Below, one piece after another: positions 1-64,000 of a stretch of DNA of 64,000 bases. The stretch is taken from assembly GCF_900696045.1 (NCBI RefSeq), contig NZ_LR216287.1, forward strand, positions 2,337,854-2,401,853. The letters run 5' to 3'. Under the pieces are notes generated by a model that was not told the origin of the DNA, did no database searches, and saw only the letters and a list, made by a program, of their open reading frames with translations. The translations under genes were made by a program, and so were the position numbers. Source of the stretch: Candidatus Nitrosocosmicus franklandus (lineage in GTDB: Archaea; Thermoproteota; Nitrososphaeria; Nitrososphaerales; Nitrososphaeraceae). How positions within the stretch are numbered: the stretch's first letter is position 1; each line of letters starts with the position of its first letter.

Positions 1-161
1 TTTGCACGCTTGATTGATGAAATAAATTCATAGAATAATCGTATCATCTATCCTGAAAATATAATATTTTGTGCTTCAGCATCCATTAAAAACCGTTAAA
101 ACATGTCGCAATAATTTTCAAAATTTCTGCTTCAGTAATAATTCCTAGTATAGAAAAAAAT

Positions 162-806
162 TTAATTTTTATATCCAACCAAAAGAGCTATTTCGTACCA
201 CTTCCACAAACAATCTACTTCTATATAGCCAATATCTCTAAACATTTGAAGTTGTCTTTCTACAGACAATGTTTTGTCAGACTTTTCCTCTCGTGATAAC
301 GGTTCTCCCATGAGGTCAAAAAATTTTATATGATTTCTAGTAGATACGGAGACAACGTGGTCTAAATTGCAGAATATCCCAAGTGGATTCAATAGTTCGT
401 ATATTTCCTCATACAATTCGAATTTTCTTTTATGTCTTAAATGGTGAATTGCGAAACTGGATATCACTGTATCGAAATAGCCTAGATCGGGTAAGGGGTC
501 ATCCAAATCATGTTTTATTATTTTGACAGATTGATCGTTCTTAAAATAACTTTCAAGTGCTTGTAACATTGGAGGCGAGATATCCAGTGCTGTAAATTCG
601 ATATCTGATCTGCCTTTAAAATATTCTTTGATTAGTTTAATCATCCTCCCATCTCCTGACCCTAAATCTAGAATCCTTTTAGTGGTGTCCGGGATACTTT
701 GTAACAATACTTGCTCCCCTGGAATTCTATTTGAGTATGTGCTAACTCTGCTCAAATAATGTAATGCTTTGTTTGGATCAGACCATTCTTGAGAAGATGT
801 GAACAT
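162..806 (-). CDS. Class I SAM-dependent methyltransferase
   Basis: Predicted small-molecule methyltransferase of unknown substrate. A Rossmann motif I (LDLGSGDGRMI) is followed by the acidic strand-2 end (ALDIS) and a strand-4 motif (FDTVISSFAIHH), the standard order of the class I fold; later parts (YEEIYELLNPLGIF) match the post-IV helix. The frame stays open to 857, but I prefer the ATG at 806 because a TATA-like element (828-838) lies about 26 nt upstream, as for a leaderless transcript, and the extra 17 residues look unlike the family. This gives 214 residues. It stands alone, reading away from the gene-poor region. Fold is sure, substrate unknown. Confidence 0.8.
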   Translation of the reverse strand: MFTSSQEWSDPNKALHYLSRVSTYSNRIPGEQVLLQSIPDTTKRILDLGSGDGRMIKLIKEYFKGRSDIEFTALDISPPMLQALESYFKNDQSVKIIKHDLDDPLPDLGYFDTVISSFAIHHLRHKRKFELYEEIYELLNPLGIFCNLDHVVSVSTRNHIKFFDLMGEPLSREEKSDKTLSVERQLQMFRDIGYIEVDCLWKWYEIALLVGYKN

Positions 807-827
807 ATGTCTTGTTGGTTTATTCAC

Positions 828-838
828 AAATATAATGA
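828..838 (-). promoter_or_regulatory. TATA-like element for the methyltransferase
   Basis: On the minus strand this reads TCATTATATTT, centred about 26 nt before the ATG at 806. The spacing is that of archaeal leaderless promoters and is the reason for choosing the shorter start. Confidence 0.45.
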
Positions 839-857
839 TTAATTGATGGCATCGCAA

Positions 858-1463
858 CTAGAATAATCGACAAAAGAAAAGGAATGTACGGGAGTAGGAT
901 GTATTTAGAGTAACATGCTACTCCTCAGTGCCATTTCGGCCTTCAAGATTAATAGGTTTCTGGTTTGTGCCGAATTATTTTGTATATGGATAAGTAGTTT
1001 GCGGTATAAAATATAGTCAAACATTATATTTATACTATGATAGTTACATGAGGATTAAACTGGAACTGATAAATGAATCGTAATCGTTAAAGATTGAGAA
1101 AATTTCCATCACACCAAGGCGATGATTATTCTTGATATTATTTAAAGCAATTTGCAAAATATCTCGGAATTATGTTGAGTGATAACTAGGTAGAGACTAT
1201 TTCTCTTAATAAATACTTTATAGACAAGTAAAATATTGACTAGCATAGACAATATCATAGTTTTTGAGTTTTTTCAGATGAATTGCTTTCTACAAGTCGA
1301 GTCCTACGGACAATAAATATAAATTCAAATTCTTTTACTTTGTAATGATAAAACACAGTCCTACGAATGTTAATATTTAAAGATTGTGTGTAAACTAGAA
1401 AAAGAGGTACTGACTATTAATCGATGAATTGTGATTTAACTAAAGCAAACAATATATACAAAC
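858..1463. other. Gene-poor stretch
   Basis: About 600 bases of AT-rich sequence. I see no open frame with recognisable protein character, no RNA gene and no clear repeat here. Confidence 0.5.
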
Positions 1464-1637
1464 ATGAATGAAAGCTCTTGTATTCTGTATGAACATGTGA
1501 TGATAGTAGATCATGGGAGTATTGATTATCTTTTATTAAAAGGATGTCTTCATTATTCAAAATGGCAAAAACTGGCACAAAAATATACTGATTTGATTTA
1601 TAGGTTCTATATTTACTATGTTGGTAAAAGGGAATAG
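1464..1637 (+). CDS. Possible small protein, 57 aa, unknown
   Basis: ATG-started frame (MNESSCILYEHVM...) ending in TAG at 1635-1637. The product is 57 residues, mixed in character, with aromatic-rich C-terminal half (YTDLIYRFYIYYVG). I recognise no domain. AT-rich DNA yields such frames by chance, so this is only a candidate. It is isolated, with no neighbour within 300 bases on the same strand. Confidence 0.2.
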   Translation: MNESSCILYEHVMIVDHGSIDYLLLKGCLHYSKWQKLAQKYTDLIYRFYIYYVGKRE

Positions 1638-1941
1638 GAGATAACGTTCAAAATAATTTTCGTATATCTTTGTTTATGATATCTGTGTTACCTTATCAGA
1701 AATTAGTTCTTTTGATTTGAAACAAGAATGAATATCTCTTGATTTGTATTTCAAATACTGTCATCTCATTTTTAAACACAAATAGATTAGAGAATTATTG
1801 AAAGTAATATATAAACAAATAATTCCTAGTAGTCAGAAGAATAGGTTAAATCTTGTCTAGATAGGGGTTCAATTCACAAGCCTCCCCACTTCCTCCTACT
1901 ACATCATCTATGCTTTGTAAGTATCATTCTCTAAGTATGGT

Positions 1942-2085
1942 TTACTCTTTGTTTACCTTTTTGTTCAGTGATAATTTATTAACTGGAAATTCAATAACGA
2001 GTACATTGGCATCAAAATCCTTGATCAGAGATTTAGGGTATTGGCAAATATCTTTTTCAAGTAATTCTTGACCAACCTAAGCCAT
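1942..2085 (-). pseudogene. Coding-like short frame with one in-frame TAG
   Basis: Reading from an ATG at 2085, codon 3 is TAG (M-A-stop-V-G-Q-E-L-L), after which the frame runs 44 codons (..LIKDFDANVLVIEFPVNK..) to TAA at 1942. The body has alternating hydrophobic strand-like character and charged ends. A CAG-to-TAG change would explain it. I do not recognise the family, and it could be chance. Confidence 0.2.
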
Positions 2086-2284
2086 CGTTTATACATTTTT
2101 AATTTTCATTTAAATCTAAATTATCATTTCGTCTTGGTTCTTTTTTATATATTCTATTGCAATTAAAAGTAAAATTCAAAAACAATATCTGAAGTTATTA
2201 TTTTTAAATCCCAGTACATTATTCTAAAAAAAAATTAAGACAAATGCTGACATCTATTTTAACTATTATGTCTAATCTGTATTA

Positions 2285-2413
2285 ATGATCGGAAAATGTG
2301 ATGATTGTGGTATGGAGGACGTAGAAATCATGATTGTTACAAGAAAAGCTACTAATCAAAAGATTAAATTATGCAACCAGTGCAGACCTGCAGATGGTGC
2401 ATATGCTTATTAG
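2285..2413 (+). CDS. Zinc-ribbon microprotein, 42 aa
   Basis: ATG to TAG frame of 42 residues beginning MIGKCDDCGMEDVEIM. Two CxxC knuckles (C5-x2-C8 and C30-x2-C33) separated by 21 residues make a single treble-clef or zinc-ribbon fold very likely; the stretch between them (IMIVTRKATNQKIKL) alternates like a beta-hairpin. Function is unknown; such proteins in archaea are often nucleic-acid or ribosome associated, but nothing here shows that. It is intact, in contrast with the broken frames on both sides. A second, unrelated zinc-ribbon microprotein lies at 14433-14600. Confidence 0.55.
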   Translation: MIGKCDDCGMEDVEIMIVTRKATNQKIKLCNQCRPADGAYAY

Positions 2414-2491
2414 ATTAGAGTTATCACACAATTATTCACCGCTATTATAAGTTGAACTTTAACAAGATTGTAGTCGAACATATCCGTATAG

Positions 2492-2632
2492 ATGAGCAAG
2501 TATGATAGATTGTATGATCAATAGTCGATATCCCATAACGTTTCATATTTACATAACATAGAAGTTACGTTCCTGGTTTTTGTACTGTTGACCATGGTGG
2601 GTATTTACATCCGCCTATTAATGAAGCAATAA
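2492..2632 (+). pseudogene. Small membrane-protein-like frame with one in-frame TAG
   Basis: ATG at 2492 opens MSKYDRLYDQ, then TAG at 2522-2524, and the same frame continues for 35 codons (SISHNVSYLHNIEV...) into a hydrophobic helix (FLVFVLLTMVGIYI) with a basic end (RLLMK) before TAA at 2630-2632. Taken together it resembles a 46-residue single-pass membrane protein with one nonsense codon. A competing frame over 2570-2640 also looks protein-like, so the call is tentative. Confidence 0.25.
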
Positions 2633-2725
2633 TACGGAAAAAATATTCCTGATGGCGACATAATTGAATCAGTATAAATTATTTTTCTTTTCGTTCTACA
2701 CTGCAACTATTGAAGCATCCGTTTT

Positions 2726-2954
2726 CTAAATTTGTACAAACGGAGAAACATAAAAAAAATAAAACAATTGACACTTTTGGTAACGCATGTTACAATCTAT
2801 CTTGACCAAGTAAAATTGTGGAGACCTATCAATGGTGGAACTAGGATTGCTATATCCTAAGTTACTATTATTATATACTAAACTGTCTGTAGCACCATCG
2901 GTGGGTTGATGTTCGTTGATTGTTTTTTCTGAACAATGCGATAAGGAAGATCAT
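2726..2954 (-). pseudogene. Frameshifted secreted/lipoprotein-like gene remnant
   Basis: An ATG at 2954 opens a hydrophobic start (MIFLIALFRKN). Close by, at a run of six A, another frame takes over and stays open for about 70 codons (INEHQPTDGATDSLVYN.., ..SPQFYLVKIDC..) to TAG at 2726. The order, hydrophobic leader then polar Ser/Asn/Thr-rich body, is that of the secreted proteins elsewhere in the window. The two parts need a +1 shift to join. Either a decayed gene or a base-calling error in the A-run. Confidence 0.25.
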
Positions 2955-3048
2955 ATTTATAGGCTTTTGATCCGAAACGTTATTACACGGTTCAACGAGT
3001 GAAGGTTTAGATCAGGTATTTTAAATTATCATATTTGTTGATCGCACG

Positions 3049-3291
3049 ATGGAGTTATATTGTGTCAACACTAAGTCTGTTATTTTGGACCATGTTGCTT
3101 TAGAATTGTATGCTTACCTGAGTTTATATGTGATTGATCATCTGCTGTATTCAGATTTTTTAAGACACGGATAAGCAATTCTGATAACAGTAAGCACAGG
3201 GTTCCTGATTGGTATTCCAATTCTTGGACAAGTTGGAGTTTTTAACATTGGCGTCATCAATATATTATCCTTATTTGCATCCATAATATGA
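3049..3291 (+). pseudogene. Membrane-protein-like frame with one in-frame TAA
   Basis: An ATG frame (MELYCVNTKSVILDHVALEL...) of 41 codons ends at TAA 3172-3174, but the same frame continues for 38 codons with two hydrophobic stretches (AILITVSTGFLIGIPILG and VGVFNIGVINILSLFASII) to TGA 3289-3291. As one unit it would be a 79-residue protein with two or three membrane segments. No family recognised. The upstream part alone could also be a 41-residue protein. Confidence 0.25.
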
Positions 3292-3850
3292 CATAGATTA
3301 TTACTTTAGAAAATTACTTGTTAAATTGACAATTCATTGTGTTTTAAATAATCAAGGATAGATGCAAAAAAGCAGCTTGGACTATCTATTTTTATAATAT
3401 ATCAAAATTAGCCAATTTTCTGACTATTTTAGTTTTTTTGGTTCAATGAATTTGTTGAACTTTCATCCCTGCTCTAAACTTGAGATCTTTCCCACAATTT
3501 ATCAAAATACCAATAAATAAAACAGAATCCAAATTATGGACCTAATACTAAGACCATTAAATTACCTGACGCATTCGATAACTTCACGACCTGCTGATAT
3601 ACTGGAGCTGGCTAAATTTATTTCATATTAAGAATTAGTCTTCTAGGCAAGAATTCCATTTCAAATCACTATATTCTTACATCTGAAATCCTAACACATA
3701 TGAATTCATTAAAAATTAAGTATGAAAATAGAATTTGTGAGGCTGAATTAAAAGATATTTTAAAGTTTAATCCCTTTTTGATGAATTGATTCTTGTTAAC
3801 AAGATAGATATTTAATTATTAAATATGTGTAACGCATAATATTTACATAT
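3292..3850. other. Gene-poor stretch
   Basis: About 560 bases with no frame, RNA or repeat I can support. It ends at the short gene that precedes the zinc-finger protease. Confidence 0.45.
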
Positions 3851-4000
3851 ATGGATTACCATTTTCCAAATATTTGTCGATTTAGTGTTTTCGCGACAGA
3901 TTTGATTACTATGTATAACGGTAGCCTTGCAAATGATGGTACTGACATTGATGTTTTGGACTCGTTATCGTTAAGATTGATTCGATTAGGATTATTCTAA
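3851..4000 (+). CDS. Small protein coupled to the AN1-M50 protease, 49 aa
   Basis: ATG frame (MDYHFPNICRFSVFATDL...) of 49 residues whose TAA (3998-4000) overlaps the ATG of the next gene as TAATG. That one-base overlap is the classic layout for translational coupling and is the main evidence that the frame is real. The C-terminal half (DGTDIDVLDSLSLRLIRLGLF) looks like an amphipathic helix. A TATA-like stretch precedes the start. No domain recognised; it may be a leader or small partner of the protease. Confidence 0.4.
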   Translation: MDYHFPNICRFSVFATDLITMYNGSLANDGTDIDVLDSLSLRLIRLGLF

Positions 4001-4794
4001 TGAGCAATCTAGGGGATAACAATACTGGTAAATGCAATTTTTGTGATAGAGTTGACAATCTCCATTTTAGATGTAACTATTGCAAAGAACGATTTTGTAG
4101 TGATCATAGAAATCCATTGATACATTCATGTCCTTTTTTGGAACTGTATAATAGGAATTCTCACAACGCAAAGTTTGCACAAAATTATCATAGTGGTTCT
4201 AGTGGATCTTGGTTCAATATATTTCAGCGAATATTCTGGCTAAAAAGCTCACGAACAGAATTGCTACATCTATCTATTGCAACAGTGCTGGTTACATGTG
4301 TTGGCCTTTCATTGAATCAATATAGGACGTTTTCGTGGCAATTTTTAGCAATATTCATTAGTGCATTTCTTGTACATGAGTTAGCTCACAAATTTCTTGC
4401 TCAGTATTATGGTAGTTGGGCCGAATTTAGAGCACAAACGTATGGTTTGATCATAACTGCAATTTCGGCTCTTCCAATAATGCCATTCAAATTTATTGCC
4501 CCCGGGGCGGTTATGGTCCACTTAGGTGATAGGCAAAAATTTGGTCGTGTGGCATTAATAGGGCCGGTTACTAATTTGATAATGGGCTTTGCCTTTCTGC
4601 TGCTTTCTAATTTATACGGAGGTTCAAATGGTCATTATTTTGCTATAGGTGCATCGTTTAATGGGTGGATAGCGATGTTTAATTTGATTCCGATGGGAGT
4701 GCTGGACGGTCAAAAAATCTTTGATTGGAACAAGATTGTCTGGGGAATTTCGATGACTGCTGCCATGCTATTATTTATTATTGGTTATATATAA
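4000..4794 (+). CDS. AN1-type zinc finger fused to a site-2 protease (M50) membrane domain
   Basis: 264 residues. Residues 12-44 carry all eight AN1 ligands in order: C12, C15, C25, C28, C33, H36, H42, C44. After a short linker, membrane segments begin near residue 90; HELAH at 126-130 is the M50 metallopeptidase HExxH motif, and N228-x2-P231 with L-D236-G supplies the third zinc ligand region. The enzyme should cut within membrane segments, with the cytosolic zinc finger perhaps selecting substrates (inference). The ATG overlaps the stop of the 49-residue frame upstream. An insertion sequence starts four bases after the stop, and the stop codon lies in its target duplication, so the gene is unharmed. 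Confidence 0.85.
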   Translation: MSNLGDNNTGKCNFCDRVDNLHFRCNYCKERFCSDHRNPLIHSCPFLELYNRNSHNAKFAQNYHSGSSGSWFNIFQRIFWLKSSRTELLHLSIATVLVTCVGLSLNQYRTFSWQFLAIFISAFLVHELAHKFLAQYYGSWAEFRAQTYGLIITAISALPIMPFKFIAPGAVMVHLGDRQKFGRVALIGPVTNLIMGFAFLLLSNLYGGSNGHYFAIGASFNGWIAMFNLIPMGVLDGQKIFDWNKIVWGISMTAAMLLFIIGYI

Positions 4795-4809
4795 TCACGG
4801 CTCTGTTCA
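4791..4809. repeat. Left end of insertion sequence: target duplication and terminal repeat
   Basis: ATAATCAC at 4791-4798 is the left copy of an 8-bp target-site duplication, followed by the terminal inverted repeat GGCTCTGTTCA at 4799-4809. Confidence 0.9.
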
Positions 4810-5465
4810 TTTAGCGTCAAGTCTATAGCTTGAAGATGTCCTATCTCTTTTATGAATACTAGAAACAGAACACCTTCAAAATATGTGTATTATGGCTTAC
4901 ATTTGTACTTTTCAGGTCTTTCTCTTAGGAAAACATCTGAAAGATTATCATACTGTATCAAACGAAATCATGTCACTATCTGGAACTGGATTCAAAAGTA
5001 CCAACCTAAGATTATCAAGACAAAACAAAGAAGGATATGTGAATTCATTGTAGATGAAACATTGCTTAAGGTTGGTTCAGAATACACGTGGTTATGGGTT
5101 GCAATAGATGCGAAAAGTAAGGAAATTCTCTCACTATCCATTTCTAAGGAGAGAAACATGTTTGTTGCGGAACGGTTTCTGTCAAACATAGTCAGAGACT
5201 ATGGAAAGCATCCAGTTTCAACAGATGGTGGTACTTGGTATCCCATGGCTTGTCAATTCCTTAAATTAGAACACCATCTCCATTCCTCCTATGAAAAAAA
5301 CTTGATTGAAAGAACAATGCAGTATATCAAGGACAGAACTGAAAGTTTCGATGATTACTTTCCCTGCAGGCTAAAGAACTGCAAACTAAAACACGTAAAA
5401 AACTGGTTGAACCTGTTTGTCGACTATCACAACAAGGAATTAAAACCTGTTAACTGAACAGAGCC
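4799..5465 (+). mobile_element. IS6-like insertion sequence, complete, 667 bp
   Basis: Perfect 11-bp terminal inverted repeats bound a single transposase gene, and a perfect 8-bp direct repeat flanks the whole element. Eight-base duplications are the rule for IS6-family transposition. The absence of any mismatch in repeats or duplication points to a recent insertion. It replaced nothing: joining the flanks through one ATAATCAC restores the end of the protease gene. Confidence 0.9.
4852..5457 (+). CDS. IS6-like DDE transposase
   Basis: 201 residues, close to the length of compact IS6-family transposases. An N-terminal helix-turn-helix region (SGLSLRKTSERLSYCIKRNHVTIWNWIQKY, in parts residues 21-50) resembles the family's DNA-binding part. 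The RNase H-like core shows VDET with D68, STDGG with D125 and NLIERTMQ with E153 as the DDE triad. The frame is uninterrupted, so the element may be active. Its stop codon lies three bases into the right terminal repeat (TGAACAGAGCC). Confidence 0.9.
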   Translation: MNTRNRTPSKYVYYGLHLYFSGLSLRKTSERLSYCIKRNHVTIWNWIQKYQPKIIKTKQRRICEFIVDETLLKVGSEYTWLWVAIDAKSKEILSLSISKERNMFVAERFLSNIVRDYGKHPVSTDGGTWYPMACQFLKLEHHLHSSYEKNLIERTMQYIKDRTESFDDYFPCRLKNCKLKHVKNWLNLFVDYHNKELKPVN

Positions 5466-5473
5466 ATAATCAC
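5455..5473. repeat. Right end of insertion sequence: terminal repeat and target duplication
   Basis: TGAACAGAGCC at 5455-5465 is the exact inverse of the left terminal repeat; ATAATCAC at 5466-5473 is the right copy of the target duplication. Confidence 0.9.
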
Positions 5474-5773
5474 AACCAGCAAGTGAGATGAGCATTGAAG
5501 TATTTTAAATTAAAAAATGTATTTCAAAATAATTAAAGTTGTACAGAAAAGGTGGATAGAAATACATTTCAAGAATCTGTGGTGTAAATCAGTTTTCTAA
5601 AGTTAGATCCAAACATGTGTATCGGCTTTACCTTATTGCAGTATGGTCAGATTCAGATATCTTGATTATGTGAATTAATCGAATAGTCGAGTCCAGACCA
5701 AGTACATTGAAAATCGCAAAATTTTTTGAACCAGACCAAAATGTTTTAATTCTATCTTATATGATTACTCATA

Positions 5774-6130
5774 ATGAACCTAATTAAAAAATCAGTAATA
5801 CTTGGAATGGCACCTGCTTTTCTCCTTTTAGTTGCATCGGCAATTACCGGTAGTGTGCCTGTAAACGTCATTGCACAATCGGAAATAGATCCAGGAACAC
5901 CTGGAGAAGTAGGGACAACTAATAATTCTGAGGTCGACTACCAACCGTTGAACTTGACAGGACCTGAAACAATTGAAGAGTTTGAAAGTATTGAGGGTAG
6001 CAATGCCGACATTTTAGGAAATGATACTAATATAAGCAATACTAACAATACCTTAACAGATAGCATAACCGTAAACGAACAGGAAGACTGTATGCAATTA
6101 GGTAATCAATCCGGAGTGGATTGTCCCTAA
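5774..6130 (+). CDS. Secreted protein of unknown function, 118 aa
   Basis: An N-terminal signal peptide (basic MNLIKKS, hydrophobic core MAPAFLLLVASAITG, likely cleavage near VIAQS at residue 36) precedes an acidic, Asn/Thr/Glu-rich mature part of about 80 residues with several N-glycosylation sequons. Two cysteines close to the C terminus (DCMQLGNQSGVDCP) could form a disulfide. No domain recognised. It resembles in style the other small exported proteins of the window (32174, 33181, 59460) but not in sequence. Confidence 0.65.
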   Translation: MNLIKKSVILGMAPAFLLLVASAITGSVPVNVIAQSEIDPGTPGEVGTTNNSEVDYQPLNLTGPETIEEFESIEGSNADILGNDTNISNTNNTLTDSITVNEQEDCMQLGNQSGVDCP

Positions 6131-6457
6131 TCTTTTTTCATTTATTTCTAAATGATACTTATTTATCTACTTGACTTAACCTTTGCGCGTTAAACTTGAA
6201 ATATATTGCAAGTTCAAAAGAATTCAATTATCTTATTCCTAGTACTGTAAATGAATAATGATAAACGATTAATGGAAAAAATTTCTTGGCTTTACGATTC
6301 TCTTTTTTTGGTCTCTATGAGAATTGAAATTGTTTATTAATAATCTAAAAGATTGCCTAAAACTGATGAGCATTTTGCAAATGCTTTTTGCTATGTTCCT
6401 TTCTAGTCTGTTTAGAGCTAACTATCATTCAATTATCTATGTAATTCTGGGTAAAGG

Positions 6458-6997
6458 TCTATTGAGGCTAATGTGGGAACGCCTACCTAGATCAACCAAT
6501 TTTACAAGACAACGGGGTCTATCACATTCAATTGGAAGAAGCTCGAGTTTTAATCTAGATTTCTTAACAGAATTAACAACATCACAGGATCGTCATGCTC
6601 TGTTTCGAATATAACACTAACTAATGTCCAACCAAATAGTATATTGACTGACAGCTTAAATAGAGATGTTATGATTTTATCAATCGATTTTCCCTTACAG
6701 AATTATTAGACAGAGAATACTAAAAAGGTAAATAATTTTGCAACGGGATTTTGATCACCCTGTGCCTTATTCTACGCTACCAAAACTGATCGAGTTTTAT
6801 TTTTTCTGTGGTGTCTAAGAATCTATAGGAAGTATGTTTGATGCAATTCGCTAGAAAATATTTTTACTCTTGCTGATCATGTTTCTACTGTTACTTTGGA
6901 TGGTGGCTTTGGCAAAAATGTACCGCTAATCTCATCTTATTCGTATTTGGTTCCATTAGTATTTAATGAATATAGTAAAGTTCAAAAACTGAAATAA
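6458..6997 (+). pseudogene. Decayed gene, several frameshifts
   Basis: Protein-like segments lie in order in different frames: SIEANVGTPT (6458-6487), then NAYLDQPILQDNGVYHIQLE (6478-6555), then FLNRINNITGSSCSVSNITL.. ending LSIDFPLQNY (6554-6709), and last ..LADHVSTVTLDGGFGKNVPL.. ending in TAA at 6995-6997. No single frame joins them and none has a credible start. The segments look like one extracytoplasmic beta-rich protein that has lost its reading frame. A 96-codon open frame at 6324-6614 crosses it in a third frame and has no protein character. Family not recognised. Confidence 0.4.
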
Positions 6998-7435
6998 AGT
7001 ATCTACTACATTTGTAAACAGGACCTTTAATTTAAATAAGCATAGATGATTTATGGGTAGTTGCAAAAAGAATGACTCTAGAGATAATAAATATAAAGTT
7101 GTTTGACGCACCCTTTTTGAATCTTGATTATTGTATAACTAATAATATTCAACTATCAAACTTGTATGTCAATCCGTGAACGATTGTTTATGGATTGGAA
7201 TATTTGATGTTGTTGTAGAATTACGAATTGTAACTGTGTGTTAGTGGGTAAATATCAAATTTTCATGCTAAGTGTTTTCATTTAAATAATAAATGACCAT
7301 GTTTTGATGAGATCATCTAAGGCCTTGAACACTAGTTGTGTGTATTTTTGACAATTTTCAATCCAAAATATAATCGTAATCCATGTTCATTCTAATCAAT
7401 TATATACTAAATAATCTCTTGTTAATAGGTTTGAA
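6998..7435. other. Intergenic region with the corA promoter
   Basis: No gene seen. A TATA-like element (TTATATACTA, 7400-7409) lies about 30 nt before the GTG of the next gene. Confidence 0.45.
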
Positions 7436-8413
7436 GTGGACTTTCCTAACTACATTAAGGGATTGGAGACAATACGTAATAGAGATTTCTTCTGGGTCTA
7501 TTTAGAGAAACCTACTAGGGAAAAGTTGGAATTTATAGCCAAGAAATTTCCTATTCGTGAGTTAAATATAGAAGACTGTTTATCGAAAAATCAACTACCT
7601 AAAATTGATCGATATGAGGATCACGTATTTGTCATACTTCAATTTCCCACGATCTCGAAGGAACAGGCCTCTCCTAGCATTTCCCAACTGTCTTTCTTCA
7701 TAGGAACAGACTATTTGATATCGATTACTCAAGGGGATCTTCAGCCTTTATCGTCCTTGTTTCAAAAATGTAAGGAAGGCGATACAACTATTCGAAATAA
7801 TCTAATGGGTGCATCACCTGGCTATCTTCTCCATTCTATCCTTGACACTTTGGTAGATAATATGCTACATATTTTGATGAAGATAATCGGAAAATTGGAT
7901 GATATAGAGGATGAGGTATTTGACGACAAGTTTTCAAATGCTAGAGATTTGTCTATTCTTAGGAGAGAAATTACTACCCTTAGAAGAATCGTTTTGCCAT
8001 TAAAAAGAATAATGCTGGAAATTACATCTAGAGATGTCAAGCGTTTCTCGCCGGAAGCAGAACATGAAGACTTGATAGACTACTTTGATAATATTAACGA
8101 CCATATTTCAAAGGTATTGGAGGCTCTCGATGAATCAAAGGAGACCATTGAAATTTACAAAGACACTGATAACATGTTAAATTCAGAAAAAACTAACAAG
8201 ATCTTAAGCTTTCTTACAATCTTGTTCACCTTGTCTATACCTATTACTGTTGCTGGTACTTTCTATGGCATGAACATTGCGATTCCTGGAAGCATAAATG
8301 GTGGTGAAAGCATTCTTGACTATATACCACTGGCTATCGTGTGCTTTATATCTGCAATGGGGGCAGGTATCATGGTTTATTATTTTAAAAAACTTGGATG
8401 GATAAATTCATAG
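7436..8413 (+). CDS. corA: CorA-family divalent cation (Mg2+/Co2+) channel
   Basis: 325 residues, the normal CorA length. The N-terminal soluble alpha/beta domain and long helices (residues 130-240) lead to two C-terminal membrane helices; the signature YGMN, the selectivity-loop motif of the family, ends the first one (..TVAGTFYGMNIAIPG..), and a basic tail (YYFKKLGW) follows the second. Such pentameric channels import Mg2+ or Co2+; cobalt uptake would fit the cobalamin genes of this window, but that is inference. GTG start, since no ATG lies upstream in frame and a TATA-like box is suitably placed. Confidence 0.9.
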   Translation: MDFPNYIKGLETIRNRDFFWVYLEKPTREKLEFIAKKFPIRELNIEDCLSKNQLPKIDRYEDHVFVILQFPTISKEQASPSISQLSFFIGTDYLISITQGDLQPLSSLFQKCKEGDTTIRNNLMGASPGYLLHSILDTLVDNMLHILMKIIGKLDDIEDEVFDDKFSNARDLSILRREITTLRRIVLPLKRIMLEITSRDVKRFSPEAEHEDLIDYFDNINDHISKVLEALDESKETIEIYKDTDNMLNSEKTNKILSFLTILFTLSIPITVAGTFYGMNIAIPGSINGGESILDYIPLAIVCFISAMGAGIMVYYFKKLGWINS

Positions 8414-8533
8414 GCATGCTTGTGTACAAATTTAAATTTATATGATATCATACTTAATTTGAAAATGCCATTTGATCATTTTTTTCTTTAGTTGCCGTAA
8501 TTATGTTAATCTCCATAACCAGGATCTCGTGAA

Positions 8534-9985
8534 ATGAGTTCAAGAAATTCCATCCAAGAACCATGGGTCGCTTTGACTATTCTTAGTTCGCTTGCTTTAA
8601 TTGCTATGTACGGAGAAACGATGCTAATTCCTGCACTACCATTCGTGATAAACGATTTTGATATTTCTTATAATACTTCCTCTTGGATTTTAACTTCGTA
8701 TTTGATAGCAGGTGCAGTTATGACTCCTATAATTGGTAAACTCTCAGATATTTATGGTAAGAAAAAAATCTTGCTAATTGTCATAGTTATTTACAGTTTA
8801 GGTACTTTGCTGGGCGGTTTGTCAAATAATATTGTAATGCTTATAGTATCAAGAATAATTCAAGGTATTGGTCTGGGAATGTTTCCAGTCGCGTTTGCGA
8901 TCATTAGAGAAAAGTTCTCGGAGGAAAAATTACCGATAGCCCAGGGAATCTTTACTGCTGTTTTTTCGGCTGGAGCCGTTATTGGACTTGGATTAGGTGC
9001 AACTATAGTTGAATATTTTAGTTGGCATATGACATTCTTATCAATTGTTCCATTGATGGTTTTATTACTGACAATTGTATACAAGAGGATTCAGGTTCCT
9101 AGTGACAATAACCTTGTTAGCGACAATAACCTAGTTAGCGACAATCATACAAAAATTGATGTACGAGGGACTGTAGTTTTGATTGTTTTAGTTTCTACTT
9201 TTCTAACCGGACTAACATATCTGCCATACACAATTTCTGAATCTACTTTCTCAAACCTCATTGTGACTGTAGGATTGTTTTTCATATCTGTAGTACTCTT
9301 ACCTATATTCATAAATACACAGAGAGTAGCTCATAACCCTATCGTTGACCTCAATTTACTGAAGGATTATGTTTTGTTACCTACCAATATACTCATTATG
9401 ATTATTGGAATCTTATTTTTCCTAATTTATCAAACTTTGCCTATATTGATTCAGAGCCCCCCTCCTTTTGGTTTTGGAGGTGGGCCTGTTGACACTGCAG
9501 CTGTTCAATTACCCTTTATGATACTATCATTTATAATTTCGGTCTTGTCTGGATTTTTAGTAAGCAAGATAGGTAACTTGAAACCTACTGTTTTAGGAAC
9601 TATTGTTTCAGCAACGGGATTCATCGTACTTTTCTTGTACCATCCTTCACAATTCGTAATTTCGATAGCGTTGGCTGTTGTTGCCATAGGACTAGCGCTA
9701 TCCGAAATCGGATCTTTTAATGTTTCTTTAGTTTCATCTCCTGTTCATTTGAGCGGCACGGCTTTAGGAATCACTATGCTATTATTCTTAATTGGGATGT
9801 CTATAGGACCTTCAATTTCTGGAGTGTTCATGGAAAGTCTCAAATCTCCTGAAGACTCTTTTGGTGAATCGTATCCTAAGTCAATCGCATATAATTTTAT
9901 ATTCTTGACAGCTGTTATGCTCTCTATACTTAGTATTGCCCTGGCAGCGCTAATCACTAAAAGAGTTTTAACAAGAATAGTTTAA
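8534..9985 (+). CDS. MFS drug:H+ antiporter-like exporter (DHA2 type)
   Basis: 483 residues with about 14 hydrophobic segments, the layout of the 14-helix DHA2 subfamily. The loop between helices 2 and 3 carries the MFS motif A variant GKLSDIYGKKKI (residues 67-78), and IIQGIGLGMFPVAFAII in helix 4 resembles motif B, with the antiporter-type motif C (FSAGAVIGLGLG) following. Substrate unknown. A short direct repeat (SDNNLVSDNNLVSDN, about residues 191-205) expands a cytoplasmic loop. The gene stands alone, 120 bp after corA on the same strand. Confidence 0.9.
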   Translation: MSSRNSIQEPWVALTILSSLALIAMYGETMLIPALPFVINDFDISYNTSSWILTSYLIAGAVMTPIIGKLSDIYGKKKILLIVIVIYSLGTLLGGLSNNIVMLIVSRIIQGIGLGMFPVAFAIIREKFSEEKLPIAQGIFTAVFSAGAVIGLGLGATIVEYFSWHMTFLSIVPLMVLLLTIVYKRIQVPSDNNLVSDNNLVSDNHTKIDVRGTVVLIVLVSTFLTGLTYLPYTISESTFSNLIVTVGLFFISVVLLPIFINTQRVAHNPIVDLNLLKDYVLLPTNILIMIIGILFFLIYQTLPILIQSPPPFGFGGGPVDTAAVQLPFMILSFIISVLSGFLVSKIGNLKPTVLGTIVSATGFIVLFLYHPSQFVISIALAVVAIGLALSEIGSFNVSLVSSPVHLSGTALGITMLLFLIGMSIGPSISGVFMESLKSPEDSFGESYPKSIAYNFIFLTAVMLSILSIALAALITKRVLTRIV

Positions 9986-11061
9986 AATCACTATAATATT
10001 ATCGCGGTGTACCCGTACTTCTGTCAGAGTCTATGTTCTGCCCGTATTGCTGATCCTCTTAATCTGAGAAAAGTGATGTAATTCTTATTGTTTGAAATGA
10101 AGATGATTAATCATCCAAAGTATGTTGCTGTTATAAGGATCTAATTTGTACTATGTTATTCCTCTTTCAGTAGACATTCATGAGGCCCGATATTAATGTT
10201 GTTTTAGTTATTCAAAAATCAAATTGTGTCTAGACTATGTAATAAAGCAATGTAAGAGCAGTTTAGTATGGGCTTATTTGAATAATATTTAAAAAATGAA
10301 CAAAAGAGGGTTTTAGCTGAACACTGTGCAAACAATAAACCACGAAAGTTATCGATACTGTATGGTAAAAAGTGGACATGGTGTCATTTATATCCAGGAT
10401 GTCAACCTGTTACGTCAATTATCGGTACCGTATTATCTTATTGAGAATACTGTCAGCATTCTTGAACGGTAACTGGCATTGATGGATGCTTCAAAAAAAG
10501 ATCAACTAATAGCGGAGTTCATTATGTGTTACTATGAAATTAATTATGGATTTCAATGTTCATGCAACCAAAGTGATAAAAATTTGAAATTATTTTTTGG
10601 TTCAAATTAAATCCATAATAATGGAAGACTTAATTACGTTTAACTTCAAAAATGTTTGTTATATATTTCATGTAACAAACAGATCTAGATTGTACAACTA
10701 TAGTTTTTAAAATGTTGATATTGTTAGCAAATGCTAGTACCTTTTCTATATGACTTTTCTATACCTTCCATTAATTGTAGCTTAGCCAACATATTGGCTT
10801 AAACTAATCGGGATTCAATAACAGATATTTTTATTTCCCACGTAAATATTATAATACTTTTTCTCGACCGATATTCCTCTCTGACTTGATTTTTTTCCTT
10901 GTTTGCCATTTTATATATGAATCGGAATTTTGCATTGCTTTTTCATACGACTATAATTATTTTTATATATCCAATTAAATTTTTACTATAAATAATATTG
11001 TACTTTTTTTTAAGTAGTGAGTTATCAAACTCCTTTATTATATTATGCTATTATTTTATGA
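9986..11061. other. Gene-poor stretch of 1.08 kb
   Basis: Apart from the 48-residue candidate at 10326-10472, I see no gene, RNA or repeat. An 80-codon frame at 10998-11240 overlaps the secreted repeat protein in another frame and is not believed. Confidence 0.4.
10326..10472 (+). CDS. Possible small protein, 48 aa, unknown
   Basis: A GTG-started frame (MQTINHESYRYCMVKSGHGV...) ends in TAA at 10470-10472 after 48 residues; an internal ATG at 10362 would give 36. The middle (GHGVIYIQDVNLLRQL) alternates like beta structure followed by a helix, with low Lys/Asn content for such AT-rich DNA, which is why I list it. It may be a remnant of a longer gene. No family recognised. Confidence 0.25.
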   Translation: MQTINHESYRYCMVKSGHGVIYIQDVNLLRQLSVPYYLIENTVSILER

Positions 11062-12576
11062 ATGATAAAGATTTTAACATTAAATGTGCTATTAGTATTA
11101 TTAGTATTTGTAATTACCGGACCCACGGTTCAGGGTGTAATTTACCAACCTGTTGCTGCTCAGATGAATGGAGAGATGAATTTGAATATGAAAGGTCTAT
11201 TTGGAAGTATTCAAAACATTCTGACAAATCCATTCGATAGTTTAAATGATCGAGGAGATTCATCAGCTATAACACAAGATAATTCATCACAATCAGATGG
11301 ATACCAAAATAGCGATACTAAATCAGATGCTGCTACTCTTTACAGTCAAATACAAAGTAGCTTGACCGATCCTTTGGGACAAGTCGATATAACGTTTCCC
11401 CCTAAGGCTACCGATCCTCTTGTACCACTTGACCAACCCAGCTCAACCACTTCTATGGAACCAGTAAACCAACCCAGCTCAACCACTTCTATGGAACCAG
11501 TAAACCAACCCAGCTCAACCACTTCTATGGAACCAGTAAACCAACCCAGCTCAACCACTTCTATGGAACCAGTAAACCAACCCAGCTCAACCACTTCTAT
11601 GGAACCAGTAAACCAACCCAGCTCAACCACTTCTATGGAACCAGTAAACCAACCCAACTCAACCACTTCTATGGAACCAGTAAACCAACCCAGCTCAACC
11701 ACTTCTATGGAACCAGTAAACCAACCCTGCTCAACCACTTCTATGGAACCAGTAAACCAACCCAGCTCAACCACTTCTATGGAACCAGTAAACCAACCCA
11801 GCTCAACCACTTCTATGGAACCAGTAAACCAACCCAGCTCAACCACTTCTATGGAACCAGTAAACCAACCCAGCTCAACCACTTCTATGGAACCAGTAAA
11901 CCAACCCAGCTCAACCGACAAGCCTACAACTGCAGATAGCGAAAGTGTAGATTCTATCTCTCCCCCGACTGACAAGCCCGCATCCTCTGACGACACTACA
12001 TCCTCTGACGACACTACATCCTCTGACGACACTACATCCTCTGACGACACTACATCCTCTGACGACACTACATCCTCTGACGACACTACATCCTCTGACG
12101 ACACTACATCCTCTGACGACACTACATCCTCTGACGACACTACATCCTCTGACGACACTACATCCTCTGACGACACTACATCCTCTGACGACACTACATC
12201 CTCTGACGACACTACATCCTCTGACGACACTACATCCTCTGACGACACTACATCCTCTGACGACACTACATCCTCTGACGACACTACATCCTCTGACGAC
12301 ACTACATCCTCTGACGACACTACATCCTCTGACGACACTACATCCTCTGACGACACTACATCCTCTGACGACACTACATCCTCTGACGACACTACATCCT
12401 CTGACGACACTACATCCTCTGACGACACTACAACTGCAGATAGCGAAAGTATAGAGTCTATTGCTCCTCAAGTCAACAAACCTAAAACTGTTCACAATCC
12501 AACGAGTTCATCTAAAAATCCAGATGTTACTAAGATAATATCCCCAAACAATACCAATCCTGGCGCTAGTGGATAA
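11062..12576 (+). CDS. Secreted low-complexity protein with two tandem repeat arrays
   Basis: 504 residues. A signal peptide (MIKILTLNVLLVLLVFVITG, cleavage probably near VAAQM at residue 34) leads to a 90-residue Asn/Ser/Asp-rich part, then 13 full copies of a 12-residue unit (QPSSTTSMEPVN) and, after a short linker, 25 copies of SSDDTT. The mature protein should be a long, disordered, acidic and Ser/Thr-rich, probably O-glycosylated surface stalk (inference). The linker TTADSESVDSI before the second array returns as TTADSESIESI after it. There is no C-terminal anchor, so it is released or bound by other means. Frame chosen because it has the signal peptide and ends with a unique tail; long reverse-strand frames over the arrays are repeat artefacts. 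Confidence 0.8.
   Translation: MIKILTLNVLLVLLVFVITGPTVQGVIYQPVAAQMNGEMNLNMKGLFGSIQNILTNPFDSLNDRGDSSAITQDNSSQSDGYQNSDTKSDAATLYSQIQSSLTDPLGQVDITFPPKATDPLVPLDQPSSTTSMEPVNQPSSTTSMEPVNQPSSTTSMEPVNQPSSTTSMEPVNQPSSTTSMEPVNQPSSTTSMEPVNQPNSTTSMEPVNQPSSTTSMEPVNQPCSTTSMEPVNQPSSTTSMEPVNQPSSTTSMEPVNQPSSTTSMEPVNQPSSTTSMEPVNQPSSTDKPTTADSESVDSISPPTDKPASSDDTTSSDDTTSSDDTTSSDDTTSSDDTTSSDDTTSSDDTTSSDDTTSSDDTTSSDDTTSSDDTTSSDDTTSSDDTTSSDDTTSSDDTTSSDDTTSSDDTTSSDDTTSSDDTTSSDDTTSSDDTTSSDDTTSSDDTTSSDDTTSSDDTTTADSESIESIAPQVNKPKTVHNPTSSSKNPDVTKIISPNNTNPGASG
11437..11904 (+). repeat. Tandem array, 36 bp x 13, plus a partial copy
   Basis: Thirteen consecutive 36-bp units starting CCCAGCTC, each coding 12 residues, followed by 12 bp of a fourteenth. 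Only two substitutions are seen: unit 7 (CCCAACTC, Ser to Asn) and unit 9 (CCCTGCTC, Ser to Cys). Near-identity means recent expansion or homogenisation. Confidence 0.95.
11983..12432 (+). repeat. Perfect tandem array, 18 bp x 25
   Basis: Twenty-five copies of TCCTCTGACGACACTACA without a visible mismatch, each coding SSDDTT. The array is bounded on both sides by ACTGCAGATAGCGAAAGT (from 11929 and from 12433), as if it expanded inside a duplicated linker. Copy number is likely to vary between strains. Confidence 0.95.
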
Positions 12577-13538
12577 AGTCAGCATAGTCAGACAAAAATT
12601 AAGTGAGACCCTATCACTAGAGCAATTCTAATTCTTTTTTTGAACCGATTTTAGCCCCTACATATGACAGTACTATTTTCTTGTACCGTGTCAATTCATA
12701 TGATGAAAATTTTCTTAGCCTGTATCAGTTTTGAGATGCCTTTTTCCGAAAAAGGAAAATATAATTGGCAAACCGGTAATTAACTTCTATCAATGAAAAA
12801 TTGATTGGATATACAATGTTTTAGATGGCAAAATAATCTAAGGAACTGACCCGACTTTATGTGAAGACTGAGAGGATATGACTAGAAAGTAACCATTGAA
12901 TTACAGGATTAACCTGCCTCACAAGTTATCAAACATATATCAAAGTGGATAAAAAATCTACATAAACCTAAATAATGAAAAGTAAAGATTATCTATATGT
13001 TACAAACTCCATTGAAATGGACGCCATAATAGAGGTTCATTGTATCAACAAAGAGAACATTCGAATAACTGCAAACTAGATAATTGTATTTACTAAAAAT
13101 GATTCTCAAAGAAAGCATCACTCAGTCGTTGATCTTTACAACTGTGTGTGCATTCATGTTGTTGGGTCCACAATGATAACAATATTTAAGTTACTTTGAC
13201 AAAGAGTACCTAAAAAAAGAACAAGTTTCAAGAAGATTGAGTTGGGCAATTCATGATTGGATTGTTACAATTAAGTATTCATTTTTGTAGCCAACATTTA
13301 GTGAATTTGATTCGGAAAATTATTTCTCAAAATAAAAATATCTCGACGCTAGAGAATAATAATAAACAGAATACCTATACTATGTTCAAAATCAATATCC
13401 ATTTTTCTTTATCTTTGTGAGTATTATTCATTTGATAGATAATTTCGTTTCCGTACATTAGTAAATAATTTGATTTACCTATTATATTAAGAAAGACCCA
13501 GATAGATTTTTCTTACAGTCCATAGATATTAATAAGAT
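12577..13538. other. Gene-poor stretch, 0.96 kb
   Basis: Holds only the 34-residue candidate at 12975-13079. A T-rich run soon after the secreted protein (12636-12642) may end its transcript. Confidence 0.4.
12975..13079 (+). CDS. Possible small protein, 34 aa, unknown
   Basis: ATG frame (MKSKDYLYVTNSIEMDAIIE...) to TAG. An A/T-rich TATA-like stretch (GATAAAAAAT) sits about 26 nt upstream, fitting a leaderless gene. The sequence alternates as in a beta-rich domain (DAIIEVHCINKENIRITAN) and could be the start of a truncated longer protein. No family recognised. Confidence 0.22.
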   Translation: MKSKDYLYVTNSIEMDAIIEVHCINKENIRITAN

Positions 13539-13628
13539 ATGGAAACTGACCAAGATCTGGATGAGCTAATTGAACAACATGAGGAAGAGGAAAATGAACA
13601 ACGTGAGAAATTAGAAGAGGAGGAGTAA
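13539..13628 (+). CDS. Possible acidic microprotein, 29 aa
   Basis: ATG frame of 29 residues, METDQDLDELIEQHEEEE then NEQREKLEEEE, followed by TAA. Almost wholly Glu/Asp/Gln/Leu with a heptad-like spacing, so it should be an acidic helix or coiled coil. The strong bias is unlike chance translation of AT-rich DNA, but it is very short and nothing else supports it. Confidence 0.35.
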   Translation: METDQDLDELIEQHEEEENEQREKLEEEE

Positions 13629-13871
13629 TATCTTTTATCTAACTATCTAACTAAATACGTATTTTTTTTGACTCAAAACACGTATACCTTGCTTTATAAA
13701 GTTCAGCACATGTATTTACACATATTGTGAGATCAAATTACCTCGTTATATATAGGTCAATTTTCTTAGATATCTCAGCGATCAGAATAGGGTGTTTTGT
13801 CATATTTAATGGCAGCTCCATCTACAAATAATAATTTTTTCAATATCTAAAAGATAAAACCATTAAACAAT

Positions 13872-14285
13872 TTATGGAATCTTTTCTCCTTCTGCTGTAA
13901 TAATATAATGATCAACATTGTTTGCGCTTACTAGGAAATAAAAGTCACGGTCATACCCTGGCTTGAAAGTTGATGATGCCGGTGTTATGTATCTACTGGT
14001 TTCCGAAACTGTATTATTGTTTATATCAAAAAGCTCGACTATTACCCTGACATCACGAGTGTCAAATGTCGAATTGTTGATTGCAGTTCCTTTTACGTAT
14101 ATAAGTCCAGTTGGACTTTCGCCGACCTTGATTTCTCTTAGTTCGAGATTTATTATCGTGTTTGACAATGTATTAATTTTACCTTGTTCTTGTCCAAACG
14201 AAACAATGATTGAGATATTGGTCCCGATTATAATACCAAAGACTATGAATGAGATTACGAATAAAAAATATTTGTCATTATTCAT
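13872..14285 (-). CDS. Exported FxLYD-like domain protein
   Basis: 137 residues. One N-terminal hydrophobic segment (YFLFVISFIVFGIIIGTNIS) acts as signal or anchor; the rest is a beta-sandwich domain that resembles FxLYD: conserved pieces are YVKGTAINNS, DVRVIVELFDINNNTVSE and the SSTFKPGYDRDFYFLV strand. Such domains are extracytoplasmic and of unknown exact role. Divergent frames on the other strand are shadows. It reads in the same direction as no close neighbour except the zinc ribbon 150 bp upstream. Confidence 0.65.
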   Translation of the reverse strand: MNNDKYFLFVISFIVFGIIIGTNISIIVSFGQEQGKINTLSNTIINLELREIKVGESPTGLIYVKGTAINNSTFDTRDVRVIVELFDINNNTVSETSRYITPASSTFKPGYDRDFYFLVSANNVDHYIITAEGEKIP

Positions 14286-14432
14286 TTTTATTCTCTACTA
14301 TTGATTCTATATAACCCTAGATATGGTTTGTTGTACAAAATCAAACTTTTTCACAATAAATCATATACATTATAGTATCTCAATAGGCTACTGGTACCTT
14401 CCTAAATCACATTATAAACGCCAAACTTTGGC

Positions 14433-14600
14433 TTATCTTTCTTCTCTATCTTCTTCTACTTCGAAGATTTGATCATCAGGATATTTTACAACCTTGATAT
14501 TACAATGATTACATTCGTAATAATTGATGTCATGCCTGTGGCTAATTGATCCGTTAATCCAAATCATCATTTTTCCGCATCTCAAACAAGACATAGTCAT
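14433..14600 (-). CDS. Zinc-ribbon microprotein, 55 aa
   Basis: ATG at 14600 to TAA at 14433; starts MTMSCLRCGKMMIW. CxxC knuckles C5-x2-C8 and C30-x2-C33, with a His/aromatic stretch before the second (SHRHDINYYECNHC), indicate one zinc ribbon; the tail (FEVEEDREER) is acidic. Spacing of the two knuckles equals that of the 42-residue protein at 2285 but the sequences differ. Too short to be noticed by usual gene calling. Function unknown. Confidence 0.6.
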   Translation of the reverse strand: MTMSCLRCGKMMIWINGSISHRHDINYYECNHCNIKVVKYPDDQIFEVEEDREER

Positions 14601-15148
14601 ATTCCAATAGAGTATTTTGATGTATTAAATTCTTTTGAAAAAGGAGATGATAGCATCAATAAAATCTGATTTTATGGAAGAGCCAACAAATTAGTCTCCC
14701 TGATTCATTCAAAAGGGAAAGGGTGTCTATAAAATAGAGTAAATGATTGAATTTCAAGCTTTTTCTTCCTCTTACAGCAAGTCAAATTATCAATTCAATA
14801 TTCCTAAGTTGACTGTCGAATGAATAAATGAATGAATGAATGGTTGTTAGGGATCAAATTCCTTGGTTTTGTAAGTGGGTAGAATATTGAATTTGTGAAA
14901 ATCTTTTTCCCAAATTTATATGTCATATAGATTGAGCGTGTTTGCATCACAAAGTCTAGTACCTCATTTGTTGTATTCTGAGGATAATGATGAGGAGAAC
15001 TATTTTCTATAATTGTTGATATAATTGCTCTTTTATTGATTTTTTATCGAGTAGATATTTGCAGGATTTGCTTTATTTTTATTATTTCCTTTCGTAACCC
15101 TACTTTTGATTGTCATCTTTTATGGATGTCTGATTTGTCTTTGTAAAA
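14601..15148. other. Intergenic region
   Basis: No gene seen. A short tetranucleotide run (TGAA repeated, about 14819-14840) is the only pattern. Confidence 0.45.
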
Positions 15149-15160
15149 TTTATATTAAAA
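15149..15160 (+). promoter_or_regulatory. TATA-like element for inositol-phosphate synthase
   Basis: TTTATATTAAAA centred about 27 nt before the ATG at 15181; it supports that start against an open extension back to 15106. Confidence 0.5.
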
Positions 15161-15180
15161 TTGAATATGAGATTGTAACT

Positions 15181-16254
15181 ATGGGTAAAAAAATCAATGT
15201 CGCAATAGCCGGTGTAGGCAACTGTGCTTCTGCTCTCATTCAGGGAATTCAATATTATAACTCCAATTCCTCTCAAAAGGATTCAATTGGTCTTACATCA
15301 TTTAACTTGGGTGGTTATGAACCAGGTGACATAAATTTTGTTGCTGCATTTGATATAGCTGAATCAAAGGTCGGAAAAGATTTGTCAGAAGCAATATTTG
15401 CTCCACCTAACAATGCTTTACGTATTGTTGACGTTCCTTCTTTTGGAATTAAAGTTCAGAAAGGCGGTGTATTGGACGGTGCTGGCAGCCACTTCTCGGA
15501 AGTCGTAAAGGTCTCAGACGAATTCGAAGTGAACGTTGAAAAAATACTGAAAGATGCCAATGTTGACATTTTGATTAACTATTTACCTGTTGGAAGTAAA
15601 AAAGCTAGCCACTACTACGCTGAAAAATGCTTAGAAGCTGGTGTTTGCTTCATAAATGCAATTCCTGTTTTTATTTCTTCCAACCCCGAATGGTATAATC
15701 GATTCGGTGACAAAAATATTCCTTGCGCAGGTGATGACGTGATGAGTCAGGTGGGTGCCACCGTGGTCCATAAAACGTTGGCAAAATTATGGGTTGATCG
15801 AGGGGTATCTGTCGACGAAACTTATCAATTGAACATAGGAGGTGATATGGATTTTTACAATATGCTAGATGAAGATCGTTTAGAAGATAAACGAGTTAGC
15901 AAGACTTCTGCTGTTAAGGCAATGATCCCATATGACATACCTATGAGAATAGGTCCATCTGATTATGTAAATTTCTTACAAAATGACAAAGTTTGTTATA
16001 TTTACATGAAGGGAAGATTTTTCGGTAAGGTCCCTATAGAACTGGACTTGAAATTGCGTGTGCCAGATGCATATAATAGCTCGGGAGTGATGATTGATGC
16101 TATAAGAGGTGCCAAAATCGCTATGGACAGAGGAGTCTCTGGTCCATTGGAAAGCATATCTGCATATTGTTTTAAACATCCTCCAATCCAAATGTCGTAT
16201 TCTGAAGCTAAATCCAACTTTATGGACTTCATAGGCGGAAAGAGGGAACGCTGA
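15181..16254 (+). CDS. ino1: Inositol-3-phosphate synthase (myo-inositol-1-phosphate synthase)
   Basis: 357 residues from the ATG at 15181. The enzyme turns glucose 6-phosphate into inositol 3-phosphate using NAD, feeding archaeal phospholipid head groups or compatible solutes. The NAD site is at the N terminus (VAIAGVGNCASALIQG), and family pieces follow: INYLPVGSKKAS, the CAGDDVMSQVGAT loop, QLNIGGDMDFYNM, and the catalytic region SKTSAVKAMIP with conserved lysines. The upstream 25 codons (MIVIFYGCLICLCK) would put a membrane-like piece before the Rossmann start and are rejected. Archaeal/actinobacterial short form rather than the eukaryotic one. Stands alone. Confidence 0.92.
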   Translation: MGKKINVAIAGVGNCASALIQGIQYYNSNSSQKDSIGLTSFNLGGYEPGDINFVAAFDIAESKVGKDLSEAIFAPPNNALRIVDVPSFGIKVQKGGVLDGAGSHFSEVVKVSDEFEVNVEKILKDANVDILINYLPVGSKKASHYYAEKCLEAGVCFINAIPVFISSNPEWYNRFGDKNIPCAGDDVMSQVGATVVHKTLAKLWVDRGVSVDETYQLNIGGDMDFYNMLDEDRLEDKRVSKTSAVKAMIPYDIPMRIGPSDYVNFLQNDKVCYIYMKGRFFGKVPIELDLKLRVPDAYNSSGVMIDAIRGAKIAMDRGVSGPLESISAYCFKHPPIQMSYSEAKSNFMDFIGGKRER

Positions 16255-16333
16255 TTTTTCTTAAGTTCTTGATGTCTATTTGCTAAAATAGCATCTAACT
16301 ACCTAACAATCGTATGTTAAATTCTTTTTTATA

Positions 16334-17395
16334 CTATTTCAGTGTATAGGTTGGCTTTGCAAGATCCGTTATATCTATCCAGCATTTTGCGATGTTGTCT
16401 AAACATGAAATGCTATTTACCAATGTAATTGAATATGTTTCGTCTAAATTTTCAATTTGGTTAGACGCTATGTTCTTTTTTAGCTCAGCTATGTTCTGCT
16501 TAAAGTCCTCATAGTTTTCAATTACTTTAAATGCCTTGTCTCTGCTGGTGCTTATGAAAGCCTCTATGGCATAATGTTGCATCTCTTCTAGAGAATATCC
16601 TATTTTTTTAATTAGCGTAGAAATTTGATTAGGCCATTTATATCTAGACAGATATGTTACCAATTCAGCAATCAAATCTCCAGCAGTCTCTAAGTAGTTT
16701 GCGGCTATTCGGTAGTCAAGCATATCTATGTTAGTGAGATTTAAGGTACTCGCAAGTTTCTTGTTCATTATTGCTGTTCTAATGACCCTGACAAGGAGGA
16801 AATATTGTCTATCTATTTCATCATCCCTGCTTGCAATTTTATTTTTCAAATCACTACTAAAGTCTCCGCTTAATGAGTGAATGGTTTCTCTAAACATTCC
16901 ATGAATGATTGAATTCATCATACCTAGGATTTTTTGAATGTTAAGAGTTCTCGCATCAATCAAAAATTGAAAACTTATACTAAAACTGTTTTCGTCGACA
17001 ATTTCTAACCCTATTAATTTTCTGGTCGCTTTTTTTACGATTTCGCTGTTTTCAAAAGATATTTGATTCTTGGAGTGAACAGTTATTCTGTTGTAACCAA
17101 GCAAGTATGCTCCAAAAATTTTGTTTAAAATAATTTTTATAATTTTTTCATTCAAACTTGCATGGTCGTAAGAATTTTCTATCTTGTTTTGATCTTGTGA
17201 ACCTTCGTTTAATTCAAATACAATTTTGATCTCTTCTTCCTGATAACTGTTGTATATTGATATGGTATTGTCTACGTTAGTCTCTACTGTTACAGTATTC
17301 CCTTTAGATAACTTATTTTTTTTTATCCATTCATTAGGTAGTGATATCAAAATACTGCTCCCAATTTGCTGTAATATTCTAGTATAAATTGTCAT
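16334..17395 (-). CDS. AbrB-type DNA-binding domain plus PhoU-like regulator
   Basis: 353 residues. Residues 1-50 (RILQQIGSSILISLPNEWIKKNKLSKGNTVTV) form a SpoVT-AbrB swapped-hairpin DNA-binding domain; the rest is helical, with a PhoU-like half (about 190-340) in which acidic residues recur (DDEIDRQYFLLVRVIR, AANYLETAGDLIAELV). Archaeal proteins of this build are annotated as phosphate uptake regulators. Its start region contains repeats of TAGTATAA, including the TATA box, which could be the protein's own operator. Transcribed away from the CoA operon. Confidence 0.8.
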   Translation of the reverse strand: MTIYTRILQQIGSSILISLPNEWIKKNKLSKGNTVTVETNVDNTISIYNSYQEEEIKIVFELNEGSQDQNKIENSYDHASLNEKIIKIILNKIFGAYLLGYNRITVHSKNQISFENSEIVKKATRKLIGLEIVDENSFSISFQFLIDARTLNIQKILGMMNSIIHGMFRETIHSLSGDFSSDLKNKIASRDDEIDRQYFLLVRVIRTAIMNKKLASTLNLTNIDMLDYRIAANYLETAGDLIAELVTYLSRYKWPNQISTLIKKIGYSLEEMQHYAIEAFISTSRDKAFKVIENYEDFKQNIAELKKNIASNQIENLDETYSITLVNSISCLDNIAKCWIDITDLAKPTYTLK

Positions 17396-17429
17396 ACTAA
17401 ATTTATATTAGTATAAACAAATTATACTA
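17380..17429. promoter_or_regulatory. Divergent promoter region with TAGTATAA repeats
   Basis: TAGTATAAA occurs at 17380-17388 and 17409-17417, and its inverse TTATACTA at 17422-17429; ATACTAA at 17394-17400 pairs with TTAGTAT at 17408-17414 as a 7-bp-arm inverted repeat. The inverse copy also serves as the TATA box of the regulator gene. Given the AbrB domain encoded next to it, autoregulation is a reasonable guess. Confidence 0.35.
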
Positions 17430-17466
17430 TATTTTTATATTTGCTTTATTTCTATTTACTATTATA

Positions 17467-18420
17467 TTGGTTATCGTTTCGCAGGTTCCAATTGCTGTTT
17501 CAAAAGCTTATTGTCCTGGTCATGTCACTGGCTTTTTTTCTGCTCAGAACCAAGGAGATCCGGACTTGGATTTTAAATTTCAAGGATCTTTAGGCGCTGG
17601 ATTTAGTATTGACAGGGGGATTATCTCGACAGTGCGAGTCTTTCCTTCCTCTGATATGAATTACGAAATAAAGTTAAATGGTATGTTGGATTGTGAGTTG
17701 CGAGTTTCAAAATATGTGACCGAGTACTATTTGTCTCTAATACAAAAACCTGTTTTGATATCTATTGATCATGAATCTAACTTACCAATTGGATATGGAT
17801 TGGGCTCAAGTGGCTCTGCAGCGCTAGGTCTATCTTATGCCCTAAATGAGGCTCTTGGAACGGGGCTTTCAAGTCTCCAAGCAGCCCAAATGGCCCATCA
17901 GGCTGATATCGTTTGTAATACCGGAAGAGGCACAGTTGTATCAGAATATACTGGTGGGGTGGAACTGAGAACAAGTATTGGTGGCCCGGGGGTATGCCGA
18001 ATACAAAAAACTGAATTGTCTTCCGAATGGTGTGCTGTAATACTTTGTATGGAGCCAATAAAAACTGATATCTTTCTTTCAAAGTATCTGGGCGGGAGTA
18101 AATTTAGCAACATAAACGAAGTAGGCAAACAGATGGTAAAGCAACTGGGTCAATCCATGAGCGTTGAAAAATTTATGGATTTCTCTTTTAAATTTGCTTC
18201 ACTTTGTGGATTAACTGAGGGAAAATGTAAGGAACCACTTGCGCATCTTCGTTCTAAGGGTCTCAAATCTAGCGTAGCTTTGTTCGGACATACATTGTTT
18301 ACTCTAATTCCTAATTATCAATTAGGCCAAGTAATTGATATTCTAAAAAGATATCAAGGCGAGTTGATTATATGTCATGTTGACAACTTGGGTGCTAGGA
18401 TACTAAAAAAGGTAAGATAG
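17467..18420 (+). CDS. Pantoate kinase
   Basis: 317 residues, GHMP-kinase superfamily. It phosphorylates pantoate with ATP, the archaeal replacement for the first step of the bacterial pantothenate kinase route. The N terminus AYCPGHVTGFF and the ATP loop PIGYGLGSSGSAALGLSYAL (about 107-126) are typical. TTG start: no ATG or GTG lies between the upstream stop and the AYCPGH motif, and a TATA-like box precedes it. First gene of a four-gene CoA cluster, 11 nt before the next gene, which acts directly on its product. Confidence 0.9.
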   Translation: MVIVSQVPIAVSKAYCPGHVTGFFSAQNQGDPDLDFKFQGSLGAGFSIDRGIISTVRVFPSSDMNYEIKLNGMLDCELRVSKYVTEYYLSLIQKPVLISIDHESNLPIGYGLGSSGSAALGLSYALNEALGTGLSSLQAAQMAHQADIVCNTGRGTVVSEYTGGVELRTSIGGPGVCRIQKTELSSEWCAVILCMEPIKTDIFLSKYLGGSKFSNINEVGKQMVKQLGQSMSVEKFMDFSFKFASLCGLTEGKCKEPLAHLRSKGLKSSVALFGHTLFTLIPNYQLGQVIDILKRYQGELIICHVDNLGARILKKVR

Positions 18421-18431
18421 GATGAGTAAAT

Positions 18432-19202
18432 GTGAATAGAGATGTGACTATTCCTACAACACATCCAAGATATTTTTCACTGATGACACGAGAAAAAATA
18501 GTTGCAGGGTACAAGAATGGCTTAGTTGCTTTGGAGGGATTAATAGCGCATGGGAGAGGTGAATGCTTTGACTATTTGATTGGAGAGCGTACTACAGATT
18601 CTGCCAGGATGGCAATAGATGCAGCAGCAGCTCAGATACTGATCTCTAACTATCCAGTGATCTCTGTTAATGGAAATGTAGCTGCGTTGTGCCCTGATTT
18701 GCTTTGCTCATTGCATCGGTCAGTCAAAAAGTCAATGTTGGAAATCAACTTATTTTATTATACTAAAGAGCGAGAGTCAAAGATTTTTCAAGAGCTAGCA
18801 AAATATGGAGTTTCAAATGTATTGGGTACTAATCCTGATAATCTGGTTAGAATACCAGAACTTGAAAGTAATAGGAGACTTGTTGATAGCAACGGAATCT
18901 TTAAAGCTGATACTGTTTTCGTACCACTTGAAGACGGCGATCGAACTTTGGCATTAAAAAAAATGGGCAAAAAGGTGATTACAGTTGATTTAAATCCTCT
19001 TTCAAGAACCTCTATGGAAGCAAGTATTACTATAGTTGATAATATTATCAGAGTTATTCCATTACTCATTGAGCGAATTAAGTATCATGAAAAAAATTCT
19101 TCTGAAAGTGATCTTTATACAATTGTAAAAAGTTATGATAATAAAAAAGGCTTAAAAGATGCCCTGTTTATAATGAACAGATACAAGGAGGATCAAATTT
19201 AA
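18432..19202 (+). CDS. 4-phosphopantoate--beta-alanine ligase (phosphopantothenate synthetase)
   Basis: 256 residues. Joins 4-phosphopantoate and beta-alanine with ATP to form 4-phosphopantothenate, second step of the archaeal CoA route. The family start IPTTHPRYFSLMTREKIV is clear, with FDYLIGERTTDSA and the TVDLNPLSRTSMEASITIVD region near the C terminus containing the conserved Asn/Asp/Arg residues. GTG start, since ATG three bases earlier runs at once into TGA. Directly follows pantoate kinase. Confidence 0.9.
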   Translation: MNRDVTIPTTHPRYFSLMTREKIVAGYKNGLVALEGLIAHGRGECFDYLIGERTTDSARMAIDAAAAQILISNYPVISVNGNVAALCPDLLCSLHRSVKKSMLEINLFYYTKERESKIFQELAKYGVSNVLGTNPDNLVRIPELESNRRLVDSNGIFKADTVFVPLEDGDRTLALKKMGKKVITVDLNPLSRTSMEASITIVDNIIRVIPLLIERIKYHEKNSSESDLYTIVKSYDNKKGLKDALFIMNRYKEDQI

Positions 19203-19266
19203 TGATATTTTTTTTCAATAACACTGATCTTAAGAATGCTGAAATTATCAGTGGGTATACAGTGAT

Positions 19267-20127
19267 ATGAGTCCTAGTATTCACGATATACTACAGAAAA
19301 AAAAGAAAGCTGAAAAAATTGCAGTTATTACTGCCTATGATTTTACTAGTGCAAAAATTTGCGACGAAGCGGGTATAGATATAGCGTTGGTGGGTGACAG
19401 CGCCGGGATGGTTATGATGGGGAATTCCTCTACTATAGCCGTTACTATGGAAGAGATGATGAGTTTCTGTAAAAGTGTTGTAAACGGAACAAAAAATGCT
19501 TTGATTGTTGCGGATATGCCGTTTGGCTCATATCAAGTTGATATGACGTTGGCTGTTGCAAACGCCGTTAAGTTAATCAAGTTGGGATGCCATGCAGTAA
19601 AGATCGAGGGTGGACTTGAAGTAATTCCTTTGATTCGAAGACTAACAGAGTATGGAATCCCAGTAATGGGACATATTGGATTAAAGCCACAAACAACAGT
19701 TCTTTGGCAGGGGTACAAGGTACAGGGAAAGACTTCTGATGCTGCTATAGAACTATATGATCAAGCAATCGAAATAGAGAAAGCCGGTGCCTTCAGTCTT
19801 GTACTGGAATTGGTTACAAAAGAAGTATCAAATGAAATTTCCAGAGCATTGACAATCCCGACTATTGGAATAGGATCAGGTTCTGGATGCGATGGCCAGG
19901 TTATAGTTTATCATGATCTATTAGGTCTATTTAATAACTTTAAACCAAAATTTGTAAAGAGATACCTAGATTCATTTACATTAAGCGTAGAAGCAGTAAA
20001 GAGATACAAATCAGAAATACTTTCTGGTATTTTTCCAGGTGAAGAACATGCTTTTTCGATGCCTGAAGAGGAATCAATAAACTTTACAAATTATCTTTCC
20101 ACTATGAGAAGTCGCCATGGATCTTAA
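19267..20127 (+). CDS. panB: 3-methyl-2-oxobutanoate hydroxymethyltransferase (ketopantoate hydroxymethyltransferase)
   Basis: 286 residues, slightly longer than the bacterial enzyme. Transfers a hydroxymethyl group from methylene-tetrahydropterin to ketoisovalerate, giving ketopantoate. Family pieces are clear: VGDSAGMVMMG, IVADMPFGSYQ, AVKIEGG, VMGHIGLKPQ, LVLELV and IGIGSGSGCDGQV. Third gene of the CoA cluster. Ketopantoate reductase, the enzyme between PanB and pantoate kinase, is not in this window. Confidence 0.95.
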   Translation: MSPSIHDILQKKKKAEKIAVITAYDFTSAKICDEAGIDIALVGDSAGMVMMGNSSTIAVTMEEMMSFCKSVVNGTKNALIVADMPFGSYQVDMTLAVANAVKLIKLGCHAVKIEGGLEVIPLIRRLTEYGIPVMGHIGLKPQTTVLWQGYKVQGKTSDAAIELYDQAIEIEKAGAFSLVLELVTKEVSNEISRALTIPTIGIGSGSGCDGQVIVYHDLLGLFNNFKPKFVKRYLDSFTLSVEAVKRYKSEILSGIFPGEEHAFSMPEEESINFTNYLSTMRSRHGS

Positions 20128-20154
20128 GAAATAAAAATCAAGGGAATTTGCAAA

Positions 20155-21603
20155 ATGGGAAAGAATAATAGTAGTAAAAATATCAAATATTTAGATAATT
20201 CTGCTTTTTCTGAACTGACTGATTGTCATCCATCAAAGGACATTAAAGGATCGTTAGGACAGGAGTTTAGGAGTAAAAAGATAGTCGTATGTGTGACAGG
20301 CAGTGTGGCATGCTACAAAGCAATTGATCTTATTCGTACTTTTATGAGACATGGTGCCGAAGTATACGTAGTAATTTCGAAAACTGTTGAAAAATTTATG
20401 AACAAAGAATATTTTGCTTGGGCTAGTGGTAATGAAGTAGTTTCAGAACTAACCGGTGAATTAGAACACGTTAAAGTGGCCAATTACAATACGTCAGACT
20501 TGATTGTAGTTTATCCATGTACCGCTAATACCATCGGTAAATTTGCAAGTGGAATAGATGATACACCTGTAACCTCTGTATTATCCATAGGATTAGGGTC
20601 GGCGATTCCAATAATCATAGCACCAGCGATGCATGAAGCAATGTATTATAATGATATAATAAAATCAAACATCCAGAAATTAGAGAATATGGGCGTGATG
20701 TTTTCTACACCTGTTATGGAAGAAGATAAAGCCAAGGTGGCCCCAATTGATCTAGTACTTTCACAAAGTATTTCAGCTATTCTGTCACATGCTACTTCGA
20801 TTAATCCCATACCATCACAGGTTGAAACCAACTGGAATTTCTTTTGTAAGAATGAAGTTGATCGACTTTCTGATATCAAAGATAAAGATTTGTTATTTTA
20901 TTTTACTAATAAGAAGATTATGATATCCGTAGGCAGTACAATTGAATATATAGATCCGATAAGGATTATTACTAATACAAGCTCAGGAAAAATGGGCCTC
21001 TCCTTGATAAAACAGTCTCTCAAATATGGTTTAGATGTTACTATAGTGAAAGGTATGACTCAAATCGATGAAAAATTTAAAGAAATCTCTTCTACTCGCT
21101 TCAACAACCGTCTTCAAATAATAGAAACTAAAACAACAGATCAAATGGCTGAGGCTATTGTTAGAGAGCTAGAGAGGACCAATTACGACTTTGTAATATT
21201 GGCTGCAGCGGTTTCAGATTTCAAGCCTAGTACTACCTCTGAAAAGAAAATCTCAACGGATAATCCTTCGTTACAGCTGAATCTTGTACCTACTATTAAA
21301 ATTGTTGAAAAAGTAAAACATATTCAAAAAAGCACGTTTCTTGTAGCGTTCAAAGCAGAATATCGAGTTGGAATTCAAAACCTGTTAACAAGATCATGGC
21401 ATAAATTGGTTCAGTCTAGATCGGATTTAATAATTGCCAATGATGTAGGATTAGAAGAATCTGTAATTGGCTCTGATACAAACAAGATAACCGCGTTAGA
21501 TAGAGAACGAAACTATTTCGATTTTCCACCAGATAAAAAGGATGGCGTAGCAGAAAACATATTCAAACTAATTTATTTTAAACTACATCAAAGCAATACA
21601 TAG
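20155..21603 (+). CDS. coaBC: Bifunctional phosphopantothenoylcysteine decarboxylase / phosphopantothenate--cysteine ligase
   Basis: 482 residues, longer than usual (about 400) through a 40-residue N-terminal extension rich in Ser/Asn/Lys. The flavoprotein decarboxylase half begins IVVCVTGSVACYKAIDLIR; its substrate loop reads PAMHEAMY where bacteria have PAMN. The ligase half starts near residue 260 (MISVGSTIEYIDPIRIITNTSSGKMG) and has the AAAVSDFKP motif. Together they make 4'-phosphopantetheine from the product of the gene two places upstream. Last gene of the CoA cluster, 27 nt after panB. Confidence 0.93.
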   Translation: MGKNNSSKNIKYLDNSAFSELTDCHPSKDIKGSLGQEFRSKKIVVCVTGSVACYKAIDLIRTFMRHGAEVYVVISKTVEKFMNKEYFAWASGNEVVSELTGELEHVKVANYNTSDLIVVYPCTANTIGKFASGIDDTPVTSVLSIGLGSAIPIIIAPAMHEAMYYNDIIKSNIQKLENMGVMFSTPVMEEDKAKVAPIDLVLSQSISAILSHATSINPIPSQVETNWNFFCKNEVDRLSDIKDKDLLFYFTNKKIMISVGSTIEYIDPIRIITNTSSGKMGLSLIKQSLKYGLDVTIVKGMTQIDEKFKEISSTRFNNRLQIIETKTTDQMAEAIVRELERTNYDFVILAAAVSDFKPSTTSEKKISTDNPSLQLNLVPTIKIVEKVKHIQKSTFLVAFKAEYRVGIQNLLTRSWHKLVQSRSDLIIANDVGLEESVIGSDTNKITALDRERNYFDFPPDKKDGVAENIFKLIYFKLHQSNT

Positions 21604-21715
21604 GATGTGTGTATCTGTTTTCTAGATTACTTGTAAGTATTTGTAATCTGGATGGTAATTACGAGTCATCAGTATTTAAATAAAATTATAAAGAACTCGA
21701 AACAAAAACAATTAT

Positions 21716-22570
21716 TTGTCTTTAAGAAAATTACTGGAACGTGAAAATAGTATCTTAGTTATGCCTGGTGTTTATGATGCTCTAACAGCAAAAATTGCAG
21801 AACACGTGGGCTTTGAAGCAATATTTCAAACCGGTTATGGAACATCGGCTTCTATGTTGGCTTTACCTGACTTTGGTTTTTTAAGTATTACAGAGACCTT
21901 AGATACGGCGCGTCGGATAACCAGGGCAGTAGATATTCCTTTGATAGTTGACGTGGATACGGGTTACGGTAATCCTTTGACTGTGGCCAAACTTGTTGAG
22001 GATTTACTCAGGATTGGTGCATCGGGTATGTTTATTGAAGATCAAGTCTGGCCAAAGAGATGCGGGCATATGAGAGGAAAGGAAGTGATTGATTCAAACG
22101 AATACGTGCAAAAGCTCAAATCAGCTATTGATGCTAAGAAAGGAAATTCAGAATTTCTTATAGTGGCACGAACAGATGCCGCGGCTCCACTAGGTCTCGA
22201 TGAGGCTATCAGACGGGGAAAATTATACAAAGAGATAGGTGCAGACATAGTTTTTGTAGAAGCTCCTCATTCTATTGAAGATATGAAAATGGTATCTGCA
22301 CAGATAGATGCTCCTTTGGTAGCTAATATTATTGAGGAGGGGGTTACTCCTAATCTAACCGCTTCTGAATTGTTGGATTTAGGTTACAAAATTGCATTAT
22401 TCCCGCTTTCAGGATTGTATTCTTCTACGTATGCGATTTATAATACTTTTGATACCTTGAAACGAACTGGCACTACAAAATCAATGAAGGAGAAAATGAT
22501 GAAGTTCAAGGAATTCAATGAGTTAGTTGAACTAGATAAATATATGAAAATGGAGAATAAATATGCTTGA
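21716..22570 (+). CDS. PEP mutase / isocitrate lyase superfamily enzyme (oxaloacetate decarboxylase or carboxyphosphonoenolpyruvate mutase-like)
   Basis: 284 residues, a TIM barrel. Motifs: PGVYDALTAKIAE, DVDTGYGNP with the metal-binding aspartates, IEDQVWPKRCGHM containing the superfamily K-R-C-G-H signature, and ARTDAA. The KRCGH cysteine points to a lyase of the methylisocitrate lyase/oxaloacetate decarboxylase kind rather than a PEP mutase (inference). TTG start; TATA-like AATTATAAA (21684-21692) is about 28 nt upstream. Its TGA overlaps the TTG of the following membrane protein by four bases. Confidence 0.75.
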   Translation: MSLRKLLERENSILVMPGVYDALTAKIAEHVGFEAIFQTGYGTSASMLALPDFGFLSITETLDTARRITRAVDIPLIVDVDTGYGNPLTVAKLVEDLLRIGASGMFIEDQVWPKRCGHMRGKEVIDSNEYVQKLKSAIDAKKGNSEFLIVARTDAAAPLGLDEAIRRGKLYKEIGADIVFVEAPHSIEDMKMVSAQIDAPLVANIIEEGVTPNLTASELLDLGYKIALFPLSGLYSSTYAIYNTFDTLKRTGTTKSMKEKMMKFKEFNELVELDKYMKMENKYA

Positions 22571-24105
22571 ATTTTTTATTAAATAGATTACTACCCCTTT
22601 TTATCATAACTGTTTTCTGTATTGGTTGTATAATCCGTACTATTCCCGTATATCTGAATTATCCTTATCCAATTGGATATGATTCTATAAATTACTATTT
22701 GCCTCTTTTATATAACTTTTCTGAGAATGGGATCAACTGGTCGACATCATATCCAATCTATTTGTTTGCAGTTTCTTCTTTCTCCGAAATATTTATGATA
22801 GATCCATACACTTCTTTCAATTTTTTCAATATTTTCTTGTATGGTGTATTAGGTGTTTCTCTCTTTTTACTGTTTACAAAAGTAATGAACATTTCTCCTA
22901 CTCGGAGTATTTTGTTTTCCTTATTCGTATTGGTTCAATTGAGTACCTTGCGTATATCTTGGGACCTGTATAGAGATTTACTCTCTATAATCTTTTTTAA
23001 TTTTAGTCTTTTATTAATAAATGGCGTTTATCAAAATAGTAAAATATCTTACCAATCAGGTTTATCCTATTTACTACTATTTTGTCTCATACTGGTCAGT
23101 GTATTGACTGATCGAATGGTTTCTATACTTCTTATTTTTGCCTCATTAATTTGTGCTCTATTGTTTAGGAATAAATATCTGTTGTTAATCTCTTCTTCGT
23201 TTGTTATACTATTTATCTCTTATCTGATTGCATTTGATAAGATTTCGATTTTTTCTATGGATTCAGGTATTATTCAGACATTGGTCGATCCTGTATATGA
23301 CCTTAACTCGTACTCAATTATTGAAATAATTGTATTATTCGTTTCCTTATATGGAATTCTTATTCCATTTTTTGTGTATGGTTTTTTGAAACCATTGTTA
23401 GCTTTCTTACCTTTGAAAGTCCCAACAATAATTGCCTTGGTTTGTTCTTTTAGCTGGATTATAGTTCCTAACTATGAATATCTAGTTCCCGAACGCTGGG
23501 TTATTATTTCTGGTCTATTTATCTCCATCTTTTCCGCGCATGGTTTCTCTTTGCTAAACACCTCCATAAAATCTGGGTTTTTGAGGGCGATTACTTTTGC
23601 CACATTCTTTTCTTTCTTTATTATTTATGGTATTGTATTCATACTCTCTCCTCAGTTTGGAACTATTTCTACGATACCAGGGTATTTTGGCAATCTAACA
23701 CAATTTATTATGCCAATCTCTATGTCTATCAATTCATTTGATATAGATCAGAATAAAGATATAGTGCAATTGATCGACTGGATCAATAGAAATACACAAG
23801 GAAATTCTATTGTTATTGGTTCTATTCATTGGAGGGGTTGGTTTTCTTTGTTCTTAGATCCTGAAATTGATTTCAAGTACGAAGAAAATACTCTACAACC
23901 TTTAAGTTTTAAAAATAATTCTCTCTTTGAAAATTCTGGGCTAGGACTATGTAATATGACCTCGAGTAACTCGGATTCCACGTCTGCAACGATATTGCTT
24001 GTTTCAAGTAACGACTCTATTTTGAAAGATCTGTCATCTTTTAAGATTCAAGAATTTGGGCAGTTTGCTGTGTACAATATTAGTAAAATACTTTGTAATT
24101 ACTAG
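22567..24105 (+). CDS. Polytopic membrane protein, possible GT-C glycosyltransferase
   Basis: 512 residues with about 11-13 hydrophobic segments and a soluble C-terminal part of roughly 110 residues. The first extracellular loop, after the first membrane helix, holds YPIGYDSINYYLPLLY, a place where GT-C enzymes keep an acidic catalytic residue; this and the neighbouring glycosyltransferases suggest lipid-linked sugar transfer at the cell surface. No family signature is certain. TTG start overlaps the preceding stop (TTGA). Convergent with the GT2 gene, 23 bp apart. Confidence 0.55.
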   Translation: MNFLLNRLLPLFIITVFCIGCIIRTIPVYLNYPYPIGYDSINYYLPLLYNFSENGINWSTSYPIYLFAVSSFSEIFMIDPYTSFNFFNIFLYGVLGVSLFLLFTKVMNISPTRSILFSLFVLVQLSTLRISWDLYRDLLSIIFFNFSLLLINGVYQNSKISYQSGLSYLLLFCLILVSVLTDRMVSILLIFASLICALLFRNKYLLLISSSFVILFISYLIAFDKISIFSMDSGIIQTLVDPVYDLNSYSIIEIIVLFVSLYGILIPFFVYGFLKPLLAFLPLKVPTIIALVCSFSWIIVPNYEYLVPERWVIISGLFISIFSAHGFSLLNTSIKSGFLRAITFATFFSFFIIYGIVFILSPQFGTISTIPGYFGNLTQFIMPISMSINSFDIDQNKDIVQLIDWINRNTQGNSIVIGSIHWRGWFSLFLDPEIDFKYEENTLQPLSFKNNSLFENSGLGLCNMTSSNSDSTSATILLVSSNDSILKDLSSFKIQEFGQFAVYNISKILCNY

Positions 24106-24128
24106 TAACGCCAATGTGTAAATATTTA

Positions 24129-24965
24129 CTATTTGATTCTAAGAACAGACTTTATCTTATCAATTTGCTCTTGTCTCAAATATTTTCTGATATCTTCTGG
24201 ATACATACTGTCATAACCTGTTTCTTTTGGTTTGTAGCTAATATAATGATAAATCATATACAACGCACCCATTCTTCCAATAGGTTTGCCTGTGATAAAA
24301 TATTTTAAAAATCTTCCAAACGCAAAAAGTGGATGATATCCAAGTGTTCTCATACTTGCCCCAAATTCATAAAAGTGATGATTTTGACCCAATGGGCGTG
24401 TATGTTCAAATCTAGCTCCTCTAAGAATCATATACCTCATCTTTGCTTTCAATGCGGTAATCAATACGACTGATTCATAACCCATTTTTTCTGGATAAAG
24501 ATAATGAGCATTGTTAAAAAAGGAGTTTCGTACAAACCTGCCTGCACCATGAGGTTTTTCGTACCTGTTCTCATCGTATCTGCCAGATACTATTGCTAGA
24601 TCTTGGTTATTGTCCATCAACGAAATAATCTTTTCTGCATAATCTTGCTCATAGATAGTGTCATCTGTTCCTATCATATGATAGTCGGTAGGTTTCAAGT
24701 TATGTTCTCTTGAAAATTGTATTGCCTTATTCCAATTCTTAACAATTCTGGTTACATCGTATCCCATATCGGGGTTGGTTATGACAAATAGATTTTGCAT
24801 TTCTCCGCTCATTCTTTTTAGTATCTCTGGGGTCCTATCAGTGGAACCATCGTCAATAGTTATGATATATTCGGGTTTAATCGTTTGATTATGTAGTGAA
24901 AGGATTGCTTTCTCAATTGTGTCTTCTGAATTCCTACACGTAACAATCACATAATAATTCCCCAT
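24129..24965 (-). CDS. Family 2 glycosyltransferase
   Basis: 278 residues, GT-A fold. YYVIVTCRNSEDTIEKAILS opens the nucleotide-binding part, IDDGSTDRTPEI is the classic GT2 acidic motif, and IGTDDTIYEQDY supplies a second DD in place of DxD. The C-terminal third (RPLGQNHHFYEFGASMRTLG) could carry acceptor specificity. Probably adds a sugar to a surface glycan. First of three minus-strand glycosyltransferase genes in a row. Confidence 0.88.
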   Translation of the reverse strand: MGNYYVIVTCRNSEDTIEKAILSLHNQTIKPEYIITIDDGSTDRTPEILKRMSGEMQNLFVITNPDMGYDVTRIVKNWNKAIQFSREHNLKPTDYHMIGTDDTIYEQDYAEKIISLMDNNQDLAIVSGRYDENRYEKPHGAGRFVRNSFFNNAHYLYPEKMGYESVVLITALKAKMRYMILRGARFEHTRPLGQNHHFYEFGASMRTLGYHPLFAFGRFLKYFITGKPIGRMGALYMIYHYISYKPKETGYDSMYPEDIRKYLRQEQIDKIKSVLRIK

Positions 24966-25086
24966 GTAGTAAAAAAAATTAGTAATGATATAAGGATTTT
25001 GTAATCTAAAAGAGGTGGGATAGTCTTTATGTTTGTTTAGATCTTCTGCTGCCGTTCGTTTCTAAGTTAAATTGATATTCGATCAT

Positions 25087-26235
25087 TCATGCCTGTTTGT
25101 ATGCTTCAAATATGTTATCCTCATAATTTTCCCACAACAAATTACTGCGTGCAAATTCGTAGGTTTTGAGGCGTTTGGAGTACAAATCTTCCATATCGTC
25201 AAACAGAAATTTTAGTTTCTTTTGTAAATCCTTATAGTCCTCAAAAGAAAGACAATGATCCATCAAGGTATCAAACACGGGAACAAAACCAGAAGAAGAC
25301 AATACAAATAAACCTGCATGAGCGTATTCATAAGCCTTATTGGGGCTGATAAAAATATGAGACCAATGAGCTCTAAAAGGTATAATTCCTATTGAATGGT
25401 TTTGCATCTGTCTGTACATTTCCTTTCTACCCAAAAATCCCAAAAATTCTGTGGTAGGTGTTGATTCGCTCTTCCATCCTATTATGTACAATTTTCCAAT
25501 ATCGTTGATCAGATCATTATTAAACAAATCTATGAATCCGTCAATATTTCTATGAATTGATTTAAGTGCTCCAGTTGGTTCTACCCCTGCATAAACTGAA
25601 GATTTGTGTTGATGAAAAACTGGTCTTGGAATCCAATCAATTTCACTCTTCAATGGAAAGTTTGGAACAAGATATACCTTCTTTCCCACTTTCTCTAAGT
25701 CTTTAACTATTGTGCTTGATACTGTAATTGTTGGTGTAGAAGAAACTAGTTCTTTCTCCAGACTTGACCATACTTTTACATATCTGGATTTCAGAAAGTT
25801 CCTAAGGTGTCTTTCGAAGACCTTATGGAGTCTTTCGGACTTGCCCGATTTGATTGTATTTGTACTTGCATCTGATTCAAGTTGTCTCATTAAGTAAATC
25901 GACCAATATTCATGGTTATCGTAAACAACGGGGTAAGCGTTAATCTCTTTGGCCATTTTTGCCGAAAACACATTGTGAGCGTGAATAATATCTGGTCTTA
26001 CTTCCGCAAGGACTTTATTCATCTGCTTCTTTAATTTAGACCAATACACAGGAAACCTGTTTCTGGACCGCGAATTCCATGGAATTACAAAGTTCTTTTC
26101 AAAAATTGATTCATAATTTTGGGATGTTTTTCTACCTGCAAAATACACTTTATGTCCCCTATTCTTGGAGCTTATAGCAGCTTTTTCAATTCTCCAGTCT
26201 GGAAGCGAGCTATCGGAAAGGTGTAGTATCCGCAT
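25087..26235 (-). CDS. Glycosyltransferase, GT4-like (copy A of an inverted pair)
   Basis: 382 residues, GT-B fold. The N-terminal domain starts MRILHLSDSSLPDWRIEKAA and contains PDIIHAHNVFSAKMAKEI; the C-terminal donor domain has SPNKAYEYAHAGLFVLSS, the usual E-x7-E-like region. It is a close paralogue of the gene at 27301-28446 on the opposite strand: three blocks are identical at the DNA level while the parts between differ strongly (for example residues about 130-200 and 230-290). That pattern suggests domain shuffling or gene conversion, with changed acceptor or donor use. Confidence 0.85.
   Translation of the reverse strand: MRILHLSDSSLPDWRIEKAAISSKNRGHKVYFAGRKTSQNYESIFEKNFVIPWNSRSRNRFPVYWSKLKKQMNKVLAEVRPDIIHAHNVFSAKMAKEINAYPVVYDNHEYWSIYLMRQLESDASTNTIKSGKSERLHKVFERHLRNFLKSRYVKVWSSLEKELVSSTPTITVSSTIVKDLEKVGKKVYLVPNFPLKSEIDWIPRPVFHQHKSSVYAGVEPTGALKSIHRNIDGFIDLFNNDLINDIGKLYIIGWKSESTPTTEFLGFLGRKEMYRQMQNHSIGIIPFRAHWSHIFISPNKAYEYAHAGLFVLSSSGFVPVFDTLMDHCLSFEDYKDLQKKLKFLFDDMEDLYSKRLKTYEFARSNLLWENYEDNIFEAYKQA
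25098..26208. repeat. Left arm of a patchy inverted repeat
   Basis: Three blocks in this arm are perfect inverse matches to the right arm: 25098-25176 (79 bp) with 28357-28435; 25901-26028 (128 bp) with 27517-27644; 26135-26208 (74 bp) with 27334-27407. DNA between blocks is diverged. I compared the blocks base by base by eye. Confidence 0.9.
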
Positions 26236-26290
26236 CTCTATCTAATTACCATTAAAACATTGCAAAGTATATCTACCTACTATCCTAAAT

Positions 26291-27184
26291 TTAGGAGATG
26301 CTTTCATAGATTTGCAATACCTTTTTTGTTACATTTGTCGGTTCGTTTGCGGCCGGCAAACTGTTCCAAGATCTGAATGCATAGTCAATGACTCTTAGTC
26401 CACAAGCCAAAGCTTCAAGGGCTGTTTTGCTAAAGTTATTTAATAAATTATCATTTACATATCTTATGTCTACATAAGTATCGAACTTTTTGAGGAATTC
26501 AGGCATCTTTTCATAACTTATTGGATACTTGGTACGATCGATAATCTGCAGGTTGTCTAAGCCGTGATTCTTACAATAGTTTATTATCCAACTAGAGTTC
26601 GATGTCGCTTCTGTGCTGAATGTAAAAGCATTATTTCTGGAACTGTTTTCTTTTGCACCCGATTGGAAAAAATGATCAGTATCTACTGGATTAGGAAGGA
26701 TGATTGGAGTTGCCTTTTTTATCTTATCACGCAAGTCAGGGGTAGAAAGGAATATCTTATCCGCATATTCTTCTGCTAACAAATTGTTTCTTTCCCTTAT
26801 TCGATTCGAATTATAGTTTTTAAATAACAGTTTTGGAATGGAAGTGATTTTCTGATTTGAATAATTTTGTTTAATTCCTCTCAGATCTGATCCATGAAAA
26901 TGCATTATGATTTTTATTCTGTTTTCTAATTTTTTTTTTAGATACAACAATACTTCTGTGCGACTATGGATGTGCAAAACGTCCGCCTGATTTGCTTGCT
27001 TTAGACAGAATTCAAGAAAACTATTTTCATCAATAAATTCGACAAGATCTTTATAAAAGTCGTAAATACCATAAGGATCATAATTAACTCTTCGTATGAC
27101 TTTAGCATTGTGACCCATGTTGTTTTGATATTTAGCTAAAATACACGCCACACCAGACTGATCCCAGACATGAATGATGTTCAA
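26291..27184 (-). CDS. Glycosyltransferase, GT-B fold, between the inverted pair
   Basis: 297 residues, short for a two-domain GT-B enzyme. The N-terminal domain (MNIIHVWDQSGVACILAKY, then DVLHIHSRTEVLLYLKK) and the C-terminal end (FSKTALEALACGLRVIDY) match GT4-like enzymes; the glutamate of TALEALACG is the donor-binding acid. The middle is unusually compact. It lies between two inverted copies of another glycosyltransferase gene, so an inversion between these would flip this gene and its promoter. Confidence 0.75.
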   Translation of the reverse strand: MNIIHVWDQSGVACILAKYQNNMGHNAKVIRRVNYDPYGIYDFYKDLVEFIDENSFLEFCLKQANQADVLHIHSRTEVLLYLKKKLENRIKIIMHFHGSDLRGIKQNYSNQKITSIPKLLFKNYNSNRIRERNNLLAEEYADKIFLSTPDLRDKIKKATPIILPNPVDTDHFFQSGAKENSSRNNAFTFSTEATSNSSWIINYCKNHGLDNLQIIDRTKYPISYEKMPEFLKKFDTYVDIRYVNDNLLNNFSKTALEALACGLRVIDYAFRSWNSLPAANEPTNVTKKVLQIYESIS

Positions 27185-27267
27185 CTAAGATTAATTTAAC
27201 ATTGTATATACTCTTATGAATATTTATGGATAAAATGAAGCAAAACTCGAAAAATGAATCATTAACA

Positions 27268-27276
27268 CTTATAAAT
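27268..27276 (+). promoter_or_regulatory. TATA-like element for glycosyltransferase copy B
   Basis: CTTATAAAT centred about 29 nt before the TTG at 27301; supports a leaderless TTG start. Confidence 0.5.
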
Positions 27277-27300
27277 TTCTCGGATTGACCGATCTGTTAT

Positions 27301-28446
27301 TTGGTTCTTAAGATATTACATTTGTCAGATGGTTCGCTTCCAGACTGGAGAATTGAAAAAGCTGCTATAAGCTCCAAGAATAGGGGACATAAAGTGTATT
27401 TTGCAGGATCAACACCTGAGCCAAGTTATACAAGAGATGTTTTTTCTCAAATCTACAATCTAAAATGGAATCCAAAAGCTCGGTACAAACTGCCTTATCA
27501 ATGGCACATTCTCAAAAAGCAGATGAATAAAGTCCTTGCGGAAGTAAGACCAGATATTATTCACGCTCACAATGTGTTTTCGGCAAAAATGGCCAAAGAG
27601 ATTAACGCTTACCCCGTTGTTTACGATAACCATGAATATTGGTCAAAATTTTTGATTTATCAGTATGAAAGTAGCACTGGTCTCGGTTACGATCATACTG
27701 ACGGCATAGACCAGATAAAACGTAACATCACAACACTTGGTAATCAAATCAAGAAAAATTTGCGTAAAATGTGGATTGAATGGGAACAAGAAATAATAAC
27801 CCGTTATCCATCTTTGGTACCCTCCGTGTCAATAAAGTCGGATTTATCTAAAATTTCAAACAAAGTATTTTTGCTACCTAATTTTCCATTGAAGAGCGAA
27901 ATTGAAAGAATCGAACCTCCAAAAAGACACGATCATTTCTCATCGGTGTATGCAGGAACATCTCCATTCAAAGGCTATCAAACGCCAATAAAAAACATCG
28001 ATGGATTCATAGATTTGTTTGATAAGGGTTCATTGGGTAAATTAAGTGTGATCGGCTGGACGTGTTCAGATTCAGAATTTATAAAATATCATGGTTTTAT
28101 GGACAGAAAAGATATGTTTAACGAAATGGAAAAAAACAGCGCCGGATTCATACCATGGAAGAAACATCCTTTTCATCGTTTCTGTAGTCCAAATAAGGCA
28201 TTTGAATACGCTCATGCAGGTCTAATTGTGTTGAGTACAAACTCTTTGCAACCCATTTTTGATTCCTTACAGGATAATGTGGTGGGTTTTGATGACTATG
28301 TTGATATGGTAGATAAAGTAAAGAATCTACTTTCTGATTTGGAACAAGTATTTGTAAAACGCCTCAAAACCTACGAATTTGCACGCAGTAATTTGTTGTG
28401 GGAAAATTATGAGGATAACATATTTGAAGCATACAGACTAGCTTAA
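27301..28446 (+). CDS. Glycosyltransferase, GT4-like (copy B of an inverted pair)
   Basis: 381 residues. Starts MVLKILHLSDGSLPDWRIEK and shares PDIIHAHNVFSAKMAKEI and the tail KTYEFARSNLLWENYEDN with copy A at 25087-26235, some of it identical to the base. Unlike copy A, residues about 125-165 (STGLGYDHTDGIDQIKRN) and the donor-side loop differ, so the two probably have different specificities. TTG start, chosen by alignment with copy A and by the TATA box. Upstream of a methyltransferase on the same strand. Confidence 0.85.
   Translation: MVLKILHLSDGSLPDWRIEKAAISSKNRGHKVYFAGSTPEPSYTRDVFSQIYNLKWNPKARYKLPYQWHILKKQMNKVLAEVRPDIIHAHNVFSAKMAKEINAYPVVYDNHEYWSKFLIYQYESSTGLGYDHTDGIDQIKRNITTLGNQIKKNLRKMWIEWEQEIITRYPSLVPSVSIKSDLSKISNKVFLLPNFPLKSEIERIEPPKRHDHFSSVYAGTSPFKGYQTPIKNIDGFIDLFDKGSLGKLSVIGWTCSDSEFIKYHGFMDRKDMFNEMEKNSAGFIPWKKHPFHRFCSPNKAFEYAHAGLIVLSTNSLQPIFDSLQDNVVGFDDYVDMVDKVKNLLSDLEQVFVKRLKTYEFARSNLLWENYEDNIFEAYRLA
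27334..28435. repeat. Right arm of a patchy inverted repeat
   Basis: Counterpart of the arm at 25098-26208; perfect blocks at 27334-27407, 27517-27644 and 28357-28435. Confidence 0.9.
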
Positions 28447-28589
28447 AATACCTTCTGAAACCATTGATAGAAACATGTGTTATTTTATACATGGTAAACT
28501 GTAACCACGTAGACAACAATATTAAATAATTACAGCCAAAAAATACAAACCTTAATAACCTTTTTAAACATAAATTTTCAAGCAAATTA

Positions 28590-29402
28590 ATGAATTATAA
28601 TAGTTCTAATGAAAATAGTAACAATGATATTAAAAAATATTGGGAAAAACGTCTCAACGATAACTATGGATTGCACGGTACTGGATACATTGGATTAGGT
28701 AAAAACTATAATATTTGGATGTATAAAGTTAGGAAACATATAGTAAATAAAAAATTACAAAAATTTCAGTCAAATTTTAGTAGTGCAAATGTGCTTGATA
28801 TTGGATCAGGTAGTGGTTTTTATGTTGACATATGGAAACACTTGGGTGTAAAGAACATCACGGGGTGTGATATTACTAGTGTATCTGTTAAAAATCTCTC
28901 AAACAAATATCCGGAAGGCGAGTTTTTGGAATTTGATATCAGTTCTAATGTAATCCCAATATCGAAGCAGTTTGACTATGTTACTGCCTTTGATGTCTTG
29001 TTTCATATTGTTGATGATGAAAAATATGCAAAGGCTATAAGCAATATCTATAATCTATTAAAACCAAATGGTATACTTTTCTTTTCTGAGAATTTTATCC
29101 ATAAAAAAACAGCAAGAAGTAGGTTCCAATCTACTCGTTCGCTTGACGAAATTCAGTCATTGCTTCAAAGATCTGGGTTTCAGATATTGGAAAGATCTCC
29201 TATGTTTTATTTGATGAATACTCCTGTGGATTCCGACGGCGTAATTATTAACAAGTTTTGGCATCTGGTTAAGAAAGTAGCAAGTAAAGGTGAAACCTTT
29301 GGACGGTTGGTTGGAGGTATTCTTTATCCGTTCGAATTGATGATGATTTCTACTAAATCAGAAAGTCCTTCTACAGAGATAATGATTTGTAAAAAACAAT
29401 AA
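28590..29402 (+). CDS. Class I SAM-dependent methyltransferase
   Basis: 270 residues. Motif I is VLDIGSGSGFYVDIW, followed by GCDITSVSV, the acidic EFDIS and FDYVTAFDVLFHI as motif IV. An N-terminal segment (KYWEKRLNDNYGLHGTGYIG) is typical of methyltransferases found in polysaccharide clusters, which methylate sugars. C-terminal 90 residues are family-specific. It follows glycosyltransferase copy B by 140 bp, so a role in surface glycan decoration is likely (inference). Confidence 0.82.
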   Translation: MNYNSSNENSNNDIKKYWEKRLNDNYGLHGTGYIGLGKNYNIWMYKVRKHIVNKKLQKFQSNFSSANVLDIGSGSGFYVDIWKHLGVKNITGCDITSVSVKNLSNKYPEGEFLEFDISSNVIPISKQFDYVTAFDVLFHIVDDEKYAKAISNIYNLLKPNGILFFSENFIHKKTARSRFQSTRSLDEIQSLLQRSGFQILERSPMFYLMNTPVDSDGVIINKFWHLVKKVASKGETFGRLVGGILYPFELMMISTKSESPSTEIMICKKQ

Positions 29403-29602
29403 TTCTCCCAAAGACTGGCGATATCTTGTTCTTATAAATTCGTTCTGTCATATAGTGTTATATGAGTGGTGGCATACTATATGGGCCTGATTACCATAAG
29501 TAGGTTCAGGGCTCAATTTCAATTAGTTATTTCAAAGCGTTGAAAAATCAATCCAACAACTATAATAATCTGTTACTCTGAATGTCGAATGAAAAAATCT
29601 TA

Positions 29603-30283
29603 CTACTTTCTATTCACTTTTAATTTTTTATAAGTATCGGCAACTCCTGGTACCTGCTTTGCAAATCTTTTTAATTTGGTTTCTAGGGGTAATTTCCCAT
29701 GGCTTCTCAATCGTTTTATATTCTCGTTATAATTTGATATAACGTTGCTATTTAGGGATATAACAGATATCCATGAAATGTCATCTCTTACAAATGCAAT
29801 ATTGCCTAAGCTAGATAATTCAGACGGTGACCAAGCAGATTTATGTGTTTCATGGATATTTCCGAAGGCATCTTTTTGAGGGGAGGGATTCTTCGGAGTA
29901 CTTACCAAAATACATTCATTGTTTTTTAACAAGGTCCTTAACAACCTTGATCCGTCATCCTTTTCAAAATGCTCTAGAACATCAATCAACAGAACTAGAT
30001 CATATTTGATATCAAGTTCTTGGGCGATATCTAAAATATCATTGTTATAAATTTTATTGTATATGTATTGATGCAATGGAGAGATATATTGTTGAAAGAC
30101 CTCCACACAATCTATTCTTCTTTTAAACTCATATTTCTGTCTGCCATCCCATAATTCTAAATATTCTCTACACAGCACCCCAAACTTACCAAATCCACTT
30201 CCTATGTCCAATACCGATTTAGGATTTAAAGATATTATCATTTCCATTATTTTTGAGATATGATAATATTGACTAGAGGGCAT
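29603..30283 (-). CDS. Class I SAM-dependent methyltransferase
   Basis: 226 residues. VLDIGSGFGKFGVLCREYLE is motif I; DLVLLIDVLEHFEKDDG is motif IV with the EH pair common in glycan and lipid methyltransferases; ILVSTPKNPSPQ ends the fold. N terminus MPSSQYYHISKIMEMI. Convergent with the preceding methyltransferase. Substrate unknown; location suggests a surface glycan. Confidence 0.82.
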   Translation of the reverse strand: MPSSQYYHISKIMEMIISLNPKSVLDIGSGFGKFGVLCREYLELWDGRQKYEFKRRIDCVEVFQQYISPLHQYIYNKIYNNDILDIAQELDIKYDLVLLIDVLEHFEKDDGSRLLRTLLKNNECILVSTPKNPSPQKDAFGNIHETHKSAWSPSELSSLGNIAFVRDDISWISVISLNSNVISNYNENIKRLRSHGKLPLETKLKRFAKQVPGVADTYKKLKVNRK

Positions 30284-30436
30284 TAAGTAATCGTTATTCC
30301 CTTAGAGTTATCTTTAAAGGTTTATGTGATAAGGTCGCGGGCGGCAGAAATTATACATTAGCTACAATTTCATAGTATTGTGTGATGTATTGCTACAAAG
30401 TAAATCTAAATTAGAGAAAAATGAATACACTAAACT

Positions 30437-30904
30437 GTGTCAAAGTATCTCAGAATAAATCAACGATTTATCCGTAGAAGATGGTTGGACTTTAGAAATG
30501 GTCATAGTATTTATTTGATATTTGTATTGACTTTTACTAATTTTATTCTTATTACCTATAATTTTGCTATAAAACAAATACCAATCTTGGGCGATGCTAT
30601 CTCTTTGCCTGTGTTCATCGTTCTTTTTGCTCTCGTGTACATCCCAGTCTCTATGCTTATCGGATATTGGCACAGAAAACATCAGTATTCGGTAGAAAAT
30701 GAAGCATTGATTAATCAAAATTGGGTATGGGCTTGGATAATGCAATATCAAATAAGGTTGATTAAGGGTAAAACAACAAAAAAAGAAGACGAATTTGTCA
30801 TAACTTATCTTAACGATATTTTAAAGAGGACTAACAAGACTGAACTAATGGCTAAAGATGAAGATTCCACTACATCTAATTCTAATGAAGAAAAAAAGGG
30901 TTGA
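30437..30904 (+). CDS. Small membrane protein, 155 aa
   Basis: Two hydrophobic segments (YLIFVLTFTNFILITYNFA and ISLPVFIVLFALVYIPVSML) join a basic N terminus (RINQRFIRRRW) to a charged cytoplasmic tail of about 80 residues ending in a Ser/Asn/Glu-rich low-complexity stretch. No family is certain. GTG start; an ATG at 30421 is out of frame. It is convergent with the flavoprotein gene, 25 bp away. Confidence 0.6.
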   Translation: MSKYLRINQRFIRRRWLDFRNGHSIYLIFVLTFTNFILITYNFAIKQIPILGDAISLPVFIVLFALVYIPVSMLIGYWHRKHQYSVENEALINQNWVWAWIMQYQIRLIKGKTTKKEDEFVITYLNDILKRTNKTELMAKDEDSTTSNSNEEKKG

Positions 30905-30929
30905 ACACTGTTATGTACAGCAACCAATA

Positions 30930-32045
30930 CTAAAGCGCGTTTACTAATCTTCTCATCTTATCAAAATTTATTTCAAACCCAAATCGCTTCTCATCCTTTT
31001 TCATATTTTTATACATGCTCATGAGTAAATTGAAATGCTTTACAGTACTTAATTTCCCATCCATCTTTAACCTTACAATCTTATAAACATCATAATAGTA
31101 TTGAAATTTCTTTAGGACTTTTTCACGATATTCTCTTTGATCAAATTTCTTTTTATCGTTCTCGGCCTTATCTAAAACTTGTAAAAATATTTCACAACTT
31201 AAGAGTGACGGTATGATCCCTTCTCCCAGCATTGGAAAGACTGTTCCAATTGATTCACCTACACCTATAATGTTACCATCGCAAAATGGTTCCATTAGTC
31301 TTGGAGGTGCAAGTCTTATGGGTCTACCAATCTTTTTTACTATCCTTACCTGTGGATGTTCAGCAAAGAATTCCTTTATGCCCAAATACTTTCTATCAAT
31401 ATCTCCTGCACCCATAAATCCGGTACCGTTGTTTAGTGGAAAATACCAAAAGTATCCTCTGGCTCCTTTGTAACCCATAACATGAAATTCATCGATGTCT
31501 GTAATGTTTTCGACCAAATATTCATAGGCTGGTATCACAAAATCTTCTTTAGCTCGTGGCAAAAATCGTCTATGAAATCCGGTACAATCTAATACGTAAT
31601 CGTACTTTTCTTTAGGAAACGTCTCTCTGTTGCAACTAATTCCATATTCTACGTTAACATTTGATAAAAGATCATTTTCCCATTGTTTTTTATTGTAGGT
31701 AACGAGTCCATCCAAATTCAGGTATTCTGTTTTTTGATTTGGGAGACTCATCTTCAATTTTTTCCCTACATGAAATATATACTTGCTAAAGTCAAGACCT
31801 GCTTTATTGGAGAAGTATTCTAGCATATGCTTTGATGCGCCCCAAGCACATACTGGCCAATGTGATTCCTCTCTATTTGATTCAAAAAGAGTAACCTCGT
31901 GGTCACCTTTGCTCAACATACTGCCAAGGAAACTACCTGCTACACCAGCTCCAATTATCGCTATCTTCAAATTGATTTGGGTACCTCTCGTAACAATATT
32001 AATATTTGTATGTTGATAAATATCCTTGACAGTTGGAATATACAT
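30930..32045 (-). CDS. FAD-dependent oxidoreductase, geranylgeranyl reductase-like
   Basis: 371 residues. The Rossmann motif KIAIIGAGVAGSFLGSMLSK and the ESN..ESHWPVCAWGAS region (a family P-x-x-C-A-W-G variant) lead to a central GARGYFWYFPLNNGTGFMG substrate-pocket piece and the GVGESIGTVFPMLGEGI flavin loop. These are the hallmarks of the geranylgeranyl reductase family, which saturates isoprenoid chains of archaeal lipids; the exact substrate is not fixed. The first 25 residues precede the Rossmann start and may not be translated: a TTG at 31970, with an A/T box about 26 nt upstream, is a good alternative start. Confidence 0.82.
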   Translation of the reverse strand: MYIPTVKDIYQHTNINIVTRGTQINLKIAIIGAGVAGSFLGSMLSKGDHEVTLFESNREESHWPVCAWGASKHMLEYFSNKAGLDFSKYIFHVGKKLKMSLPNQKTEYLNLDGLVTYNKKQWENDLLSNVNVEYGISCNRETFPKEKYDYVLDCTGFHRRFLPRAKEDFVIPAYEYLVENITDIDEFHVMGYKGARGYFWYFPLNNGTGFMGAGDIDRKYLGIKEFFAEHPQVRIVKKIGRPIRLAPPRLMEPFCDGNIIGVGESIGTVFPMLGEGIIPSLLSCEIFLQVLDKAENDKKKFDQREYREKVLKKFQYYYDVYKIVRLKMDGKLSTVKHFNLLMSMYKNMKKDEKRFGFEINFDKMRRLVNAL

Positions 32046-32142
32046 AATGATTTGTTACAAAAAAAGTTCTAATCAATCTACTTACTAATTATTTATATCT
32101 GATAGAAATTAATCTTGAATTAAGTAAAAACAACAGTTTCCC

Positions 32143-32150
32143 ATATATAT
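32143..32150 (+). promoter_or_regulatory. TATA element for the secreted beta-helix protein
   Basis: ATATATAT centred 27 nt before the ATG at 32174: a leaderless promoter. Confidence 0.55.
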
Positions 32151-32173
32151 CATACAATTGAATCTTTGTTTGA

Positions 32174-33070
32174 ATGAATAACAAAATATATCTCATGGCG
32201 GCATTAATTGCATTTGCATCTGTTGGTGCTTTGTTAATACAACCAACTGTAGCATCAGCACAAAGCAGCATGATAGACAATATTTTGAACAGCGCAATCC
32301 CATCTTCTAATTCTAATGATAATAATCAACAATCTCAATCAAGTGATAGCAATAGCAGCAGCAGTAGCAGTGATAATACAAGTGTAGCAGCTCCTATAAG
32401 CACTAGCTTATCATGTGGTCAAGTTATTAAACAAAGTGTAAAATTGACTGCCAACCTTGATTGTAAGACTGATGGTATAATTGTAGGTGCAGACGGCATT
32501 ACAATCGATCTTAATGGATTTACCTTAAGCGGACCAGGCGAAAAGAGTTCTAAAGTTGGTATCATGTTTGCAGACAACGATGAAGTTACTGTTCAAGGTC
32601 CAGGAACAATCACTAAATTCCAGGCAGGTGCACTCTTCTCTGGTGGGGAAGATAACAAAATTTCAAGAGTTACATTCACCGGAAATGAAATTGCTGTCTT
32701 TGAAACAGGATCCAAGAATGTAGTAATTGAAGACAACCTAATGTTCGAAAACAGTATCGGTGTAGCAGCACACTCCTCCTCTGGTTCAAAATTGACAACA
32801 AATCTGTTCAAAGCCAATGATTTAGCAGGTGTAACATTGGTCAACTCTGCAAAAAATGAACTATCAATGAACACAATCCAGGGCTCTGTAAACGGTATAT
32901 TCCTTGATGGTCAAAGCACAGAAAATATCATCAATTCAAATAATGTATTACAGAACCGCGGTGTAGATTTGAATAACGGTAACGGTCTACCAACCAACAT
33001 AAACAACAACGTCTTTTCAGACAACAACTGTAACACATCTGTTCCAGACGGTTTATGTCTAGGTAGATAG
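32174..33070 (+). CDS. Secreted right-handed parallel beta-helix protein (NosD/PbH1-like)
   Basis: 298 residues. Signal peptide (MNNKIYLMAALIAFASVGAL, cleavage near ASAQS), then a 45-residue Ser/Asn linker, then repeats of about 22 residues with the NN/G-x-I pattern of PbH1 coils: KISRVTFTGNEIAVFE, NVVIEDNLMFENSIGVAA, KLTTNLFKANDLAGVTL, ELSMNTIQGSVNGIFL. Cysteines at the start of the domain (SLSCGQVIKQ, LDCKTDG) and at the end (DNNCNTSVPDGLC) probably cap it through disulfides. Likely a surface or secreted carbohydrate-binding or lyase-like protein; no catalytic residues are evident. Confidence 0.8.
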   Translation: MNNKIYLMAALIAFASVGALLIQPTVASAQSSMIDNILNSAIPSSNSNDNNQQSQSSDSNSSSSSSDNTSVAAPISTSLSCGQVIKQSVKLTANLDCKTDGIIVGADGITIDLNGFTLSGPGEKSSKVGIMFADNDEVTVQGPGTITKFQAGALFSGGEDNKISRVTFTGNEIAVFETGSKNVVIEDNLMFENSIGVAAHSSSGSKLTTNLFKANDLAGVTLVNSAKNELSMNTIQGSVNGIFLDGQSTENIINSNNVLQNRGVDLNNGNGLPTNINNNVFSDNNCNTSVPDGLCLGR

Positions 33071-33180
33071 ATAGCTACCACATCTTTTTATTTTAATTGC
33101 AACTTTTATTATAAATAACCAAATTCTATTCAAAAGGATTCAGTAATATATTTATTTTATCAAAAGTTATCATCTGTATT

Positions 33181-33939
33181 ATGAGCACCGCCATTTCTTT
33201 AGGTAGTTTAAGTTATGTTTTAATCACATTTATCATCTTATTCGGCATTGCTCCAGCGAGCTTGTACAATGCATTGAACACTGATGGATCGACCCTTGTT
33301 GTTGCAGTTTTTGGGCAGGAATCAAATTCTACTGTTGCAAGTGATGCTGAAATTTTAGCTAGTATAAATCAAACTTATTTGTCTTTAATCCCTTTAATGA
33401 TCAAAGAAGTTGAAAATACTAATGCAAGTGAAATCCCTATTAGACAAATAATGGAAGCAACTCCTTCAAATGTCACCGCCCTCCAGGATATAGTCAAAAA
33501 CAGTTCAAATAGAACAACTCAAGATGAACTAAACTCTAGTTTTACTGATGTCTCTTCTTCCAATGGTGGCATTAATAGCAACAACACGCTCAAGCCTCAG
33601 GATCTGATACCAGTAGTGGTTAACATGACTCAAAACACCAACGCAACTGATATACCTATTCAAAATGTCATAAACGCTGTTCCTTCAAATGTCACCGCCC
33701 TCCAGGATATAGTCAAAAACAGTTCAAATAGAACATCTCAAGATGAATTTAACTCTAGTTTTACTGATGTCTCTTCTTCCAATGGTAGCGTTAATAGCAA
33801 CAACACGCTCAAGCCTCAGGATCTGATACCAGTAGTGGTTAACATGACTCAAAACACCAACGCAAGCGAGCTTGGGTTTATGAGAGTGATTAACTCTACT
33901 CCAAATCTGGATACCCTAAATAAGAGTATTTTGAATTAG
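33181..33939 (+). CDS. Secreted protein with duplicated 73-residue unit
   Basis: 252 residues. N-terminal signal segment (LSYVLITFIILFGIAPASLY), then an Asn/Ser-rich body with many N-glycosylation sequons. A 73-residue unit is repeated: PSNVTALQDIVKNSSNRT begins at base 33463 and again at 33682, 219 bp later, and the DNA of the two copies is nearly identical; a third partial copy (NMTQNTNASELGFMRVI) closes the protein. No known domain. Similar in build, not in sequence, to the secreted repeat proteins at 11062 and 59460. Confidence 0.7.
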   Translation: MSTAISLGSLSYVLITFIILFGIAPASLYNALNTDGSTLVVAVFGQESNSTVASDAEILASINQTYLSLIPLMIKEVENTNASEIPIRQIMEATPSNVTALQDIVKNSSNRTTQDELNSSFTDVSSSNGGINSNNTLKPQDLIPVVVNMTQNTNATDIPIQNVINAVPSNVTALQDIVKNSSNRTSQDEFNSSFTDVSSSNGSVNSNNTLKPQDLIPVVVNMTQNTNASELGFMRVINSTPNLDTLNKSILN

Positions 33940-33963
33940 AAAAATGACTGGTATGTTGTTATA

Positions 33964-34017
33964 CTAAGCTTGATTTGGTTGCTAAGCTTGATTTGGTTGC
34001 TAAGCTTGACTTGGTTA
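33964..34017. repeat. 18-bp tandem repeat, three copies
   Basis: CTAAGCTTGATTTGGTTG at 33964 and 33982, and a third copy at 34000 with two changes. It lies just past the stop of the secreted repeat protein, outside any gene I can support. Confidence 0.9.
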
Positions 34018-34038
34018 CCTAGTTATTTTTATTGATAT

Positions 34039-34218
34039 CTACTGCTTTTCACTATTCGATGTATCTGCATAAGCGTCCATAATTCTATATCTTATGTATT
34101 TATCATCCAAAGAGAATTTTGGTGGATGTGGATCGTGCGTTTCTATATTGCAGTTTTGACATTTGTCTTTTAAAGTATACTTTAAACATTTTTTGCAAAT
34201 TCTAATTCGATGTTTCAT
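34039..34218 (-). CDS. nop10: Nop10, box H/ACA ribonucleoprotein subunit
   Basis: 59 residues starting MKHRIRICKKCLKYTL. Nop10 binds Cbf5 in the pseudouridylation complex. The zinc ribbon is C8-x2-C11 with C20-x2-C23; the linker HDPHPPKFSLDDKYIRYRI is the strongly conserved Nop10 core (PHPPKFSPxDKYxxYR in most archaea). The C-terminal ten residues are unusual. ATG at 34218 is 16 nt after the stop of aIF2-alpha, reproducing the common archaeal gene pair. Short enough to be missed by length-filtered gene calling. Confidence 0.95.
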   Translation of the reverse strand: MKHRIRICKKCLKYTLKDKCQNCNIETHDPHPPKFSLDDKYIRYRIMDAYADTSNSEKQ

Positions 34219-34234
34219 TATATTAATAACCAGT

Positions 34235-35047
34235 CTAAATGTTTGTATGGGTTTTTTTAGACTCTTCTCTCAAAAACTTGAAGGTTCCCGAGTTTTTTTC
34301 AATGCTTGTCTTTATCTTTTCAATTGCTTGATTGAGGGCTTTTTCGGCAATTTTGAAATTTTCAGCAGTTACCGTGATTCTATACCTTGGGGCGCCGACA
34401 TACGTGATATCTACCTTTGAGTTATTCTTCGAGCCTTCAACAGAAGATAGAACATTCTTTATTATGTCTATTCCATTTCCCTTCCTTACGGTAATTTCTA
34501 ATAACGCCCTTACTTCTATATGTGGAATTTGGATCTTTTTGCTTTCTGCTTCTATAGCCTCAATTACTTCTGGTTTTAGGTCCAAACTAGCCAATACATC
34601 AGGTCCCTTAATTGCCACTGCTTCAAATGCATCATAAATAAAGTCGTATTTTTGTGCAATCTTTTCTTCTATCTCTTTAATTTGATTTAGATCGTACCCT
34701 AATTTTGTTTTTATAATGTCCATGAAATTGGCGCCTTTTTCATCCTTTTTTACCTCGATAATCTTTGATTTTTTCTCTTCTCCTGTTACTTGTTTGAGTG
34801 ACAGATCGACTTCTGATCTTGTAGGGTTGACTCTAATTACCTTAAGTACGGTTTTTTGTTTGGGTTTTACATATCTTTCAATATTTCTAATCCATCCTGT
34901 TGCAATTTCAGATATGTGCAGGAAGGCCGTAAGATTATCATATTCGTCAAGTGTCACATAAGCCCCATGACCTGTAACCTCCTTGACAGTTACTATAACA
35001 ATTTCCCCTAACTCGGGGAGTTTCTTAGTGTCTGAAATACTCACCAT
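34235..35047 (-). CDS. Translation initiation factor aIF2, alpha subunit
   Basis: 270 residues. The N-terminal S1 domain (PELGEIVIVTVKEVTGHGAY, then LHISEIATGWIRNIERYVK) is followed by a helical domain and a C-terminal alpha/beta domain that contacts the gamma subunit. It helps deliver initiator tRNA to the small ribosomal subunit. Transcribed with nop10 downstream; the usual upstream partner is a ribosomal protein, but here it is a corrinoid adenosyltransferase 46 nt away. Confidence 0.95.
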   Translation of the reverse strand: MVSISDTKKLPELGEIVIVTVKEVTGHGAYVTLDEYDNLTAFLHISEIATGWIRNIERYVKPKQKTVLKVIRVNPTRSEVDLSLKQVTGEEKKSKIIEVKKDEKGANFMDIIKTKLGYDLNQIKEIEEKIAQKYDFIYDAFEAVAIKGPDVLASLDLKPEVIEAIEAESKKIQIPHIEVRALLEITVRKGNGIDIIKNVLSSVEGSKNNSKVDITYVGAPRYRITVTAENFKIAEKALNQAIEKIKTSIEKNSGTFKFLREESKKTHTNI

Positions 35048-35093
35048 GTTTTAACCATTTTGTTAGATTAATTAATTTTGCTTTTCTCCTGCA

Positions 35094-35624
35094 TTAAAAA
35101 TCTATTCCCTTTTTGGCTCTAATTCCTTTCTTATATGGGTGCTTTACTTCCTTCATTTCTGTGACTAAATCTGAAATGTTTAATATTTGATCGGTCATAT
35201 GGTTTCCCGTTAAAATTACGTTGACACATTGTGGCTTATTTCGAAGGATTGAAATGAGTTCGCCTTCTTCGATTAATTTCAATTTTAAGGCATAATTGAC
35301 TTCATCTAGAATGACTGTATCGTACTTTAATGAATTTATTTTTTCTTTGGCTATTTCTAGGGCACTTTTAGCGGAATTGATATGCTCACTAATGTCATGA
35401 TCATCGTCTAATATTCCCACAAATCCCTTTCCAGCTATAATTAATTCGAAGTTCGGCCTTAACCTATTTGAGCTATAGATCTCTCCGTAATTCCATTCCC
35501 CCTTGATAAATTGGATCATACATACGTTCATATCGTATCCTATGGCTCTTAATGCAACACCTAATGCTGCTGTAGTCTTACCCTTGCCGTTTCCAAAATA
35601 TGTGATAATCAGACCATTGCTCAT
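35094..35624 (-). CDS. cobO: Cob(I)yrinic acid a,c-diamide adenosyltransferase (CobO/BtuR type)
   Basis: 176 residues. Attaches the 5'-deoxyadenosyl group from ATP to the corrinoid cobalt. The P-loop is GNGKGKTTAALGVALRA, followed by VCMIQFIKGEWNYGE, TVILDEVNYALKL as the Walker B-like part, and VILTGNH: all typical of CobA/CobO. Part of the dispersed cobalamin set in this window and first gene of an apparent transcript with aIF2-alpha and nop10. Confidence 0.92.
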   Translation of the reverse strand: MSNGLIITYFGNGKGKTTAALGVALRAIGYDMNVCMIQFIKGEWNYGEIYSSNRLRPNFELIIAGKGFVGILDDDHDISEHINSAKSALEIAKEKINSLKYDTVILDEVNYALKLKLIEEGELISILRNKPQCVNVILTGNHMTDQILNISDLVTEMKEVKHPYKKGIRAKKGIDF

Positions 35625-35973
35625 ATATTATCTATTTTACAAATTAGGTTTAGATTCTTGCGTCATTGCATGTCACGGTTGTAAAGGGCATGTGCGCAAC
35701 TAATTTAGAAATATTCATTTGATTTTTAATCAATTTTTGAACTTTAAAATGGATATAAACATGTTTCTTTGTTTCTCGTGAAATAGTTTTTTTCTCTCCC
35801 AATACTCCTATACCTACTATTTTTAACTTGATTGCAGTAAATTATTAAGATTGCTCTTACGTCGTGCAAGCATGTCTATATCCGTAGTTAATATGACTGT
35901 CCTTATTTTCTGACATCATATCTACTTGAATAGGTGGAATTATTTATGCCGATGAGAATATGATAGTTGAACC
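35625..35973. other. Intergenic region
   Basis: 350 bases between divergent genes. No gene seen; AT-rich promoter-like tracts on both sides but no distinct motif. Confidence 0.4.
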
Positions 35974-36372
35974 ATGGTACATTTTACGCCCAAAGAATTA
36001 GAGTTTATTAAAGATAATGAATGCTGTAGACTTGCGACGTCTAGTGATGATAAACCACATGTAGTACCTGTTTCATATTTGTTTCATGCAGACCAGTTTT
36101 ATATTGCCACAGACTATAATACGAAAAAATTTTCCAATATCAAAAAAAATCCAAACATTAGTCTTGTGATTGATGTATATAAACAGAATGGAAATAGAGG
36201 ATTAACTTTACAGGGTGTTGCAAGAATATACGAACAAGGTCCCATATTTGCTGACATATACTCACGGTTTTACCAGAAATTTGAGTGGGTAAGAAACGAT
36301 CCCTGGAAAGAGTATGAGGCTCCAATTATAGAAATAACTGTCATATCAAAAAGCAGTTGGGGGATTAATTAG
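35974..36372 (+). CDS. Pyridoxamine 5'-phosphate oxidase-fold flavin/F420-binding protein
   Basis: 132 residues, split-barrel fold. FTPKELEFIKDNECCRLATSS opens the domain; HVVPVSYLFHADQFYIATD and KKFSNIKKNPNISLVIDVY are the two family strands and the basic phosphate-binding helix. In archaea this family often uses F420 or FMN for small-molecule reductions; the cofactor cannot be read from sequence. Its stop is one base before the TTG of the MtrA-like gene, so the two are probably co-transcribed. Confidence 0.8.
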   Translation: MVHFTPKELEFIKDNECCRLATSSDDKPHVVPVSYLFHADQFYIATDYNTKKFSNIKKNPNISLVIDVYKQNGNRGLTLQGVARIYEQGPIFADIYSRFYQKFEWVRNDPWKEYEAPIIEITVISKSSWGIN

Positions 36373-36373
36373 A

Positions 36374-36865
36374 TTGTCAGCAAAGTATCAATTCAAAGAA
36401 GCAGCTGGTTATGTCTGTAAGTTATTGTATCCAATTCCAATTTCATATTATGAGGGAAATGGCGATCTGATATCTATTTGTACATTGTCAAGTATTGATT
36501 TATTAAAAAAAATTGCAAGGGATAATAATATCATGGAGAAGGTTGTTCTCGCAGGACGTTTGTTTTCTGAAAATAAGGGTATTGACTCTCTTGTGACTTT
36601 TTGTTGTATAAGATCTTTGGACATGAAGTATCTGATTCTATGTGGTAAAGATACAAAGGGACATTATCCTGGCGACGCATTAATGAACCTAATGAATTAC
36701 GGAATTGATACAGAAGGTAGAATAATAAACTGCATTGCACCTTATCCTTACCTGACAATTAATTCGCATCTTGTCGACAAATTCAGAAAAAAAATAACGA
36801 TAATCGATATGAGAGGCTGCCTGGACTTGTATGAAATCAAAAACAAAATAAAAATTCTTATTTAA
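36374..36865 (+). CDS. MtrA-like corrinoid protein (methyl-H4MPT:coenzyme M methyltransferase subunit A family)
   Basis: 163 residues. Family pieces: VVLAGRLFSENKGIDSLV, LDMKYLILCGKDTKGHYPGD with His97 in the position of the MtrA cobalt ligand, LMNYGIDTEGRIINCI and the helix ending FRKKITIIDMRG. Methanogen MtrA is about 240 residues with a C-terminal membrane anchor; this one stops after the soluble corrinoid domain. Ammonia-oxidising archaea lack the rest of the methyltransferase complex, so a different methyl transfer or corrinoid-carrier role is implied (inference). TTG start. Overlaps the dehydrogenase gene tail to tail by 8 bp. Confidence 0.8.
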   Translation: MSAKYQFKEAAGYVCKLLYPIPISYYEGNGDLISICTLSSIDLLKKIARDNNIMEKVVLAGRLFSENKGIDSLVTFCCIRSLDMKYLILCGKDTKGHYPGDALMNLMNYGIDTEGRIINCIAPYPYLTINSHLVDKFRKKITIIDMRGCLDLYEIKNKIKILI

Positions 36866-37934
36866 TCTTTCTGCTACACAGAATTTGCTCTGTTTCTTTT
36901 TCTGTTTCTCCTCTGCTCTTGCCTCTTAAGGTCAATGAACCATTATTGCCATTTTTGTCTCTGCTTTGAATATACTCTCGGTAGTCTTCATCTATCTCCA
37001 TTGCTGCCTGTAAAATCTTGCTCTTTATTGTATTAGATGAATTGATAAACATCTTTGTATCTTTGGGTAGGCAGTGACCTCCTATTCCATCCCTTGGTTC
37101 TAGTATCTCAACATTCCATTTGGTGTTGAGAGATTCCCTCAACTCTGGAAAGCTTATGCCATTTCCTTTACAATAAAGATATAGTTCTTCTGCAAATGAT
37201 ATCTGAAGGTATCTGTGTGCGTTTTCAATTATTTTTGTTAATTCGGCTACTTCAACTGAAGATACTGGATGCATTGGTATACCTAGGCTTCTTTTTTTGT
37301 TTAATTTGGTAGTAATAGAGCTTGAAGATTTTGTTTTGCTTTTTGCTTCCAGAGTTGTTGCTACTGACAAAGAGTGGTCTACCATTGAGGATGAGGATGA
37401 GGATGGCAATATTGCCTTATCTTCAAGTCTTCCATCATAAAAGTTGAGTCCATGTTGCAGACAACAGCTACTAACACCACCTATTATTCGCAGCTGATTG
37501 ACACCGTGAATGTCTTCTTCTAATGCATACCACCTGTGAGGTGCATGTACTACATGAAGTCTGTGATCTAATTTCTCAAATACTCTTTTTGATGTGCCTT
37601 TTGGAATTGTACTTTCAATTGATATGAGTGCACCGGTCTTTGCTTCCCTTGATATCTTTTCTACAACTGACATTAATCCCTCTACTTGGGGTGAGAACAT
37701 GTCATCTGGTCTGTGTGTAGAAACACAGATAATAAGTACGTCAAAGTCACCAAAGTTTGTAGCTGGTTTTATTCCATATTTTGATTCAGCTGACTGCATG
37801 GCTTTTTGATTGATATCGTAACCATAGGTATCAAATCCATGTTCTTTAACATATTTTGCAACTGGAAGACCAAGTTGACCAAGGCCGATAATAACTACTT
37901 TATCGTAGTTTTTTTCATAATTATAATTATACAT
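36858..37934 (-). CDS. Nucleotide-sugar dehydrogenase (UDP-glucose/GDP-mannose dehydrogenase family)
   Basis: 358 residues. NAD motif VVIIGLGQLGLPVAKYV at residues 13-29, IESTIPKGTSKRVFE, and the C-terminal NVEILEPRDGIGGHCLPKD with Cys288 as the thiol nucleophile. It should oxidise a nucleotide sugar to a uronic acid for surface glycans. Residues about 172-216 are a Ser/Thr/Lys-rich low-complexity insertion (SSSSSSM.., KSSSSITTKLNKK) just before the HPVSSVEVAELTKIIENA helix. The C-terminal UDP-binding domain is short or missing compared with full-length UGDH (about 430 residues), so it may be partial in function. Confidence 0.8.
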   Translation of the reverse strand: MYNYNYEKNYDKVVIIGLGQLGLPVAKYVKEHGFDTYGYDINQKAMQSAESKYGIKPATNFGDFDVLIICVSTHRPDDMFSPQVEGLMSVVEKISREAKTGALISIESTIPKGTSKRVFEKLDHRLHVVHAPHRWYALEEDIHGVNQLRIIGGVSSCCLQHGLNFYDGRLEDKAILPSSSSSSMVDHSLSVATTLEAKSKTKSSSSITTKLNKKRSLGIPMHPVSSVEVAELTKIIENAHRYLQISFAEELYLYCKGNGISFPELRESLNTKWNVEILEPRDGIGGHCLPKDTKMFINSSNTIKSKILQAAMEIDEDYREYIQSRDKNGNNGSLTLRGKSRGETEKETEQILCSRKIK

Positions 37935-38078
37935 TCTCTTAGTTACTTCTTAAAAATACAAGGGTAGATTAAATAATGATTTCTTATGATTCTATTATTA
38001 TATAAATCTATTACTTTTTACTATAATAATTTCTAGTATGCTTTAAATCCTATCATGATCTGTAAAATCTAACACTGT

Positions 38079-38681
38079 TCAGGAGTTTAAGAAATTGTTT
38101 TTTGGATATACAATATTACAATGAATTACACTGTTAATTGATTTCTGAAGCAATGCTTTAACATGAACATACCTTATCAAATCATTATAGAACAGTTCGT
38201 AACAAAATGGTTGGCTATTCTCACTTTCTACTCTGTGAATTAAAAGGTTAGTAAAAACAACATTTATTCTCTTGGTTAGTGCCATTAATGCCATTTCTCT
38301 AACAACCTTTCTAACTTCGAATCTTATTTTAGATCTGTGACTATTAAGAAATAAAATCAGTAAATCATCAATCACTATACAGTCTATATTCAATAATTTC
38401 GTCTTTTTTAACAAACCAGCAATATTCTCTGGTTCATATATTCTCACAAATGATATATTTTTCAGATGTGCTGTTATTTCTTTATTACCAAATCTATGGG
38501 ATTCTTCTAAATAATCGCGTATTCTTTCTGGCCTAAAATTACCCGAGCAGTCAATATAGAGGATCCGTTTATTTTCAATGGTGTAGACAGCACAGAGCAT
38601 ATGTAATATGGATGTCTTGCCTGACCCCCTTTCTCCTACAATTTCAATTAGACTACCTTTTTGTCTACAATATAGTAACAA
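38079..38681 (-). CDS. RecA-fold ATPase, RadB-like
   Basis: 200 residues. Walker A is GERGSGKTSILHML (residues 15-28), Walker B IDCIVIDDLLILFL, and ILYIDCSGNFRPERI is the strand-2 piece seen in RadA/RadB. It is near the size of RadB, the small archaeal RadA paralogue that modulates recombination. KaiC-like proteins are the alternative. The frame is open upstream for 13 more codons (HIDKINDLL before the TTG) without ATG or GTG, so TTG at 38681 is the only conventional start, and a slightly longer N terminus from a rare codon is possible. Confidence 0.65.
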   Translation of the reverse strand: MLLYCRQKGSLIEIVGERGSGKTSILHMLCAVYTIENKRILYIDCSGNFRPERIRDYLEESHRFGNKEITAHLKNISFVRIYEPENIAGLLKKTKLLNIDCIVIDDLLILFLNSHRSKIRFEVRKVVREMALMALTKRINVVFTNLLIHRVESENSQPFCYELFYNDLIRYVHVKALLQKSINSVIHCNIVYPKNNFLNS

Positions 38682-38799
38682 ATCATTTATCTTGTCTATA
38701 TGAGGGATTATAACAATTCCTTATTCTTATGAAATAAAAACCTTAATGGCCTACTGGGGTAGAGGAAGCTTTTTATTGTAGCCTAGGGTCCTTTCACAC

Positions 38800-39066
38800 T
38801 TGATTAACAATATGGCATCATCACCTTCCCAACAACCTACCAAAAGACCATTGAATATACTACAGCGCTCCTTAAATAGAAAAGTTGCTGTAAGGTTGAA
38901 AAGTGAAATTGAATACAGGGGTAAAATGTCAAACGTAGATTCCTATATGAATCTCATACTAGTAGATGCAGAGGAATTTGATGGTTCCGATCTGTTGGCA
39001 AACTACGGTAAGGTAGTTATAAGAGGAAATAATGTTCTTTTTATAAAGTTAGAAAAGGAATTTTAG
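38800..39066 (+). CDS. Sm-like (LSm) RNA-binding protein
   Basis: 88 residues. The Sm fold is clear: PLNILQRSLNRKVAVRLKS (helix and strand 1), YRGKMSNVDSYMNLIL (Sm1), and GKVVIRGNNVLFIKL (Sm2, with the IRG-N motif that binds uridine-rich RNA). Archaeal LSm form heptameric rings. I keep the TTG at 38800 because a TATA-like TTTTTATT (38770-38777) sits about 26 nt upstream; the ATG at 38812 is the alternative and loses four residues. 34 nt before metK. Confidence 0.92.
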   Translation: MINNMASSPSQQPTKRPLNILQRSLNRKVAVRLKSEIEYRGKMSNVDSYMNLILVDAEEFDGSDLLANYGKVVIRGNNVLFIKLEKEF

Positions 39067-39100
39067 ATTTGAGAAAATGAACTAAATAAAAGCGATAACA

Positions 39101-40255
39101 ATGCAACCAAGAAAGTTTATTTTTACATCTGAGAGTGTAACAGAAGGTCATCCTGACAAGATTTGTGATAGAATTTCTGATTCAATTCTTGACGAGTTTC
39201 TGAGACACGATCCAGATTCTAGAGTGGCAGTTGAAGCAATGACTACTACTGGGGTAGTAATTGTAGCTGGCGAAGTGACATCCAGAATTAAATTAGATAT
39301 ACAAGAGATTGTAAGGAACGAAATTAATGATATTGGATACAATAAACCCGAGTACGGATTTGATGGAAACACATGCTCAGTTTTGGTCTCTCTTCACGAA
39401 CAAAGTCCTGATATATCTATCGGCGTTACGTCAAATCAAGATAGAGAACAGGGTGCTGGAGATCAGGGTTTAATGTTTGGATTTGCCATAAATGAAACTA
39501 AAGAGCTAATGCCTCTACCTATAACTTTGGCCCATAATCTTTCGTTGCGCTTATCTGAAGTAAGAAAGAAGAGAATACTGGACTGGGTTAGACCTGACGG
39601 AAAATCCCAGGTATCAATTATTTATGAAGATAATGTTCCAAAATTTATTGATACAATTGTTCTATCTACTCAACACTCTCCTGATATTTCGCAGGAACAA
39701 TTGAAGGAAGATATTGTAAAGAATGTGATCGATCCAATATGCAATGACTGGATAACGCCGGAAACAAAAGTGTTTGTTAACCCCACAGGCAGGTTCGTGA
39801 TAGGCGGTCCTCCTGGTGACACAGGTTTAACTGGAAGAAAAATAATTGCAGATACATATGGAGGCATGGGAAGACACGGTGGAGGTGCATTTTCTGGTAA
39901 GGATCCGAGTAAAGTTGATAGATCGGCCTGTTATATGGCTAGATATATTTCAAAGAATATAGTATCTTCTGGATTAGCTTCTAAATGTGAAGTTCAAATA
40001 GCCTACGCTATTGGTGTTGCAAAACCGGTGTCTATTATGGTTGATACGTTTAAAACCTCAAATGTCAGTGAGGAAAAAATTGAAACAAAGGTAAAAGAAG
40101 TTTTTGACACTAGTCCTGCAGGGATAATAAAGACACTAGATCTCAAAAGACCCATCTACAAGAAGACCTCTGCTTACGGACATTTTGGAAGACGTGACCC
40201 TGATTTTATATGGGAGCAAACAGATAAAGCTGAAATCTTGAAAACATTAAAATAA
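39101..40255 (+). CDS. metK: S-adenosylmethionine synthetase, bacterial-type MetK
   Basis: 384 residues. Makes SAM from methionine and ATP. Bacterial-type signatures are all present: [72 protein letters not shown]. This is not the separate archaeal MAT family. It lies between LSm and cbiD on one strand (gaps of 34 and 49 nt); SAM is the methyl donor of CbiD and other corrin-ring methylases, which gives the arrangement some logic. Confidence 0.96.
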
Positions 40256-40304
40256 TTATGATTACCTTTTAGAGTCTTTGCTCTCTTATTTATAGTAAAA
40301 TCAG

Positions 40305-41498
40305 GTGAATGTATGTTTTTTGGCTAGTTCCACAGATCAAATTCCAAATGACTTAACGATAGCTGAGGAGGAACAGGACCTCCCCAAGGAAATTAAGGAA
40401 AAGAAAAAGAAAGGACAATTGCGCACTGGTCTAACAACCGGCACTACTGCATCAGCTGCTACGAAGGCTGCATTGTACACACTCTTGACAAAGAAAATCG
40501 TCCATGAAATTCAAGTAACCCTTCCTAAGGGCATGATGGTAAAACTACCAATAAAATGGACCCAAGTAACGCATTCATCTGTTACATGTGCTGTGATCAA
40601 AGATGGGGGAGATGATCCTGACGTAACTCATGGAGCAGAAATTTGTTCTACAGTGGAGTTTACATCTGATATCGGGACTATTCAAATAGAGGGAGGTGTA
40701 GGTGTGGGAAAAGTAACTAAACCAGGTTTAGGATTGCCTATAGGTAGCTGGGCCATAAATCCAGTTCCAATGAAAATGATCAAGGATTCTGTTAATGAAA
40801 TATTGACTTCTATTGCTCCGTCGCCAAGTTCAGTTGGTCTGAGGATAACAATTGCTGTACCTAAAGGTGCAGAGTTAGCACTTAAGACTGATAATCCTAG
40901 ATTAGGAATTTTAGGAGGTATTTCAATTCTAGGAACCACAGGGATAGTATTGCCGTATTCTACCGCATCATTTGCTGCAGCAATTAGACAGGGGTTAGAT
41001 GTTGGAATAGCTCAAAAAGCAGATACATTTATCCTCACAACCGGTGGAAGGAGTGAGGATTTTATGAAGAAGTTATTAGGAGACAAATATCCTGACCATT
41101 GCTACGTTCAAATGGGTGATTTTGCAGGTTATAGTGTAAAACAATGCCATGATAAAGGAGTAAAAAAGATTTTTATTGGAGGATTCATCGGAAAATTGAC
41201 CAAAATTGCGATGGGCGTAAAACAAACTCATGTAAGAGGTTCTCATGTAAGCATGGATTTCATGGCTCAATTGGCCAGAGAAGCGGGAGCTTCAGAAGAA
41301 ATCATTAATTTGATTCTTAATGCTAATACTGCCAGACACGTTTCAGAAATAATTGATTCACATTCTACAACGGGTTTTTACAATCTTGTTTGTAGGGAAG
41401 CCGCGAGACAACTTGAAAGCTATTCGGGTAAAGATTTAAAAATTGAGGTGATTCTGTTTGATTTCGAAGGAAAATTAGCAGGAAGATTTTCGACGTGA
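40305..41498 (+). CDS. cbiD: Cobalt-precorrin-5B C1-methyltransferase
   Basis: 397 residues. Methylates C1 of the corrin ring in the anaerobic cobalamin pathway using SAM. LRTGLTTGTTASAATKAAL marks the true domain start near residue 37; KDGGDDPDVTHGAEI, GVGKVTKPGLGLPIG and IGGFIGKLTKIAMG are family blocks. The GTG at 40305 leaves a 36-residue charged N-terminal extension; the TTG at 40320 is an alternative. Follows metK closely. Confidence 0.94.
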   Translation: MNVCFLASSTDQIPNDLTIAEEEQDLPKEIKEKKKKGQLRTGLTTGTTASAATKAALYTLLTKKIVHEIQVTLPKGMMVKLPIKWTQVTHSSVTCAVIKDGGDDPDVTHGAEICSTVEFTSDIGTIQIEGGVGVGKVTKPGLGLPIGSWAINPVPMKMIKDSVNEILTSIAPSPSSVGLRITIAVPKGAELALKTDNPRLGILGGISILGTTGIVLPYSTASFAAAIRQGLDVGIAQKADTFILTTGGRSEDFMKKLLGDKYPDHCYVQMGDFAGYSVKQCHDKGVKKIFIGGFIGKLTKIAMGVKQTHVRGSHVSMDFMAQLAREAGASEEIINLILNANTARHVSEIIDSHSTTGFYNLVCREAARQLESYSGKDLKIEVILFDFEGKLAGRFST

Positions 41499-41580
41499 TT
41501 TATTGAATGTTCCACGGAACCTGGAAAAGGACGATAATCCTAATAGGATAAAAACAATATGATGTTTTTAAATGTAAATA

Positions 41581-41593
41581 GTGCATAGTGCAC
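41581..41593. promoter_or_regulatory. 13-bp palindrome upstream of cbiG
   Basis: GTGCATAGTGCAC: 5-bp arms around TAG, in the 229-bp gap between cbiD and cbiG, about 135 bp before the cbiG start. It could be an operator. No cobalamin riboswitch is seen. Confidence 0.25.
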
Positions 41594-41727
41594 ATATTAT
41601 GATACAATTTCTTTATGAATCATTCATTTAAAACATTGTCCTCTCAAGTAGCAAAGAGATTTCTTAATTAGAAATATATTATAAGGTTTAGTACAGATTG
41701 CATTATCTTAGGTAGAAGAATTTCAAT

Positions 41728-42813
41728 ATGGATAATAACAATATTGTTCAAAAAACGGCTATAATAGCGATTACAAAAAAAGGTATTGGGCTTGCCAAAC
41801 AAATCCAAACCATATTGGATGCTTCAGATGTTTATGCTCCTGACAAATTTAACGACTCTAATAATAAAATTACTTTTTTTAAAGAACCTGTCTCTCAAAA
41901 AATAGGAACTTTGTTTAGCAACTATTCGTCTTTAGTTTGTATCTTTTCACTAGGTGCAGTAATTCGATTGATTTCTCCATTTTTGAAGGATAAAAAATCT
42001 GATCCTGCGGTGATAGTTATCGACGATACTGCAAAATTTGTCATTAGTACTTTGTCTGGACATTTAGGTGGCGCAAATGAGTTGACCTTGAAACTTTCTA
42101 ATTTTCTCCATTCTATTGCTGTAATTACTACTGCCGCAGATGTAAATAACACCATTGCAATTGATTTGCTTGGAAAAAAATTTGGGTGGGAAATTGAGGA
42201 TTTCAAGAATGTTACGAGAGTCAGTGCGATGATGGTAAATGAGGAAAAAATCGGTGTCTATCAAGATACAGGAGAGAAAAATTGGTGGGATATGGATAAT
42301 TTACCCAAGAATGTAATTATAGTTTCGGACAAAAATGATCTGTTAAGCGATGAAATCAAGGGTGCCATCATAATAAGTGATAAGACAATCTCAGATAAGG
42401 TTCTATTAGAAAAGTCTGTAATCTATCGACCAAAATCACTAGTCGTTGGTGTAGGTCTTCACTGGAATACTACAGAGGAAACAATTAGGACGGGGATACA
42501 AAAGGTCTTTGAAGAGTCTAACCTTAGTTTTAAGAGCATTAGGGCCATAACTTCATTAGAAAAGGGAAAACGTATAAGAGGGCTAGATGAGTTTTGTCAG
42601 AGGAATAATTTCCCATTGATTCTATTTCATAGAGATGAACTGGACAAAATAAGTGTTCCAAACCCTTCAGAGATAGTAGGAAAGTTTGAGGGAACATCAA
42701 GCGTATCTGAGGCTTCTTCTATTGCAGGTTCTAAAGGAAACCTCATAGTTCCCAAATACAAGTTTCCACCAGATTTAACCGTGGCTATCAGCAGGGTGAA
42801 TAAATATGACTAG
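41728..42813 (+). CDS. cbiG: Cobalt-precorrin-5A hydrolase
   Basis: 361 residues. Opens the lactone ring and releases acetaldehyde in the anaerobic pathway. N-terminal part TAIIAITKKGIGLAKQI and the central SLGAVIRLISPFL..DPAVIVIDD..FVISTLSGHLGGANELT block are typical; the C-terminal domain has LVVGVGLHWNTTEETI and SEASSIAGSKGNLIVPK. Overlaps cbiX by 8 bp, so translation is coupled. Confidence 0.93.
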   Translation: MDNNNIVQKTAIIAITKKGIGLAKQIQTILDASDVYAPDKFNDSNNKITFFKEPVSQKIGTLFSNYSSLVCIFSLGAVIRLISPFLKDKKSDPAVIVIDDTAKFVISTLSGHLGGANELTLKLSNFLHSIAVITTAADVNNTIAIDLLGKKFGWEIEDFKNVTRVSAMMVNEEKIGVYQDTGEKNWWDMDNLPKNVIIVSDKNDLLSDEIKGAIIISDKTISDKVLLEKSVIYRPKSLVVGVGLHWNTTEETIRTGIQKVFEESNLSFKSIRAITSLEKGKRIRGLDEFCQRNNFPLILFHRDELDKISVPNPSEIVGKFEGTSSVSEASSIAGSKGNLIVPKYKFPPDLTVAISRVNKYD

Positions 42814-43567
42814 AAAAGCATTGCTCATAATTGATAGAGGCAGTAAGATGAAAGAAGTCAGAGACGAACTTCAAGAGACATGCAATCTAATTAAGGATAA
42901 GGCCGGATACGACTATGTGGATTACTGTTTTCTTGAAGTTATTCCACCATTTATAGATGAGGGTATTAAAAAATGCGTTAATCATGGCGTAGATTCTGTT
43001 ACCATTGTTCCATATTTTCTTTATCCTGGGATGAAACTTAAAGATGCAGTTAAAAGATGTGCATCATTAATCCATTCTGAGAAAAAGAAAATGGTAATCA
43101 CCAAACCTTTATCCTATCAGCCTATGGTTTCCGAAATTGTGTTAGATCGAATCCGATCGGTAATATCACAAAAGGAATTAGACGTTAATAAAAAAATTTG
43201 TTTATTGCTAATAGGACATGGAAGTAGCGATAAGAGAGCACGGGAGGCTTTCTTGTTTACAGTTCAGCACTTAAAGACAGTTTACGAACATGTAAAGTTC
43301 TGCTTTCTTGAATTGGAACCTCCAAATATAGAAGAAGGTTTTAAGGAATGTCTCGAAAGTAAACCGGATGTAATAATTGTAGTCCCTTATTTTCTGCATA
43401 AAGGCATTCATATTCAAAAGGACATTTTAGTTGATTTAGAAAACGCAGAAAACAAATTTGGTTTTAGAGATGTTTTTGTCACTCCACATATTGGAGTAGA
43501 CAATTCAGCAATCAATTTGATTATATCATTGGCAAAAGAAGCGGAGAAGAAGAGTGGACTATTTTAA
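42806..43567 (+). CDS. cbiX: Sirohydrochlorin cobaltochelatase, long CbiX
   Basis: 253 residues made of two CbiX halves. The second half has the metal-binding LLIGHGSSDKRAREAF, CFLELEPPNIEEG and VVPYFLHKGIHIQKD; the first has LLIIDRGSKMKEVRDEL, CFLEVIPPFIDEG and VPYFLYPGMKLKD. In the first half the usual HGS reads RGS, so one of the two catalytic histidine positions is arginine and probably only one metal site is complete. Inserts Co2+ into sirohydrochlorin, the entry to the pathway. Coupled to cbiG upstream and cbiC downstream by overlaps. Confidence 0.9.
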   Translation: MTRKALLIIDRGSKMKEVRDELQETCNLIKDKAGYDYVDYCFLEVIPPFIDEGIKKCVNHGVDSVTIVPYFLYPGMKLKDAVKRCASLIHSEKKKMVITKPLSYQPMVSEIVLDRIRSVISQKELDVNKKICLLLIGHGSSDKRAREAFLFTVQHLKTVYEHVKFCFLELEPPNIEEGFKECLESKPDVIIVVPYFLHKGIHIQKDILVDLENAENKFGFRDVFVTPHIGVDNSAINLIISLAKEAEKKSGLF

Positions 43568-44255
43568 TACCAAATCTGAAGATTATAGAATCGGCAACCC
43601 GGGTACGCGTGATATGTCTGAGCGTGCTTTCGGGATTGAAAAACAGAGCTTCGATATTATAGAATCTGAAATAGGTAACCATAATTATGCTGCAGATGAG
43701 TGGGCTATAGTGAGGAGGGTAATTCACGCAACTGCAGATTTTGATTTTGCTAGGTCGGATAGAATAATTTTTTCCAATGATGCAATAGAATCTGCATATG
43801 TCGCTTTCTCCAAGCGTTCTCATGTTGTTACTGATGTTGCGATGGTATTACATGGGATTAATAAAAAATCTTTGACTGATATCGGTCTAACTGCTGTTTG
43901 TTTGATTAACGATCCTAAACTTAAGGAAATTTCAAAATCATCCAATAAAACAAGATCTGAACTGGCCATGCGGGAATCAGCTAATATGATAGACAATGGA
44001 ATAGTAATTATTGGTAATGCACCTACAGCTTTATATGAAGTGATATCAATGATCAAAGAAAAGGTGATTTCACCTTTACTTGTGATTGGTATTCCTGTCG
44101 GTTTTGTCTCAGCAGTAGAATCAAAGCAAGACCTTTCAAGACTAGACGTCCCTTTTATTACAAATACAGGAAGAAAAGGTGGTAGCTCAGCAGCTTCATC
44201 GATCATTAATTCGCTAATGTTAATGTATTTATCTACAAAGAATAACTTATCATAG
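43554..44255 (+). CDS. cbiC: Cobalt-precorrin-8 methylmutase
   Basis: 233 residues. Moves the C11 methyl group to C12 to give cobyrinic acid. The catalytic histidine lies in VRRVIHATADFDFARSDRI; TDVAMVLHGINKKSL, IVIIGNAPTALYEVI and VGFVSAVESKQDL are family blocks, and the end GGSSAASSIINSLM binds substrate. GTG start, 14 bp inside the end of cbiX. Convergent with cbiA. Confidence 0.94.
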   Translation: MDYFNTKSEDYRIGNPGTRDMSERAFGIEKQSFDIIESEIGNHNYAADEWAIVRRVIHATADFDFARSDRIIFSNDAIESAYVAFSKRSHVVTDVAMVLHGINKKSLTDIGLTAVCLINDPKLKEISKSSNKTRSELAMRESANMIDNGIVIIGNAPTALYEVISMIKEKVISPLLVIGIPVGFVSAVESKQDLSRLDVPFITNTGRKGGSSAASSIINSLMLMYLSTKNNLS

Positions 44256-44295
44256 AAACATGAATATATAATTCAAAGTAGGGGGATTATTTATT

Positions 44296-45735
44296 TTAAC
44301 CTGGAATGATTTTTAATTTTGCATATTTTATACAGCTATCAACAAATTCGTTAGGTATATTAGATCCCATAAAATGAGTGTGCATGTAAGATGCAACACA
44401 ATTTCTATAACATAACCCATCCATGCCATCAATTATGCCTTTACCTCTTTTGAGCTTATATATCATATTCACGTCTTTGTTATGTGGTATTACCGTTGAA
44501 TAGTGAAATTCATGTCCCTTAATTTGTCTAGATCTTTTTAAAAAAGATTGATTATCAACCACCTTGCCTTCTGTATATCCTAATGTCAATTTTCCTGTCA
44601 TCACAGTTTCTGCATCAAATATGCCCACCATTTTATATTTTCTCTTTGTTCCTCTAAATCCTGAAATAGATTTGGTTAAATACATCAATCCTCCACATTC
44701 GGCGTAAATTGGCATGCCTTCATCGGCTAGTTTTTTTATTTTATTCATTATCCTTGAGTTTTTCTCAAGCATATCTGCAATTACTTCTGGGAAACCTCCT
44801 CCTAAGATCAAACCAGCACAATCAGATGAAATATCTGAATCATCGATGGGACTAAAAAATTCTAATTTTATCCTTTTAGATAAAATATCCAAGTTATCTT
44901 GATAATAAAAATTGAATGACTTATCCAATGCCACAAGAATTTTTACTGATGGTATCAAATCTCTTGATTTCTTTTTATGTTCATTAAACTCTTTAGAAAA
45001 ATAATTTTTGGCTCTTGTAACATTTGTTTTTGCTTTACCTTGGTTTGTGAGAAATTGAATTAGTTTATCAAAATCGATATTCTCTGATATAGATCTAACA
45101 TTAGAAACGATTGATTTCTTATCTTTCGAATTCAATTCCATCATAGGTACCAGTCCTAAATGCCTTTCACTGTAAGTTACTTTCTTGTTGTTAAATATAT
45201 TACCTACAATTGGTATTTTGATATTAGATTCAAATGCATCCTTTATATATTTTAAATGTCTTTCGCTAGCCAAATTATTTAAAATGATTCCTGCTATATT
45301 GATATTCCTTTTAAACTTTATGAAACCAAATGCTATCGCTGCAACTGATCTGGCCGCCTTCCTTGCGTCGATAACCAATATTATTGGAAGATCTAATATT
45401 TTAGATACATGCGCAGTGCTGGCAAAGTTACTCTTTCCATCAATTCCGTCATAAAGTCCCATTACTCCTTCCAATATTGCAAAGTCTGCATCTATAGAGT
45501 TTCTTTTATAAGACTCAATTACTCCTTGTTTTCCCATTAACCAAACATCAAGGTTTCTAGATTTTCTATTCGTAATTATATTGTGATAAGTGGGGTCGAT
45601 ATAATCTGGTCCAATCTTAAACGGTTGAACTCTGAATCCTTTTTTTTCTAATCCATACATCATCGCCAACGATATCGTTGTTTTTCCTACACCGCTTGTG
45701 GTTCCTGCAACTACAATTCCTGGAATTACCAACAT
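44296..45735 (-). CDS. cbiA: Cobyrinic acid a,c-diamide synthase
   Basis: 479 residues. Amidates the a and c side chains with glutamine and ATP. The synthetase domain has GTTSGVGKTTISLAMMYGL and PFKIGPDYIDPTYH; the glutamine amidotransferase domain at the C terminus has GLILGGGFPEVIA and the nucleophile in MPIYAECGGLMYL. Acts directly on the product of the pathway that ends with cbiC, which faces it. Confidence 0.94.
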   Translation of the reverse strand: MLVIPGIVVAGTTSGVGKTTISLAMMYGLEKKGFRVQPFKIGPDYIDPTYHNIITNRKSRNLDVWLMGKQGVIESYKRNSIDADFAILEGVMGLYDGIDGKSNFASTAHVSKILDLPIILVIDARKAARSVAAIAFGFIKFKRNINIAGIILNNLASERHLKYIKDAFESNIKIPIVGNIFNNKKVTYSERHLGLVPMMELNSKDKKSIVSNVRSISENIDFDKLIQFLTNQGKAKTNVTRAKNYFSKEFNEHKKKSRDLIPSVKILVALDKSFNFYYQDNLDILSKRIKLEFFSPIDDSDISSDCAGLILGGGFPEVIADMLEKNSRIMNKIKKLADEGMPIYAECGGLMYLTKSISGFRGTKRKYKMVGIFDAETVMTGKLTLGYTEGKVVDNQSFLKRSRQIKGHEFHYSTVIPHNKDVNMIYKLKRGKGIIDGMDGLCYRNCVASYMHTHFMGSNIPNEFVDSCIKYAKLKIIPG

Positions 45736-45848
45736 TTTTATTATTTTAGGGGAGTTGATTTAGATTTCTATCATGCTAGTTAAATATATGTGGCATGTTG
45801 CATCTCAAATACAGCCTGGCTTCTGTTCCATCAATAGAAAGACTCTGT

Positions 45849-47558
45849 TTATTGAATCAGCTTTTTCCTGCGTAATGCTATGTTATAATTTAAACCAAAC
45901 CTGTGGGACTCGTCTCTTATGTGTTGCAATATCTTTAGTGATTTTTGATTTTTTGGAATAACCACTGGTTTGTCCGAAAATCTTGTATATATTTCCTCAT
46001 TTTCCTTGGCCAATGAAATACACTCTATATGTCCTAATCCTATCTTTTCTAGAGTCTTCAATGCTACATTCAAATGACCTTTTCCTCCATCAATTACGAT
46101 CAAATCTGGGGCCCTATCTCTCTTAATTTCTGAAAATACTTGATCGGATTTTTCATTTATTCCGTATCTTCTCTTGACAATCTCTTCAATCATTCCAAAA
46201 TCATTTTGATGATTAATGCTTTTTATTTTAAATCTTCTATAGCCGTTCTTTGATGGAATACTATTTACGAATCGTGTACAAGCGCCGACTGCATATTCAT
46301 TCCCAAAATTGGAAACATCAAAACAATCTATTACGTAAGGCAATTTGCTGAGATTGAGAATGTGCATAAGTTCGTCTAACTCAGGCTCATGTCTCTTCGA
46401 CATATATGTTCTCAAATTACTCAGTATTAGTTGCATTATATCCCATTTATTTTGCAAGTTATTTTCTGATAAGTGGTCTTCTATCTTTATTTCCTCTCGA
46501 ATGGGTATTATCTTCATTTTTACGTTTGTTAGTTCAAATAAGATTTCTTGTAATTTTTCCTTCTCTTCAATTTCTCTATTAATATAGATGGTACTTGGAA
46601 TTATAGAGCTCGTCAAATAGTATTGACTAATGAAACTTTCAATTGTATTATCACCCAAAAGATCAAATTGATACTTTTTCATGTCATTAATTACCCCGTT
46701 CTTGCTCATTAGAGTCATCACATGTGCAGCGCCTTCGTTGTTATCTTCAATTATTCCGATATATTCTTCTATCGTGTTTTGTGAAACATTATTTTCCATT
46801 TTTTGGTATTGAAGTATATTTTTGAGTCTATGAAGAGTATCTCTTATATAAATCGCCTTCTCGTAATCCTGCATTTCGGATGCTATTTTCATTTCATTCT
46901 CTAATTCGTTATAAAAACTCTTCAAGTTATCATTGTTCTTTAGTATCTTTTTTAGGGAAATAATGTTTTCTTTATATTTTTCTTCTGTTATCATGTTAAT
47001 ACATGGTGCATCACAGTTTCCAATATGATACTCTAAGCATTCCTTTTTTGGTAAGGTATTGCAAATTCTTATCTTGAACATTTTTCTTAACAAACCTACT
47101 GAAAGATATCTAGAGCTTCCTTTTACAAAAGGTCCTATAATTTCACCTTTTGTTTCTGTAAATTCCCCATTGCGGTTCCTCCTAGCTACTTTTAACCTGG
47201 GAAACTTTTCGTCCGTAATTCTTAGGTAGGTGTATCTTTGTTGATCTTTAAGTTCTATATTGAAAATTGGTCTATATTTTTTTATTAGATTAGATTCGAG
47301 TAAAAAAGCTTCAATTTCGTTATCTGTAATTATATAATCTATATTCTTGATTCTAGATACTAATAAATTGGTTTTCCAATTGACTCTATCCAATGAACTG
47401 CTATTACTATTTGTAAAATAACTTTTGATCCTTTTTTTGAGATTCTTAGCTTTTCCTATATATATTACATTTTGATTATTGTCCTTCATTAAGTAAACAC
47501 CCGGCTCACTGGGATAAGGATATGTCATATAGTTTGCTTTACTTGAATTCATTTGCAT
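45849..47558 (-). CDS. uvrC: UvrC endonuclease, lacking the C-terminal helix-hairpin-helix domain
   Basis: 569 residues. GIY-YIG nuclease: YPSEPGVYLMKDNNQNVIYI then GKAKNLKKRIKSYF; a cysteine cluster (CNTLPKKECLEYHIGNCDAPC) follows; UVR motif near residue 215 (EMKIASEMQDYEKAIYIRD); RNase H-like 5' nuclease domain with DCFDVSNFG and LIVIDGGKGHLN. It ends at HRFGLNYNIALRRKKLIQ, where bacterial UvrC continues with about 50-60 residues of (HhH)2. No HhH remnant is seen in the 113 bp after the stop in any frame. Third gene of the uvrB-uvrA-uvrC set. Confidence 0.93.
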   Translation of the reverse strand: MQMNSSKANYMTYPYPSEPGVYLMKDNNQNVIYIGKAKNLKKRIKSYFTNSNSSSLDRVNWKTNLLVSRIKNIDYIITDNEIEAFLLESNLIKKYRPIFNIELKDQQRYTYLRITDEKFPRLKVARRNRNGEFTETKGEIIGPFVKGSSRYLSVGLLRKMFKIRICNTLPKKECLEYHIGNCDAPCINMITEEKYKENIISLKKILKNNDNLKSFYNELENEMKIASEMQDYEKAIYIRDTLHRLKNILQYQKMENNVSQNTIEEYIGIIEDNNEGAAHVMTLMSKNGVINDMKKYQFDLLGDNTIESFISQYYLTSSIIPSTIYINREIEEKEKLQEILFELTNVKMKIIPIREEIKIEDHLSENNLQNKWDIMQLILSNLRTYMSKRHEPELDELMHILNLSKLPYVIDCFDVSNFGNEYAVGACTRFVNSIPSKNGYRRFKIKSINHQNDFGMIEEIVKRRYGINEKSDQVFSEIKRDRAPDLIVIDGGKGHLNVALKTLEKIGLGHIECISLAKENEEIYTRFSDKPVVIPKNQKSLKILQHIRDESHRFGLNYNIALRRKKLIQ

Positions 47559-47631
47559 TTCATCCTTCTTTTTTGATTCTTACAACTGGAAGATGCTTTA
47601 ATTATGACTTTCATTGCTAAAGAGATAATAG

Positions 47632-50517
47632 CTATTCATTTTTTAAGATAATTTCGTTCTTTCTGATCGAACTTAATTTATCTTTCAAAAACTTTCCTGT
47701 TTGACTTTTAGGATTTTCTGAAACTTCCTCGGGGGTGCCAGTTGCAATTATATAGCCTCCTTTGTCTCCACCTTCAGGTCCAAGATCGATGATCCAGTCA
47801 GCAGATGATATAATATCTAGATTGTGTTCAATTATAATAATAGTATTGCCTAAGTCCCTTAACCTAATCAATATCTTTAATAGTTTCTTTACATCGGCAA
47901 AATGAAGGCCAGTTGTAGGTTCATCTAGTATATAAACTGTATTTCCAGAATCTTTTTTGGATAATTCCGTGGCTAATTTGATCCTTTGTGCCTCTCCTCC
48001 GGAGAGGGTTGTGGCTGATTGACCTAAATGTAGATATCCAAGTCCTACGTCTTCCAATAATTTTAGTTTATTTTTGATAGGGACATTATTTTTGAAAAAT
48101 TCTAATGCCTCTTCAACAGTCATGTTGAGTATATCTGCAATATTTTTCCCCTTGTATCTTACTTCTAATGTATCATGATTATAGCGATTGCCTTTACATT
48201 GGTCACAAGTAATATACACATCTGGAAGGAATTGCATTTCAATTTTTCTTACTCCTGCCCCATCGCACATATCACACCTTCCGCCTTGCAAATTAAACGA
48301 AAATCTGCCCATCTTATATCCTCTTTCTCTTGCTGTCTGGGTTTTTGCAAAAAGATCTCTAATATGGGTAAAAGCATTAACATATGTAATTGCATTTGAT
48401 CTAGGGGTTCTTCCAATTGGAGACTGATCGATACCTATAACCTTATCTACAAATTCTAAACCACTAATTCCGTCATGCATTCCCACCTTGTACTTTGATT
48501 TGTAAAAATGGTTATTTAGATAATTGAAAAGTATATCGTTTACCAAAGTTGATTTACCTGAACCCGAAACACCTGTTACGGCTGTAATTACTCCTAAAGG
48601 AAACGAAGGATTAATATTCTTAAGATTGTTCTCTCTAGCTCCTTTAATTTTCAAAAATTTTTTCCCTATAGGTTTTCTCTCGTAGTTTTCATTGACTATT
48701 TTTTTTCCACTGAGATACTCGGCTGTGATAGAGTTTGGATTAAGTAGCACTTTATCTAATTCGCCCTCTGCTACCACTTGTCCTCCATGTACTCCGGCCT
48801 CTGGTCCGATATCTATTATCCAATCAGCGCTTCTGATTATTTCTTCATCATGTTCGACAACTATAACAGTATTGCCAATGTCGCGCAATTTAAGCAACGT
48901 GTTGATTAAAAGTTTGTTATCTCTTTGGTGTAGACCAATAGTTGGTTCATCTAAAACGTACAAAACCCCTGTAAGATTAGTTCCAATCTGGGTTGCAAGT
49001 CTAATCCTTTGCGACTCGCCTCCAGATAAGGTTCCTGCATTTCTGTTTAGGCTCAAATAGTCCAAGCCTACATTTGACAAAAATTTTAACCGACTATTTA
49101 TTTCCTTCAATACCTGTCTTGAAATAATTGAAGTGGCGTGATCCAAATCTAGATTGGAAAAAAAATTAATAATCCTATCTACAGAAAGATTACAAACATC
49201 GATAATTGAATGTCCATTTATTTTTACGGCTAAAATTTCCTTTTTTAATCTTTGACCTTTGCAACTTTCGCAGGGCTTTTCTATCATATATCTCCTGATT
49301 TCTTCGCGCTTTGACTCCGATTCGGTATCGTTATAAATTCTCTGTAAATTCGAAATTACTCCTTCAAATTTACCTGAATATTCCCAAGAACTATCGCTTG
49401 ATTTAGAAGTGTAGTTGTATCTTATGCGTAAATCGGTACCGTATAAAATCACATCCAGTTGGTTTTTGGTCATCTTATTTATCGGTGTATTTAAATTAAA
49501 ACCAAATCTCTTGCCTACGTCTTTAAGCATAGATGTTCTGAAACTTGAAAATTGCCCAGAAGACCATGGTTTTATTGCACCTTCCAATATGCTTAAAGTT
49601 TTGTCTGGTATGATCAAATCAGGATCGAATTCAGTTTCCACTCCTAATCCATGACAGTGAGGACAAGCTCCAAAAGGAGAATTAAATGAAAAGGATCTTG
49701 GCTCCATTTCACCTATACTAATATTGCAAATAGGGCATGAGTTTTTCTGGGAGAACAGAAACTCTTCCCCCTCAAAAAGAATCTCTACCACCCCTCCACT
49801 CTTTCCTATTGCGGCTTGAACAGATTCTGAAAGCCTATCTTTTTCTATTGATGATTTCTCAGTAACTATCCTGTCAATGACTATTTCAATTGAATGCCTT
49901 ATGTGTTTCTCCTGTGAAGATATGATATTGAATTCTTCCATTTCACTAATATCTACAATTTGTTTGTCTATTCTAATCCTTGTGTAACCTTCTTCTTTTA
50001 AATCTCGTAATATTTTTTCATAAGTTCCTTTCCTTTCTCTAATAATGGGTGATAATACATATACGATACCTTTGTCCTTGTTTTTTATTATATTTAGTAT
50101 CGATCCTACAATTGCATCCAGAGATTGATAGGAAATCTCTCTATTACAATTCGGGCAGTATGGAACACCTATTTTTGAATATAATAATCTGAGGTAGTCA
50201 TATATCTCGGTAATTGTTCCTACCGTGGAGCGTGGATTTTTATTCGTAGTTTTCTGTTGGATTGATATCGCTGGAGATAGCCCCTCAATAGAATCCACAT
50301 CTGGTTTATCCATTATCTGCAAGAATTGGCGTGCATATGCTGAAAGTGACTCTACATATCTTCTTTGACCCTCCGCAAAAATGGTATCAAATGCTAAAGT
50401 CGATTTTCCCGAACCTGACAATCCTGTAATGACAACTAGCTTGTTTTTTGGAATCTCGAGATTTATATTTTTAAGATTGTGCTGTCTTGCACCCTTTATT
50501 GTGATTTTAGATTCCAT
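47632..50517 (-). CDS. uvrA: UvrA, excinuclease ABC subunit A
   Basis: 961 residues, normal length. Twin ABC ATPase with P-loops VITGLSGSGKSTLAFDT and VTGVSGSGKSTLVNDI, signature motifs LSGGESQRIRLATQIG and LSGGEAQRIKLATELS, and zinc modules (CPICNIS..CPHCHGLG and CDMCDGAG..CDQCKGN). It scans DNA for damage and loads UvrB. Bacterial in origin, as in other archaea with this system. Six bases separate it from uvrB. Confidence 0.98.
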   Translation of the reverse strand: MESKITIKGARQHNLKNINLEIPKNKLVVITGLSGSGKSTLAFDTIFAEGQRRYVESLSAYARQFLQIMDKPDVDSIEGLSPAISIQQKTTNKNPRSTVGTITEIYDYLRLLYSKIGVPYCPNCNREISYQSLDAIVGSILNIIKNKDKGIVYVLSPIIRERKGTYEKILRDLKEEGYTRIRIDKQIVDISEMEEFNIISSQEKHIRHSIEIVIDRIVTEKSSIEKDRLSESVQAAIGKSGGVVEILFEGEEFLFSQKNSCPICNISIGEMEPRSFSFNSPFGACPHCHGLGVETEFDPDLIIPDKTLSILEGAIKPWSSGQFSSFRTSMLKDVGKRFGFNLNTPINKMTKNQLDVILYGTDLRIRYNYTSKSSDSSWEYSGKFEGVISNLQRIYNDTESESKREEIRRYMIEKPCESCKGQRLKKEILAVKINGHSIIDVCNLSVDRIINFFSNLDLDHATSIISRQVLKEINSRLKFLSNVGLDYLSLNRNAGTLSGGESQRIRLATQIGTNLTGVLYVLDEPTIGLHQRDNKLLINTLLKLRDIGNTVIVVEHDEEIIRSADWIIDIGPEAGVHGGQVVAEGELDKVLLNPNSITAEYLSGKKIVNENYERKPIGKKFLKIKGARENNLKNINPSFPLGVITAVTGVSGSGKSTLVNDILFNYLNNHFYKSKYKVGMHDGISGLEFVDKVIGIDQSPIGRTPRSNAITYVNAFTHIRDLFAKTQTARERGYKMGRFSFNLQGGRCDMCDGAGVRKIEMQFLPDVYITCDQCKGNRYNHDTLEVRYKGKNIADILNMTVEEALEFFKNNVPIKNKLKLLEDVGLGYLHLGQSATTLSGGEAQRIKLATELSKKDSGNTVYILDEPTTGLHFADVKKLLKILIRLRDLGNTIIIIEHNLDIISSADWIIDLGPEGGDKGGYIIATGTPEEVSENPKSQTGKFLKDKLSSIRKNEIILKNE

Positions 50518-50523
50518 TCTAAA

Positions 50524-52482
50524 TCATTTAATTGGTTGTCTCAACAAGATTTGCTTAATTTTTTGTAAATTCTCTCTTTGTTCAATCGCTTTTTCAAATT
50601 CCAACTCCTCTGCATATTTATTCATCTGAATCTCTAACTTGGTAGAAAGTTCTATTAAGTCATTACGGCTCATAGACTTTAAATCTACTAGAGTATTAGA
50701 AATATTTAGATTCTCTTGAGGAATAGGCTTTAATATGCTTGTTGGTATAATATTGTTTTTTAAATTATATTCAATTTGCTTCTTGCGTCTTCTGTTAGTT
50801 TCAAGTACTGCTTCCTTCATAGATTTGGTGACAGTATCTGAGTATAGAATCACCTTTCCGTCTATGTTTCTTGCCGCTCTTCCAAATGTTTGTATCAGAC
50901 TACTATAATTTCTCAGGAAACCCTCTTTGTCTGCATCTAAAATCACTACAAGGGCAACTTCTGGCAAATCTAATCCTTCTCTTAATAGATTGATACCTAC
51001 TAGCACATCGAATTCTCCAATTCGCAATTTTCTCAAAAGTTCTGTTCTCTCCAAGCCCTTAATCTCAGAGTGAATATATCTAACCTTTATCCGGTTTTTA
51101 GCTAAGTAGTCTGCCATATCCTCAGCCATTTTTTTCGTTAAAGTTGTAATTAGAGTCCTTTGTTGTTTTGAAATTCTTTCATGAACCTGATTGATTAAAT
51201 CTGACATTTGATTAGTTGTCTTTTTTATCTCGACTTCTGGATCTACTAGTCCAGTTGGTCTAACCAATTGTTCTACCAAATTGTTACTGTTATTCAATTC
51301 ATATCTTCCAGGAGTGGCAGAAACATATATTACATTACTGAGATATTTTTCGAATTCCTCAAACTTTAATGGTCTATTGTCAAAAGCACTTGGGAGTCTA
51401 AAACCATAATCTACTAAAGATTTCTTTCTTGAATAATCCCCCTTATACATTGCCATTATCTGAGGGAGAGTTACATGAGATTCGTCAATAACTAGCAAAA
51501 AGTCTTTATCAAAAAAATCCAAAAGACAGTATGCTGGCTGATTGGGTTTACGTCCATCGAAATACCTGGAATAATTCTCTATTCCATTACAGTATCCTAA
51601 TTCTGATAACATCTCTAAATCATAGGTCGTCCTCGATAATAACCTCTGACGTTCTAACTCTGTAGGTAATTGTGGTAACCATTGTTTCAATTCCGTTTTT
51701 ATCGAATCTAGGGCTTTATTGAATCTGTCGTCGTCGACTATGTAATGTTTTGCAGGGAATATCGTTACAAAATCTAATTCCTTCTTTACTGCCTTAGTTG
51801 TCTTATCAATCACACTAATCTTTTCAACGATACTGCCGAATAGATCTAATTTTATAATATCATTTGAATACCCTGGAACTATTTCTATAATATCGCCTTT
51901 AACCCTGAATGTACCATTTTTTAATTCGATATCATTTCTTTGATATCGAATTCTAACCAGATTTTGAATTATTGATCGTCTATCGGAGTGTGCTCCCTTA
52001 GCAATTGTCATAGATTGGGCCCTCCATTCTTGGGGTGAACCTAGTGAGTAAATACAAGATACAGTAGCTATAATTATTGTTGGCTCTCCCGAAAGCAACA
52101 TTGAAGTTGCTTCTAATCTTAATTGTTCTATTTTTTCATTGATTTCAGTATCCTTTTCTATATAGGTGTCACTCTGAGGTATATAGCTCTCTGGTTGATA
52201 GTAGTCGTAAAAGCTCACAAAGTATCCTACATTATTGTTTGGGAAAAACTCCTTAAACTCTGAATAAAGCTGTGCTGCTAGTGTTTTGTTATGAGAAATA
52301 ACAAGTGTGTTCTTGTTTTGATTAGCAATTACATTAGCAATGGTGAATGTTTTACCACTTCCAGTAACTCCAAGCAAAACTTGCTTCTTTTTGTTTTGTC
52401 GGAATCCATTAATCAATTCTTTTATTGCAGTCGGTTGGTCTCCTTTGGGAATTAACTTATCGGTAAGCTGAAACCTTTTCAT
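50524..52482 (-). CDS. uvrB: UvrB, excinuclease ABC subunit B
   Basis: 652 residues. Helicase motifs in order: LLGVTGSGKTFTIANVI (Walker A), the beta-hairpin region YYDYYQPESYIPQSDTY (written FYDYYQPESYIPQSD), LLVIDESHVTLPQI (DESH box), VIYVSATPG, and LREGLDLPEVALV with FGRAARN. The C-terminal UVR domain (QMNKYAEELEFEKAIEQRE) pairs with UvrC. First gene of the set on the minus strand. Confidence 0.98.
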   Translation of the reverse strand: MKRFQLTDKLIPKGDQPTAIKELINGFRQNKKKQVLLGVTGSGKTFTIANVIANQNKNTLVISHNKTLAAQLYSEFKEFFPNNNVGYFVSFYDYYQPESYIPQSDTYIEKDTEINEKIEQLRLEATSMLLSGEPTIIIATVSCIYSLGSPQEWRAQSMTIAKGAHSDRRSIIQNLVRIRYQRNDIELKNGTFRVKGDIIEIVPGYSNDIIKLDLFGSIVEKISVIDKTTKAVKKELDFVTIFPAKHYIVDDDRFNKALDSIKTELKQWLPQLPTELERQRLLSRTTYDLEMLSELGYCNGIENYSRYFDGRKPNQPAYCLLDFFDKDFLLVIDESHVTLPQIMAMYKGDYSRKKSLVDYGFRLPSAFDNRPLKFEEFEKYLSNVIYVSATPGRYELNNSNNLVEQLVRPTGLVDPEVEIKKTTNQMSDLINQVHERISKQQRTLITTLTKKMAEDMADYLAKNRIKVRYIHSEIKGLERTELLRKLRIGEFDVLVGINLLREGLDLPEVALVVILDADKEGFLRNYSSLIQTFGRAARNIDGKVILYSDTVTKSMKEAVLETNRRRKKQIEYNLKNNIIPTSILKPIPQENLNISNTLVDLKSMSRNDLIELSTKLEIQMNKYAEELEFEKAIEQRENLQKIKQILLRQPIK

Positions 52483-52584
52483 ATATTTAACATCTCATCG
52501 AACCATGCTATCTTTTCAAAAATATATAGCAATTCTTTATCAAGTTATTTATGACTTTTCGAATAAATAATACTTTGTTTTTAG

Positions 52585-53904
52585 TTATGAAAACTTTGAT
52601 AGGGCATTCACGGGAGAAATTTTAGAACCTTTGTATGCTGGATATAATCCTGAAAATATGCTTAATGCGATTACTGCTATACCTATTTTCGAAATCTCGA
52701 CTATGTTAAAAACCGGGTAAATATTAAGCGGTAAATTCAGAAAATACAAAAAGCCATTCAATAACAAGTATGCTCCGATAAAACCAAAAATTATTCCAAA
52801 AAATGCACCTATAATGCCCAAGAGTATGGATTCTGTTAAAAACATTCCTAGAATGATTCTATTGGTTCCTCCTAGTGCTTTTAGAATACCGATCTCTTTT
52901 GTTCTTTCAACTACTGAGGTGTATATAGTAATAACGATCCCGATAGATCCTACTATCAAAGAAAAAACAGCTATGCTTGAAATGAAAGTAGAGATCCCAA
53001 CTATGAATTTTGTTATACTCTTTACTAATTCTAAAGAGTTTAATATCGTGATCTGATTGCTAAAATACTTTTGAACTTCTCTGACGATATCTTCAACTCT
53101 ATTGGTGTCATTATATGTTATGAAGAGTAGATCGTAATCTTCATTTTTTTGCAAAATTTCTTTACCTTTGTTCAAGTCGATAAAAATAGAATTATCGACA
53201 ATTGGATTTCCTGAGAAATTTAAGATAGTGGGAACAAAAAGGGTGTCGTCTCTAGGTGGAAAGTCGATTATGTTACGGATGTTGCCAATTGTAACCATGT
53301 CTGAATTCTCGCCAGTGCTCTCAAAACTGCTATCTTTGGTTATTCCATTTCCTGATTGAGGTAGGTTCAAAGATAGTTTTTCCCCTATCTTTTGAGGAAT
53401 GATGACATGATTTATTTTTGATGTAGAATTATTTTGCTCAAATTCTAAATTTATGGTAGGGATGATGTCCGTAATATTATCGAAATTTACTGCCAATACA
53501 TTTGTAATTTGAGATTTATTCTCGTAATTCAGCATTACAACTCCTTGATATGCTGGATTGATGTATTGAACCCCTTGTAAGTTTTGTAAAAAAGTTATAG
53601 CCGCATTATTAATGGGAACACGTTTTTCAACTAATGTTACATTCTGATCAAAAAGAACCTCAAGTTTGTTTCTAATACCTTCAATACTTGATTCCTGTAT
53701 TTTATCGGTGTTGGAGATAACTATTTGATTAGGTAGAATTTTTTTAAAGTTTTGTTCGACAAAATTTATTAACCCTTGTGAGAGGCTGCTTAATGAAACT
53801 AATAGTCCACATCCCATGACTATCATAAGTATCGTCAAAACATTGCGTGTTCTCCTCTCTTTTAGTGAACTATAAGTTAGAAAAAGCATCTCTTTAAAAT
53901 TCAT
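52585..53904 (-). CDS. ABC transporter permease, FtsX/MacB family
   Basis: 439 residues. One membrane helix near the N terminus (NVLTILMIVMGCGLLVSLSS), a large extracytoplasmic domain (about 45-290), then three C-terminal helices (IVGISTFISSIAVFSLIVGS, ILLGIIGAFFGIIFGFIGAY, IGIAVIALSIFSGLYPAY); the cytoplasmic loop VERTKEIGILKALGG is the family signature that contacts the ATPase. No ATPase gene is adjacent. Substrate unknown; MacB-like transporters move lipids or peptides by mechanotransmission. Confidence 0.88.
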   Translation of the reverse strand: MNFKEMLFLTYSSLKERRTRNVLTILMIVMGCGLLVSLSSLSQGLINFVEQNFKKILPNQIVISNTDKIQESSIEGIRNKLEVLFDQNVTLVEKRVPINNAAITFLQNLQGVQYINPAYQGVVMLNYENKSQITNVLAVNFDNITDIIPTINLEFEQNNSTSKINHVIIPQKIGEKLSLNLPQSGNGITKDSSFESTGENSDMVTIGNIRNIIDFPPRDDTLFVPTILNFSGNPIVDNSIFIDLNKGKEILQKNEDYDLLFITYNDTNRVEDIVREVQKYFSNQITILNSLELVKSITKFIVGISTFISSIAVFSLIVGSIGIVITIYTSVVERTKEIGILKALGGTNRIILGMFLTESILLGIIGAFFGIIFGFIGAYLLLNGFLYFLNLPLNIYPVFNIVEISKIGIAVIALSIFSGLYPAYKGSKISPVNALSKFS

Positions 53905-53908
53905 TCTA

Positions 53909-53921
53909 CCTGATTATCAGG
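53909..53921. promoter_or_regulatory. 13-bp perfect palindrome between divergent starts
   Basis: CCTGATTATCAGG: 6-bp arms around one T, filling most of the 19 bp between the permease ATG (53904) and the amidotransferase TTG (53924). Each gene's TATA-like box lies inside or at the edge of the other gene. A regulator bound here could affect both. Confidence 0.4.
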
Positions 53922-53923
53922 AG

Positions 53924-54682
53924 TTGGAGACATGGTTATATAATGTTTTTAATGATGATAATGGCAAGTGCTTATTAGAATTGGGTAGCACAAACCAGAT
54001 CTTGTGTATAAGGAATATAGAGTTTGAGACTTTAGGCAATTTTAAGGATTATCTGTTAGATGACGGGTATAAGATAATTGACATTATCGCTAACAAGAAT
54101 TCCATAGAATCTGTCAAATTGAGCCAATACGATGGGGTATTCATACTTGGAGGACCCATGTCGGTCAATGATAATCATGATTATCTAGTTCGAGAAAAAA
54201 ATCTTATCCGCTCTGCTATTGAGAATGAAGTTCCTCTATTTGGGATTTGTTTAGGCTCTCAATTAGTGGCTTCAGCATGCGGGGGTTCAGTATACAAGGG
54301 TTCAAGAAAAGAAATTGGTTGGAGATATGTCGATATAACTGATGATGGAACAAAAAGCATATTTAGGGACTTACCGAACCAAAAGGTCCAGGTGTTCCAC
54401 TGGCATGGTGATACGTTCGTACTACCGACAGGTTCCACAGTTTTAGCAAAATCTGATTTGTATATCCAAGCATTTAGCTTTAAGACTGCTGTTGGCGTCC
54501 AATTTCATTTAGAAGTTGATGAGGAAATGGTGAAAAATTGGAGTAATAAGTATCAACACGAACTCAAATCAGAAAATATATCAAAGAAGACCCTTATCTA
54601 TAACCAAGACAAAAATTTTATCGGATTAAAAAAAATATCTAAACGGGTTTATGAAAATTTCAAGTTTGGTCTCGAGAAATAG
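53924..54682 (+). CDS. Class I glutamine amidotransferase domain protein
   Basis: 252 residues. The nucleophile is Cys109 in PLFGICLGSQLVASACGG; VFILGGPMSVND is the oxyanion strand; VQFHLEVDEEMVKNW gives the His-x-Glu partners, and VFHWHGDTF is the family's middle block. Such stand-alone domains hydrolyse glutamine or related gamma-glutamyl compounds. No synthetase partner is adjacent. TTG start is the only usable one; the preceding 19 bp separate it from the divergent permease. Confidence 0.85.
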   Translation: METWLYNVFNDDNGKCLLELGSTNQILCIRNIEFETLGNFKDYLLDDGYKIIDIIANKNSIESVKLSQYDGVFILGGPMSVNDNHDYLVREKNLIRSAIENEVPLFGICLGSQLVASACGGSVYKGSRKEIGWRYVDITDDGTKSIFRDLPNQKVQVFHWHGDTFVLPTGSTVLAKSDLYIQAFSFKTAVGVQFHLEVDEEMVKNWSNKYQHELKSENISKKTLIYNQDKNFIGLKKISKRVYENFKFGLEK

Positions 54683-56285
54683 GTTTTGATATTTGCGTAT
54701 AAAAATGTCGATAAGAATGACCAGATTTTTTAGATCATTGAATTGAACCTAGAAAAAAGTTGATACAGGTTATTTTATCATATTAAATACAGACATTACC
54801 TATCTAACTTGAGAAGATGTATTAAATTGGATGCGATCTTCTCTATGAAGCCTCATAAACCCTTCTATCGGTGCAGTTTTTCGAATATTTTATTCTCCAC
54901 TTATGCTCTTAAGGCAGTTCCATTACCAGCAAAAGAATTTACAACGTGTATGAAAAGTAAGTTGGATGTGGATTTATCACAAAATTGAGGTTTTCTTCTA
55001 GATTGTCATTGGCCATTTTTTCTGTGATTATACAAAAATCCTTCTTATTTTAGGATTGTTTTGTAAACTAATTAGCTTCAAGTTGATCGTCCATAAAATA
55101 AGCACGATCAAAAATGTTTTAAGTCAAAACCAACACTGTGGATTAAGATAGTATATAAATCTATCAATTCAAAATAATTTTCTTTATTCCTGCTTTCAAA
55201 ATTATTTCTATCTGATTCTATTGAGATGTAATGGTTATTATTTCCATGGAAAAAAACTTAGATATTGTATTACCTTGTTAAGTTGGTAAATATCAAACGT
55301 ACAGCCAATATACACCCATTTAACGCTTTCTAACTATTCTAAGATTCTTTCTAATCAGGAATAATTGATTGTGTTTGATTAGACGATATATGGAGTCTTG
55401 CTCAAAAAATCTTGTATTTCTTTTTGACAGATCTCGCCAAAGATAGCCTCAATTTAAACCCTATACCATTTTAAACCTACTAGCAAAATTTTCTACATTC
55501 TTGAGAATAGCTCTTGACTCGATTTGTACCAAATAGATATGCTGGACTCTTGTCATAAGTTAAGACGTGATATTTTCGAATAAAATTACAAGTACTTTGA
55601 TCTCAATCATGATTCATATGTTATACTGGAAACATGATTTACTAACTAATCTCTAACATATTTTTTGAAGTACTGATAATTTGGATTAACTCAACTCAAA
55701 TCATGGAATCTAGTTTACTCGACGTCTTAAAACATAATATCTTTTCAAACATCGCCATCATTGTACTTTAACTACTATTGGGATCTTCTGTAGCTTTCAT
55801 AGCAATTCTTCAAGCTTATCATGATACTGATCGGAATTTTGCGTTGCGCATTCAAGAATATATGAATGATTTGTTTCGATTAGTCCTTGTGCTTTATATT
55901 ATTTTTATTCACTCATTTTGAAAGTGAATATTTTCACAGGTTGAACTATCATGGTTGTACCCAAAATTTAGAATAACGATTCTTTCCTAATTGAAAAAAG
56001 GTATTTTAATCATGTTGGTCGACCCTTTTTCTAAATATGTCATTTACAATCCTGTAGCATATAATATTCAATAGTTTATCATGTCATAATTATACTAACA
56101 TCAAATACAATGGACTCGTCTTTTTGATATAGAAATTTGGTGGAAAACGAAACAGCTAAATGTAGGTAGGGGAGACTGGTAAAATTTCTGTTATATACAC
56201 AAATATGCGATTACTACATTAACTCTAAGTGAATTAACCCAAAATCATGGTAATTCATTAATTATATGCTTAAAAATTATTGGAA
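54683..56285. other. Gene-poor stretch of 1.6 kb
   Basis: Contains the interrupted membrane-protein-like frame at 55703-55921. A 47-codon ATG frame at 54845-54988 is also open but has a competing frame on the other strand and is not supported. No RNA, repeat or mobile element seen before the tRNA. Confidence 0.4.
55703..55921 (+). pseudogene. Small two-helix membrane protein frame with one in-frame TAA
   Basis: ATG at 55703 opens MESSLLDVLKHNIFSNIAII; TAA at 55769-55771 falls inside the first hydrophobic helix (NIAIIVL-stop-LLLGSSVAFIAIL); the same frame continues as QAYHDTDRNFALRIQEYM with a second helix (LFRLVLVLYIIFIHSF) to TGA at 55919-55921. The amphipathic middle and two well-formed helices make this the most protein-like of the interrupted frames. 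TTA (Leu) to TAA would explain the stop. Family not recognised. Confidence 0.4.
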
Positions 56286-56387
56286 GGCCTTCGGAGGGAT
56301 TTGAACCCTCCTCAAGCGGTTTCTGTTCTTTTTAAGTCATTTTAGATCCACAGCCGCCTATACTAACCAGGCTATACTACGAAGGCC
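56286..56387 (-). tRNA. tRNA-His (GTG) with a 27-nt intron
   Basis: Minus strand. Acceptor GCCTTCG pairs with CGAAGGC, with an extra G(-1) opposite C73, the identity mark of tRNA-His. D arm TA-GTAT-AGCCTGGTTA-GTAT, anticodon stem GGCGG/CCGCT, loop C-T-GTG-G-A with anticodon GTG, T arm GAGGG-TTCAAAT-CCCTC. An intron interrupts between positions 37 and 38 (56321-56347), the canonical archaeal site. CCA is not encoded. Confidence 0.95.
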
Positions 56388-56515
56388 ACTGACCTTTAGA
56401 AAATTAAACCTATTATTAATATATAATTGTTTTAGGATATGAGAAAGCGATATAGGTTACAAATTAAAAATGAATACATACAAGACTTATATCTACATTA
56501 ATATTCAATATTCTA

Positions 56516-57550
56516 ATGAGCTGTTCGGGAGAAATTTATTCTCATAACAGTAGTGAAAATAGTTTAATTCAGATAACACCCTCAGTCAAAGACAAACTAA
56601 AGAAGGCAAAATACGGGGTTTTCAATCATTCCGCCGTGGAACTATGTCATTGGACTAAAAAGTCTTTTTCAGATGAGGGTACTTGTTATAAACACAGATT
56701 TTATGGGATTTCAACTCACCGATGTATGGAAATGACCCCCGCTGCTCTTAATTGTGAAAATAGATGCATATATTGCTGGAGACCAACAGAATTCTATGAT
56801 ACTTTGGAAATGCCATCCAATTCGGTCGACGATCCCGAAGTAATAGTCCATTCATTGCTAGAAGAAAGAAGAAAATTGATAGTAGGTTATTACGGCAAAA
56901 ATAATATTAATCAATCAAAATTAGATGAATCCTTATTTCCGGAACATTATGCTATTTCTCTTTCTGGAGAACCAACTATGTATCCAAAATTACCACAATT
57001 AATAAAATATTTATTTAGACTGAAAGCCACCAAATCCATTTTCTTAGTTACTAATGGTCAAGAACCAGAAATGCTTTATAGATTAGCTGACGAAAATGCA
57101 TTACCTACTCAAATCTACTTATCAACAAATGCATCTACAAAGAATATGTTCTATAAGATCAATGGACCAAAACACAAGGATGCATGGGAGCGTTGGCAAA
57201 GGAGTCTTGAATTCATATCTCAAGCAAATACAAGAACCGTTTTGCGCTTAACTTTGATTCGAAATTTTAATAATGAATCGCGATTTTATGATGACTTTGC
57301 AAAGATAATCGAATCAGGACAACCTCATTTCGTAGAGATAAAATCATACATGCATGTTGGAATGTCCACTAATAGATTAGAACAGTCGAATATGCTGGAA
57401 ATGGAGGAGGTAAGAAACTTTGCCAAAGGATTGACATCTCGATTATCTAACTATCCAATTATGGATGAAAGTGTTGTTTCAAGAATTGTTGTTTTACAAA
57501 ATCAAGAAAGATATATTTCACGTTGGATCGAAGATTATGGGCAGGGTTAA
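56516..57550 (+). CDS. taw1: TYW1/Taw1, 4-demethylwyosine synthase
   Basis: 344 residues. Radical SAM enzyme that builds the tricyclic wyosine base at G37 of tRNA-Phe from pyruvate. C80-x3-C84-x2-C87 (NCENRCIYCWRP) is the SAM cluster; C44, C57 and C70 (ELCHWTK, GTCYKHRFYG, THRCMEM) are the ligands of the second iron-sulfur cluster of the archaeal enzyme. SLSGEPTMYPKLPQLI and LVTNGQEPEML are family blocks. Downstream of tRNA-His on the opposite strand; no operon. Confidence 0.95.
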   Translation: MSCSGEIYSHNSSENSLIQITPSVKDKLKKAKYGVFNHSAVELCHWTKKSFSDEGTCYKHRFYGISTHRCMEMTPAALNCENRCIYCWRPTEFYDTLEMPSNSVDDPEVIVHSLLEERRKLIVGYYGKNNINQSKLDESLFPEHYAISLSGEPTMYPKLPQLIKYLFRLKATKSIFLVTNGQEPEMLYRLADENALPTQIYLSTNASTKNMFYKINGPKHKDAWERWQRSLEFISQANTRTVLRLTLIRNFNNESRFYDDFAKIIESGQPHFVEIKSYMHVGMSTNRLEQSNMLEMEEVRNFAKGLTSRLSNYPIMDESVVSRIVVLQNQERYISRWIEDYGQG

Positions 57551-57560
57551 CTAACTGCTA

Positions 57561-58151
57561 CTACTTTTCTCGGTTTGGGTTGTTGTTATTGTTATTGTTA
57601 TTGTTATTATTATACCAGATCAAAAATTCCTGCAAAGCTATTCTTCTATGCGAATACTTGTTTTTTAAGTTCAGATCCATCTGGCCAAATGGAATATCTG
57701 TATTCTCGGGAATAAAAATAGGATCATAACCCCAACCGCTTTCAAAAATTACTTCAGAGATCTGTCCAGTTATTTTGCCAGTAAAGGTAAGCACTTTTTT
57801 TCCATCATGTAGGGCAATTACTGATTTAAAGCTAGCCTTTCTGTTTTTTTTATCTTTAAGTAAATCCAAAATGCCTTTATTTCCAAGGGTATCAAATACA
57901 AAAGAAGAATACACGCCGGGAAAGTCATTTAGGGATTCAATAAATAGGCCGTCATCCTCAACTATTACTTTGTCTCTTGTCAATTCATAAGCTTCGTATG
58001 CCTTCATTTTGGCAACTTCTTCTAGAGAATTGGACTGGATTTCTCTTAATTTCATTTTTTTGTATTTCAAGGATAAAGACACAGGGGAATAACTACTTAA
58101 CAATTCCATAATTTCTCTAAATTTATTGTCATTACTACTTACAAAATACAT
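57561..58151 (-). CDS. XTP/dITP diphosphatase (RdgB/HAM1 family)
   Basis: 196 residues. Removes non-canonical purine nucleotides. FVSSNDNKFREIMELL (usual T-G-N-x-x-K replaced by SSNDNK), KVIVEDDGLFIESLNDFPG with the metal-binding acids, GWGYDPIFIPE and SHRRIALQEF are the family motifs in order. The protein ends with eleven asparagines then PNREK, a tail encoded by a GTT/ATT repeat and absent from usual HAM1 proteins. Convergent with taw1, 10 bp apart. Confidence 0.9.
   Translation of the reverse strand: MYFVSSNDNKFREIMELLSSYSPVSLSLKYKKMKLREIQSNSLEEVAKMKAYEAYELTRDKVIVEDDGLFIESLNDFPGVYSSFVFDTLGNKGILDLLKDKKNRKASFKSVIALHDGKKVLTFTGKITGQISEVIFESGWGYDPIFIPENTDIPFGQMDLNLKNKYSHRRIALQEFLIWYNNNNNNNNNNNPNREK
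57579..57611. repeat. GTT/ATT trinucleotide repeat coding an Asn tract
   Basis: 33 bp of mixed GTT and ATT units, partly a GTTATT hexamer repeat, giving eleven Asn codons at the end of the HAM1 gene. A likely slippage site. Confidence 0.9.
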
Positions 58152-58251
58152 TGATCATGATCTATTAGTTTAACGAATATTTTAGCTTGAACCTAATGAA
58201 TAATTGTTATATTAAATTTATATTCTATTGATAAATAAATCTTTTTGATTT

Positions 58252-59295
58252 TTGAATATTGAGAATTTCTTGTTAATGCTAGGCTGGTTGGGTGAACTCG
58301 TCTTTGCTAGTTGGTTACTATCTTACGGTGCAGAACACCTTTCTATGAGATTTGGTGCAAAATTTGTAGGTAGAACTTTATTGTCGGTGGCAACTACGTT
58401 GCCCGAGATTGCGATTGTTATGTATGCTGCATCAGTTGGATTATACGAAGTTGCCATCGGAGCAGGATTAGGAAGCAATATTCTAATGATGACATTGGGA
58501 CTTGCGATTATGTTGCTCATAGCGACTACCAGGCTTTCAAGGGCTCCATTAAAAAAAATAGATGTAAGTACTTTTAAAATCGATAAGATCTTCCTGTTGG
58601 TTTCTGCACTAATAAGTGCTATGCTATTACTTGATGGGTACAATTTCGTTGACGGTTTTATTTTCATAGGGATGTTCATTGCGTACATCATAATAGCATA
58701 TGTGGAAATGAAGCGAGAACAGAAGGTTAACCAACCTGCAATCGTTCAGACGGCCGAAAATAAATCAGTTTCTATGCCTGCTCATGTATTGACCGCAAGG
58801 AAGGATATGGCTAAGGCGATTTTTACATTCATAGCTGGGACCATTGGTATAGTAATTGGTGCAGGACCGTTTATTCATTCCCTTGAAACCTTTTCTGAAG
58901 ATATAGGGATTTCTACAATCATTTTAGCTGTTATTATTAGTCCAATAGCAGGTGAGATGCCCGAAAAAATTTCAATGATGATATTGGCCAGGAAGGGAGC
59001 AGCAGGGGCTGCGATCGCTATTGCAAACGTTTTAGGATCAAAGATTTTGAATAATTCCCTGCTTCTAGGTGTTGCCATTATTGCTGCCATGTATCATGGT
59101 GGATTCTTTACGACTATACAAAATAGCGAATTATTATGGTTTCAGATGGTCCTAGCCACCTCGATTACCGTTGTAGCTTTGATACCTCTGTTTAGACGGT
59201 ATATTGGTATACATGTTGGAATTTTCTTATTGGCATTGTATATTCTAAGCATAGGGATTCAATTTTTTGCACCTGGGGAAATCAAACCTCATTAA
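58252..59295 (+). CDS. Sodium/calcium exchanger family (CaCA) cation antiporter
   Basis: 347 residues with about ten membrane helices in two halves. The alpha repeats are LSVATTLPEIAIVMYAASVG..GAGLGSNILMMTL in the first half and ISPIAGEMPEKISMMILARK..NVLGSKILNNSLL in the second, the cation-binding regions with conserved Glu residues. A cytoplasmic loop (about 145-190) joins the halves. TTG start: the frame has no ATG before the first helix. Confidence 0.85.
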   Translation: MNIENFLLMLGWLGELVFASWLLSYGAEHLSMRFGAKFVGRTLLSVATTLPEIAIVMYAASVGLYEVAIGAGLGSNILMMTLGLAIMLLIATTRLSRAPLKKIDVSTFKIDKIFLLVSALISAMLLLDGYNFVDGFIFIGMFIAYIIIAYVEMKREQKVNQPAIVQTAENKSVSMPAHVLTARKDMAKAIFTFIAGTIGIVIGAGPFIHSLETFSEDIGISTIILAVIISPIAGEMPEKISMMILARKGAAGAAIAIANVLGSKILNNSLLLGVAIIAAMYHGGFFTTIQNSELLWFQMVLATSITVVALIPLFRRYIGIHVGIFLLALYILSIGIQFFAPGEIKPH

Positions 59296-59459
59296 TCTTT
59301 TTGTGTCAAAATTTCTTTTAATTCTGTGAATATTTCATTATAGTATGAAAAATACGTTAATTACTTAGATAAAAGGATAATATAATTTATTGTAATTCTG
59401 TATTTCTGTAAAAAAATTATATGTAAATCTTAAAAATAACCCCATACTATTACTTTCTA

Positions 59460-59903
59460 ATGAATTTTAATAAGTATGCAGCAGGAATATTCGTTTTTGC
59501 AGGGATCCTAACTTTGTTTTTGGCAAATGGCGGGATTTCCACTACTCAATATGCAAATGCTCAATCTACGGGTGAGCAAATTGGTGATACAATTGGCGGA
59601 GCATTAGATGAGTTGGGTGAGGGATTCGGCAATGCAACAGAAACAATAAGTGAAGCTGGTAGCAACGCAACAGAGGGAGTAAGCGATGCCGTAAATGAAA
59701 CTGGTCAAGCCGCAGATAACGCAACTACCATTGACGAGAGTGCAAGCCAAGCAGCTAGTGAAACTGGTCAAGCCGCAGATAACGCAACTACCATTGACGA
59801 GAGTGCAAGCCAAGCTGTAGATAACGCAACATCAGCTGAAGGAAATACCACCAATTCAACATCAGATAACCCTCTAGATATGTTGATGAATTTGTTTAAG
59901 TAA
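59460..59903 (+). CDS. Secreted repeat protein, 147 aa
   Basis: Signal peptide (MNFNKYAAGIFVFAGILTLF.., likely cleavage near YANAQS at residue 36) and a low-complexity Ala/Thr/Asn/Glu-rich body. A 21-residue unit (ETGQAADNATTIDESASQA) is repeated twice, 63 bp apart, with identical DNA over most of its length. Weak 11-residue periodicity (ATETISEAGSNATEGVSDA) suggests an amphipathic helical rod, as in LEA-like proteins. Function unknown. Confidence 0.7.
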   Translation: MNFNKYAAGIFVFAGILTLFLANGGISTTQYANAQSTGEQIGDTIGGALDELGEGFGNATETISEAGSNATEGVSDAVNETGQAADNATTIDESASQAASETGQAADNATTIDESASQAVDNATSAEGNTTNSTSDNPLDMLMNLFK

Positions 59904-59954
59904 ATAAATGAATTCTTCTAAATCTTTATTTTACAACAATTTTTTTGTTTGTTT

Positions 59955-60836
59955 CTAAAACCTTCTTAGTACTTTTGACCTGAATAATTCTGGATGATCA
60001 CGTAATTTGTCTAATTTTTGCAACATTTCTTCTTTATCATCTGGTAATGTTCCTCCTATCGAATAGACATTTGAAGCATGATTTGCCCTAAAAATTATTT
60101 TATTTTTGGCATTGATGTTTCCTATCAAGTTATATAATTCAACTAAAACCTCGTTATCTTCTAAAGGTAGAAATGGTTCTCCAAACTTTTCATAAAACTC
60201 TTTTTCGATATTTGGCTCCATATATAGAGTCAGAGCACCCACGTAATCAGGTGATATTATACTTATAACCTCGGCAGTATCTTTCACATGATCAGTTGTA
60301 TATGTCCTGCCACCTAGTCCCAAAATCACCATACATGAGAGGATGAATCCTGCATCCTTTGCTTTCTTGCAACTTTTCACAATCGTTTCAGAGGTGGCAC
60401 CCTTGGTAACCTTTTTCAATATCTGATCATTGCCACTTTCTATTCCTAAATAAACCATATCTAGACCAGCATTTTTAAGACCTCTCAATTCGTCAGCAGA
60501 TTTTTGGAGCAAATTCTTTGGCATTGAATAACACGAAATCCTGTCAACATTTCTAAAATCTTCTCTTATCTTTGTAATTATTTCTATTAATTTTTCGCTA
60601 TCCAAATTCATTGCATCTCCATCTGCTAAGAAAATTCGTCGAGTGAGAGGATAATATTTGGCCATTAATTCAATTTCTTTAAAGATTTCCTCAATAGGGC
60701 GTTCTACATACTCCTTGGACCGGTACATATTACAAAACGAACACTTGTTAAAGGAACAGCCTAGAGTGACCTGAAAGATTAGTGAATGCGATTCAGATGG
60801 TGGCCTATAGAGTGGATAATCATAAACTAATTCCAT
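59955..60836 (-). CDS. Radical SAM enzyme with CX4CX2C cluster motif
   Basis: 293 residues. The cluster motif TLGCSFNKCSFCNMYRSKEY has cysteines at 27, 32 and 35, spaced CX4CX2C rather than the common CX3CX2C; this spacing occurs in a described group of radical SAM proteins with the C-x-x-N-x-C form. FLADGDAMNLDSEKLIEII and YLGIESGNDQILKKV are the SAM-binding strands. C-terminal RANHASNVYSIGGTLPDDKE is typical of that group. Reaction unknown. Confidence 0.82.
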   Translation of the reverse strand: MELVYDYPLYRPPSESHSLIFQVTLGCSFNKCSFCNMYRSKEYVERPIEEIFKEIELMAKYYPLTRRIFLADGDAMNLDSEKLIEIITKIREDFRNVDRISCYSMPKNLLQKSADELRGLKNAGLDMVYLGIESGNDQILKKVTKGATSETIVKSCKKAKDAGFILSCMVILGLGGRTYTTDHVKDTAEVISIISPDYVGALTLYMEPNIEKEFYEKFGEPFLPLEDNEVLVELYNLIGNINAKNKIIFRANHASNVYSIGGTLPDDKEEMLQKLDKLRDHPELFRSKVLRRF

Positions 60837-61188
60837 TGATTGTTATTATATTTTCTGAATAATTAATTTAACCTTTGTTTATATCATGTAGACCAAGGAG
60901 CGATAAATCTGAAGGATAGGTGGGAGTTACTCTGAGTGACTCATTAGATCGTTTCGGACCACATGAAATCATATTTATGAGACACCAAACACAATAATTC
61001 TTTTCATATTTTGATTATGACTTTGATATTAGCCATAAATCAAAGGTAAAAATTATTATGGTTGTTCTTACAAGGTGTTGCTTTGGGTCAGTTCGTCGCA
61101 GGGTCATCATCGTTAAACTCAGACTGGAGCAGCGAATTACTTCATCCCCAAAATTAGTGATAAAATATGACTTTTAATTGATACTATA
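60837..61188. other. Intergenic region
   Basis: 350 bases. Only the 39-residue frame at 61058-61177 is open; otherwise nothing seen. Confidence 0.4.
61058..61177 (+). CDS. Possible small basic protein, 39 aa
   Basis: ATG frame to TAA, beginning MVVLTRCCFGSVRRRVIIVK and ending LVIKYDF. It is basic and rich in valine, arginine and leucine, unlike the Lys/Asn/Ile bias of random AT-rich frames, and the DNA here has higher GC than its surroundings. It could equally be a structured RNA or a remnant. No family recognised. Confidence 0.2.
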   Translation: MVVLTRCCFGSVRRRVIIVKLRLEQRITSSPKLVIKYDF

Positions 61189-62334
61189 TCATATCACAAT
61201 TAAACCTTTATCAAAGTTGTGGAAATTGAAAGGGTCAAAATGATCTATTGTTTCTGATTTTTTATTTGAACTTTTTCTAGATGTAATCCACAGACTGTCC
61301 TCAATTCTAATTCCGTATTTTTTTTCGACATAAATACCAGGTTCAATTGTGATAGTCATATTCTCTTCGATAGTTGAATCCACATTTGGTCGTATCCAAG
61401 GTAATTCATGCACCTCTAATCCTACACCATGTCCAGTAGAATGAATAAAAAACTCCCCGAATCCAGCTTTTTTAATTATTCTTCTACATTCAGAATCTAT
61501 TTCTGCGAAATTATTGGTTGTCTTAATTCGATTAATTGCGCTTTCTTGTGCGTCTTTTACTATGCAATACACGTCACGTATCTTCTTTGGTACATTGCCC
61601 ACTCCAAATGTTCTAGTAGCATCTGATACATAATGATCATAACTTAAGGTTATGTCTAAGACAACCAGTTCTCCATTCTTTATTTTTCTAGAGGATGTTT
61701 CTGCATGAGGAAACGAGCCGTTTGGTCCGCTTGCAACTATAAGGGGATTAGATGTGAACTGATAATTAGGAAATCTTGCACCCATGCGCAGTGCCTCGTA
61801 CACAAGTGTTGATTGTATCTCTTCTTCAGACCTGTTGATCTTGATTTCGCTTTGAGCAATTGTGAATAATCTATCAATAATCTTTGATGCTATCTTGATC
61901 TTTTCAATTTCCTGTTTGTCCTTAATTTGTCTATTTTTCTGAACAATGTCTTCAGCTATATGGAAGTTCTGTTTTTCGATATGTCTTGTAAGCGTAGTGG
62001 CTATCATGTAATCGTTGCCACCATAGCAGATCATGGTTTTGGATTTGATCATCTTTGAGATAGAATCTGTCAATCTTTTGCCTCTTTCGGATGGTATAAC
62101 CTCGCATCCTCTTGACGTAGTCTGTGCTCTATAATATTCTAATCTTGGCACAATTAATTTGGTATTTAGGTCCTGGTCAATTATCAAGATGCCTTCACCC
62201 CAAAAACCAGTGTAGTAAAATATATCCTCGGGTTTATCAATAACCATAATTAATCTTTGGTGTTGCTTAATTTTGCCAAGTTTTTTTTCTATTGAGATCA
62301 ACAATCTTTGCTTTCTAATATCAGGTTTTTTCAT
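61189..62334 (-). CDS. M24 metallopeptidase, Xaa-Pro aminopeptidase/prolidase-like
   Basis: 381 residues. N-terminal creatinase-like domain (LIMVIDKPEDIFYYTGFWGE) and C-terminal pita-bread domain with the five metal ligands: VVLDITLSYDHYVSDATRTFG (two Asp), HSTGHGVGLEVHELP (His), ITIEPGIYVEKKYGIRIEDS (two Glu). Likely removes N-terminal residues before proline from peptides. Divergent from the aminotransferase gene. Confidence 0.88.
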   Translation of the reverse strand: MKKPDIRKQRLLISIEKKLGKIKQHQRLIMVIDKPEDIFYYTGFWGEGILIIDQDLNTKLIVPRLEYYRAQTTSRGCEVIPSERGKRLTDSISKMIKSKTMICYGGNDYMIATTLTRHIEKQNFHIAEDIVQKNRQIKDKQEIEKIKIASKIIDRLFTIAQSEIKINRSEEEIQSTLVYEALRMGARFPNYQFTSNPLIVASGPNGSFPHAETSSRKIKNGELVVLDITLSYDHYVSDATRTFGVGNVPKKIRDVYCIVKDAQESAINRIKTTNNFAEIDSECRRIIKKAGFGEFFIHSTGHGVGLEVHELPWIRPNVDSTIEENMTITIEPGIYVEKKYGIRIEDSLWITSRKSSNKKSETIDHFDPFNFHNFDKGLIVI

Positions 62335-62400
62335 GCTTTATAACTAACAAAGGTAAAGATGTTGAATTACTTATAAATAACGGGAAAGTATGCTGTAAAT

Positions 62401-63549
62401 TTGAAAGTTATAATGGAATATTTAGTTATGTTGCCTGGCCCTACAAATGTGCCAAATAGGGTAATGAATGCAATGTTAGCTCCCGTTATTAATCATAGGA
62501 GCGAAGATTTTAGAGTTTTATATAGATCTATTATAGAAAAAACACAAAAGCTATTTCAAACTCAAAGCGATGTAATCTTGTTATCTTCCTCTGGTACTGG
62601 CGCTGTAGAATCATCTGTGGTGAACCTCATAAGAAAAGGAGATAAGGTTGTAATTCCTGTTAATGGTGAGTTTAGTACAAGACTAGCTGACCTGATCGAT
62701 AGTTGGGGTGGCCAATCTATTCGAATTGAGTCACCTTACGGAGAAAACCCTTCATATGACGAGTTTGAAGAGGTGTTTGATGAGCACAAGGATATAAAGG
62801 CACTATATGTTGTATATAATGAAACCTCTACAGGAACAACTATTCGGTACATGGACAAGCTAGGCGATCTATGTGGCAGGAAAAATGCATTCTACATTGC
62901 AGATTCTGTGTCTATATTGGGAGGAGATGAGTTGCCTGTAGATAAATGGAATATTGATATCTGTGTAACCGCCTCTCAAAAGGCTATTGCCGCTCCTCCT
63001 GGCGTATCTCCAATTTCGGTTAGTCCTAAAGCAAAAAAATACATCCAAGAAAACCCAGCACCTATTTTGTACTTTAATCTAAAGAGATATTTCAAATACT
63101 ATTCTGAGCATTTCGAAACACCATTTACACCAGCATTACCGTTGTGTTATGCTTACGATGAAGCTCTAAATCTAATATTTGAGGAGGGGCTTGAAAATCG
63201 TATAAAGAGACATCGTAAATGTGCTGATGCTTTTTATGAAGGATTGGGAGCTATGGGCTTGACTCCATATGCTAAACCTGATGCAAGGAGCAACGTTGTA
63301 ATTGCTGTCAATTATCTGGAAGGCGTAGATGACAAGAAATTTAGAGATTTATTGTCAAACGAGTTCAAAGTTCTGGTGGCGGGTGGATTTGGAAACCTCA
63401 AAGGCAGAGTGTTCAGGATTGGATCAATGGGCGAAGTCAACAAATATCACGTTGTAAGGACTTTATCTGCAATCGAATCTGCGTTCAGAATGATGGGTAT
63501 TGATGTACCTTCGGGCTCGATAAATAAAGCAATATCGAAACTAAATTAA
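62401..63549 (+). CDS. Class V aminotransferase, alanine/serine--glyoxylate or pyruvate type
   Basis: 382 residues. PLP-dependent. MLPGPTNVPNRVMNAM opens the fold; LLSSSGTGAVESSVVNLI binds PLP phosphate, YIADSVSILGGDELPVD contains the pyridine-binding Asp, and TASQKAIAAPPGVSPISV the Schiff-base lysine. Likely substrates are alanine, serine or glyoxylate. TTG at 62401 is kept since a TATA box (TTATAAATA, 62371-62379) lies 26 nt before it; the ATG at 62413 is the alternative. Confidence 0.88.
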   Translation: MKVIMEYLVMLPGPTNVPNRVMNAMLAPVINHRSEDFRVLYRSIIEKTQKLFQTQSDVILLSSSGTGAVESSVVNLIRKGDKVVIPVNGEFSTRLADLIDSWGGQSIRIESPYGENPSYDEFEEVFDEHKDIKALYVVYNETSTGTTIRYMDKLGDLCGRKNAFYIADSVSILGGDELPVDKWNIDICVTASQKAIAAPPGVSPISVSPKAKKYIQENPAPILYFNLKRYFKYYSEHFETPFTPALPLCYAYDEALNLIFEEGLENRIKRHRKCADAFYEGLGAMGLTPYAKPDARSNVVIAVNYLEGVDDKKFRDLLSNEFKVLVAGGFGNLKGRVFRIGSMGEVNKYHVVRTLSAIESAFRMMGIDVPSGSINKAISKLN

Positions 63550-63598
63550 TTTTCACCTTTTATCAAACTTAATATATGGAACCTTTATAGCGAATTTT

Positions 63599-64000
63599 AT
63601 GACATTAGAAAAAGGTTCTCTTATTCTACTAGATTATACTGCTAAGATTAAAGATTCTAATGAAATTTTTGAGACTACTCGTATAGAAGATGTAAAAAAC
63701 AATCCTGATTTTGATCCTAATAAGAAATATGAGCCACGTTTATTAGGTGTAGGTGAAGGCTGGGTCCTGAAGGGATTAGACGAGGCGTTACTTCAATCAA
63801 GTATTGGAACGCCTATAAATATAGAAATTCCTCCTGAAAAAGCATTCGGAGAAAGGGATCCATCAAAAGTTCGTATGATTCCATTACGAAAGTTAGGTGA
63901 AAAAGCCAACGAAGTGAATGTAGGTGATGTCATAGAAATAGATGATAGAATTGGTATTGTACGTTTCATTGGATCAGGTCGTGTACAAGTCGACTTTAAT
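63599..64000 (+). CDS. FKBP-type peptidyl-prolyl isomerase, SlyD-like (cut by window end)
   Basis: Partial, 134 codons, no stop before the window edge. MTLEKGSLILLDYTAKIKDS is the typical SlyD-like start; LLGVGEGWVLKGLDEALLQS and IEIPPEKAFGERDPSKVRMI are FKBP and inserted-flap blocks, the flap domain giving chaperone activity. A TATA-like box (63568-63579) is about 25 nt upstream, so the gene is probably leaderless. Confidence 0.88.
   Translation, partial: MTLEKGSLILLDYTAKIKDSNEIFETTRIEDVKNNPDFDPNKKYEPRLLGVGEGWVLKGLDEALLQSSIGTPINIEIPPEKAFGERDPSKVRMIPLRKLGEKANEVNVGDVIEIDDRIGIVRFIGSGRVQVDFN

Follow-up and report, generated by a model that had tools for sequence, protein, structure and literature searches.

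The window analysed here is a 64,000-nucleotide stretch of the Candidatus Nitrosocosmicus franklandus genome (G000; one contig, 2.84 Mb), in which two paralogous glycosyltransferase genes lie head-to-head around a third. Gene A (25087–26235, minus strand) encodes 382 amino acids, its paralogue B (27301–28446, plus strand) begins at a conserved TTG at 27301, and the middle gene, mid (26291–27184, minus strand), is carried on A's strand. Mid and B are separated by a divergent promoter spacer (27185–27300) with a TATA-like element, CTTATAAA, at 27268–27275, 33 nt upstream of B's TTG; the start is kept in relatives, where the TATA lies 32–33 nt before it. On the left stands a GT2-family glycosyltransferase gene (24129–24965, minus strand; PF00535, 3.4e-16) and on the right a methyltransferase gene, MT1 (28590–29402, plus strand; PF08241, 1.1e-14), both recognised by synteny. 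Neighbouring genes also include one for a probable 512-aa membrane protein that has no family match and is GT39-like by appearance only. Tandem repeats occur elsewhere in the window: two adjacent near-perfect arrays at 11432–11916 (36 bp x 13.5, 99%) and 11981–12432 (18 bp x 25, 100%), which lie where GC is elevated and GC skew is strong and perhaps encode a repetitive surface protein; a 219-bp repeat (33462–33865, 97% identical) within an ORF (33181–33939) adjoining a NosD-like surface protein gene; and a 63-bp unit present 1.9 times at 59696–59815 (100% identity).

By sequence family, A and B are GT4-type (GT-B) glycosyltransferases, A also by its predicted fold. The GT4 N-domain family PF13439 scores 38.3 bits in A (1.8e-9) and 29.6 bits in B (8.5e-7), above the curated cut-off of 28.5; mid, with 25.5 bits, falls under it and has orthologues in two relatives, G001 and G003 (58–61%). 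The AlphaFold model of A (pLDDT 89.5) has a confident two-Rossmann GT-B fold, and a Foldseek search with this model returned the GT4 enzymes PglA, WbnH, MshA and BshA as top matches, all at E-values of 1e-10 or better (2.5e-13 for PglA, 8dqd). A sequence search of solved structures gave no match.

Three blocks are identical to the base between A (minus strand) and B (plus strand) in inverse orientation: b1, of 74 bp (26135–26208 in A, 27334–27407 in B), b2, of 128 bp (25901–26028 and 27517–27644), and b3, of 79 bp (25098–25176 and 28357–28435). The next-longest exact inverted run is 19 bp. Beyond the blocks, A and B share about 50% protein identity and their synonymous sites are saturated. Two type-specific stretches carry this divergence: variable segment I, between b1 and b2 (26029–26134 in A, 27408–27516 in B; pS 0.80, pN 0.54), and variable segment II, between b2 and b3 (25177–25900 in A, 27645–28356 in B; pS 0.63–0.69, pN 0.37–0.61). 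Among codons that specify the same amino acid in both genes, 87/89 are identical within the blocks and 57/108 elsewhere (Fisher 2e-14), and the longest run was matched in 1 of 20,000 shuffles, which places the pattern far beyond chance. A DNA search of the genome with A recovered A and B alone, with no other copy or donor. The first-pass annotation had reported both the perfect blocks and the strong protein divergence between them, on which the exact-run search and gene coordinates agree with it, and had proposed that synonymous divergence along the pair be plotted; the profile is far from uniform, at about 0–0.06 pS in the blocks and 0.6–0.8 outside. Its estimate of 1.1–1.3 kb for the invertible span fits the 74-bp pair (1125 bp apart) and is too small for the 128-bp (1488 bp) and 79-bp (3180 bp) pairs.

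Mapped onto the predicted structure of A, b1 corresponds to helix 1 plus the second strand, b2 to a strand-helix-strand unit (residues ~70–112) and b3 to the last two helices. Segment II holds the remainder of the N-terminal domain and the whole C-terminal domain. In GT-B enzymes the C-terminal domain is the donor side. Because segment II contains all of it, the donors of the two enzymes probably differ.

Comparison with relatives, one genome per species, points to a recurrent process. Orthologues of A and B occur in G003 and G001 in the same head-to-head layout, in G014 on two broken contigs, and in G002 head-to-head without mid between them. Exact within-genome runs occupy the same positions in three of these (143 and 59 bp in G003, 143 and 68 bp in G001, 127 and 74 bp in G014). 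Between species, by contrast, the blocks are about as diverged as the remainder (mostly pS 0.6–0.9), b3 being somewhat less so between nearer species (0.39–0.59). Thus in four species the copies within a genome are closer to each other, along the converted tracts, than to their orthologues elsewhere. Same-amino-acid codons repeat the pattern, identical in 72/84 cases within blocks against 37/102 outside in G003, 66/78 against 56/110 in G001, and 61/63 against 41/83 in G014; in G002 (24/48 against 51/111) the blocks are not homogenised despite the head-to-head pair. In trees, b1 and b2 cluster by genome, with low support for some short blocks, whereas segments I and II cluster by gene (B clade UFBoot 98/99). 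Because the blocks are identical within genomes yet synonymously saturated between species, these alignments strongly support their independent re-homogenisation in at least four lineages by recurrent ectopic gene conversion. The annotation's suggestion of ongoing conversion thereby gains strong support, with independent repeats in at least four species.

Homogenisation differs among the blocks. The central block, b2, is homogenised in all four species (G000, G003, G001, G014), and its border lies at an identical Tyr-Trp-Ser in each, with A- or B-type residues starting there. Block b1 shows homogenisation in two of them, G000 and G001, and in part also in G003. Homogenisation of b3 is limited to G000 and G014 and has been lost in G003 and G001, both of which carry the inverted module described below. 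In G063, a genome of a more distant genus, two genes of this enzyme family likewise lie head-to-head, with a similar but different membrane protein gene between them; their b2 copies are ~97% identical (about three mismatches in 113 bp), and the contig (L090) ends inside the repeat. Head-to-head remnants in G043 lack the blocks, other paralogues (G003 C1:699973, G001 C28) stand apart in the segment trees and take no part, and no relative was found among viral contigs.

Several further features of the family were observed. Remnants with in-frame stops or truncations occur at L087 (G005 C338), L089 (G012 C228) and L088 (G001 C14), which suggests that members are often gained and lost. G002 (L073) has a further rearrangement with a breakpoint beside A: compared with the other species, the interval running from a PEP-mutase-like gene to mid is inverted. 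Gene A of G003 (L071:7700–8848) has no ATG, GTG or TTG at the conserved N-terminus and reads AAC-TGT-ATT-AAA after an upstream stop, so that it may begin at ATT or may have lost its start codon.

The orientation of the locus varies between species as well. Taking the GT2 and MT1 genes as fixed flanks, five species are informative, two of which (G014 and G006) bear on outer orientation only, mid being missing from their assemblies. The gene on the GT2 side is A in three of them (G000, G014, G006) and B in the other two (G003, G001), so the A-mid-B module is flipped in two of the five. In the flank-gene tree, ((((G003,G006),G000),G014),G001), G003 and G006 are sisters (support 96), yet their modules have opposite orientations. 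Given this tree and the position of B on the MT1 side in G002, the simplest history comprises two separate whole-module inversions, a count that rests on five genomes. Sequence at the 3' ends goes with location rather than gene, both in the non-coding flanks and, among nearer species, in the last four codons: AA[AG]CAGGC lies beside GT2, even where the adjacent gene is B (G003), and AG.C.AGCTTAA lies beside MT1 at B of G000 and at A of G003. Because flanks and last codons follow location, the whole-module breakpoints map, on these alignments, to b3.

A second, inner rearrangement is seen in one species. In G001, mid lies on B's strand rather than A's and is thus flipped relative to A and B, and its upstream spacer, with the TATA element and TTG start, precedes A instead of B as in G000 and G003. 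Judged from this arrangement, the flip of mid and spacer is a crossover in b1. The inversion foreseen by the first-pass annotation is thus supported on the evolutionary scale, in related species with module or mid reversed. No instance was seen of its further proposal, that the N- and C-terminal halves of the genes swap by way of b2: segments I and II are coupled in all four complete pairs (G000, G003, G001, G002), an outcome with a probability of about 1/8 by chance under free swapping, which makes this weak evidence from few genomes. Whichever the orientation, one of the two genes stands behind a TATA promoter of its own, and the second follows mid at a distance of ~46–55 bp and presumably shares an operon with it. 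Since each gene can plausibly be transcribed in both states, a simple on/off switch is unlikely, and the b1 flip would alter promoter context rather than turn a gene off.

We propose that the locus is shaped by homologous recombination between inverted paralogues, namely conversion with rare crossovers, confined to the stretches common to both enzymes, and we hold this explanation to be very probable. A and B would be head-to-head paralogues of GT4 type that are old and have diverged in function, and recombination between the inverted copies would homogenise three shareable stretches, two in the N-terminal domain (b1, b2) and one in the C-terminal helices (b3). Segments I and II would escape either because heterology halts the tracts or because selection purges converted genes. 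Most events would proceed without crossover and some with it. An occasional crossover through b3 would invert the A-mid-B module, A and B trading outer neighbours; one through b1 would invert mid with the divergent promoter, the other gene gaining the TATA/TTG promoter and its partner being read through mid. The genomes themselves record the homogenisation, independent in at least four lineages, and the fixed inversions with junctions at b3 and b1; RadA-type homologous-recombination machinery as the agent, selection as what keeps the segments distinct, and any effect on expression are our inferences. Two observations weigh against the proposal: b3 has ceased to be homogenised in precisely the two genomes with the flipped module (G003, G001), and G002 combines a head-to-head pair with unhomogenised blocks. 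No tyrosine recombinase (PF00589) is encoded in the window, and none is evident among flanking ORFs; this, together with block sequences that differ per species, weighs against a site-specific mechanism acting at a fixed site.

The main competitor, a surface-glycan switch of the kind that the first-pass annotation had also raised, is programmed phase variation, in which the blocks are kept for frequent within-clone inversion that alters surface glycans, much as in hsdS shuffling. Persistence of the blocks at the same places in several species, the variation of orientation between species and the transfer of a conserved promoter and start codon by b1 inversion would all suit a switch; two G014 contigs also end exactly in b2, which would fit mixed paths, and low coverage too. 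Against it, the nearest Phage_integrase matches lie hundreds of kb away, half-swapped genes are not seen through b2, the best-kept block, both genes have a plausible transcription route in each state, and the single-contig assemblies each give one orientation. We therefore regard a programmed switch as unlikely. An assembly artefact, with repeats collapsed or copied and orientation arbitrary, has in its favour that short-read assemblies may be broken or wrongly joined at repeats of 127–143 bp and that the G014 contigs end there. G000 and G003 are single contigs, however, G003 is inverted although its exact b3 repeat is at most 18 bp, and a misjoin at the 143-bp repeat of G001 would have uncoupled segments I and II, which remain coupled; assembly error was accordingly rejected as very improbable.

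Two further explanations do without recurrent recombination. Perfect identity in G000 would follow from a single recent partial duplication or import in this genome only, but the two copies of these blocks are also identical, independently and with a different sequence, in each of G003, G001 and G014, and on the evidence of these sister genomes we rejected such an event as extremely improbable. Selection on protein or nucleotide sequence, or on a common RNA or DNA signal, could draw on the conserved N-domain and C-terminal helix residues within the blocks. Yet the identity is confined to the within-genome pair, synonymous sites differ between species, and in A of G000 and G003 the blocks have 43/75 identical codons, similar to 91/170 outside; the between-species synonymous divergence contradicts selection alone, which we likewise rejected as extremely improbable.

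If recombination between the inverted paralogues is as we propose, conversion and inversion have worked on one inverted enzyme pair in at least four soil ammonia-oxidiser species, whose genomes preserve a naturally replicated record of both. The sharp boundary between what can be shared and what must stay distinct predicts the residues that set each enzyme's specificity. Members of Nitrosocosmicus are without a canonical S-layer, and a glycocalyx has been proposed (PMC11559005). A more far-reaching possibility, which we consider unlikely, is an archaeal invertible surface-glycan locus operating without a dedicated recombinase. In populations of ammonia-oxidising archaea, blocks of coding sequence kept identical by conversion would then serve as three nested recombination points, at which promoter context (b1), enzyme halves (b2) or outer neighbours (b3) are flipped. 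Our data make testable the idea that archaea without recombinase-driven switches vary surface glycans through homologous recombination.

Searches of the literature on Thaumarchaeota gene conversion, Nitrosocosmicus glycosyltransferases and archaeal invertible loci found no such locus by title or abstract start; related systems are known from other organisms. At phase-variable type I restriction hsdS loci, such as pneumococcal SpnIII (PMC6620402), inverted copies likewise have conserved blocks flanking variable specificity segments, and inversion goes through the conserved blocks, as here. At hsdS loci, recognition domains move at a high rate between copies that are active and copies that are silent, and nearly all such loci carry a recombinase (PMC6620402); at the archaeal locus, in contrast, the segments are coupled, a tyrosine recombinase is not near, and both copies look expressed, as far as their sequences indicate. 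Ectopic conversion of inverted pairs is described for divergent and convergent inverted repeats of C. elegans (PMC1803023) and for human Y palindromes, with rare inversions in P6 (PMC3723533). Conversion keeps inverted paralogues alike there as here, with the difference that homogenisation in the archaeal pair is patchy and limited to the common parts of two specialised enzymes.

The closest precedent is the flip/flop region of Saccharomyces chromosome XIV, with its YNL018C/YNL034W inverted repeats (PMC9731477). In both systems inverted paralogues are homogenised per species and orientation is re-created repeatedly among relatives; here, G003 and G001 differ from G000, G014 and G006 on two branches, which suggests that orientation changed more than once. 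In the yeast, whole 4-kb repeats are homogenised, 24 kb with 15 genes lies between them and both orientations occur within species (PMC9731477), whereas the archaeal locus, known from one genome per species, has three short coding blocks within diverged genes and one gene between.
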